From assembly GCA_016926155.1 (NCBI GenBank), contig JAFGPC010000002.1, positions 1-38,199 of the forward strand: a stretch of 38,199 nucleotides of DNA, in the 5' to 3' direction. The position numbers and the translations under genes were made by a program. Positions 1 through 38,199 of the stretch are shown one piece after another. This DNA is from Sedimentisphaerales bacterium (GTDB taxonomy: Bacteria > Planctomycetota > Phycisphaerae > Sedimentisphaerales > Anaerohalosphaeraceae). Position 1 is the first letter of the stretch. The number at the start of each line of letters is the position of its first letter. The notes beneath the pieces are model-generated. The model did not search any database. It saw nothing but the letters and a program-made list of their open reading frames with translations, and had not been told where the DNA came from.

Positions 1-1
1 G

Positions 2-841
2 AAACTCGATCCGTCAAGCGGATACTTCTGGAGAGTTACTGCAACATATCCTGACAAAACATCTGCAGGACCCATATGGTTCTTCACTGTACGCGATTTA
101 TTGAGTGATATAAATGATGACTTGCTAGTAACCCTAGAAGATGTCAGCATGATTTCTGCTCAGTGGCTCAGTGATCAATTCGAAATCATCCCTGCCGATA
201 CTGAATATGTTTATGTAAATCAGGAGATCTGGGACACGGACCCCAATGGAACGGATCCCTATCTTGGGGATTACGATGCCTACGTTACGCCGGGTGGACC
301 ATGGGGTACAAGTCTTTTATCCGTTAACACAAGCCCAACTCCGTCAGATGATCCAAACAACTTTAATCCCCCGAGCCAGACGCTCCTTTGGACGGCATGG
401 GGTGATGCAGGACAGCAACAGCTTTGTGGGCTTGTTTTCCCCGAAAGTGTAAACTTCAATGACTTTGACAGGTTCGGATTCTGGGTTTACCAGAATGATT
501 GTGACGGCAACATGGAATTCCGCCCAATCGAGGCAAGTACACTCAATCGGCCCTTTACAAAAACCGAGTGGGGTTTTGGTGTGAATAACGACCAATGGTA
601 TAGATACGAGTGGGAAATTGGTGCCCAGGCCTCAGCCAATATTTACAAAGTCGATATCTGGGTCGGTGACAATGAATTCACCATGGAATTCGGCAATTTC
701 TATCTGGTTAAAGATGGTGCCGAGGTTCCCATTTGTCTGAACAAGAACCTGATTATTGAAGACCTTAATTCAGATTGTATTATTGACCTGACAGACCTTT
801 CTATTCTGGTGGATGACTGGCTGCTTGATGCTTCCAACTAG
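2..841 (+). CDS. Secreted dockerin-type protein, C-terminal part (5' end outside window)
   Basis: The frame is open from base 2. A TTG at 101 could be taken as a start, but residues before it (around Y-F-W-R-V-T-A-T, then G-P-I-W-F-F-T-V) look like the end of a fibronectin-III-like domain as found in planctomycete surface proteins, so I read this as the 3' part of a longer gene. A dockerin-like calcium loop follows (DINDDLLVTLEDVSMISAQW). Next comes a ~170-residue domain rich in W, Y, D and N that resembles a beta-sandwich carbohydrate-binding module but is not one I can name. A second dockerin-like loop (DLNSDCIIDLTDLSILVDDW) stands directly before the stop. The two half-dockerins therefore flank the domain instead of being adjacent. 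Role inferred: extracellular glycan binding or cell-surface assembly. A strong terminator follows. Confidence 0.8.
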   Translation, partial: KLDPSSGYFWRVTATYPDKTSAGPIWFFTVRDLLSDINDDLLVTLEDVSMISAQWLSDQFEIIPADTEYVYVNQEIWDTDPNGTDPYLGDYDAYVTPGGPWGTSLLSVNTSPTPSDDPNNFNPPSQTLLWTAWGDAGQQQLCGLVFPESVNFNDFDRFGFWVYQNDCDGNMEFRPIEASTLNRPFTKTEWGFGVNNDQWYRYEWEIGAQASANIYKVDIWVGDNEFTMEFGNFYLVKDGAEVPICLNKNLIIEDLNSDCIIDLTDLSILVDDWLLDASN

Positions 842-877
842 CTGAACGGTTGTTTTTACCATGGTATTGTTTAATGG

Positions 878-909
878 CCGGGGCATCTTTGGATGCCCCG
901 GTTTTTATT
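878..909 (+). terminator. Rho-independent terminator
   Basis: A perfect 10-bp stem (CCGGGGCATC / GATGCCCCGG, 878-887 and 892-901) has a 4-base TTTG loop and is followed by a TTTTTATT run. It lies 37 bases after the stop of the dockerin-type gene and should end that transcript. Confidence 0.93.
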
Positions 910-910
910 A

Positions 911-1221
911 TTTAATATTAGAGTAGGTATAGGCCTATATTATGGAGAAGGTGGTAGGAATAAATGTTAGGACGGGATACTGACTTGAAAGGACTAGAAC
1001 GACTGTAGTGCGATAAGTCTGCTCCTCGTCCTCTAACTTTTCATCCCTTATTTCCTCACTTGTCTGTCGAGCAGTCCTACTCCTTCTACGGTATCCCTCT
1101 GCCCCTCTTAGGGGAAAAGGCAGTACAAATATTATTGATACTGTAATGAACTTTTTGTAACTTTTTAGAATGGCTTGCGTCTTGAAACAGCGGAAACTGT
1201 TCTAAAAAAGAAAGGCCAACG
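911..1221. other. Intergenic stretch with imperfect long inverted repeat
   Basis: I see no gene here. The stretch holds a 12-bp perfect palindrome TATAGGCCTATA (928-939). It also has an interrupted long-range inverted repeat: GGGATAC 974-980 with GTATCCC 1091-1097, AGGACT 990-995 with AGTCCT 1073-1078, and CGAC 1000-1003 with GTCG 1066-1069. A small hairpin CCCCT-ctt-AGGGG lies at 1102-1114. The nested arms could fold as a structured RNA or be the decayed remains of a palindromic element. Neither is proven. Confidence 0.4.
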
Positions 1222-1464
1222 ATGAAGAAGAATCCCGTAAGAATGGTTGGTTTCATGTTGATCTTGTTGAGTGTGTTGCTGTTACTGCTCGTTATTAGTG
1301 GTATTTTTGATGGGGACGAAGAAAATATGTTCATTTTTTCAGTTCTTTTCCTTCAAATGTCAATGTCGTTTGTTTACACGGCTTTCAAGCACCAGCAAAA
1401 ACGAATCGATATGCTTGAAGAGCAATTGAACAAGCAGTGCCTACAGGAGAATTCAAGGAACTAA
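1222..1464 (+). CDS. Small two-helix membrane protein with charged tail
   Basis: Eighty residues. Two hydrophobic segments (about 8-28 and 36-54) are separated by an acidic loop (DGDEEN), and a charged amphipathic tail (KHQQKRIDMLEEQL) could form a short coiled coil. I do not recognise the family. AAAGG about 7 bases before the ATG may serve as a weak ribosome binding site. It is a single-gene unit between a terminator upstream and a 320-base gap downstream. The membrane-protein look and sensible hydrophobic pattern make it likelier real than chance, but there is no homology argument. Confidence 0.55.
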   Translation: MKKNPVRMVGFMLILLSVLLLLLVISGIFDGDEENMFIFSVLFLQMSMSFVYTAFKHQQKRIDMLEEQLNKQCLQENSRN

Positions 1465-1506
1465 ACTATAAAGAGTGGGGAGGCGGCTGAAAGAACTTCT
1501 ATTTTC

Positions 1507-1534
1507 TTGCTTTTTTTTGAAAAATTGATATAAT
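1507..1534 (+). promoter_or_regulatory. Candidate sigma70-like promoter upstream of the mosaic surface protein
   Basis: TTGCTT (1507-1512) and TATAAT (1529-1534) are 16 bases apart. The gene starts at 1785, which would leave a leader of about 240 bases. That leader contains an inverted repeat TCCCGT / ACGGGA (1628-1633 and 1659-1664) and a tandem CCATGAG near 1718-1733. I see no other content in the 320-base gap 1465-1784. Confidence 0.4.
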
Positions 1535-1784
1535 TGTCCTTGAATAGATTAATAAGGTTCCGTCTGAGTAGAGTTCTGGAGAAAATGTGTCGTTTTGCAT
1601 TTCCATAGTGGGTTTCTGCCTGCCGTCTCCCGTTGGATTTATTTCTAAGGGATTATTGACGGGAATGATCACTCGATTCGTAACTTGATCTTATGATGCA
1701 TTTGAATCCATAGAATGCCATGAGTTCCATGAGCAGATTAGCTACAGTAATTAAAGGCATTTTTAATTTTTGATAGGATACAGG

Positions 1785-4457
1785 ATGAATAAAAGCACAA
1801 TCATTTTATTTGTTCTCGCTTTGTTTTGTTCTGAAATGGCTATCGCGGATTTGGCAATTACCGAAATCATGAGCAGCAGCTCTATAAGCGGTATAAACGG
1901 TGACTGGTGGGAATTGACGAACACCGGCTTGGTATCTGTCGATTTAACGGGCTATTCGTGGGACGATGAACACCAACGTATCGGACAAAATATATTCGGT
2001 GCGATTACCATTGGCCCGGGTGAATCCATTATCATTCTTGATGAAGCCCCTGATGGAAGCGTGGAAGAGTGGAGAAATCTCTGGTCAATAGGAGCAGAGG
2101 CAGGTGTTTATGGTAATGATTATCCCTCCTTTTATTTTTCAAGTCTTGGCAACGGTGACGGCGTTTACCTCTACGATCCAGATGACAACTTAGTTACTTC
2201 AGTTACGTACACGAGCCATACCAATGGTTTCTCGAACCAATGGGACACGGATGGGACATTTCTGGGTCTTAGTGTATTCGGCGAAAATGGCGCCTATTAC
2301 TCATTACTCGGCAGTCCTGATGTAGGTTCTCCGGGGATTGCGGTACACGTACAGACCCCATGCACGACGTTAGCCGGCATGGTCTACTGGACCGATAAAG
2401 ACGCGTCGAAAATCCAGCGGGCAAACCCCAACTGCAACTCTGTTGAAGACATACTCACCGCCGCCGACGGCCTAAGTGATCCGCGAGGACTGGCAATCAA
2501 TCTTTCAAACAAAAAAATCTACTGGGCAGACAACGGCACCGATAAAATCCAATGCGCCAACCTAGATGGCTCAAATATTCAGGACCTCGTTATGGGCCTG
2601 TCCTATCCGGCCGACATCGCCCTGGACATCACCGCCGGTAAAATCTACTGGGCAGACCGCGACCTTGGTAAAATCCAACGCATAAACATTGACGGCACCG
2701 GATCAATTGAAGACGTAATCAGCGGCCTGGCTCAGCCATACTACCTGACACTTGACACGGTTAATGATAAGATTTACTGGAGTGATTTTGATAGCCCGGT
2801 CATCCACAGAGCCAATCTTGATGGCACAGCAATCGAAGATTTTATTACCGGCCTTGACCGAGCCCGAGATGTCGCAATAAACCCCAACGACGGAAAAATT
2901 TACTTCTGTGACCGCGACTCCTCAAGCGTCCAGCGTGCAAACCTCGACGGCACAAACATCAAATCCCTCTTTGGATATGCTGATGGACTGGGACGACCGC
3001 ACGGTATCACACTCGACATCGCTGCTGGAAAAATGATCTTTACCGACACAGACGCCTCTACGGTCTATATCGCAAACATGGACGGTACCGGCTCGCTGAG
3101 TCCACTTGCAACAGGATTAAACGGCCCATGGGGCATTGACGCTATTTCAACAAGAAAAATCATACACGTCGACGCAGACGCGCCCGGCCCTGTCCATGAC
3201 GGCTTGAACTGGAACGATGCGTATTTGTATCTCCAGGATGCCCTGGACGCTGCAAATCCTGACGACGAAATCCGCGTCGCACATGGCACCTATACGCCGG
3301 ATACCGATACTGCCAATCCAACCGGCACCAGTGACCGCCATGCCGCGTTCATGCTCAAAAAGGAGGTTGCCGTCATTGGTGGCTTTGCGGGCCATGGCCG
3401 ACCCAACCCGGACGAGCGTAATATCGAAGCACACAAAACCATACTCAGCGGCGACCTGGCAGGAAATGATACGGCAATTACATTAGCAGACTTAGAACTT
3501 GACGCGAACCGTGATGAAAACAGCCTGCACGTAGTCAAGGCCCTTGATATCTATGACAACTCAGTTCTGGACGGCTTCACCATCACGGCCGGACACGCTG
3601 ATTCCGACGATTTTGTCAATTTTTTCGCCGGCAACGTTGGCGGTGGAATTGCGATCAGATCACGTGATCTTCCATGCAGTCCAACGATTATCAACTGCAC
3701 GTTTTTATACAACTATGCCAGCCAAAATGCGCCCGCACTATACAATAACGGACACGGCGTCCAATGCGATCCGACAATAATAAACTGCGTATTCATCGGC
3801 AATGCGGCCGGAAATCTCTATGAAGCAGGCTGTATGGCCAACAATGGAGCCAATCCAATCGTGTCAAACTGCACCTTTAGCTCCAACAGACCGCTGGCAA
3901 TGTCTAATATGGTTTCCGCCCCTGAGACCTGTATACCTGTCATCACAAACTGTATCTTCTTTAACAGCACCGGTGTTCTTCCCTCGGCCCCGCAGGGACA
4001 CATTTTCAACATGGAAGCAACACCGATCATCAATTACAGCTGCCTCCATGAAGAGACCGTCACAGGCGGCACCGGTAATATCTCAGGCAATCCACAATTC
4101 GTAGATGCTGATGGCCCCGATAACATACCAGGCACTGAAGACGATGACCTTCATCTTTCTGAAAACTCACCCTGTGTCAACACAGGAGATAACGTGGCAA
4201 TCGTAACTGTGTCCACTGATCTGGCCGGGTACCCGCGAATCATCAACAACACCGTGGACATGGGGCCGTACGAACGACAGCCGGAGCCATCGGCAGACTT
4301 CAATGGTGACTCGGTCGTGAATTTACGTGATTTTTCCATACTGGCACAGGAATGGCTACAAACTGGTAAGTTGCTTAAGACGGACTTAATAGATGATGAT
4401 ATAATTAATGAGTTAGATCTTTTGGATTTCGTTGAGCTATGGCTCACGTCTCATTAG
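1785..4457 (+). CDS. Large secreted mosaic protein: lamin-tail, six-blade YWTD propeller, beta-helix, dockerin
   Basis: ATG 1785 is chosen over an in-frame TTG at 1770 because AGGATACAGG precedes it and a clean signal peptide follows (MNKSTIILFVLALFCSEMAIA). Domains in order: a lamin-tail-type domain (about 22-145, beginning LAITEIMSSSS with DWWELTNTG); six repeats of about 43 residues of the K-I-Y-W-[AST]-D...N-[LI]-D-G type (about 200-450), the number needed to close a YWTD beta-propeller; a right-handed beta-helix / polymorphic-outer-membrane-type region (about 460-830, starting HVDADAPGPVHDGLNW); and two C-terminal dockerin-like loops (DFNGDSVVNLRDFSILAQEW and a more diverged one ending ELWL). 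The parts are known as adhesion or binding modules; cell-surface display or secretion is inferred. The last ~90 bases are visibly richer in A+T than the propeller, suggesting module shuffling. Confidence 0.9.
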   Translation: MNKSTIILFVLALFCSEMAIADLAITEIMSSSSISGINGDWWELTNTGLVSVDLTGYSWDDEHQRIGQNIFGAITIGPGESIIILDEAPDGSVEEWRNLWSIGAEAGVYGNDYPSFYFSSLGNGDGVYLYDPDDNLVTSVTYTSHTNGFSNQWDTDGTFLGLSVFGENGAYYSLLGSPDVGSPGIAVHVQTPCTTLAGMVYWTDKDASKIQRANPNCNSVEDILTAADGLSDPRGLAINLSNKKIYWADNGTDKIQCANLDGSNIQDLVMGLSYPADIALDITAGKIYWADRDLGKIQRINIDGTGSIEDVISGLAQPYYLTLDTVNDKIYWSDFDSPVIHRANLDGTAIEDFITGLDRARDVAINPNDGKIYFCDRDSSSVQRANLDGTNIKSLFGYADGLGRPHGITLDIAAGKMIFTDTDASTVYIANMDGTGSLSPLATGLNGPWGIDAISTRKIIHVDADAPGPVHDGLNWNDAYLYLQDALDAANPDDEIRVAHGTYTPDTDTANPTGTSDRHAAFMLKKEVAVIGGFAGHGRPNPDERNIEAHKTILSGDLAGNDTAITLADLELDANRDENSLHVVKALDIYDNSVLDGFTITAGHADSDDFVNFFAGNVGGGIAIRSRDLPCSPTIINCTFLYNYASQNAPALYNNGHGVQCDPTIINCVFIGNAAGNLYEAGCMANNGANPIVSNCTFSSNRPLAMSNMVSAPETCIPVITNCIFFNSTGVLPSAPQGHIFNMEATPIINYSCLHEETVTGGTGNISGNPQFVDADGPDNIPGTEDDDLHLSENSPCVNTGDNVAIVTVSTDLAGYPRIINNTVDMGPYERQPEPSADFNGDSVVNLRDFSILAQEWLQTGKLLKTDLIDDDIINELDLLDFVELWLTSH

Positions 4458-4479
4458 TCGTGTACTGACGCAACTATGA

Positions 4480-4665
4480 TCATCCACACCTTTGTTCGGC
4501 TACAGAATAGATTGTGTGGAATTTTACAGTCTCCATAGAAATTCTTCTGTCAAACGACAAAGCAAGAAAATTCTCTTGTGGGGTACCTTCGTGTTTTAGT
4601 TCATCAGGGCTTCTGAAGCCGAAGCGTTCATAATATTTAGGATCTCAAACCGAGACACAGATGTA
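4480..4665 (-). pseudogene. GNAT acetyltransferase remnant (C-terminal part only)
   Basis: Reading the minus strand from about 4644 to the stop at 4480-4482 gives DPKYYERFGFRSPDELKHEG, then a segment with PQENFLALSF and ETVKFH. This matches the C-terminal pattern of YhbS-type GNAT acetyltransferases (G-[DH]-P-x-Y-Y-x-R-F-G-F ... F-M-A-L-x-L ... V-x-[YF]-H). Just upstream, VSV is followed by an in-frame TGA where that family normally has L-G before D-P, as if three bases had been lost. All acetyl-CoA-binding N-terminal sequence is missing, and the fragment abuts the 3' end of the next remnant. Non-functional by inspection; the family call is from motif recognition. Confidence 0.65.
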
Positions 4666-4789
4666 TTAGAGATTTGGGTCAATCAAATACGTATTTTTAT
4701 CAAGATCTATCTGAATTTTTGTGCCGTCCGCATAGGAAGTCTCTTGTCTTCGATATTTGCCATCTAAAAATCTGTGGTTCGTCATTTCG
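4666..4789 (-). pseudogene. C-terminal remnant of a glycosidase-like protein
   Basis: The minus strand encodes TNHRFLDGKYRRQETSYADG, then KIQIDLDKNTYLI and a stop at 4666-4668. The pattern of an H-x-F-L element, a basic/polar turn, then x-E-T-x-Y-x-D-G-T and a short beta strand ending in Y resembles the last domain of several planctomycete glycosyl-hydrolase-like proteins. I cannot fix the exact family. To the right of about 4790 the same frame turns into antisense of the GH62 fragment, so the N-terminal part is lost. A GNAT remnant lies directly downstream. Confidence 0.5.
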
Positions 4790-5392
4790 ACCACAATGGA
4801 TATCAATGATCCGTCCTCATGGACGAAAGCCGCGCCAATCCTGAATGGCGGCAAGGACGATCCCCGTGAAGTAGGCGGCCTGGACTACTGGATTATCTGT
4901 GACGAGCAGCGAGCGTATCTGTTTTTAACAAGCCTCGACGGCAAGATGTGGCGATTATGGACAGACCTGAAGGACTTTCCACAAGGCTTTAATCACTGCG
5001 AACTGGCATTGCAGGCCAGAGTCTTCGAGGCCAGCCATATGTACAAACTTAAAGGGATGGATAAGTATCTCACCGTCATTGAGGAAAACGGTCGACGATA
5101 CTATAAAGCCTACATCGCCGATAGCCTTGACGGCATAGGGACGCCCATCGCCGACACGGCTGAGCATCCCTTCGCCGGATGGAAGAATGTTAAGCCCGCC
5201 CCGGGTGTCGAACCATGGACAGACAATATCAGTCACGGTGAACTTATTCGTGATGGATACGATCAAATGTTGATCGTCGATCCGGAGCATATTCGGTTCA
5301 TCTTCCAAGGCATGTGGGATAAAGATAAAGCCGGTAAAGCGCATGGTCAGTTCCAATGGCGAATCGGCATGTTAACACCGGCTAACAAGTAA
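4787..5392 (+). pseudogene. 5'-truncated GH62 alpha-L-arabinofuranosidase
   Basis: From STTMDINDPSSWTKAAPI onward the protein follows GH62: DYWIICDE, YLF...DGKMWR, FPQGF, FEASHMYKLKG, the Y-L-x-x-I-E-x-x-G-R-R-Y-Y element, NPFAG-like HPFAGW, WTDNISHGELIRDGYDQ, FIFQGM and a final W-R-I-G-M-L-T. The glutamate in FEASHMY (codon 5027-5029) corresponds to the family general acid. The first third of a normal ~300-residue GH62 domain is absent, including the blade carrying the general-base aspartate (usually K-D-P-S-x) and any signal peptide. The open frame does extend to a TTG at 4757, but those codons are antisense to the neighbouring minus-strand remnant. No ribosome binding site is seen at ATG 4796. 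Confidence 0.8.
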
Positions 5393-5776
5393 TGTCTCCG
5401 ATTGGGGAATCAGAAATCATTCGTATTCACTGGCTTAATCAATGCAAAATTGTGTGATCAAACAATTTCTTTGCCACTACCTCAGTTTTGGAAAAGTACC
5501 TCAAAAGATCAGATTACTTTCTCTCATAGCTCTTTACTTGATAACGACTTACAACAATTTTACACATCCGGAAAATCCCTATTTATAGCAACTTTTCGAT
5601 GAAAATTTAGGATATTTGAAGCGTTTCAATAAGGATAAGATCAATTGAGTCCGTAAAAATAGGAAATATAGGGGAAAATGGTTGATTTTATAGGGGGTGT
5701 TATGGTAGACTTCATTTATCTTGGAGACGCATTTTTCTAAGAATGTACTAGATTATGATAATTTGGAGGATAAGTG
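5393..5776. other. Gene-free stretch
   Basis: This is A+T-rich sequence between the GH62 relic and the PEP-CTERM gene. A 66-codon frame at 5402-5602 has no ribosome binding site and no recognisable protein character. I see no RNA gene or clear promoter. GGAGG at 5765-5769 belongs to the following gene. Confidence 0.5.
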
Positions 5777-6601
5777 ATGAAAAGAATTTTGATTGTAATG
5801 CTTGTTTCTGTAGGGATGCTGATTGCTGGTTCCACCAGTGCCGAACTTATCGGTTCGGATAGTTTTGATTATGCCGACGGTGCCATTGTGAACCAATATG
5901 ATGTGGATGACGGTTTAGGATTGACCGGCGGACAGGGTTGGGATTGGGACAATTTAAGTCAAATCCATACTGGCACCGTTTCGGACTGGGATAACGCATG
6001 GGGGACCGCTTATATTGAAAACCAGTCTCTTATTACCGATAATGGTGGCGCCCTTCGTCAATACAATGGGCCTTCAGAAATGTGGTATGAAGATCCAGAA
6101 ACAGATGAGCGAATCGGCGCTTTCAGAGGGGAAGGGTCCATTTATTATGGTGTTACAATGACTCCTCTAACAGACGGTGGCTGGTTTGGAATGAGCGGTT
6201 ACGACTTTCCTACGGAACGAGTTTTTTTGGGTATGCCCTGGCAAAGCGGTGTCTTTGGCGTTGAAGAATCCGGTGTCGGGAATGCTCTCAGCGATATTGC
6301 TGTCGTATTCGGCCAGTCGTATCGACTTGTTTCCGTCATTGATTTTGACGGAGATCAACTTCGTTTATGGATTGATCCGGATCAGTACGATTATGATAAT
6401 GGTGCCGGTGATAATACCTCGGATATACAGATTGATTATTTCGGGACAAACTGGAACACCGCCGTTCGACTGGCTTCCGGCGGAAAAACACAATGGGACA
6501 ATCTTGTAGTGGCTACTGATTTCGGCACAGCCGTTCCGGAACCGACAACCCTTGCTTTGTTTAGCTTGGGCGGACTGTTTCTGGCTCGCCGTAAAAAATA
6601 G
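5777..6601 (+). CDS. PEP-CTERM-sorted extracellular protein
   Basis: ATG 5777 is preferred to GTG 5774 because GGAGG (5765-5769) then has a 7-base spacing. The 274-residue product has an N-terminal signal peptide (MKRILIVMLVSVGMLIAGSTSAE), a ~225-residue beta-rich body with many W, D, G and Y, and a C-terminal sorting tail V-P-E-P-T-T, hydrophobic helix, then ARRKK. The body resembles the jelly-roll/LamG-like domains often seen in planctomycete PEP-CTERM proteins (opening S-D-S-F-D-Y-A-D-G), but no catalytic motif is visible. PEP-CTERM tails are recognised by an exosortase, which is not in this window. Single gene with its own terminator. Confidence 0.9.
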   Translation: MKRILIVMLVSVGMLIAGSTSAELIGSDSFDYADGAIVNQYDVDDGLGLTGGQGWDWDNLSQIHTGTVSDWDNAWGTAYIENQSLITDNGGALRQYNGPSEMWYEDPETDERIGAFRGEGSIYYGVTMTPLTDGGWFGMSGYDFPTERVFLGMPWQSGVFGVEESGVGNALSDIAVVFGQSYRLVSVIDFDGDQLRLWIDPDQYDYDNGAGDNTSDIQIDYFGTNWNTAVRLASGGKTQWDNLVVATDFGTAVPEPTTLALFSLGGLFLARRKK

Positions 6602-6634
6602 ATTCAGTTAGCATGCTGAATAGTTTTAGAATTC

Positions 6635-6668
6635 ATGGGCAGGCTTTCATGTCTGCCCATTTTTTTTC
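6635..6668 (+). terminator. Rho-independent terminator
   Basis: An 8-bp perfect stem ATGGGCAG / CTGCCCAT (6635-6642 and 6653-6660) with a 10-base loop is followed by eight T. It lies 34 bases after the PEP-CTERM gene stop. Confidence 0.92.
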
Positions 6669-6810
6669 ATGTTAACGACTTCAAAACAACGTGTTGTCCT
6701 ACGGAGGTCTACGATATAATGGAGGAAGCTTTTTTACAATCGGATGTTTTCATAAACCTTTATACGATTATAATTCGTGCTTGTTAAAAAAATATGCTCT
6801 GATTAATAAC

Positions 6811-8898
6811 TTACTCGATGCACCATAATCCTACTGTTGTTCGGATGTAAAGGTGTCCATCAACAGGGGCGGGAGTTGCATAGATGCCATCGGGCAGTTT
6901 ATTTTGAGCCACCTGCCTGTAAGTCCTGTCGCAGGCTATTATGGTTGTCATGCCGGATGTGCTACAGAAATAGACGTTCTGCCCCATCACAATTGGTGAG
7001 GCAAGATATTGGCCTGGCAACTTCTCTTGCCAAAGTAAGTCGCCGGTGTCGACATCGAGGCAACTGGCATGCCCCTGATCCGATACCATAAAGATCAGCC
7101 CGTTATGCAGAACCGGCGATGGGGTTACAGGCCCCTTACTACGCATATTTGTTCTCCATATCTCCCGAGCCGTCCCACTGGTTGCCATATCCGAAATATC
7201 TACGGCGGCAATGTCGTTTCGGCTAGGCAGGAAAAGTGTGTTTTCTTTTTGTATTATGCCGGCTACGGCTTCTCCGACAAACATGCCGACCGGTTGAAAG
7301 CTCCATAATTGGCGCCCCGAATCTAGCTCAAAAGCTGCTAACTGGTTGTACTTTTTATTCCAATTCAACAGCACTTTTGTATTATGGAGATCAGCAATAA
7401 GCGGAGTGCGGTGCTCGCCGTGGATTCCTGTCCATCCGGGTAGATTCACCTTCCACAGGTGTTTCCCAGTTTCTGCGTGCAGGGCGGTTATATATGGGGC
7501 TTTTGAATTGAGGCTTGTAACGATAATGTGATCGCTATCCGCCACGAGAGAAGATCCCACACCATGGATTCCCTCGTAGGGGAGATTACAGTCAGACCAC
7601 AGTAGATTTCCCTGTATATCTGTACACATCATACCCGGTGAACCAAAATAAGCGTACACTTTTCCACGGTGGATTACGGGTGTTGGAGTAGCCGGGGAAT
7701 TGGAACTGTGGGTGGTCGCCTTGGGGCCTTCCAGTCCATTACATTGCCACTTGACAGTCCCGGTTACACGATCGACGCAAATGATCGCACGGATAAAACT
7801 TTCTTCGTTGCCCACATAATTGGCTACGAGCAGACAAAGCAAAATTAATGTTAACACACCTGGTGAGAACAGTCGATGGGGACGGACAGGAGACAATTTT
7901 TTACTGAAAACCTGTGTCAAACACCACGGCGCGATGCAGAGACAACAGCCGATTGCCAGAAGCGCTTCCCAATGCAGCCATACCCTCCAATCAATAGGCA
8001 ACCAGCCACGACGTTGCATCATTGGAACCCAATACGTTACTCCAAGGCCAAAGAATCCGCAGACAAATACAAGCATGAATGCAGCCGGCGGCAATAGAGA
8101 TTTCGTTGTTTTATCAACACTGAGCTGTTGAACACAACCATTCTTCGATTTACGGCGTCTCAAAAACGTGCCAATAAGTGTTGCCGAACCAACGCTTATC
8201 AACAGCACGATGGTGAGATACGTAGGTCGCAGATGATAACCATTGCCCCCCATAACATAGTATTCAGGCTTAGGCCTGAGCAGGATAAGGGGTACAGTGA
8301 GAATCATTGCCAGTATACCAAGAACCATCCGAAACTGTGATTTATTCGGCAGGATCGTTATAACGAGAGCAATTCCGATACCTGCCAGCATGAATGACTG
8401 CAACCATATTACATACAATGAACGATGATCTATATGTGAAATTCGCTGAGTAAGTAAAGTCAGGACGTGCAGTAACAGTCCGATCAGCATACAGAACATC
8501 AGAATTGACCTGAAATACCCGTTCCTTTTAGGAAACTCTCCGCGACAGTATCTGAAAATACAGGGAGCGCTGGATCCCATCAAGAGTAGTACCAGAGTTA
8601 AGAGAATGTACATCCCTATCAACTTGGTCTTTTGGCCGTGCGCTACAGGATATGCCGCAGTGACGATGATATTGTTATCAACTACGATAGGGGATGAGTG
8701 ACCTTGTCCCGGCAGGTCCGTCTTCCATGTCACATTGCTGTCACTGGACCATGTTACAGGACCATTCGTCTCGCTTCGGCCCTGTTTGCTGAGGCCTCGC
8801 CAGCCTGGCCAGTCCGTGTCCGTTTGCCCTGGACAGATAGTAGCAGATGCCATCAACATCGCCAGCATCACACAATACCACTTGAAAGCAGTTCTCAT
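6811..8898 (-). CDS. PQQ-like beta-propeller protein with eight-helix membrane insertion
   Basis: Start at 8898 (MRTAFKWY), because GGAGAG sits 6 bases upstream and a signal peptide ending near CPGQ follows; the longer frame to 8970 adds 24 residues with no such signal. The product (695 residues) opens like many planctomycete PQQ-propeller proteins (DWPGWRGLSKQGRS, NVTWKTDLPGQGHSSPIVV). Directly after the first blade come about 270 residues with eight hydrophobic helices (first near LIGMYILLTLVLLLMG, last near LTLILLCLLVANYVG). The propeller then resumes (IICVDRVTGTVKW) with repeated A-x-x-x-x-T-G-x-x-x-W blades to the end. An even helix count puts both propeller parts on the same, presumably periplasmic, side. 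Function unknown; PQQ binding is not assured because such repeats also occur in BamB-like scaffold proteins. Confidence 0.88.
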   Translation of the reverse strand: MRTAFKWYCVMLAMLMASATICPGQTDTDWPGWRGLSKQGRSETNGPVTWSSDSNVTWKTDLPGQGHSSPIVVDNNIIVTAAYPVAHGQKTKLIGMYILLTLVLLLMGSSAPCIFRYCRGEFPKRNGYFRSILMFCMLIGLLLHVLTLLTQRISHIDHRSLYVIWLQSFMLAGIGIALVITILPNKSQFRMVLGILAMILTVPLILLRPKPEYYVMGGNGYHLRPTYLTIVLLISVGSATLIGTFLRRRKSKNGCVQQLSVDKTTKSLLPPAAFMLVFVCGFFGLGVTYWVPMMQRRGWLPIDWRVWLHWEALLAIGCCLCIAPWCLTQVFSKKLSPVRPHRLFSPGVLTLILLCLLVANYVGNEESFIRAIICVDRVTGTVKWQCNGLEGPKATTHSSNSPATPTPVIHRGKVYAYFGSPGMMCTDIQGNLLWSDCNLPYEGIHGVGSSLVADSDHIIVTSLNSKAPYITALHAETGKHLWKVNLPGWTGIHGEHRTPLIADLHNTKVLLNWNKKYNQLAAFELDSGRQLWSFQPVGMFVGEAVAGIIQKENTLFLPSRNDIAAVDISDMATSGTAREIWRTNMRSKGPVTPSPVLHNGLIFMVSDQGHASCLDVDTGDLLWQEKLPGQYLASPIVMGQNVYFCSTSGMTTIIACDRTYRQVAQNKLPDGIYATPAPVDGHLYIRTTVGLWCIE

Positions 8899-9176
8899 GT
8901 GAATCTCTCCGTATCTGTATGCCTGAGATTTCCCACATAACTTCATAAAGGCACTTCTGTGTGCTTTCACATTATTTCTGAGACAGCCCTGCCCAACTCA
9001 GGGAAAATTATACTAAAACTACATCGAAATTTCAATGATTTTCCGAGTTATTCAGCACTCTTGGCTGATAGCCCAAAAGTACAGAGATAAAAAAAGGCAG
9101 AATCGAAATGTATTAAAGCTGATTATCCGATTGCACAAATGATTTGATGAGCTTCAGGTCATACTGGATGTATTAT

Positions 9177-10676
9177 TTACCAGAGTTTAGGTTGTGATGA
9201 AACAGCTTCTTCGGTTTTTGAGTGGGTTGCTCGTTTGACTGATTCGATGGCAATTCCACGGCCTTTCCGCCGCAGTTTCGGACATTCTCCTGTCCAGCAG
9301 TATAGACAGACCTTGTCTCGTGGCAGGCCGATAGCAGACACCATATCTTCTACTGTCTGATAGCGCAAGGTTGTTACGCCGATATCTCTGGCAATCCAGT
9401 CGATCATACGCTTGAATTTTTCACTGGTGTGGTCGATATATTGCGAAACATCCTGAACATCATGTCCTTCCAAACTTCGGATCGCCCTTCGGGCGGCTAA
9501 TTCATGGATGGATCGGGTGGAAAGGTTGAACCGACAGGGAAACATTAAGGGGGGACATGCCGGTCGGACATGGATTTCCTTGGCGCCACAATCCCAGAGC
9601 TTTTTAATCGTGAAATTTTTCAATTGCGTACCCCGTACAATCGAGTCTTCACAGACGACGATACTGTTGTTTTCAATGACTTCTTTGATGGGGATCAACT
9701 TCATCCGTGCAACCAGATCACGGGTATGCTGTGATGGCGGTGTATAACTCCGACCGTATCCGGAAGTGTATTTTACCAAGGGTCTGCGAAACGGCTTGCC
9801 GGATTGCATGGCGTATCCCAGACCATGTGCCAAACCCGAATCAGGAACGCCACAAACCAGATCGACGTGGATATCTTTATCCCGTCGTGCCAAAGATCGA
9901 CCACATCGTTCTCGTACGATTTCGGCGTTGATCCCCTCATAGTTCGATGCAGGAAAGCCGGTATAAATCCAAAGAAAAGAGCAAATCTGATTGACTTTTG
10001 TCTGGCCGGGACTGCGTTGTACAATACCGTCTTCATTCAGAAGGATAGTTTCCCCCGGTTCAACATATTTTACTACTTCGAATCCGGTATTGTGAAATGC
10101 ACATGTTTCACTGGTGATGGCCCATGCATCCTGTCTTTTCCCGATTATCAGCGGATTGTAGCCAAATCGATCACGAGCGGCATAAATTCCGGTTCGATTC
10201 AACAATAATAACGAACATGAACCTTCTATGAGATGAAACATTCGTTCAATACCGTCAACCAGATCATTGCCCTGGTTGATTAATTTGGCGACCAATTCGG
10301 TGCTATTGACTCCCTTGTGACTTACCTCACTGAAGGAGATTCCCGACTTGAGCAGGGATGCCGTCAATTCGTCTCCATTTTCTACAATACCATCCGTGGC
10401 CAGACAAAAAGGTCCGAATTTGGAATTGAGATAGATGGGTTGCTCGTCAAAAGCACTGATGACTCCAATTCCTTTGTTCCCCTGTATTCGACTGGAGTCG
10501 TCATAGAATTTGGATTTAAACTGGCTATGGCTTAGGTCGTGAATCTGCCGGATGAACTCCGTTCCGAGGATGGCCATTCCGCCGTATTGCGTACCGAGGT
10601 GAGAATGATAATCGGTTCCATAAAATAGCGTTTCGACACAATTGTCTTTTGAAACAATGCCAAAAAGACCACTCAT
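9177..10676 (-). CDS. PurF-like amidophosphoribosyltransferase paralogue lacking the catalytic cysteine
   Basis: The 499-residue protein has the PurF layout: an N-terminal Ntn-type glutaminase fold (about 1-240, with FYGTDYHSHLGTQYGG and RDRFGYNPLIIGK) and a C-terminal phosphoribosyltransferase fold (GVPDSG, and the PRPP loop VVCEDSIVRGTQL). In true PurF the residue after Met (or after a propeptide) is the nucleophile Cys; here the start reads MSGLFGIVS, so Ser takes its place and the nearest Cys is residue 13. A paralogue group with this Gly/Ser start and the same GTDYHSHLGT block occurs in other anaerobic bacteria. The C-terminus has a CLYCWTGEC cysteine cluster. AGGAGAGG lies 5 bases before the ATG. 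Glutamine-dependent PRPP amination is doubtful; an ammonia-using or regulatory role is inference. Confidence 0.88.
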   Translation of the reverse strand: MSGLFGIVSKDNCVETLFYGTDYHSHLGTQYGGMAILGTEFIRQIHDLSHSQFKSKFYDDSSRIQGNKGIGVISAFDEQPIYLNSKFGPFCLATDGIVENGDELTASLLKSGISFSEVSHKGVNSTELVAKLINQGNDLVDGIERMFHLIEGSCSLLLLNRTGIYAARDRFGYNPLIIGKRQDAWAITSETCAFHNTGFEVVKYVEPGETILLNEDGIVQRSPGQTKVNQICSFLWIYTGFPASNYEGINAEIVRERCGRSLARRDKDIHVDLVCGVPDSGLAHGLGYAMQSGKPFRRPLVKYTSGYGRSYTPPSQHTRDLVARMKLIPIKEVIENNSIVVCEDSIVRGTQLKNFTIKKLWDCGAKEIHVRPACPPLMFPCRFNLSTRSIHELAARRAIRSLEGHDVQDVSQYIDHTSEKFKRMIDWIARDIGVTTLRYQTVEDMVSAIGLPRDKVCLYCWTGECPKLRRKGRGIAIESVKRATHSKTEEAVSSQPKLW

Positions 10677-11076
10677 AGCATCCTCTCCTTGAGATTGGAT
10701 CTAGCTTAAATAGAGAAGAAGTTTCCCTAATTCCCAAACTCTTTATTCCCTCGATAAGAAGCTTAACATGTCCCATTCATTATCACAACGAGAAAAACGA
10801 TAATTCGTTACCGAAGAAGATCACAATATTTCAGGCTTTCTTGTAAAAGTTTTTAAGTGTAATTACAGTGATCCCGGTGTGTGATTTCTAACGCTTTTCA
10901 GTGTCAATCGAGATTTATAAATACTCTCTTATGTCTTATTTTATGACTCGAAAAACCAATTTGTGCTATTAATTCTAGATGTTTGTTTTTCCTGGAATTT
11001 TTTTGCCCAAATGATATATTAGATGGGTATAGATTCATAAAAACCGGTCAAGAACTATAGTAAATGGAGACTTGTG
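10677..11076. other. Divergent intergenic region
   Basis: Four hundred A+T-rich bases separate the leftward PurF-like gene from the rightward Gfo/Idh gene and must carry both promoters. I found no convincing -35/-10 pair with good spacing on either strand, and no RNA gene, repeat or riboswitch motif. GGAGA at 11066-11070 is the ribosome binding site of the next gene. Confidence 0.5.
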
Positions 11077-12420
11077 ATGAAGTTCGATCGAATCCAACGA
11101 CGTCAATTCCTAAAATCTACCGCAGTTGTTGGTATGGGTCTTACCATCCTTCCCAGCGGGATTGTAACGGGCGCCAACACTCCCAGTGACAAGCTCAATT
11201 TGGCACTGATCGGAGTATGGGGTCGGGGTTTGGCTCATATCGGCGCGATTTCCAGCGAAAATGTGGTTGCGTTATGCGATGTAGACGAAGAACATCTCGC
11301 CGAGGCATCACAGAAATTTCCCGGCGCCAAGACCTATGTCGACTGGCGAAAATGTCTCGAACAGAAGGATCTGGATGCCGTCATTTGCTGCACGACCGAT
11401 CATACCCATGCCTTTGTAGCCAATTGGGCGATGAATCGCGGCCTGCATGTATACTGTGAGAAGCCTCTTGCCAACACGGTCGAAGAGGCCCGTGTGGTTC
11501 GAGCCACATACCTTAAAAACAAGAATAAACTGGCCACCCAGGTGGGCACCCAGCGGCATGCCATTGAAAACTTTAATCGGGTTCGTGAACTGATTCTGGA
11601 TGGGGCGATTGGCGAACTCAAGCACGCCTATGCGTGGGGCAATCGTCAGCTTCGTCGGCCGGGCTACCTGCCGGCCGAGGGCACACCACCGAAAACACTG
11701 CATTACGATTTATGGATCGGTCCGGCACCATTCCATCCATACAATCCAGGTTATTTCTCCGGCGGCCCAGGCGCTAACTGTCTCCAGTGGAATATGTATT
11801 GGGATTTTGGGACCGGGCAGGTCGGGGATATGGGAAGCCATACGATGGATCTGGTCTGGAACGCTATTGACGCCGGGCTTCCCACCTCGGCGGAGGGCAA
11901 AGGAGAACCGTTCAATCCGGAGGTCTCTCCGGTCGAGTATCAGGCCACCTTTGAGCATCCTGCCAATAATTGGCGGCCGGCTATCGGTGTTTCCTGGTAT
12001 CAAGGCGGTGCGATGCCCCGATCTCCGAAGGGCTACGTAGATTTGAACAAAATAGGTCATGGCGCCATGTTCAAGGGCAGCCAAGGATTTCTTATTTCCG
12101 ATTTCGATTCTCGCCTTCTGTTGCCAATTGGTCCCAAGGCAGATATGACTTATTACAGCCGTCGTCCAAAGGAGAATATGCTGCCGGCTATCGGACATTT
12201 TCAGAAAGAATGGATCAATGCCTGTAAGGGCAATCTAAAGACCTCATGTAATTTTGATTATGGTAGTACGCTGATAGAGCAAATGCTCCTGGGACTTGTG
12301 GCTTATCGAGTGGGTGAGAAAATTCAGTACGATGGCGCTAATGGCCGGGTTACTAATAATGCAGAGGCCGATACGCTGCTCCGCCGTGAATACCGCCAGG
12401 GCTGGACACTCAACGGGTAA
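11077..12420 (+). CDS. Tat-exported Gfo/Idh/MocA family oxidoreductase
   Basis: ATG 11077 (GGAGA 6 bases upstream) is preferred to GTG 11074. The first 35 residues form a twin-arginine signal (RRQFLKSTAVVGMGLTILPSG). The Rossmann part follows: LALIGVWGRG as the nucleotide-binding turn, ALCDVD, the CEKPLAN segment carrying the family lysine (E-K-P), and QVGTQRH. The C-terminal substrate domain contains WIGPAPFHPYNP, typical of the planctomycete subgroup, and DMGSHTMD, where the family has its catalytic histidine region. Length (447) is normal. Probable NAD(P)-dependent sugar or cyclitol dehydrogenase folded in the cytoplasm and exported with its cofactor. The substrate is unknown. A second, diverged copy lies at 20181. 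Confidence 0.92.
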   Translation: MKFDRIQRRQFLKSTAVVGMGLTILPSGIVTGANTPSDKLNLALIGVWGRGLAHIGAISSENVVALCDVDEEHLAEASQKFPGAKTYVDWRKCLEQKDLDAVICCTTDHTHAFVANWAMNRGLHVYCEKPLANTVEEARVVRATYLKNKNKLATQVGTQRHAIENFNRVRELILDGAIGELKHAYAWGNRQLRRPGYLPAEGTPPKTLHYDLWIGPAPFHPYNPGYFSGGPGANCLQWNMYWDFGTGQVGDMGSHTMDLVWNAIDAGLPTSAEGKGEPFNPEVSPVEYQATFEHPANNWRPAIGVSWYQGGAMPRSPKGYVDLNKIGHGAMFKGSQGFLISDFDSRLLLPIGPKADMTYYSRRPKENMLPAIGHFQKEWINACKGNLKTSCNFDYGSTLIEQMLLGLVAYRVGEKIQYDGANGRVTNNAEADTLLRREYRQGWTLNG

Positions 12421-12553
12421 GGGAACAATACGAATACATCTGATTTGAGAAATAATAAGAATAAGCAGGGTTTGTTTAGTGCAGATTTATCCTGTCCTTT
12501 TTTTGTCCTGCGCCCTTTCATGATATTATTGTTCATGCTCTAGTGAGAGGAAC

Positions 12554-12582
12554 TTGAAATATCAACCTGTGCAGGATACCAT
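12554..12582 (+). promoter_or_regulatory. Candidate promoter of the GH172-like gene
   Basis: TTGAAA (12554-12559), a 17-base spacer and TACCAT (12577-12582) lie 67 bases before the start codon at 12650. The -35 is good and the -10 matches only 4 of 6 bases. Confidence 0.35.
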
Positions 12583-12649
12583 GTTTTCATTCAAAAGATG
12601 AGATTGTTATTATTCGGACTATGGGATGTCTAGGCAAATGGAGGAGAAT

Positions 12650-14161
12650 ATGAGTAAGTTTGTAACGTTGTGGAGTATATTGATTTTTATCCCAATGGTC
12701 AGTCTACATGCCCAGCCGGTCGGCCTTGAGTTTTATGAAAACCTTTCTTTCCTGCCCTGTCTTTATCCCAATGTAGAGTCATATTATCTTTCCAGCTATG
12801 ACCGCAGCGGAGGAAATGACGACGGATTCCGAGGAACCTATTCGCAGTTGTACATAGACGACAAAGGTGAACATGTTATTTTTGAAGCAGATGGGCCGGG
12901 ATGTATCTATAATTTCTGGTTTACCGGCTCTAATATTGCGTTGCACTGGGGAAAGATCCGATTCTACTTTGACGGTGAAAAAACACCTCGCTTTGAATGT
13001 ACGGAGAAAGAGCTTTTCAGCGGAGAGAAGAAGCCATTTCTCTATCCTTTGGCCACAGATGCATTTATATCCAGCGGTGGATTCAGTTGCAGCGCCCCGA
13101 TTCCTTTTGCGAAACACCTGAAAATCACAACAGAAAAAACGGTGGGTTTTTATAATATTTACTATCAACTCTATAAAGACAGGTCTCTGACTTCATGGAC
13201 ACCTGATCAAGAATATTCCCGGCTGATTACACTGTTTGAACGATGTGGAAGTGAACCGAAAAACTTCCCAGAAAAGGTAAAAAATATTCGAAAAGCTGTA
13301 TCCCTCGGACGTGCTTCCGGACGAGAACGCCCTCAACGAGAATTACTTTCTCTTAACCAAGCAGGGGCGGTTCAATCCATCAAGATTAATCCCCTTTATG
13401 CTCCCGATACCTATAGTTTAAACCACATATATTTACAGATTTTTTATGATGGGCAGGACAAACCGGCAGTGGATGTGCCGATCGGTCCATTCTTTGGTTC
13501 CGGATTGGGAGAAGCGAATGTACGAAGTCTTTTTGTGGGTATGTCCACTTCCGGAACCTATTATTGTTATTTGCCGATGCCATTTCGTAAGGGAATCCGT
13601 ATTATCCTTCAAAACCGAAGTCACGACAGTGGTGGAGAATTTTTCTATGAGATATGTTATACAAAAGGATTTTCAAAAGAACAAAACACGGGTATGGCAG
13701 GATATTTTGGCGTCCATTATAACACGGCATGGCCTATTGTGGAAGAAAAGGACTACATCTTGTTTGATTATAATGGCAAAGGAGCCGTTGTTGGACAGGT
13801 CATGACGGTCGAACCAGTCAAGCCGGATCGGAAACGATGGTGGGAAGGGGATATGCGAATCTATATTGATGGTGAAAAGACACCTCGATTCCACGGTACC
13901 GGTCATGAAGATGAATATCAGGGAGGGTGGTCTACTTTCTGGCTGACAAATCCTTATTCTCTACCACTGTTTGGCCAGCCCAAAACAGAAAATCTGATCG
14001 ACGTATACGGCCAAGTCAACGGCTCTACTACAGCATATCGTTTCTGGCCCGGTAAAATTCATTTCAAAAAATCGATCACAATTTCGACCGAACATGGTAA
14101 TCACAATGACACACCTGCCAATTATTCGTCGTTGGTCTATTATTACTATGATCCGGAGTAA
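12650..14161 (+). CDS. DUF2961 / GH172-type secreted glycosidase
   Basis: Start at ATG 12650 with GGAGGAG just upstream (12640-12646); the frame is open to 12626, but the shorter start gives a clean signal peptide (MSKFVTLWSILIFIPMVSLHAQ). The mature protein has the two half-domains of DUF2961: the first with SSYDRSGGNDDGF and EADGPGCIYNFWFTG, the second with YNGKGAVVGQV and FHGTGHEDEYQGGW. The second carries the acidic G-T-G-x-E-D block where family GH172 has catalytic glutamates. GH172 enzymes act on alpha-D-fructofuranosides or D-arabinofuranosides, so a furanosidase role on extracellular glycan is likely but inferred. The next gene follows after 38 bases, probably in the same operon. Confidence 0.85.
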   Translation: MSKFVTLWSILIFIPMVSLHAQPVGLEFYENLSFLPCLYPNVESYYLSSYDRSGGNDDGFRGTYSQLYIDDKGEHVIFEADGPGCIYNFWFTGSNIALHWGKIRFYFDGEKTPRFECTEKELFSGEKKPFLYPLATDAFISSGGFSCSAPIPFAKHLKITTEKTVGFYNIYYQLYKDRSLTSWTPDQEYSRLITLFERCGSEPKNFPEKVKNIRKAVSLGRASGRERPQRELLSLNQAGAVQSIKINPLYAPDTYSLNHIYLQIFYDGQDKPAVDVPIGPFFGSGLGEANVRSLFVGMSTSGTYYCYLPMPFRKGIRIILQNRSHDSGGEFFYEICYTKGFSKEQNTGMAGYFGVHYNTAWPIVEEKDYILFDYNGKGAVVGQVMTVEPVKPDRKRWWEGDMRIYIDGEKTPRFHGTGHEDEYQGGWSTFWLTNPYSLPLFGQPKTENLIDVYGQVNGSTTAYRFWPGKIHFKKSITISTEHGNHNDTPANYSSLVYYYYDPE

Positions 14162-14199
14162 AAATATCAAACCATAAAAGTAGGGTTGGGAGTTATAAA

Positions 14200-15456
14200 A
14201 TGAGTACTAAAGAACGAACGGGTTCGGTAATACATGGCGTCACTTTATTGAGTCTGGTGGGTTTAATTGGGTTTAGCGGAATGGCGCCTGCTCAAATGCG
14301 TCTGCAGGATATTATCCGGCAGGAAGGTTTTGAGTGGATGATCGGGACGTGGGAGACAGTCACTGATGATGGTCAATCCATCGAAGTGGATTATTCATGG
14401 CAACTGGATGGTTGGATGATCTCCGTTAATTTCAGCATGGGAGAGTATGCCTATCGAGGAATGATCTTTCGTGTTGAAAACAGGGATCAGGTTCTTGAAG
14501 CAGGATGCGATAACCAGGGCACTTCCGTTATGGGATCATGGGAGATTGTTGGAGATAAGGCTGTTTCCACAACAGAACGTTCGAATCAGTATGGTGAGAT
14601 GCAAACAATGGCGATAACCCATCGTAATACCGGCAACAATGCAATGCAGGTGGAGTTGTATAACGTCGAAAATGGGCAAATTGCCCCGGAGCCATGGGGT
14701 ACTATGGAATTCAAACGACGGGATATGTCTGCCAAGAAGGAGGATGGAAGGGAAAACATGTCGGTTAAAGAGGCTCCCACTGAAAACGGTTTTGCCGTCG
14801 ATTTGATTCAAAGAGCAGAAACTAAGGTGAAAATTACCATGATTGGGCATGGTACGCTGATACTGTCGTATGAGGGAAAAGTCATTCATGTGGATCCATG
14901 GAGCAGATTGGCTGATTATTCCAAAATGCCCAAAGCCGATTTGATTCTAATCACTCATGAACACCGCGATCATCTTGATCCACAAGCGGTAAAATTAATC
15001 TCAAGGGAAGGAAGCGATATTCTTCTGTCATCCTCTTGTACAGATAGTCTTTCCACCGGAATCGTGATAAAAAACGGGGACGTCAAAGAAGTACAGGGAA
15101 TACGAATCGAAGCAGTCCCAGCATACAACATTGTAAATAAACGGTCAAGCGGGGAACCTTATCATCCCAAGGGACGAGGTAATGGTTATATCTTAACCCT
15201 GGGCGAAATGCGTGTGTATATTGCCGGGGACACTGAAAATACACCGGAAATGAAGGAACTCAAAAATATTGACGTGGCATTCCTTCCGATGAATCTGCCC
15301 TATACCATGACGCCGGAGATGGTTGCCGATGCCGCCAGTGCGTTTAAGCCGAAGGTGCTTTACCCGTACCACTTCGGGCAGACGGACACGTCAAAACTGA
15401 TCGATTTACTCAAGGACTTTCAGGACATTAAGATTCGTATTCATAACATGCAATAA
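14200..15456 (+). CDS. Secreted lipocalin-like domain fused to metallo-beta-lactamase-fold hydrolase
   Basis: The 418-residue product has a hydrophobic export segment (about 10-31), then a DUF1579-like/lipocalin-like beta barrel (about 40-180, with EWMIGTWETVTDDG and YRGMIFRVENRDQVLEAG), a polar linker (SAKKEDGREN), and an UlaG-like metallo-beta-lactamase domain (about 205-418). The metal motif is ITHEHRDHLD. Further ligands are likely in YIAGDTENTPE (D) and YPYHFGQ (H). Such domains hydrolyse phosphodiester or lactone bonds; the substrate is unknown. GGGAG precedes the ATG. Close spacing to the GH172-like gene suggests co-transcription. Confidence 0.85.
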   Translation: MSTKERTGSVIHGVTLLSLVGLIGFSGMAPAQMRLQDIIRQEGFEWMIGTWETVTDDGQSIEVDYSWQLDGWMISVNFSMGEYAYRGMIFRVENRDQVLEAGCDNQGTSVMGSWEIVGDKAVSTTERSNQYGEMQTMAITHRNTGNNAMQVELYNVENGQIAPEPWGTMEFKRRDMSAKKEDGRENMSVKEAPTENGFAVDLIQRAETKVKITMIGHGTLILSYEGKVIHVDPWSRLADYSKMPKADLILITHEHRDHLDPQAVKLISREGSDILLSSSCTDSLSTGIVIKNGDVKEVQGIRIEAVPAYNIVNKRSSGEPYHPKGRGNGYILTLGEMRVYIAGDTENTPEMKELKNIDVAFLPMNLPYTMTPEMVADAASAFKPKVLYPYHFGQTDTSKLIDLLKDFQDIKIRIHNMQ

Positions 15457-15558
15457 GCCGATAGCCAACAAATAAAGTCGTAAACAGAAGAATAGGAATA
15501 AATGGCAAGAAAGCACTCTGATGGCTTAAATATATATAATCGTCATTTATGAGATGTT

Positions 15559-17262
15559 ATGATTATAATGAAATGGGAAGTTGTAAGAGAATTTCAACTA
15601 CGAGAAATCTTGAATTATGCTTTTCTGCTTTTGTTTCTCTGCCAATCGGGTTTTCCTCAGGATAATTCAATAGTAGTTCAAGTAGATGCAACAGACAAAG
15701 GCAAGCCACTAAAACATGTCTGGCAGTATTTCGGTTATGATGAATGCAATTACACAACGACACCGGAAGCGGTGGATCTGGCACAAACCGTTGTCGATAT
15801 GAATCAGGAACGGGTTTATTTGCGCTCTCATTTTTTGTTGAACAACGGTGATGGGAAGGCCGCCTTGAAATGGGGCTCAACGAATGTGTATCAAGAAAAC
15901 CAGCAGGGAGAGCCCATCTATTCATGGCAGATCATGGATGACATCATGGATACAGTGGTTGGAGCCGGGGCCTTGCCCTTGGTCGAAATCGGTTTCATGC
16001 CCAGAGATCTTTCGTCACGACCTGAGCCATATCGAAATTCGGATATTTATAGACTGGATGGCGGCTGCTTTTATGCTCCAAAGGATTATAACAAATGGGC
16101 GGATTTAATCCGTGTCTGGGCTCAACACAGCAAACAACGCTATCCTGATGTGGAACAAACATGGCTTTGGGAACTCTGGAACGAGCCCAATATCGGATAC
16201 TTTCATGGAACATTGGAGGAGTACATAAAGTTATTTGACCATACTGAATACGCATTACACGAGGTTCTTCCCAAGGCAATTCTGGGAGGACCTCATACGG
16301 CGGGAGTAGGGGGGGATTATTTGCGAAACTTTCTGACACACTGCGCCAAAGGTATCAATTCGATTACCGGAGAGAAAGGTACGCGGCTGGATTATATCGG
16401 ATTTCATGCCAAGGGAGGTGTTCGTTTATCGGATGGTCATGTACAGATGAATCTGGGTAATCAGTTACGACAACACCGTGACGGTTTTTCTATAGTGGGC
16501 GGTTTCATGGAATTTAAGACAACTCCAATCATTATCGGTGAAGCGGATCCGGATGGTTGTGCCGCTTGTCCTTCCAGCCGTTTCCCGGAACGAGGATACA
16601 GAAATGTTTCTGCTTATGCGGCATATGAGGTCGCGATGATGAAACACACACTGGATCTGGCGGAACAGGAAAACGTTAATTTACAGGGAATTGTAACCTG
16701 GGCTTGGATGTTCGATGGCCAACCATGGTTTGACGGATTTCGATCATTGGCTACCAATGGAGTTCACAAACCTGTCCTGAACGGTTTTAAAATGCTTGGT
16801 ATGCTACAGGGAAATCGGATTCCATTATACAGTTCAGGTGCGGCCGGCCTGGACGCGATCCTTGACGGCCAACTTCGGAATCGAGCTGATATTGATGGAT
16901 TCGCAACCGGAACACCATACAAGGCCCAGGTGGTTTTGTGGAATTATCACGATAATTTAGTTGAAAGCTCTCCAGCCAATATAAAGCTTGAGATCAAGTA
17001 TCCGGATCATAAAGCCAGAAAAGCCCGGATCGTTCATTACAGAGTCGATGAACTGCACAGCAATGCTTATGACGTTTGGCTGAAAATGGGATCACCGCAA
17101 GATCCAACTCCTTCACAGATACAGGCCCTTAAGGAAGCAGGACATTTGGAGGCCCTGGAGCCGATTCGTTTTATCCCTATCGTAGGCGGTCGACTGAATT
17201 TATCATTCAAACTTCCCCGCTTTGCTGTTTCCCTGATTGAAGTAGAATGGATTACTCCATAA
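15559..17262 (+). CDS. GH39-like glycoside hydrolase (beta-xylosidase type)
   Basis: A 567-residue secreted protein with a hydrophobic stretch ending near FLCQSGFPQ. It has the clan-A TIM-barrel signatures of GH39: the acid/base glutamate in WLWELWNEPNIGYF (Glu209 from this start) and the nucleophile in TPIIIGEADPDG (Glu328). A beta-sandwich C-terminal part (about 430-567) follows, as in GH39. Known members are beta-xylosidases and alpha-L-iduronidases; xylosidase or a related pentosidase is the best guess. The ATGs at 15559 and 15568 are both possible; neither has a clear ribosome binding site. A TATAAT at 15535-15540 has no good -35. The next gene follows 48 bases downstream. Confidence 0.85.
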   Translation: MIIMKWEVVREFQLREILNYAFLLLFLCQSGFPQDNSIVVQVDATDKGKPLKHVWQYFGYDECNYTTTPEAVDLAQTVVDMNQERVYLRSHFLLNNGDGKAALKWGSTNVYQENQQGEPIYSWQIMDDIMDTVVGAGALPLVEIGFMPRDLSSRPEPYRNSDIYRLDGGCFYAPKDYNKWADLIRVWAQHSKQRYPDVEQTWLWELWNEPNIGYFHGTLEEYIKLFDHTEYALHEVLPKAILGGPHTAGVGGDYLRNFLTHCAKGINSITGEKGTRLDYIGFHAKGGVRLSDGHVQMNLGNQLRQHRDGFSIVGGFMEFKTTPIIIGEADPDGCAACPSSRFPERGYRNVSAYAAYEVAMMKHTLDLAEQENVNLQGIVTWAWMFDGQPWFDGFRSLATNGVHKPVLNGFKMLGMLQGNRIPLYSSGAAGLDAILDGQLRNRADIDGFATGTPYKAQVVLWNYHDNLVESSPANIKLEIKYPDHKARKARIVHYRVDELHSNAYDVWLKMGSPQDPTPSQIQALKEAGHLEALEPIRFIPIVGGRLNLSFKLPRFAVSLIEVEWITP

Positions 17263-17310
17263 TAGGATTACATTTAAAATAGTTATGCAGGAAGGAATAA
17301 GGCCAATCCG

Positions 17311-18630
17311 ATGAAGAAAAAACTGATCGTGATCTTGTATTGCGCTGCGTTACTAATGACAGCAACCTTATTTGCAAATAACCAAAGTGCTGTTTCGGAA
17401 TCCAAATCCCTCCTGCGATGTGGTATCGCCAGGACGGATATCACACCTACAAATCCAGTACAAATGTCCGGGTACGGTTCTCGAAAAGGGCTCTCGCATG
17501 GCATTCACGATCCTTTGAACGTACGTGTGATTGCTTTTGAAAATAAAGGCAAAAAACTGGTTCTAGTGTCTACGGATGTTCTTGGCTTTTATGGGGGCAC
17601 AGCCGAACAGATCCGATCTGTTTTATTAGACCGCTTCGAATTGGCTCCTTCCGAACTATTTCTCTGTGCGATTCATACCCATGCAGCTCCAACCGTGACC
17701 ATGAATGAAAAGACAGCGCATCCCAACAACGTGGAATATACCGGAATCCTTACAAAGAAAATTGGCAGTGCTGTCGAAACAGCATTGCATTTAATGACAC
17801 CGGTAAAGGTTGGAGCAGGGCGGGGATACTCCCCGGTTGGTATGAATTGGCGAGAAAAGCGGATTGTACCTTCTAGTGCCGGATCCTCCCAAACAGTCGT
17901 AAACCTGGGCCGAAATCCATACGGCCCGACAGATAAAGAGGTTCTGGTTACCCGAATTGTCCAATCCGATGGAACTTCTATAGCTGCGATATTTGATTAT
18001 GCATGCCATGCGACTTTACTGGGAGGTAGGAATTATCAGATCAGTGGAGATCTCCTGGGATTGGCTGAGCAGTTTGTAGAAAAAATTTTGGGAAAATCTT
18101 TTATTGCTCCGGCTTTTGCCGGTGCTTCAGGAAACATTGATCCCTGGTTTCGGGTTCTGCCGGAATTCAACACGGAACCGGGCTGGATTCCGGAACCGGT
18201 CCTTCTGGCTACCCTGCTGGGCGAAGAGGTTGTGCATACATTCCGAAAGATTGATACATTTTCAGAGCATGGAGAAATCCGAACGTTGATCACCACTTTA
18301 AAGTTGCCGGCTAAGGAAAGTAAGGATTTCATGCCTTCAGAGCCCAGACAAGCTGAACTAACAATCACAGCGGCTCATATCGGCCAAATAGCCTTTATCG
18401 GTTTTGGCTGTGAGATGCTGACCGAAGTTGGAATGGCCATTAAGAAAGCCTCTCCCTTCCCGTATACATTTGTGATTACCCATTGCAATGGGGCTGCCGG
18501 CTATTTGCCCCCCGCAGACCTGTATCCCGAAGGGGGATATGAAGTACAGACCAGCCATTTTGCACCCGAGGCCGCCGAGATCGTCATCCAGCAAGCTGGT
18601 AAGATGCTCAATGAACTACATACAGACTGA
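17311..18630 (+). CDS. Neutral/alkaline ceramidase-like N-terminal domain protein
   Basis: The signal peptide (MKKKLIVILYCAALLMTATLFA) is followed by the opening typical of the neutral ceramidase N-terminal domain: CGIARTDITPTNPVQMSGYG, VSTDVLGF, FLCAIHTHAAPT (zinc-binding histidines), DYACHATLLG and FAGASGNIDPW. At 439 residues it has only this domain and lacks the C-terminal immunoglobulin-like domain of full ceramidases, as is common for planctomycete members. True ceramidase activity is therefore uncertain; it may hydrolyse other amides. AAGGAATAAGG precedes the ATG. It lies 48 bases behind the GH39 gene, probably one operon, and its stop is 3 bases from the convergent aminotransferase gene with no terminator between them. 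Confidence 0.87.
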   Translation: MKKKLIVILYCAALLMTATLFANNQSAVSESKSLLRCGIARTDITPTNPVQMSGYGSRKGLSHGIHDPLNVRVIAFENKGKKLVLVSTDVLGFYGGTAEQIRSVLLDRFELAPSELFLCAIHTHAAPTVTMNEKTAHPNNVEYTGILTKKIGSAVETALHLMTPVKVGAGRGYSPVGMNWREKRIVPSSAGSSQTVVNLGRNPYGPTDKEVLVTRIVQSDGTSIAAIFDYACHATLLGGRNYQISGDLLGLAEQFVEKILGKSFIAPAFAGASGNIDPWFRVLPEFNTEPGWIPEPVLLATLLGEEVVHTFRKIDTFSEHGEIRTLITTLKLPAKESKDFMPSEPRQAELTITAAHIGQIAFIGFGCEMLTEVGMAIKKASPFPYTFVITHCNGAAGYLPPADLYPEGGYEVQTSHFAPEAAEIVIQQAGKMLNELHTD

Positions 18631-18633
18631 ATT

Positions 18634-20013
18634 CTATGCTTTGGCCAGTTTACCGATATTTCGAACAACCTTGTGGAATGCTTCGATGATGTCATCCATG
18701 TCCCGTTTTGAACCAAGGAAAGCAATCTTGGTATCCGCTGAAATCATCTCCCGTTTGTTCTCCGTCAGGCCATCCATAATCGGAAGCCGTAATGAGGCGC
18801 GATAGTGATCCAACCGAGCCTTGGAAAATACCCGTTCAAAGCCCCGAGACCGAAGGTGTTCCTCCAGCATACCTTCCCGATGACAACCGCCGTGATACTG
18901 TCTTGTGCCGCCGGAGATCGGTATCCCCTCTGCACGAACTGCCTTGGCAAAATCAGAGGCAGAAACACCGGCAAATCGGGTATGGTCATAGTCTAATTCA
19001 AAATAGAAATATGTAATCCGTGTATTGGGTGAGTACCGTTTACGTGATCGCAAACCGGGTATCTGTGTGAGTTGTTCTTCCACATATCGCCCGTTCTTCT
19101 GTCGGATCTGATCCTGTTCCTTAAAGCGTTTGTATTGCTCCGTCAGGACGGCTGCCTGGAATTCGGTCATACGGTGATTCGAGCCGGGGAAAGGATAACC
19201 GGATTTCTTCCTTTCCGGATCTCTCCCGTTATTAACAAATCCTGCACAGTGGCGCATCAATTCCTGGTCATTGCCGAGTATTGCTCCGCCTTCTCCGGAA
19301 ACCAGTGTTTTCCATTCCTGGAAACTAATGCAGCCGGTCGCACCGAATGTGCCGACCTTTTGGCTGTCCACTTCCGCATATACCGACTGGCAGGCATCTT
19401 CCACGACAGGGATATCGTGCTTTTTGGCTATCGACATGATTCTCTGGATATCGGCGGGAAATCCCCCAAGGTGCACCGGAACAATCGCCTTGGTGTTCTC
19501 TGTAATTGCCGCCTCGATCAAACCGGCGTCGATGGAGCCGGTATCCGGATCGATATCCACAAAGACCGGAAGAGCATGCAGATTGGTTATGACGTTGATC
19601 GTCGCGATGAATGTATGGGGTGAGGTGATCACCTCATCACCCGCTCCCACGCCCAGACATTGAAGCGAGGCGCCCAAAGCCGTCGTTCCACCGTTGGAGA
19701 GAACACATTGCTGCACCCCCATATCTCGGGCAAAATTCTTTTCAAAATCATAGACCACATTCCCTCGAAGGCAGCACCAGTTCCGACTTCGCAATGCTTG
19801 AAGAAGAGCCTTTTCTTCATGTTGATCAAAAATCGGCCAATTTGTCGAGAAACTTTTCGTTCGGACAGGTGTACCTCCGAATAGTGCCAGTACGTTTGCC
19901 GAACCTGTTGCCTGGGCATACATGGTACAGACTGCTCCTGTAGTGCCGCCGGTAATAGCAAGAGCAGCGGAAGTCTTTTTCAGAAATGAACGACGGGAAT
20001 ACGAAGTTTTCAT
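18634..20013 (-). CDS. Tat-exported DegT/DnrJ/EryC1-type aminotransferase
   Basis: ATG 20013 is preferred to ATG 20019 because AGGAGG then has 9 rather than 3 bases of spacing. A near-perfect twin-arginine signal (SRRSFLKK, hydrophobic core, then TMYAQA) precedes a complete DegT-type PLP fold: SNGGTTALGASL (phosphate-binding region), SPHTFIAT, VVEDACQS (aspartate to the pyridine nitrogen, about residue 206) and SFQEWKTLVSGEGG, with the Schiff-base lysine at about residue 235. The family transaminates keto-sugars, usually nucleotide-linked ones, in the cytoplasm. An export signal on it is unusual but I believe it recurs in planctomycetes. The gene is divergent from a Tat-type Gfo/Idh oxidoreductase, the enzyme class that supplies 3-keto sugars to DegT enzymes. 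Confidence 0.9.
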   Translation of the reverse strand: MKTSYSRRSFLKKTSAALAITGGTTGAVCTMYAQATGSANVLALFGGTPVRTKSFSTNWPIFDQHEEKALLQALRSRNWCCLRGNVVYDFEKNFARDMGVQQCVLSNGGTTALGASLQCLGVGAGDEVITSPHTFIATINVITNLHALPVFVDIDPDTGSIDAGLIEAAITENTKAIVPVHLGGFPADIQRIMSIAKKHDIPVVEDACQSVYAEVDSQKVGTFGATGCISFQEWKTLVSGEGGAILGNDQELMRHCAGFVNNGRDPERKKSGYPFPGSNHRMTEFQAAVLTEQYKRFKEQDQIRQKNGRYVEEQLTQIPGLRSRKRYSPNTRITYFYFELDYDHTRFAGVSASDFAKAVRAEGIPISGGTRQYHGGCHREGMLEEHLRSRGFERVFSKARLDHYRASLRLPIMDGLTENKREMISADTKIAFLGSKRDMDDIIEAFHKVVRNIGKLAKA

Positions 20014-20032
20014 GGCCATTTACCTCCTGCTT

Positions 20033-20047
20033 ATAATCTTAGATTAT
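20033..20047. promoter_or_regulatory. Palindromic operator-like site
   Basis: ATAATCT-T-AGATTAT is a perfect 7+1+7 palindrome between the candidate -10 and the ribosome binding site of the leftward aminotransferase gene, ending at its expected transcription start. Either a repressor site or a small 5' hairpin would fit. Confidence 0.45.
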
Positions 20048-20054
20048 TTACCAT

Positions 20055-20083
20055 ATAATACTCTTCCGTCATGGAAAGGGCAA
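20055..20083 (-). promoter_or_regulatory. Promoter of the aminotransferase gene
   Basis: On the minus strand TTGCCC (20083-20078), a 17-base spacer and TATTAT (20060-20055) lie about 40 bases before the start codon. Confidence 0.55.
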
Positions 20084-20102
20084 GCAGGAGTAAATCAAAT
20101 GC

Positions 20103-20131
20103 TTGCAGATTATCAGGTAAGTATATATAAT
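20103..20131 (+). promoter_or_regulatory. Promoter of the second Gfo/Idh gene
   Basis: TTGCAG (20103-20108), a 17-base spacer and a perfect TATAAT (20126-20131) stand 49 bases before the start codon at 20181. Confidence 0.6.
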
Positions 20132-20180
20132 TTCAAACGTTGTTGCTGAATGATTTCCAGCTTTTAATCGGAGGATGAAT

Positions 20181-21536
20181 ATGAACCGTCGAACATTTCT
20201 ACAAGTCGGGGCGGCCGGACTGACATTTTCTGCCCTGAATCAGCACCCCATGGTTTTCGGACAGCAAAAGGCCCGTCGTGTGGGATTGATCGGTTGCGGC
20301 TGGTACGGTAAGGGCGCGTTATTACGTTTGATCCAGGTGGAGCCAGTGGAAGTGGTTGCTTTATGTGATGTGGATAGCCGAATGCTCTCAGAGGCCGCCC
20401 AGATCGTCTCCTCTCGCCAGAAATCCGGTAAAATTCCTAACACGTACGGTGACTATCGCGAGATGCTGAAGAAAGAGAAGCTGGATATCGTTCAGGTTTC
20501 TACCCCCGATCACTGGCATGCGCTCGCAATGATAGCTGCCGTCAAGGCGGGGGCGGATGTGTACGTTGAAAAGCCGATCAGTGTCGATGTTGTTGAAGGG
20601 CAGGCGATGCTGGCAGCCGCCCGTAAATATGGTCGGGTTGTACAGGTCAATACACAGCGCCGTAGTACACCCCATTTGATTGAAGCACGTGACCAGATTC
20701 TTCGCGAAGGAAAGCTCGGGAAAATAGGCTTGGTTGAGGTATATTCCTATTACCATATGCGGGCTCGTGGTAATCCTCCGGATATAACGCCACCGGATTA
20801 TTTCAATTATGAGATGTGGACCGGTCCGGCGCCGATGCGGCCCTACAATCGTATGGTCCATCCACGAAGCTGGCGCGCCTTTATGGAATATGGAAACGGC
20901 ATTGTAGGAGACATGTGCATTCATATGTATGATATGATCCGGTGGATATTGGAGCTTGGCTGGCCCAAAACCATCAGCTCAACCGGTGGGATTTTTATTG
21001 ACAAGGAAAGTAAAGCAAACATTTCCGACACGCAGACGGCCACGTTCGACCATCCTGAAAAAAACCTGACAGTTGTCTGGCAGCATCGCACATGGGGTCA
21101 TCCGCCGGATCCGAAATATCCGTGGGGGGCGACGATTTACGGCGACAAAGGCACTCTCAAGCTCAGTGTCATGAGTTATGATTTTATTCCACAGGGACAG
21201 GGAGAATCGGTCCATAAGGATGTTACCTACGAATACGAACAGTATCCCGAAGACAGGACGGAAAAAGATCTGGAACGCCATGTAGCTCCGGCCATGAGAA
21301 GACATTGGAAGAACTTCCTGGCCGCTGTAGATAATCGGAGCAGGCCCGTGGCCGATATTGAGCAGGGCTATATTTCCAGTGCAAGCTGCATTTTGGCCAA
21401 CTTGTCCATGCAACTTGGCCGGACACTGGCCTGGGATCCGAAAGCGGGAAAGGTGATAGACGATGAGCAGGCCAATAGGATGCTTACCCGACCGTATCGA
21501 AAACCCTGGATTCATCCCAATCCGACCAATATATAA
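20181..21536 (+). CDS. Tat-exported Gfo/Idh/MocA family oxidoreductase, second copy
   Basis: ATG 20181 is chosen over 20175 because GGAGG (20170-20174) is then 6 bases upstream. A short twin-arginine signal (NRRTFLQVGAAGLTFSAL) is followed by the Rossmann motif VGLIGCGWYGKG, ALCDVDSRM, STPDHWHA and YVEKPISVD with the family lysine. The C-terminal domain has MWTGPAPMRPYN and GDMCIHMYDMIRW. The protein is in the same broad subgroup as that at 11077 (shared W-[IT]-G-P-A-P block) but much diverged, so not a recent duplication. Divergent to the Tat-aminotransferase with well-formed promoters for both genes, suggesting joint control. Confidence 0.92.
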   Translation: MNRRTFLQVGAAGLTFSALNQHPMVFGQQKARRVGLIGCGWYGKGALLRLIQVEPVEVVALCDVDSRMLSEAAQIVSSRQKSGKIPNTYGDYREMLKKEKLDIVQVSTPDHWHALAMIAAVKAGADVYVEKPISVDVVEGQAMLAAARKYGRVVQVNTQRRSTPHLIEARDQILREGKLGKIGLVEVYSYYHMRARGNPPDITPPDYFNYEMWTGPAPMRPYNRMVHPRSWRAFMEYGNGIVGDMCIHMYDMIRWILELGWPKTISSTGGIFIDKESKANISDTQTATFDHPEKNLTVVWQHRTWGHPPDPKYPWGATIYGDKGTLKLSVMSYDFIPQGQGESVHKDVTYEYEQYPEDRTEKDLERHVAPAMRRHWKNFLAAVDNRSRPVADIEQGYISSASCILANLSMQLGRTLAWDPKAGKVIDDEQANRMLTRPYRKPWIHPNPTNI

Positions 21537-21664
21537 CCATTAGTTGCAGGGAAAGATTGAAAAAACGACATAAAACGTCATATTTTCAGTTGCATCCTGT
21601 AGTTTGCGCTGTTTTCGTAAAGAATCTTTTTTAAAAGGAATACTTTTTCATGCAGGATTATTTC

Positions 21665-21693
21665 TTGCACAGAGAAAACCAATCCTTTACGAT
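21665..21693 (+). promoter_or_regulatory. Candidate promoter of the metallopeptidase/ATP-grasp pair
   Basis: TTGCAC (21665-21670), 17 bases and TACGAT (21688-21693) stand 93 bases before the start codon at 21787. Confidence 0.4.
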
Positions 21694-21786
21694 TGCCGGT
21701 ATATAAATGGGGTAAATAATAAGTCATGATTGATGCTGGGTTACTGATCATACGGTAAAAGCCCGGAACTTACGGAGACGGACCTT

Positions 21787-22812
21787 TTGAGTACCGGAAA
21801 ACACCCGATCGACTGGGAATCTTTATCGGACGAGGAGTTATTACAGCTTCGAATTAAGGATCTGGGACTACAGATTGACGAATCACCTTTGGAGCCGTTA
21901 ATCAAGAGGGTGTATGCCGAATTGGAAGATCACGGGCTTTTTTTTCGTCCTTCCTGCTATCTGGCTGATGAATGGCTTTGCCCGGACAAGGAACCGATTA
22001 TCGGGATCCCTTTTTGTCTGGCTCATCGGCGTCTTAAGCAAATCGAATTCGATATGATGTACGAGGTCGAAGGAGGGGATGAGAAGAGTTGTATGAAGCT
22101 GTTACGTCATGAATGTGGCCATGCATTTAATTATGCATATCGTCTCTTTAGCAGAACACGCTGGCGCGAATTGTTTGGCTCGTTTTCAGAGCGATACTCC
22201 GACTCCTACTCTTATCAACCGTATTCTCGCCGATATGTAGTACATCTGGATAATCATTATGCTCAGTCCCATCCAGATGAAGATTTTGCCGAAACGTTTG
22301 CCGTATGGCTTAATCCCGGCAACTCATGGAAACAGAAATACAAGGGCTGGCCGGCAATCAAAAAGCTGAACTATATCGATTCGCTCGTTTCCCGAATCGG
22401 TTGGCAGCCCCCTTTGGTAGATGCAGGGAATGATCCACCATGGTCGGCGCAACGGATGCGTTCCACTCTGGCCGCATACTATGAACGAAAACGAAAAAAT
22501 CTTGGTAGTGATTTCCCGGGATTCTATGATGATAGCCTTAAGGAAGTCTTTCTGATGTACCCAAAAGGGCGAAAGTCCATTAAGGCATCGAAGCTGCTTC
22601 GTGAACATCGAAAACAGATCGTGGATAATGTGGCACGATGGACAGGTCATCGAAAATATGACCTGTATCAATTAGTGCACCGTTTTATTATACGCAGTAA
22701 TGCTCTTGACCTCTATGCTAGGGCAGATATCGATACGATAGTGGCCGTAGTTAGTCTGATGACGGCAATTGCCGGTGGGACGAATCGAGTTGCCATAAGA
22801 GGACGTTTATGA
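21787..22812 (+). CDS. Putative zinc-binding metallopeptidase
   Basis: The TTG start at 21787 is the only reasonable one, since the first in-frame ATG is 89 codons later; a GGAGA lies upstream. The zincin motif is LLRHECGHAF (His108, Glu109, His112), and the gluzincin-like third ligand is likely in HPDEDFAETFAVW (Glu165 or Glu169). There is no signal peptide, so the protein is cytoplasmic. I recognise it as the putative zinc-binding metallopeptidase family of ~340 residues. Its stop overlaps the start of the ATP-grasp gene by 4 bases (ATGA), so the two are translationally coupled. Confidence 0.85.
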   Translation: MSTGKHPIDWESLSDEELLQLRIKDLGLQIDESPLEPLIKRVYAELEDHGLFFRPSCYLADEWLCPDKEPIIGIPFCLAHRRLKQIEFDMMYEVEGGDEKSCMKLLRHECGHAFNYAYRLFSRTRWRELFGSFSERYSDSYSYQPYSRRYVVHLDNHYAQSHPDEDFAETFAVWLNPGNSWKQKYKGWPAIKKLNYIDSLVSRIGWQPPLVDAGNDPPWSAQRMRSTLAAYYERKRKNLGSDFPGFYDDSLKEVFLMYPKGRKSIKASKLLREHRKQIVDNVARWTGHRKYDLYQLVHRFIIRSNALDLYARADIDTIVAVVSLMTAIAGGTNRVAIRGRL

Positions 22813-23813
22813 TAAAACAACTACATGTCACTGTTCTGGTGGATGAGGGGACCATCTCGTCGGAAGATCCGGAATTTACGGGGATGCCGGAAGAGCCAAT
22901 GACGGAATACCATGTGGTCGAAGCTCTGCGAATTCTGGGGCATCGGGTTTCCATCATTGGAGTATACGACGATCTTCAGGGCATGATCGGGAAATTACAA
23001 CAACAGTCCCCGGATGTAGTTTTTAATCTCACCGAGCAGTTTCGGGGATTTCGAACGTTTGACAAGAATATTGTATCGGTCCTGGAGATGCTGCAATTGC
23101 CTTTTACCGGAGCAGGGGCGATGGGGTTGTTACTCTGTCGTGATAAATGCCTCTGTAAAGAACTATTAGCGATTCATCGGATTCGTGTACCGGGTTTTCT
23201 GGCTCTCCCACGCGGGAAGAAAGTAAGGATCTCAAAATCGATTCGATTTCCCTTGGTAGTCAAACCGGCACTCGAGGATGGTTCAGATGGAATTTCCAAC
23301 GCTTCGCTGGTTTGGGATGAGCAGGGATTGCGGGAACGTGTCGAGTATGTTCATGATCGCTGGGAGCAACATGCGATTGCCGAAGAGTATGTTCAGGGTC
23401 GGGAATTTTATGTGACCCTTCTGGGAAATAAAAGATTAACCGTCTTTCCGTTTCGTGAATTTTTCCATGCCGACGATATCGGCGGTCCCAGTATGGCGAC
23501 GTCACAGGTCAAATGGAACCAAGAGTACCGGGAAAAATGGGGGATCGAGTTTGGTTTTGCCGAGGTTTCACCTGAGATGGCCGAACAGATCGGCCGGGTG
23601 TGTAAAAAAGTCTATCGCATATTGCATCTGCGTGACTACGGCCGCATTGATCTGCGTGTCACTCCCGAAGGAAGAATGGCCATTCTGGAAGCCAATCCCA
23701 ATCCCGATCTGGCATATGGCGAAGAAGTCGCAGAATCCGCCGAGAGGGCGGGATTGTCTTATGAGGATTTCATCCATCGAATTCTCCGACAAGCTGTACA
23801 ACGAGGCGCATAA
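22809..23813 (+). CDS. ATP-grasp ligase of the D-alanine--D-alanine ligase type
   Basis: The 334-residue ATP-grasp fold shows FPLVVKPALEDGSDGIS (ATP-binding lysine and glycine-rich loop), the hinge EEYVQGREFYV and the magnesium site RIDLRVTPEGRMAILEANPNPDL-type end (aspartate, glutamate, asparagine). An N-terminal domain with DVVFNLTEQFRGF resembles D-Ala--D-Ala ligases, but the overall sequence is distinct from housekeeping Ddl and I leave the symbol empty. GAGGA within the upstream gene supplies the ribosome binding site. Coupling to a metallopeptidase suggests that one makes and the other trims a peptide or amide product; this is inference. Confidence 0.85.
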   Translation: MIKQLHVTVLVDEGTISSEDPEFTGMPEEPMTEYHVVEALRILGHRVSIIGVYDDLQGMIGKLQQQSPDVVFNLTEQFRGFRTFDKNIVSVLEMLQLPFTGAGAMGLLLCRDKCLCKELLAIHRIRVPGFLALPRGKKVRISKSIRFPLVVKPALEDGSDGISNASLVWDEQGLRERVEYVHDRWEQHAIAEEYVQGREFYVTLLGNKRLTVFPFREFFHADDIGGPSMATSQVKWNQEYREKWGIEFGFAEVSPEMAEQIGRVCKKVYRILHLRDYGRIDLRVTPEGRMAILEANPNPDLAYGEEVAESAERAGLSYEDFIHRILRQAVQRGA

Positions 23814-23873
23814 GCGGATGTTGCTATATGGCTTGATTCGTCGAGCAATAGGTTTTGTTTGAAATCCCTTTTC

Positions 23874-23902
23874 TTGACGTTTAACATAAAGGATTTTATA
23901 AT
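23874..23902 (+). promoter_or_regulatory. Strong sigma70-like promoter
   Basis: TTGACG (23874-23879), exactly 17 bases, then TATAAT (23897-23902). It is expected to start transcription near 23909 and to drive the YkgJ-type gene and probably hisS. Confidence 0.75.
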
Positions 23903-23961
23903 GCCTTGTTTATTCCGGATCAAATAAAGAGTATGTGAGTATTGTATAGCAAGGAGTTGTG

Positions 23962-24402
23962 TTGGTGGCATCGAAGTCGAAGAAGAAACGGATTGTAAAG
24001 AGTCAATGTGACAAGTGCACAGGACTGTGTTGTCGGTATTTTGCCTTGCCGATTGAAACACCGGAAGATTGGGATGATTATGACGATATTCGATGGTATT
24101 TGTGTCATGAAAATGTAACAATCTTCGTCGAGGACGGGGATTGGTATCTCAATGTGAAAAACAAATGCCTCCATTTGTCAGAAAAGGATTACAAATGTCA
24201 GATCTATCCCCTGCGGCCTAAAATCTGTCGGGGATATAAGATTGATGAGTGCGACTTTACGGGAGCGGAATACAATTACGAAATGCATTTTACCAGCGCC
24301 CTGCAGATGGAAGAATATATGAAGATCAAGTTCGGAGAACGGATCTTCGAAAAGCTTGAGCAGAAGAAGAAAAAGAAGAAGAAACGCAAAAAAATCGTAT
24401 AA
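23962..24402 (+). CDS. YkgJ-family cysteine-cluster protein
   Basis: AAGGAG (23951-23956) is followed by three consecutive non-ATG starts (GTG 23959, TTG 23962, GTG 23965); spacing favours 23962 or 23965. The protein carries the eight-cysteine pattern of the family: CDKCTGLCCRYF early, then CLHL, KCQIYPLRPKICRGY and a further C in DECDF. These bind a metal or an iron-sulfur cluster; the precise activity is not established. The C-terminus ends in a run of lysines (KKKKKKKKRKK), which could bind nucleic acid. It is 56 bases before hisS under a shared promoter. Confidence 0.88.
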   Translation: MVASKSKKKRIVKSQCDKCTGLCCRYFALPIETPEDWDDYDDIRWYLCHENVTIFVEDGDWYLNVKNKCLHLSEKDYKCQIYPLRPKICRGYKIDECDFTGAEYNYEMHFTSALQMEEYMKIKFGERIFEKLEQKKKKKKKRKKIV

Positions 24403-24458
24403 CACAAATTCTTCCCATCCTTGGCATGAACAAGTTAATGTAGGAGTAGATCTAAGAG

Positions 24459-25751
24459 ATGAAAATACCGCCGGTCAAAGGAACACGTGATTTTTATCCG
24501 CAGGAGATGGCGGTACGTAATTTTATCATGGAAGGATGGAAGGCTGCTTCGATCCGCAATGGTTTTGAAGAGTACGATGGGCCGATTTTCGAGCATCTGA
24601 AAATGTATCAGATCAAAAGCGGTCAGGAGATTGTCGAACAACTTTTTCACCTCACAGATCGGGGGGGACGGGAACTGGCAATCCGACCAGAGATTACCCC
24701 GACGTTGGCTCGTATGGTCAACCAGCAGATCAACGCACTTCCCCGTCCAATCAAGTGGTTTTCCATACCACGGTTATGTCGGGCCGAGCGCCCCCAAAAA
24801 GGTCGTCTACGTGAATTTTTCCAATGGAATGTAGATATCATCGATGTAGACGATCCACGGGCCGATGCGGAAGTCATCTTCACATCGATCGATTTTTTAC
24901 GAAGTACCGGCCTCACAACTGCTGACATCCAGGCGAAAATCTCCAGCCGTCGATTATTGGCCGCATTATTGCGCAGTATCGGAATTGACGAAAACAAGCT
25001 TGAGTCGCTATATGCCTTGTTGGATAAGAAGGCCAAGCTACCTTGTGAGGCATTTGAAGAGATGCTTGCCAAGGAAATACCCGTTAAAGACCAGGCTGAG
25101 CGGATTCGGGATTTGATGGAGGTTACTACCATTGAAGACATTCCCCGGATCGTCCATATGAATGAGGCGGCGACGGCGGCTCTAGATGAGTTAAAGAATG
25201 TATTTTCGCTTCTGGATTTGATGGGGATCAGCGACTATTGTCACTTTGATATGGGGATTGTCCGCGGTCTGGCCTATTATACCGGGATGGTCTTTGAAGT
25301 GCACGCCACATCAGGAAAACTACGCGCCATCTGCGGAGGAGGGCGGTTTGACAATCTACTGAAGGACTTTGGCGGACCTTCCATCGCAGCGACCGGCATG
25401 GGCATGGGCGACTGTGTGCTGGAGATACTCCTACGCGAAAAAGGGCTCCTTACCGATAGTCTTGCTACACGGATGCTGGATTACTATATCTGCTGTCTTG
25501 ACGATGAGTTGATGTCCAGGGCTATCGTGCTGACGGCAACACTTAGGCAACGAGGGTATGTTGTAGATTGTGTCTACAAGATCAGCAGTTTGGGAAAGCA
25601 GCTTAAACTTGCCTCATCAACCAATGCAAGACAAAGCATCATTCTGGGGCAAGAGCTGATCCGCGACAATCAGTTGGTCCTGAAAGATATGCAAAGCGGC
25701 AATCAACGATCAATCCAATATGATCATTTTCTATCGGACCTCTCTTCATAA
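24459..25751 (+). CDS. hisS: Histidyl-tRNA synthetase
   Basis: The class II synthetase shows all hisS landmarks: PPVKGTRDFYP at the N-terminus, motif 1 around YDGPIFEHLKMY, motif 2 with RAERPQKGRLREFFQWNVD, the histidine-binding motif RGLAYYTGMVFEV, and motif 3 GGGRFDNLL with GMGMGDCVLEI. A C-terminal anticodon-binding domain (about 335-430) follows. Length (430) is normal. It charges tRNA-His in the cytoplasm. Ribosome binding site weak (TAGGAG 15 bases upstream, AAGAG next to the ATG). Confidence 0.97.
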   Translation: MKIPPVKGTRDFYPQEMAVRNFIMEGWKAASIRNGFEEYDGPIFEHLKMYQIKSGQEIVEQLFHLTDRGGRELAIRPEITPTLARMVNQQINALPRPIKWFSIPRLCRAERPQKGRLREFFQWNVDIIDVDDPRADAEVIFTSIDFLRSTGLTTADIQAKISSRRLLAALLRSIGIDENKLESLYALLDKKAKLPCEAFEEMLAKEIPVKDQAERIRDLMEVTTIEDIPRIVHMNEAATAALDELKNVFSLLDLMGISDYCHFDMGIVRGLAYYTGMVFEVHATSGKLRAICGGGRFDNLLKDFGGPSIAATGMGMGDCVLEILLREKGLLTDSLATRMLDYYICCLDDELMSRAIVLTATLRQRGYVVDCVYKISSLGKQLKLASSTNARQSIILGQELIRDNQLVLKDMQSGNQRSIQYDHFLSDLSS

Positions 25752-25879
25752 CCGGTGTATTCTTCTGCGTTGGCCCTTGCCCGGTAAACTAAATCCCCCA
25801 TTTTGACGATACATTATACGCAGTGTGTCTCTGATCAGTTGTCACATTAACGCAAGAAGGATTTTCGGGGATCGGCAAA

Positions 25880-27637
25880 GTGGTACGAATAGCAGACCTC
25901 ATCCAAATTAGTGGATTGGATAAAGCAACCGCTTCCTCATTAGTTCTCAGTCCCGACACGCCGGTTAAAGAGGCCTTGTTCCGGATGCAGGAAATGGGGT
26001 GTGACAGCATTCGAGTTGAAAATGACCGGGTGATAGTGCTTTCCAAGGAGGATCTACTTACGGGGCTTCTTCGTGAATTGGATTCGGCACAGGCGATGCT
26101 TCACAGTCTCCAGAACCAGGTGGAAGGGGGGTTGGCTGATCAACTGGATTTGGTGCAGGAATCCGTACGAGCCCTGGCGCAGACCGAAAAGAGCAAACTG
26201 GAAATCGCCGTCAATAATCTCAGTGAAGGATTAATCATCTTGGATCGAAGCGGCCGGATTGAAAGTGCCAATCCTGCTGCCCGTCATCTCTTGACCAAAG
26301 GGCAAAACAATCCCCTGGAAGCCATTTACGAAGTTTTGGATCAGTTGGAAATTCGAGACCAAATTAAAAAAGCACAGGAAAAGGCAGCAGGCAAGGGCGG
26401 CGAAAGTAGAATAAAGGCGGGAAACGACCGAATGCTGAATGTGCGATGGACTCCCATGCATGACGAATGGGGGCATTTTCTGGGTAATGTTGTAATGGTT
26501 CGTGATGTAACAGAGCAGTACACAGTTGAAACAGCCAAAAGTGATTTTATTACCTCTGTTTCTCATGAACTTCGCACGCCTTTAACAAGCATTCAAAATA
26601 TGGTTTCGAATATTCAAGCCGGGGTGGCCGGATGTATTTCGAACAAGATGCGGGACTACCTTGGAACCATGAAAAGCGATTGTCATCGATTGACGGATCT
26701 GGTCAATGACCTTCTGGATATGGCCAAACTGGAAGCCGGATCCATGCCGATTAACCGTTGTGTAACGAATCTTACAGAGTTGATGGAACAGATTGTCGAA
26801 GACTATTCCCCTGTGGCGAAACAAAAAAGGATTCAAATTAATAAGAAGATTCCGACCTGGATGCAGCCTGTATACGCGGACTCACGAAGAATTGTTCAGG
26901 TAGTAAATAATCTTCTGGATAATGCCATCAAATTTACAGATCCGGACGGTATTATTCAGATTCATCTATACGATAATGATAACAGTATTTTTGTTGAAGT
27001 CGAAGATACTGGAATAGGGATTGAATCCCATTTGCGTGAGCAGATCTTTAGTAAATTTTATCAGATCAATCGGCGTTCCGGACCGGGTTCCCAAGGATCC
27101 GGATTGGGCCTGGCGATATGTCAGGGAATTATCACGGCCCATGGAGGATCCATTTGGGTAGATGGAGACAGGGAAAAGGGGAGTCGGTTTTGTTTCTCCC
27201 TTCCAAAATGCGATTCTGACGTCATACTGAAAAAACACCTCGAAGTCCTGAACAGTCAGACCGGATCCAGAGGCGATGAAATCGCATTGATGGTTTTGAA
27301 CTGCAACTCTCACAATTCCGCCGATATGGTTATCGGACTATTCGGTGGGTTGATGAAGAGAATTCTTGCCGAGAGAAATTCTATTCTTGTGGATGAGGGA
27401 GATTTAGCCGTACAAATGAATGATTCTGAGGCGATTTTTGTGCTTTGTGGGCGTCTTTCCCATCGAGTAAGCAAGCTTAATAAAATGATTCGGAAAATTG
27501 TAGGCAATCATTTTAAGAAGAAGTGGAAAGAGGCTTCGATTCTGCCGATGGTTGGTCTGGGTGTCTATCCAGCGGATACCGGCGATCTATTGGAATTGGT
27601 CCGGATCGCCCGGATTCGCATGAAGCCCTTACTGTAA
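25880..27637 (+). CDS. Cytoplasmic PAS-type sensor histidine kinase with degenerate GGDEF-like tail
   Basis: GTG start at 25880. No membrane segment. In order: a CBS-like half motif (about 1-65, VKEALFRMQEMGCDSIRVEN...VLSKEDL), a coiled-coil linker, a PAS domain (about 105-215, LSEGLIILDRSGRIESANPA), HisKA with SVSHELRTPLTS (His229), and HATPase_c with NNLLDNAIKF (N box), DTGIGI (G1) and GSGLGLAI (G2). The last ~130 residues are not part of the kinase: they begin EIALMVLNCNS and end LGVYPADTGDLLELVRIARI, a pattern like the ends of a GGDEF domain, but the GGDEF signature itself is missing. It probably phosphorylates the receiver 40 bases downstream. Confidence 0.9.
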   Translation: MVRIADLIQISGLDKATASSLVLSPDTPVKEALFRMQEMGCDSIRVENDRVIVLSKEDLLTGLLRELDSAQAMLHSLQNQVEGGLADQLDLVQESVRALAQTEKSKLEIAVNNLSEGLIILDRSGRIESANPAARHLLTKGQNNPLEAIYEVLDQLEIRDQIKKAQEKAAGKGGESRIKAGNDRMLNVRWTPMHDEWGHFLGNVVMVRDVTEQYTVETAKSDFITSVSHELRTPLTSIQNMVSNIQAGVAGCISNKMRDYLGTMKSDCHRLTDLVNDLLDMAKLEAGSMPINRCVTNLTELMEQIVEDYSPVAKQKRIQINKKIPTWMQPVYADSRRIVQVVNNLLDNAIKFTDPDGIIQIHLYDNDNSIFVEVEDTGIGIESHLREQIFSKFYQINRRSGPGSQGSGLGLAICQGIITAHGGSIWVDGDREKGSRFCFSLPKCDSDVILKKHLEVLNSQTGSRGDEIALMVLNCNSHNSADMVIGLFGGLMKRILAERNSILVDEGDLAVQMNDSEAIFVLCGRLSHRVSKLNKMIRKIVGNHFKKKWKEASILPMVGLGVYPADTGDLLELVRIARIRMKPLL

Positions 27638-27677
27638 AAGGAGACACCAGGACGCATGAAGCGATAGGGAGATGGTA

Positions 27678-28103
27678 ATGTTTGATTTTTTCGGACTTAG
27701 GAAAAAAGCGAATAAAACGAAAATCCTTGTCATCGACGATGAGCCGAATATCGTCCAGACTCTTCAAGACCGGTTGGAGATGAATGACTATAAAGTCTTT
27801 ACCGCCGGGAATGGCAAAGAAGGGCTGGAACGTTTCGGAGAAGAGCATCCCGACGTGATTTTGCTGGATGTGATTATGCCTCTCATGGATGGCCTGGAAA
27901 TGCTGGAAACCCTTCGCAAACGACCTGACGGACAGGATGTTTCGGTCATTATGCTCACGGCTCGCAGTCAGGCACAGGATATCGCCCGTGCCAATGCCGC
28001 AGGGATCGATGATTACATCGTCAAACCCTTTGACCTGAGCGAACTGCTGGAGAAGATTGAAACCGTGGTCGAGAACAGAAAAGCTGCCGCCAGAAATTCC
28101 TAA
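27678..28103 (+). CDS. Stand-alone response regulator receiver protein
   Basis: ATG 27678 is preferred to ATG 27672 because AGGGAG lies 6 bases upstream. A single receiver domain: acidic pocket ILVIDDEPN, phosphoacceptor in LLDVIMPLMDG (Asp64), switch residues in VIMLTAR and VKPFDLSEL (lysine). A ~15-residue basic N-terminal extension (FDFFGLRKKANKTK) precedes it, and there is no output domain, so it acts by protein contact or as a phosphorelay element. It pairs with the histidine kinase upstream. Its 3' end overlaps the convergent gene by 4 bases. Confidence 0.93.
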   Translation: MFDFFGLRKKANKTKILVIDDEPNIVQTLQDRLEMNDYKVFTAGNGKEGLERFGEEHPDVILLDVIMPLMDGLEMLETLRKRPDGQDVSVIMLTARSQAQDIARANAAGIDDYIVKPFDLSELLEKIETVVENRKAAARNS

Positions 28104-28678
28104 GGTACACCACCCCAGCTAAACGGCTGATTGTTCAACGAGACCAGTTCGCAGGAGCAAATCAGCCATCGCCCGTCCGGCATCGCTTCAAAGTGCAATC
28201 TTGCCTCCACAAAAAACAAGCTTTTCGATCCGGCATAGCTTTGGGTTAAACTGCGTAAGCGTACCAGTACGCTCAACTCTGCTTCTGCGTTATCTGTCTT
28301 TAAAGTTAGGGTAAATCGCCTTTTGCTGAGTCGCTCAATGTCCGCCATGGCAAGGGAAGACTCACAGAAATGACGTAACTGGACACGGTTTCGATGAAAT
28401 GCATCGGAATAGTTTGGTGAAAAAATATTATCAAAGTCATCGAAATTCCGGGTCCGCACAAATCGAATCGAGCGATTCAATGTGTATTCAATCGCTTCTC
28501 GGTCAGTCCGAACAAACCGATCCAATCCGAAAGCCAATAGGGCGATGCCTACGGGAATGAAAAAAAGTTTTCCGCTGAATTCTTGTCCGCAGCCGCTTTG
28601 TCGAAATAGAACAATACCTCCAAGAATAACCAATGAAACGAAAAGCAAAAGCCAAGGTTCTTCCAGAATGTTTATCAT
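28100..28678 (-). CDS. Membrane protein with NTF2-like soluble domain
   Basis: This 192-residue protein has two N-terminal membrane helices (about 9-25 and 39-52), then a soluble alpha/beta region (about 60-190) that starts with a helix and contains FDDFDNIFSPNY and a final W-L-I-C-S-C-E-L strand, suggesting an NTF2/SnoaL-like cone fold. I do not recognise a named family. AAAGG lies 9 bases before the ATG. It may be of low abundance, given the overlapping convergent gene and lack of a terminator. Confidence 0.75.
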   Translation of the reverse strand: MINILEEPWLLLFVSLVILGGIVLFRQSGCGQEFSGKLFFIPVGIALLAFGLDRFVRTDREAIEYTLNRSIRFVRTRNFDDFDNIFSPNYSDAFHRNRVQLRHFCESSLAMADIERLSKRRFTLTLKTDNAEAELSVLVRLRSLTQSYAGSKSLFFVEARLHFEAMPDGRWLICSCELVSLNNQPFSWGGVP

Positions 28679-28777
28679 TGTAGCTTGCCTTTCCGATACT
28701 TCTTACGATTTTTAGTCCTGTTTTGTGCGGTAATACAAACAAAAATTGATTCAAATCGGTATGAATCCATAAAATCG

Positions 28778-30139
28778 TCAGTTTCGCAAAGCATGCATCG
28801 GTGCCGGAATCCTGCCTTTTCGCTGGATAAATGATTTCGCGGCTTTTTGGGGAACGCGCATGACCGGTGCTGAGCCCAAGAGACCGCCTAAAGGAACTAT
28901 ATCACCCGATCGGGCGCCAGGAACGGGAATCACTCGGACACTGGTGGTTTTGTGATTGATCACGCCGATGGCCAACTCATCGGCGATAATCGCGCTGATT
29001 ACATCGGCAGGTGTGTCCCCCGGTATGGCAAACATATCCATACCCACTGAACAGACACTGGTCAATGCCTCCAGCTTATCCAGACTTAATGCTTTACTCT
29101 GGACTGCCTGAATCATACCAGTATCCTCACTGACTGGAATAAAAGTGCCTGAAAGTCCGCCCACATTACCCGATGCCATCGTGCCGCCTTTCTTGACGGC
29201 GTCAATCAGCATAGCAAGGGCTGCTGTGGAGCCTGGTCGGCCCATCCGGCTTACGCCCATGGCTTCCACGATTCGGGCAACAGAATCACCTGCCGCAGGG
29301 GTGGCTGCCAGGGAAATGTCCACGATCCCAAAATCAATTCCCATCAGATCCGCTATCTCTCGGCCAATCAATTCCCCGGCTCGGGTTATCTTAAAAACCG
29401 TCCGTTTAATGACTTCCGACAACTCTGTCAGGTCACAGAAGGGATTGTTCTGAATAACGGATCGAACAACTCCCGGGCCGGAAATACCAATGTTCAATGA
29501 AAAATCAGGTTCTCCCGTGCCGTGATGGGCCCCGGCCATGAATGGATTGTCCTCGGGTACATTGGAGAATACGGCGATTTTTGCACAACCAATACCCTTT
29601 TCCGTTCGTTCGGCCAGTTTTTTCAAGATATGTCCGAATCGCTCAATTGCTGTCATGTTCATCCCTGCCGCTGAACTGGCAAGATTTAAAAAGCCACATA
29701 CACGCTTAGTGGCTGAAATGGAAGAAGGAATTGCTTCGATCAGGTTACGTTCGGCAGCGGTAGTCCCTTTTTGGACCATGGCCCCAAAGCCGCCAAGAAA
29801 ATCAATATCAGCTTTGCTCGCAGCCCGGTCCAGTGTTTTAGCTACTCGTACAGCGGTAGAAATGGTTTTCGGTAAAGGTTCCAGCAGTAACGAAACTGGT
29901 GTTACGCTGATCCGACGGTTAGTGATCGGGATACCATATTTGTGTTCGATCAGATCGGCATGCTGGTTCAGAGCCAACCCTTTTTCGATAATCCGTTTTT
30001 CGATCCGTCGACACAAGCCGTCGGTTCGTCGATCCATGCAGTCTTTCAGATTGATCCCGAGGGTAACCGTACGCACATCAAAATTGTGCTGCAGGGTCAT
30101 GTTGACCGTTTCGAAGACTTCTTCCACGGTAATTGCCAT
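28778..30139 (-). CDS. UPF0210 / PFL-like family protein (DUF711)
   Basis: A 453-residue member of the UPF0210 family, recognised by TVTLGINLKDCMD, the central GVVRSVIQNNP and DFGIVDISLAATPA blocks, GGTMASGNVGGLSGTFIPVSEDTGM and the C-terminal GDIVPLGGLLGSAPVM. The fold is distantly related to glycyl-radical enzymes, but no glycyl-radical or cysteine pair is evident, and the function is not known. It follows the ACT-domain gene by 10 bases; the pair UPF0237-UPF0210 is widely conserved as neighbours, which supports a common process with the ACT protein as regulatory partner. Confidence 0.93.
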   Translation of the reverse strand: MAITVEEVFETVNMTLQHNFDVRTVTLGINLKDCMDRRTDGLCRRIEKRIIEKGLALNQHADLIEHKYGIPITNRRISVTPVSLLLEPLPKTISTAVRVAKTLDRAASKADIDFLGGFGAMVQKGTTAAERNLIEAIPSSISATKRVCGFLNLASSAAGMNMTAIERFGHILKKLAERTEKGIGCAKIAVFSNVPEDNPFMAGAHHGTGEPDFSLNIGISGPGVVRSVIQNNPFCDLTELSEVIKRTVFKITRAGELIGREIADLMGIDFGIVDISLAATPAAGDSVARIVEAMGVSRMGRPGSTAALAMLIDAVKKGGTMASGNVGGLSGTFIPVSEDTGMIQAVQSKALSLDKLEALTSVCSVGMDMFAIPGDTPADVISAIIADELAIGVINHKTTSVRVIPVPGARSGDIVPLGGLLGSAPVMRVPQKAAKSFIQRKGRIPAPMHALRN

Positions 30140-30149
30140 ATCTGCCTCG

Positions 30150-30449
30150 CTAAACCCGGTGCATCATTTTGAAAATAGTTTCGTTCTGGAAGGTGATGTT
30201 GAGCTTCATCTCTTTAGCTGCCGTATCCAGGCGGCGCTGGATTTCTTCCAGGGAGATATCGGTTCCGGCAATATCGCATCCCATCATCATCACAAAGTAA
30301 TCGGCCATAATTCGTTGGCTGACATCGATGATATTGATATTGGCATTGGCCATGATATTCGCAATGCTGGCAATGATGCCCACACGGTCTTTACCGGTTA
30401 CCGTGACAATAAAAATTTGCGAGCCCTGTTTTTTTTTACCGGCGGTCAT
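30150..30449 (-). CDS. UPF0237 ACT-domain protein
   Basis: ATG 30449 is chosen (GGGAG 7 bases upstream) over the ATG at 30467. The ~99-residue product is a single ACT domain: IVTVTGKDRVGIIASIANIM and ANINIIDVSQRIMADYFVMMM, followed by EEIQRRLDTAAKEM. ACT domains bind amino acids or other small ligands. Located between surE and the UPF0210 gene, all leftward with short gaps (49 and 10 bases), in one operon. Probably a ligand-sensing partner of UPF0210. Confidence 0.92.
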   Translation of the reverse strand: MTAGKKKQGSQIFIVTVTGKDRVGIIASIANIMANANINIIDVSQRIMADYFVMMMGCDIAGTDISLEEIQRRLDTAAKEMKLNITFQNETIFKMMHRV

Positions 30450-30498
30450 AGTATATCTCCCAGGCATACCGAATCAACTTGGAAACAATCGATCGGAA

Positions 30499-31257
30499 TC
30501 ATCTCTCAAGCAATCTTCGCAACTGATCATTTCGCAACGAATCATTCATGTCCAAACGAAGGGCGGTTACGGTAATATACCCATCTGCCAGCCAGCGTGT
30601 ATCGGTTCCATCCGTATGGTCTGCTTTCTGGGGGAAACCATCCGTAAAAGTATAGATGGTTTGACCATCTTCGCTGGTTTTTGCCGAATATCCCTCTCGA
30701 TAACCGGTTGCGGCATGCGGAACGACTTTCACACCTTTGGGTTCTCCTTCCGACAAACGTGGAATATTTATATTAATCACATTTCCACTGGCCAGAGGGA
30801 GAAGCTTTTCGATGGTTTGGCGGCAGAAGAAAGCCGCTTCCTCCATCTGAATCGAATCCTCATAAGCAGCACTCAAAGCGATCGAAGGAATGCCGTGAAA
30901 TGCTCCTTCCATGGCGGCAGCAACAGTACCCGAATAATATACATGCACGCCCAGATTAGCCCCATAATTAATTCCGGATACAACCAGATCAACTGGTTCC
31001 TGTTCCTCCTCGATCAATTCGTTCAGCGCCAGTTTCACGCAGTCGGCAGGGGTACCGTCGATACTAAAACCCGTAAAAGCCCCCAGAATATCAACCAGTT
31101 CACACCCCACCGGTTCCAGCGAGATTCGGTGACTGGCAGCCGATTGCATATCGGTCGGAGCGGCAACTGTGACCTGGCCCAGCTTGATTAGTTCGTTATA
31201 TATCGCCGCCAGACCTGGAGCGAATATCCCATCGTCGTTGGTAAGAAGTATATGCAT
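30499..31257 (-). CDS. surE: 5'/3'-nucleotidase SurE
   Basis: The start is placed at 31257 so that the protein begins MHILLTNDDG as SurE proteins do; an in-frame ATG at 31263 and a TTG at 31296 are alternatives. Metal-binding Asp8 and Asp9 (NDD), the serine in QSAASHRISL and the asparagine in VSGINYGANLG are all present, as is SGTVAAAMEGAFHGIPSIALS. It hydrolyses nucleoside monophosphates and other phosphate esters. The first gene of the leftward operon, driven from the promoter at 31328-31300. Confidence 0.95.
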   Translation of the reverse strand: MHILLTNDDGIFAPGLAAIYNELIKLGQVTVAAPTDMQSAASHRISLEPVGCELVDILGAFTGFSIDGTPADCVKLALNELIEEEQEPVDLVVSGINYGANLGVHVYYSGTVAAAMEGAFHGIPSIALSAAYEDSIQMEEAAFFCRQTIEKLLPLASGNVININIPRLSEGEPKGVKVVPHAATGYREGYSAKTSEDGQTIYTFTDGFPQKADHTDGTDTRWLADGYITVTALRLDMNDSLRNDQLRRLLER

Positions 31258-31299
31258 AGTCATACTCTGTTGTGTTTTATATTGCCAATTTTCCAAGAG

Positions 31300-31328
31300 A
31301 GTCTACCGGGTTTGTGTTCAAGTGTCAA
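31300..31328 (-). promoter_or_regulatory. Promoter of the surE operon
   Basis: On the minus strand a perfect TTGACA (31328-31323), 17 bases and TAGACT (31305-31300). Its -35 directly abuts the -35 of the rightward nnrE promoter. Confidence 0.65.
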
Positions 31329-31356
31329 TTGACGCTTTATCTTTACAATATATAAT
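31329..31356 (+). promoter_or_regulatory. Promoter of nnrE
   Basis: TTGACG (31329-31334), 16 bases, TATAAT (31351-31356). Only 7 bases separate the -10 from the first ATG (31364), so the transcript should begin at or next to the start codon. Confidence 0.7.
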
Positions 31357-31363
31357 CTTGTGT

Positions 31364-32068
31364 ATGAAAAAGTATGATTCTAGAAAACCGGATAGTCAAT
31401 TGATTATGAATCGGCAACAAGTTCGCGATTTTGACTCCTGGGCGATTCATGAGATGGGAATTCCAGGAGTGGTTCTGATGGAAAATGCCGGCAGGTCAGT
31501 CGCGAAATGGATCGTGGAACGGTTGGGTACGACGAAAAAAAACCGTGTCGCCATTTTCTGCGGAATCGGCAACAACGGAGGGGATGGCTATGTCATCGCA
31601 CGGCATCTGGCCGGTGTTGGGATGGAAGTACATATCTTTATTTGCGGTGATAGTAACCGAATCAAGGGGGATGCACGGATTAACCTGGACATTGTTCGGC
31701 GGATGGATCTTCATATTCAACAACTGGATGTGACGGATTCTGCTCAAATCAACAAAGTCATAAAAGAAATCTCATCCGATTTGATTGTTGATGCCCTTTT
31801 CGGGACAGGATTATCCGGTCCTCCGAGGAATGGTTATGATCAGCTAATCGATGGATTGAATGCCCAGTCTGCGCCAATTGTGGCTGTAGATATACCCTCC
31901 GGCCTGGATTGCGATACAGGCCAGTCGCTGGGTATGACGGTTCAAGCCGAATCCACGGTTACCTTTGTTGCGGCCAAGAAAGGGTTTGTCTCAAACCCTG
32001 ATTGTCTACAATATACAGGACAAATCTACGTTGCCTCGATTGGAATTACGCCTCTTCTTATAAAATAA
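31364..32068 (+). CDS. nnrE: NAD(P)H-hydrate epimerase (single-domain)
   Basis: Start at ATG 31364 (MKKYDSRK) or 31406 (MNRQQVRDFD); neither has a ribosome binding site, and the promoter position favours leaderless use of 31364. The frame continues upstream, but that part is antisense to surE. The YjeF_N domain shows MNRQQVRDFDSWAI, PGVVLMENAGRSVA, FCGIGNNGGDGYVIARHL, DALFGTGLSG and AVDIPSGLDCDTG. It interconverts the R and S forms of damaged NAD(P)H hydrates. The dehydratase (NnrD) domain often fused to it is absent and must be encoded elsewhere. Confidence 0.92.
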   Translation: MKKYDSRKPDSQLIMNRQQVRDFDSWAIHEMGIPGVVLMENAGRSVAKWIVERLGTTKKNRVAIFCGIGNNGGDGYVIARHLAGVGMEVHIFICGDSNRIKGDARINLDIVRRMDLHIQQLDVTDSAQINKVIKEISSDLIVDALFGTGLSGPPRNGYDQLIDGLNAQSAPIVAVDIPSGLDCDTGQSLGMTVQAESTVTFVAAKKGFVSNPDCLQYTGQIYVASIGITPLLIK

Positions 32069-32108
32069 AAACGCCATGCCCTGTTTGTGTAGGACATGGC
32101 GTTGTCTT
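32061..32108. terminator. Bidirectional rho-independent terminator
   Basis: A stem AACGCCATG / CATGGCGTT (32070-32078 and 32095-32103), extended by CCT/AGG around an 8-base loop, sits between the converging nnrE and coiled-coil genes. In the minus direction it is followed by TTTTTATTTTAT; in the plus direction by a weaker GTCTTTCTC. Confidence 0.88.
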
Positions 32109-32123
32109 TCTCGTATCGCGTTG

Positions 32124-33572
32124 TTAGAAGGGCGTGCTCTTGGTCGCTAGAGATTCATATCCGATCAGATGCAAAAATCGACTTTGATTCAACACAGGTA
32201 CACTGAGCCGTTCAGCACGGTCCATGATCTCCTGATAGCTTTTCGAACGATCGATTGATTCCTGATACTGGCGTGCCAGGGAAGGATTGGCGTCCATTTC
32301 TTCCGGAGTTGGTTCGTACATCCGAACAGGAACATCCCCCACAATTAAAAAGTTGGTATTAATAGTAACTTCATTGACGATCTGCCCACCCCAGCGATCG
32401 ATTAATTCCTTGACCCGGAGAATACCGTCTTTTTCAATCGTTCCATCCCGATTGAAGTCAAAATCTCCAATCACCATGAATTTATTACTGGTCTGGCTGT
32501 CCCAAACGAGGTTGGCTACCACATCTTCCGGAACAATCGGATTGTTTTTAGTGGAGCGGTTAATCCTGGCAATGGAAACCTTGTTACTCACGTCAAAGAC
32601 TTCGATCTCGGCCTTGCCCTTCCCATCATCAGGGAGGGGGGCATTCCGATCATATACTCCGAATGTCAGACCGGCATATACGTGGTCATCCGAGCCGATA
32701 TTCAGGTACACTACGCCCATCTGATCATCGATTCGGACAATCTTGGCATCTGGTTTAAGAGCAGCAACTTCCTTGTTGTACTTGAGCCATTCATTCAGTT
32801 TACCCAGCGCTTCCTGAAGTTGCTTTTCCGTGTCATCCAGTTGGGCCTGCATGGCTTGAAGCTGTGCCGTTTTCTCGCTGATTTGCGTCTGGGCTTGCTC
32901 CAGTCGATCCATAACATTCTGTACCTGTTCTTCTGTGGATCGGTCCATTTGGGCCTTTAACTCGTCACACTTGGCTTGTACTTCGATGGCCTGCTGTTCG
33001 GCCTGGGTTTTAGCTTGAATGAGTTGCTGTTCGGCCTGTCGCCAGTCCTGTTCTTTCTGTGCCAGAAGATCTTCCGTGTTTCTCAGTTCATCTTCGGCCA
33101 TTCGCGCAAGCCCCCGCGCTTTATCTACCTGACTGAGTAGATTCTCAATCTGCTTTAAAAGTGCCACTGATCCCATCTCTCCGCCGACAACCGTCACATC
33201 CTGGCCCATGCTCTTAAGCACTTTGTTAATTTGCATATTGGCGTTATTGACCTTTTCTGCTGCATTGGTTTGCTCTAGAGCGTCCTTTGCCTCACCGGTA
33301 ATCACGCTAACCAGGAAATTGACGTGATCCGCCATGGCCCCCAATGCCGTCTGGCCGCTTTCCGTTTTACCAATAATCTTGCTTAGATTGGCCTGTTGGC
33401 CCGAGTCGGCGATTGTTCGCAGACGGTCTTCCATGGCCTTCTGGGCCGTCTTGAAATCCTCGGCCTTGACATAGAAAATGACAGCACATGTAGCAGCGAT
33501 GATAAACAAGGCTACAAAGGTAATCATGGTATAAAGCATCGCGTTGCTTTGCTGGGCTTTGCCTGGAGGCAT
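32124..33572 (-). CDS. Membrane-anchored coiled-coil protein with BRCT-like C-terminal domain
   Basis: The 482-residue product has one N-terminal helix (LYTMITFVALFIIAATCAVI), an extended region, a long coiled coil (about 145-265, rich in E, Q, A, K), then a beta-rich domain (KIVRIDDQMGVVYLNIGSDD) and a C-terminal part with FMVIGDFDFN...VKELIDRWGGQIV...TNFLIVGD. This last pattern (strand, G-x-F/L, helix, G-G, strand, T-x-x-V-G) is like a BRCT domain. I take it to be a conserved planctomycete family without assigned function. The helix plus coiled coil suggests an envelope-spanning or cell-organising protein. AAGGAG lies 8 bases before the start. Confidence 0.82.
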   Translation of the reverse strand: MPPGKAQQSNAMLYTMITFVALFIIAATCAVIFYVKAEDFKTAQKAMEDRLRTIADSGQQANLSKIIGKTESGQTALGAMADHVNFLVSVITGEAKDALEQTNAAEKVNNANMQINKVLKSMGQDVTVVGGEMGSVALLKQIENLLSQVDKARGLARMAEDELRNTEDLLAQKEQDWRQAEQQLIQAKTQAEQQAIEVQAKCDELKAQMDRSTEEQVQNVMDRLEQAQTQISEKTAQLQAMQAQLDDTEKQLQEALGKLNEWLKYNKEVAALKPDAKIVRIDDQMGVVYLNIGSDDHVYAGLTFGVYDRNAPLPDDGKGKAEIEVFDVSNKVSIARINRSTKNNPIVPEDVVANLVWDSQTSNKFMVIGDFDFNRDGTIEKDGILRVKELIDRWGGQIVNEVTINTNFLIVGDVPVRMYEPTPEEMDANPSLARQYQESIDRSKSYQEIMDRAERLSVPVLNQSRFLHLIGYESLATKSTPF

Positions 33573-33652
33573 CTCGAACTCCTTATCTCAAAGGTACATA
33601 TATACCCAACCCGGTCATAGATTATACCGTAAGCGCAGACATCAGACATACT

Positions 33653-33681
33653 AGTATGCCCGAAAAAAGCCTCTTGGTCAA
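33653..33681 (-). promoter_or_regulatory. Candidate promoter with palindromic -10 region
   Basis: On the minus strand TTGACC (33681-33676), 17 bases and CATACT (33658-33653). The -10 forms half of the perfect 12-bp palindrome CATACTAGTATG (33647-33658), which could be an operator. A second candidate -10, TATAAT at 33636-33631, has no good -35. Confidence 0.35.
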
Positions 33682-33701
33682 CAAAAAACTAGATCAGGCT
33701 T
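33662..33701 (-). terminator. Terminator of the HAD gene
   Basis: Minus strand: AAGCCT (33701-33696) pairs with AGGCTT (33672-33667), partly extended by TGATC/GACCA inside, followed by TTTTTTC. It lies 35 bases beyond the stop of the HAD gene and overlaps the candidate promoter of the coiled-coil gene. Confidence 0.6.
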
Positions 33702-33735
33702 GTTTCAGTCGCCATTTTTCTGCAAAATCAGGCAT

Positions 33736-34503
33736 CTAGAGCCTTTTTAAGGCAGCGGGCAATTGATTCAGAGAGGCAATAATTGTTCCGGGGGCGGCAA
33801 GCGGATTGCCCGGAGCCTCCTGATGGATTCGATTGGGGCGAACGAGTTGAATCGTGGACATTCCCAGCTTGTTGGGGGCGATGAAATCCTTCTGCGCGTT
33901 ATCTCCGATATAAACGCAGTTTTCAGGGCATTCATGGATTTTTTTTAATAACATTTCAAAACCTTTGGTATGCGGTTTCCAATAGCTGCGCCCCAGATTT
34001 TCGGTGTAAAGAATATGGGCGAAGTAGCCGCTGATCTCAAGTGCTTCGACTTTATACTGCTGAGCAGGTAGAAAGCCGTCCGTCAACAGGGCTAATTTAT
34101 AGCGTTTTTCCAACTTTTCGAGCAGGTCCCGACTTTCCCGGGGCAGAGAGATTTTAGGGTGATGCTCGCGGTAGAGCCGAACAAGACTTGCGATTACTTC
34201 TTCGTCATAATCCAGACCCAGCTCATCCATAGCGGCATTAAAGGTTTGTGACCGGTTTCCTTTTTGAAAATGAGCCCAGAATGTCTCATGGATCTTTTCC
34301 TGGCTCATCCATACCGGAAGACGCATAGCGTTGTGTAAAAAACGGGCCACTGCCGAAAATCCGCTCCTGCAGTAGTCCACTTCATCATACAGCGTATCGT
34401 CCAGATCGAAAATGACGGTTGTAATCACAATCTTTTTTCCCGGAAGTTGCTCTCGCTCCTGTCCCCAGCCGGTTGACCATTCAAATTTTCTCTCATTCTC
34501 CAT
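33736..34503 (-). CDS. HAD-superfamily hydrolase
   Basis: A 255-residue HAD phosphatase-like protein: motif I VIFDLDDTLYDE (nucleophile and acid aspartates), motif II LALLTDG, lysine in YWKPHTKGFEM, motif IV YIGDNAQKDFIAPNKLGM. An alpha-helical cap (about 45-125) places it near the 2-haloacid-dehalogenase/YjjG subgroup. There is a ~28-residue N-terminal extension before the first strand. AAAGGA stands only 3 bases from the ATG. The substrate is probably a small phosphate ester; no specific assignment can be made. Confidence 0.9.
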   Translation of the reverse strand: MENERKFEWSTGWGQEREQLPGKKIVITTVIFDLDDTLYDEVDYCRSGFSAVARFLHNAMRLPVWMSQEKIHETFWAHFQKGNRSQTFNAAMDELGLDYDEEVIASLVRLYREHHPKISLPRESRDLLEKLEKRYKLALLTDGFLPAQQYKVEALEISGYFAHILYTENLGRSYWKPHTKGFEMLLKKIHECPENCVYIGDNAQKDFIAPNKLGMSTIQLVRPNRIHQEAPGNPLAAPGTIIASLNQLPAALKRL

Positions 34504-34570
34504 ATTCCTTTACCATCAATCGATCCGGCAAAATGTATTGCCCGGTTTCACTTGCTTTGCTGCCATGCAC

Positions 34571-34599
34571 ATTGTATGTTGAAAGAGGCGGTTTGTAAA
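34571..34599 (-). promoter_or_regulatory. Promoter of the HAD gene
   Basis: Minus strand TTTACA (34599-34594), 17 bases, TACAAT (34576-34571). It lies 68 bases before the start codon. Confidence 0.6.
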
Positions 34600-34622
34600 C
34601 GTCGAAGACGATGCGGTAGAAT
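34593..34622 (+). promoter_or_regulatory. Candidate promoter of the DUF2905 gene
   Basis: TTGTAA (34593-34598), 18 bases, TAGAAT (34617-34622). Its -35 occupies the same bases as the opposite-strand -35 of the HAD promoter. The start codon at 34637 follows the -10 by 14 bases, giving a very short leader. Confidence 0.4.
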
Positions 34623-34636
34623 GGAATACGGCAAAA

Positions 34637-34867
34637 ATGGAGCCGGAACCGGGGCAAATCGGTAAATGGATGATCGTACTGGGGCTGGGCCTGGTCGGTT
34701 TTGGACTTCTATTTGTTATGCTGGGTAAGATGGGACTTTTTCGATTGCCCGGTGATCTGGAGTTTGGTGGAAAAAACTGGCGTTTGTTTTTACCAATTAC
34801 ATCCTGTATCCTTCTATCGATTTTCCTGACGCTTCTGTTCCGGCTGATTGGTCATTTTCACCGATAA
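34637..34867 (+). CDS. DUF2905-family small membrane protein
   Basis: Seventy-six residues with two membrane helices (about 10-30 and 50-70) joined by the family signature GLFRLPGDLEFGGKNWRLFLPI. This is a widespread small membrane protein family of unknown function. No clear ribosome binding site precedes the ATG. Its stop is 17 bases before the pseudouridine synthase gene, so the two probably form one operon. Confidence 0.9.
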   Translation: MEPEPGQIGKWMIVLGLGLVGFGLLFVMLGKMGLFRLPGDLEFGGKNWRLFLPITSCILLSIFLTLLFRLIGHFHR

Positions 34868-34884
34868 CCGAAGGATGAATCAAC

Positions 34885-35736
34885 ATGAAGAAAAAGAAAC
34901 ATATAAAACGAAACCTTACGCGATCTAAAAAGCATCGTATTCATGCTTCTCGCTCTTCGCATCAGTTGACCCGGTCTCGGAACAAACATCGGATTCACAG
35001 TGAACCGAACGATCCGACGCGACAACGCTTGCAGAAAGTACTTGCTGCGGCCGGGGTGGATTCAAGACGCAATTGTGAAGAACTGATCCTGACCGGTGAA
35101 GTGGAAGTCAATGGGCAGATCGTAAATACGTTACCAGCCTTTGTGGATCCAACCAAAGATGAAATCTTGGTTCGAGGTAGGCGGATCGATCGTCCGGAAA
35201 AGGTCTATTTTCTGTTGAATAAGCCCAAAAACGTGATTTGCACCAACGCCGACCCCTTGGGACGAAAGAAGGCCGTTGACCTAATCGATTGCCCTCAACG
35301 TATCTTCTGTGTGGGTCGATTGGATGCCGAAAGCACTGGTGCAATTCTCTTGACCAATGACAGCGAATTGGCGAACCGCCTCACCCATCCCCGGTATGAG
35401 ATCCCAAAGACATACGAAGTGACCGTCCGGGGCCGTGTAGAGGGTCAAGATATTGAACAACTGAAAAAAGGCGTCTGGTTGGCCGAGGGCAAGACCGGTC
35501 GGGCTGCTCTTAAAGTCCTACGCCGAACCAATAAAGAAACCACCCTGCAAATCGTAATCAGCCAGGGACTTAACCGACAGGTCCGACGCATGCTTGCCAA
35601 TATCGGATTCAAAGTGAAAAGCCTCAAACGCACACAGATCGGAGAAATCCACATTAAAGGACTTCCGCTTGGCGCATACAAGCCCCTTCCCGAAGGTCTT
35701 GTTCGATACCTTAAAAAAGAAACGGGAATCGAATAG
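34885..35736 (+). CDS. RsuA/RluB-family pseudouridine synthase
   Basis: In order: a ~40-residue basic extension containing two copies of a K-H-R-I-H element, an S4 RNA-binding domain (about 45-105, RLQKVLAAAGVDSRRNCEELI and VEVNGQIV), then the synthase domain with the catalytic aspartate in VGRLDAESTGAILLTND, KTYEVTVRG, and QGLNRQVRRMLANIG. The closest role is RluB-type modification of 23S rRNA, but RluE/RluF/RsuA cannot be excluded. AAGGAT lies about 9 bases upstream. Converges on the glycosidase gene with 6 bases between stops and no terminator. Confidence 0.92.
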   Translation: MKKKKHIKRNLTRSKKHRIHASRSSHQLTRSRNKHRIHSEPNDPTRQRLQKVLAAAGVDSRRNCEELILTGEVEVNGQIVNTLPAFVDPTKDEILVRGRRIDRPEKVYFLLNKPKNVICTNADPLGRKKAVDLIDCPQRIFCVGRLDAESTGAILLTNDSELANRLTHPRYEIPKTYEVTVRGRVEGQDIEQLKKGVWLAEGKTGRAALKVLRRTNKETTLQIVISQGLNRQVRRMLANIGFKVKSLKRTQIGEIHIKGLPLGAYKPLPEGLVRYLKKETGIE

Positions 35737-35742
35737 GCCATA

Positions 35743-38199
35743 TTATTTGGGGTACAGGGCTATACGGACCTGTTCCGGGGCAAACGGCTCAATCCGCACC
35801 GTATTTTTGCCAGCCTTAACATGTCCGGTGATCTCCAGACGGAGGGGCTTTTCGATGACTCCACCGGCATATTGGTCGTTCACTGTGATTCGGGCGGCTG
35901 CTTCCGGTTCAACCTGCTGCATTTCGATCAGAATCCGCTGATTTTTCAGATCGGCCATGTCAGGAATTACAAATTGTCCTACAAAGGGATCAGCCTTCTG
36001 GATTGGGCTGAGGGTCAATCGACGACCGCCCAATGTGCCCCAGGGAGCAGCACCATAGGCAGTAAATTCGATAGCGCTCTTCCACTTGGAATCGTCAAAA
36101 ATTCCCCCCTGCCATATCCCAGGGACCTTTTTTTCGGTTTTCCATGTCTTGTCAATGGGAATAACTTGGGTGTTGTTGCCTTCGAAAACGAGGACGATTT
36201 TACCTATCAGACCGGCAGGATTGGGCTGGTCTGTGGCGTTAATAACAGAAACAGCGATGGTGTTTTGACCGGTTTTCAGGGATTTGGCGATATCTATATT
36301 ACTGACATTGTTCCAATCGTTGAACGTGTAGCCCTCATCTTCGAATGGATTACCGTTTATCCACAATCGCATGGAATTGTCAGCAGTACAGAAAAAACGG
36401 GCCAAGAGGAGTTTACGATCCGCTGGCAGGTCGAATTGCTTGCGGAAATAGCATGCTCCCGCCGATGCCATGACAGCCGGATCGGATTCAGGATACCAGA
36501 TCCAGGACAGTCCTTTGAGTTGGTCACGAACTTCATTCTCGTTCGGTGGAACGGCCAAAGGTTGCTCCGGCAAGGATTGACGTCTCAGCATTAACGTTCG
36601 CAATGGTCGAATTTCATCAGATTCAATACGATGGGGTAGATCTCGTTTTATATCATTGAATACCAACAGAATACTTTCATTGGATTGTAGAATTAATGAC
36701 AGATCGACCTTGTCCTTCTGTCGAGTAAAAGGAATTGAGGTAATCTCCGCTCGTAATGGATCCCAACATTCTGGGAATCCCGCTGCCGTAATCCGCAGGT
36801 TGAATGTGCGAGGTCGGCCATCAATATTCTGATTACAAAGGAAAAAAATATCCCGTCCTTCTTTAACGCGGTGGAGCGCATGCAACCAGTGATCTGTCTT
36901 GCCGTCAATCACTTCTAATGTAGGATGAACCTCCGCATTCCCGGTTAAGACCTGTTGTATCTCTTCGGGTGTCGGCTCAAGAGGCAGTAGATAGGACCTT
37001 CCTCCTGCTGTATTAGTCTTGCAGACATTGAGGCCTGTTTCCGGATCGCCCCAGATAGCCTTCCGAAGCGCAGCGATATCCCGTCTGTTTTTTCCGATAG
37101 TTCCGGATCTTGAGGGTAAAAAGCCATACCCGAGCACAATCCCTCCCTGGTCGAAGAATTGCTTTGCCTTGGCGAGAGTGGCATAGGGGATTACCTCAAC
37201 CGGCGGGACGATGAGGATTTGATATCGTTCCTGATATAGGGCGATCTTGCTTTTGTCCAATCGAGCCACTCTTTCAAACACCTCAAATGGCAGCCAGTCG
37301 CAATCGAATAGGGCATCCTGCAATGCAGTGGTCATGTTTTCCGGCATGACGGCTTTTCCAACCTGGCGTGTATTTCCTCCGAATAATAACGCCACGGGAC
37401 AGACATGCCGACCACCAGTCAGCATCAGGGTCAACCGGCTGGAATAATCAGCTATAATACGATATAAGGGCCAGCGAGGCTCATAGCCACTGTTGTAGAA
37501 GTAAGGGGGGCAGTCCGTATCAAATGGTGATCGCGGGTTGAAGGAGTGAGGAATCGTGAAATTAATCCCCGAAACCTGCATATGATCAATCCACCATTTC
37601 ATTTCGGGATAGGTCAAATCCTGTCCCCGTGCACCGAAAATTTCGACCATGGCGATATCGTCGGTCTTACCGTATACATGCGAGATTGAACTGCCCAGCT
37701 TGGGTGTCTGCCAGGTCGGTTCATCGCGGGGAACTTTCTTTGTGCCCATGATGAACTGTTTAAAAACGGCATCGATACCGCCCATATCGCTGTACTTCTG
37801 CAACCGCATCATATCGCCGGCACAGAACTCGGGATGGACATATAAATATCCGTGCTCCATGAAATGTCCTATGGACAACACATTATGTGTATGGCACCAG
37901 TCTGTAATCCCTCCGTACATGGTTCTTCCCCATGTTTCAACGAAGGCATCCAGGTACTGATATTTGGCGGCGGCCTGTTCCTCTTCGCTCAGCTCGAACT
38001 TGTAGGCAACATAAGCTTTTTTCCAGTCTACACCCCATTCGGCCAGCGTGGCGTTCAGTTCCGTGCCCCAATCGCCGCGCGTTTCCGGTTCGTCATAAAA
38101 AAAGCCGGGAATCCATGTCCCGAAATCCTCCCTGAAGCGGTCATAATGGGGCTGATAGACCGTCCGGATAAACCAGTCCACACAGTCCTTGCTGGCGCC
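35743..38199 (-). CDS. GH106-like glycoside hydrolase (alpha-L-rhamnosidase type), N-terminal part outside window
   Basis: The frame is open to the right edge; the GTG at 38181 is internal in all likelihood, since family members are longer and codons before it continue (G-A-S-K-D-C). At least 818 residues are present. The start of the visible part, FREDFGTWIPGFFYDEPETRG, is the GH106-type strand with a probable catalytic glutamate; GHFMEHGYLYVHPEF and SGINFTIPHSFNPRSPFD follow. Further on are a beta-galactosidase-trimerisation-like fold (QILIVPPVEVIPY, GGIVLGYGFLP) and a C-terminal sugar-binding beta sandwich (SMRLWINGNPF). Probable extracellular debranching glycosidase. Confidence 0.82.
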   Translation of the reverse strand, partial: GASKDCVDWFIRTVYQPHYDRFREDFGTWIPGFFYDEPETRGDWGTELNATLAEWGVDWKKAYVAYKFELSEEEQAAAKYQYLDAFVETWGRTMYGGITDWCHTHNVLSIGHFMEHGYLYVHPEFCAGDMMRLQKYSDMGGIDAVFKQFIMGTKKVPRDEPTWQTPKLGSSISHVYGKTDDIAMVEIFGARGQDLTYPEMKWWIDHMQVSGINFTIPHSFNPRSPFDTDCPPYFYNSGYEPRWPLYRIIADYSSRLTLMLTGGRHVCPVALLFGGNTRQVGKAVMPENMTTALQDALFDCDWLPFEVFERVARLDKSKIALYQERYQILIVPPVEVIPYATLAKAKQFFDQGGIVLGYGFLPSRSGTIGKNRRDIAALRKAIWGDPETGLNVCKTNTAGGRSYLLPLEPTPEEIQQVLTGNAEVHPTLEVIDGKTDHWLHALHRVKEGRDIFFLCNQNIDGRPRTFNLRITAAGFPECWDPLRAEITSIPFTRQKDKVDLSLILQSNESILLVFNDIKRDLPHRIESDEIRPLRTLMLRRQSLPEQPLAVPPNENEVRDQLKGLSWIWYPESDPAVMASAGACYFRKQFDLPADRKLLLARFFCTADNSMRLWINGNPFEDEGYTFNDWNNVSNIDIAKSLKTGQNTIAVSVINATDQPNPAGLIGKIVLVFEGNNTQVIPIDKTWKTEKKVPGIWQGGIFDDSKWKSAIEFTAYGAAPWGTLGGRRLTLSPIQKADPFVGQFVIPDMADLKNQRILIEMQQVEPEAAARITVNDQYAGGVIEKPLRLEITGHVKAGKNTVRIEPFAPEQVRIALYPK

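Follow-up and report, generated by a model that had tools for sequence, protein, structure and literature searches.

Three 5'-truncated gene tails in a Sedimentisphaerales bacterium: a pseudogene cluster probably left by at least two deletions

Three gene tails within about 900 bp

The window analyzed here is a stretch of 38,199 nucleotides at the start of contig JAFGPC010000002.1 from an uncultured Sedimentisphaerales bacterium. Between two ordinary genes in this window, three gene tails, all 5'-truncated, are packed into ~900 bp (4480-5392). Only 3' portions with their natural stop codons are left in all three, whereas full-length homologues measure ~170 aa (GNAT), ~660 aa (glycosidase; 658/659) and ~360 aa (GH62). 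The features are as follows:

4483-4659, minus strand: GNAT acetyltransferase remnant, the final ~57 codons of a gene for a ~170-aa protein, with an in-frame TGA at 4645-4647 and the stop TGA at 4480-4482.
4657-4668: GNAT/glycosidase junction, a few bases from the glycosidase stop, placed by codon-by-codon comparison with intact homologues.
4666-4793, minus strand: DUF5696 / GH101-GH129-like glycosidase remnant, comprising the final ~40 codons out of ~658 and the gene's own TAA stop at 4666-4668.
4787-4793: glycosidase/GH62 junction, where TCGACCA is compatible with both parents (2-8 bp in common, most likely 5-8).
4787-5392, plus strand: GH62 alpha-L-arabinofuranosidase pseudogene, 5'-truncated; the C-terminal ~201 codons in an open frame with the stop at 5390-5392, without blade I and the first catalytic Asp.

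The plus-strand ORF at 4757-5392 matched Pfam PF03664 (GH62) with E=1.6e-28 and a score of 100 bits against a curated cut-off of 22.1, which places it in the family. The match covered solely profile positions 101-270 of 272; with positions 1-100 missing, the complete five-bladed propeller and the Asp/Asp/Glu triad of GH62 enzymes are not present. Chains of GH62 structures in the PDB likewise aligned to the window only from chain residue ~106-238 onward. We found ~20 close GH62 relatives in public genomes, in MAGs labelled Planctomycetota, Verrucomicrobia and others. These homologues are 72-79% identical to the tail and mostly 350-480 aa long, and they carry ~110-150 N-terminal residues that are absent from the window, among them the stretch 'WEYSAPLIAPE...AQKDPTVVF..WHVFMTVKLPG...' seen in the alignment of full-length relatives. 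The alignment to PDB 4pva, which we take to be Abf62C, begins near chain residue 125. In the solved GH62 enzyme Abf62C, the catalytic triad consists of Asp55/Asp171/Glu230 (PMC4408175). Because the aligned part begins near residue 125 of 4pva, the first catalytic Asp would fall in the lost part of the protein, which makes it very unlikely that the fragment has arabinofuranosidase activity.

Within the GH62 tail, substitutions (W>G, T>M, Y>H, D>N) were present at 4/79 positions that are otherwise invariant. Close GH62 relatives showed 0-3 such changes, somewhat fewer than the 4 of the tail, and the most distant relatives no fewer. By a majority-rule count, the lineage-specific changes in the tail comprised 16 nonsynonymous and 20 synonymous substitutions, similar to the 95:101 of living relatives and far removed from the neutral expectation of 3.5:1, and the signal of relaxed constraint within the GH62 tail alone is thus weak. 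Two other GH62 loci came up in these searches. The window's own genome holds another GH62 gene, split across two contig ends (G000:C50:27501-28121, query residues 51-256, and G000:C98:3-284, residues 258-353), and contigs C50 and C98 probably adjoin, since one gene is split over their ends. A GH62 gene of the same subgroup in a planctomycete MAG (JAMCWO010000228.1; L034:1136-2003) lacks ~77 internal residues and has a frame change, and is either an independent GH62 pseudogene or an assembly error.

On the minus strand, the coding tail of the glycosidase runs from 4669 to 4793, and its 40-42 residues EMTNHRFLDGKYRRQETSYADGTKIQIDLDKNTYLIDPNL share 62-65% identity with the C-termini of intact 658/659-aa proteins. 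Such intact homologues occur in the window's own genome (contig 177), in G009, in G058 and in others, and they end at nearly the same position as the tail. They match DUF5696, DUF6259, GH101 and GH129, so the label "glycosidase-like" given in an earlier note on this DNA was correct. The GNAT tail shows 37-55% identity with the final ~50 aa of intact ~170-aa acetyltransferases, and its in-frame TGA stands where intact copies carry Gly.

For all three tails, intact homologues reach well past the truncated end. Signs of disablement were also found, in the form of the TGA in the GNAT tail, the loss of an essential part of GH62 and the alteration of 4/79 invariant residues. Judged from its sequence, the region 4480-5392 is best read as an intergenic group of three pseudogenes, remnants that no longer function, as expected from ordinary bacterial gene decay. 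Profile and homologue comparison thereby bore out the earlier note, which had described three gene tails each without its 5' part. Its statement that the minus-strand remnants are invisible to ordinary gene calling also holds, for both of them.

Junctions and relative age of the tails

Codon comparison showed that the GH62 similarity genuinely starts at the Ser-Thr-Thr codons at 4787. The TCGACCA at 4787-4793 reads as these GH62 codons in one direction and, backwards, as the glycosidase codons Val-Glu. The sequence in common spans between 2 and ~8 bases, with the parents judged from homologues and not from the true parents. A match of at least 5 shared bases would be expected in ~0.5% of random joins, which, with parents known only through homologues, does no more than hint at microhomology-mediated joining here. 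The same comparison exposed an apparent GH62 similarity upstream of 4787 (K-N-L-W-F-V) as glycosidase antisense, and what looked like glycosidase similarity rightwards of 4793 as GH62 antisense. Small frame overlaps at ~4766-4787 are spurious, as GH62 antisense weakly resembles a glycosidase motif. At the other junction, only a few bases separate the glycosidase stop codon from the point where GNAT similarity picks up again, and no clear common sequence could be defined at 4657-4668 from the codon comparison with homologues. The breakpoint previously put at about 4790 was thus well placed; the GNAT junction does lie inside the range of 4640-4670 given for it, with its exact place at that range's right edge. 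No repeats or inverted repeats were present at the junctions, apart from one chance 12-mer, and the junction DNA was absent from the other family genomes and the viral contigs searched.

The base composition of the tails differed markedly. GC/GC3 values of the minus-strand tails were 0.41/0.34 and 0.37/0.38, compared with 0.51/0.59 for the GH62 tail, while neighbouring intergenic DNA has a GC content of 0.33-0.39. Intact paralogues in the window's own genome have values of 0.54/0.61 and 0.49/0.51 over whole genes, and the tails of these paralogues have a GC3 of about 0.62; taken together, the paralogues range over 0.49-0.57 in GC and 0.51-0.62 in GC3. The difference in GC3 that sets the GH62 tail apart from the two minus-strand tails was significant (P=2e-4), albeit on ~100 codons and with AT-rich donors as another possible explanation. 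The fall of GC and GC3 towards the intergenic level suggests a greater age for the two minus-strand remnants than for the GH62 tail. Conversely, the purified substitution pattern of the GH62 tail indicates that its truncation is recent relative to the divergence from its relatives, and the GH62 truncation indeed looks recent. Such differing ages argue against a single event having made both truncations, and they suggest at least two events at different times.

Origin of the cluster

The earlier note had explained the glycosidase and GH62 tails as divergent neighbours, with one deletion having taken both 5' ends together with a shared promoter region. The orientation and the truncation pattern at 4787 fit this idea exactly, and the missing 5' parts are absent elsewhere in the genome. 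Among 397 genomes of the class, 43 carry this GH62 type and 21 a DUF5696 protein. Both intact families occur in 15/397 (the window's own genome included, its scar not counted), where they lie on separate contigs in 14 and ~212 kb apart in the remaining one, the single-contig genome G361; none of these 15 shows the postulated pair. Nor was a DUF5696 gene found beside GH62 in 18+ loci fetched with up to 6 kb of flank, or a GH62 gene adjacent to any intact DUF5696 locus that was inspected. The GH62 gene of G009 has a GNAT gene of another kind (YoaP-like) as its divergent neighbour, and the DUF5696 gene of that genome divergently adjoins an oxidoreductase. Since the two genes were never close in the relatives examined, a set that includes no close strain or species of the window's genus, the pair is not a conserved arrangement. 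Moreover, a deletion that starts in one gene and ends in another of opposite orientation gives an identical scar whatever the distance between them, so the pattern does not show adjacency. With the seemingly different ages of the two tails also against it, a single deletion across a divergent pair appears rather unlikely.

Synteny offered little further help. Orthologues of the GATase/PurF-like gene at 9177-10676 in 7 family genomes were without the window's neighbours, save for weak matches to common oxidoreductases, and consequently no empty site could be read at this locus. The glutamine-amidotransferase (PurF-like) protein encoded there is 71-77% identical to its counterparts and was present in only 7/37 other family genomes. 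Elsewhere in the window, 1770-4457 encodes an 895-aa protein with a lamin-tail domain, LDL-receptor class B-like propeller repeats, a beta-helix and a weak dockerin-like C-terminus.

The fate of the lost 5' parts bears on several readings. The window's own genome is a draft assembly of 5.0 Mb in 222 contigs, 95.9% complete. Searches of it with intact GH62 N-terminal, DUF5696 and GNAT sequences returned no orphan 5' parts of the three genes, and all matches to the intact queries were separate paralogues, either complete or contig-split. That the 5' parts had been lost, as previously supposed, fits this result, and their absence from the rest of the genome favours loss or deletion over inversion or translocation. 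The same observation weighs against a misassembly, with unrelated pieces put together in error at 4657-4668 and/or 4787-4793, because misjoined intact genes should usually leave their matching 5' halves on other contigs. The fragmented state of the assembly, and a junction seen in none of the other genomes or viral contigs, would be compatible with such an error. Nevertheless, a common sequence of at most ~8 bp is below assembler k-mer length, and the nonsense codon and the drift towards AT resemble decay, and misassembly looks unlikely. We likewise hold it to be quite unlikely that the fragments were imported by failed horizontal transfer, or shuffled by inversion or translocation through illegitimate recombination, instead of being left by deletions. 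Prokaryotic pseudogenes do often arise from failed transfers (PMC522871), and this GH62 subgroup is patchy across several phyla. However, what each of the three fragments retains is precisely its 3' end, the scanned flanking genes included no mobile-element gene, the junctions lack repeats and the genome contains no reciprocal 5' parts. Finally, the truncated GH62 could be a living, shortened protein made from a new start and selected as a catalytically dead sugar-binding propeller. Its 201 codons are open, TTG at 4757 or ATG at 4796 could serve as starts, and the substitution pattern is still purified. Against this, the protein would be without blade I and one catalytic residue, no close full-frame homologue begins at that point, the four substitutions affect residues otherwise invariant in close homologues, and a purified pattern is expected anyway under recent truncation. 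This last reading therefore strikes us as extremely improbable.

Altogether, we consider it probable that the pseudogene cluster was made by at least two illegitimate-recombination deletions. A first deletion would have joined the inside of the GNAT gene to the bases immediately downstream of the point where a DUF5696-type glycosidase gene stops. A further deletion would later have joined the last ~40 codons of this glycosidase to the middle of an oppositely oriented GH62 gene, possibly at a short TCGAC(CA) match, and the deleted 5' parts would be gone from the genome. These deletions need not have been short, nor the genes adjacent. The sequence comparisons directly show that the genes are truncated, to which families they belong, how they are oriented, where the junctions lie, that the GNAT tail has a nonsense codon and that the rest of the assembly lacks the 5' parts. 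We infer both the order in time and the role of deletion, rather than another rearrangement, as the maker of the junctions.

Comparison with known systems

In automated annotation, the 211-aa ORF would pass for a GH62 enzyme and add to the apparent arabinoxylan-degrading capacity even though one catalytic residue is gone, and the two minus-strand remnants are easily overlooked. Beyond annotation the importance of the locus is small, and it may serve as a case study of how glycosidase genes are lost in these bacteria.

With GH62 alpha-L-arabinofuranosidases (e.g. S. thermophilum Abf62C, PDB 5b6s, 3wmy) the GH62 tail shares clear homology across the C-terminal two thirds, and the later Asp and the Glu of the catalytic triad lie within the aligned part; it differs from them in lacking the N-terminal ~100 profile positions, the first catalytic Asp included. 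The glycosidase remnant resembles the DUF5696 / GH101-GH129-like glycosidases of related genomes in its C-terminal ~40 residues and stop position, but has lost >90% of the gene. Similarly, the C-terminal ~55 residues of the GNAT remnant correspond to those of N-acetyltransferases of ~170 aa (GDPxYYxRFGF type), whereas the N-terminal two thirds are missing and a nonsense codon lies within. In most prokaryotes, 1-5% of gene-like sequences are pseudogenes (Liu et al. 2004, PMC522871), and the three remnants are like the intergenic pseudogenes described in that study in being truncated, disabled copies of known families that gene callers easily miss. The only difference is that this cluster is a dense case, with three remnants in ~0.9 kb.
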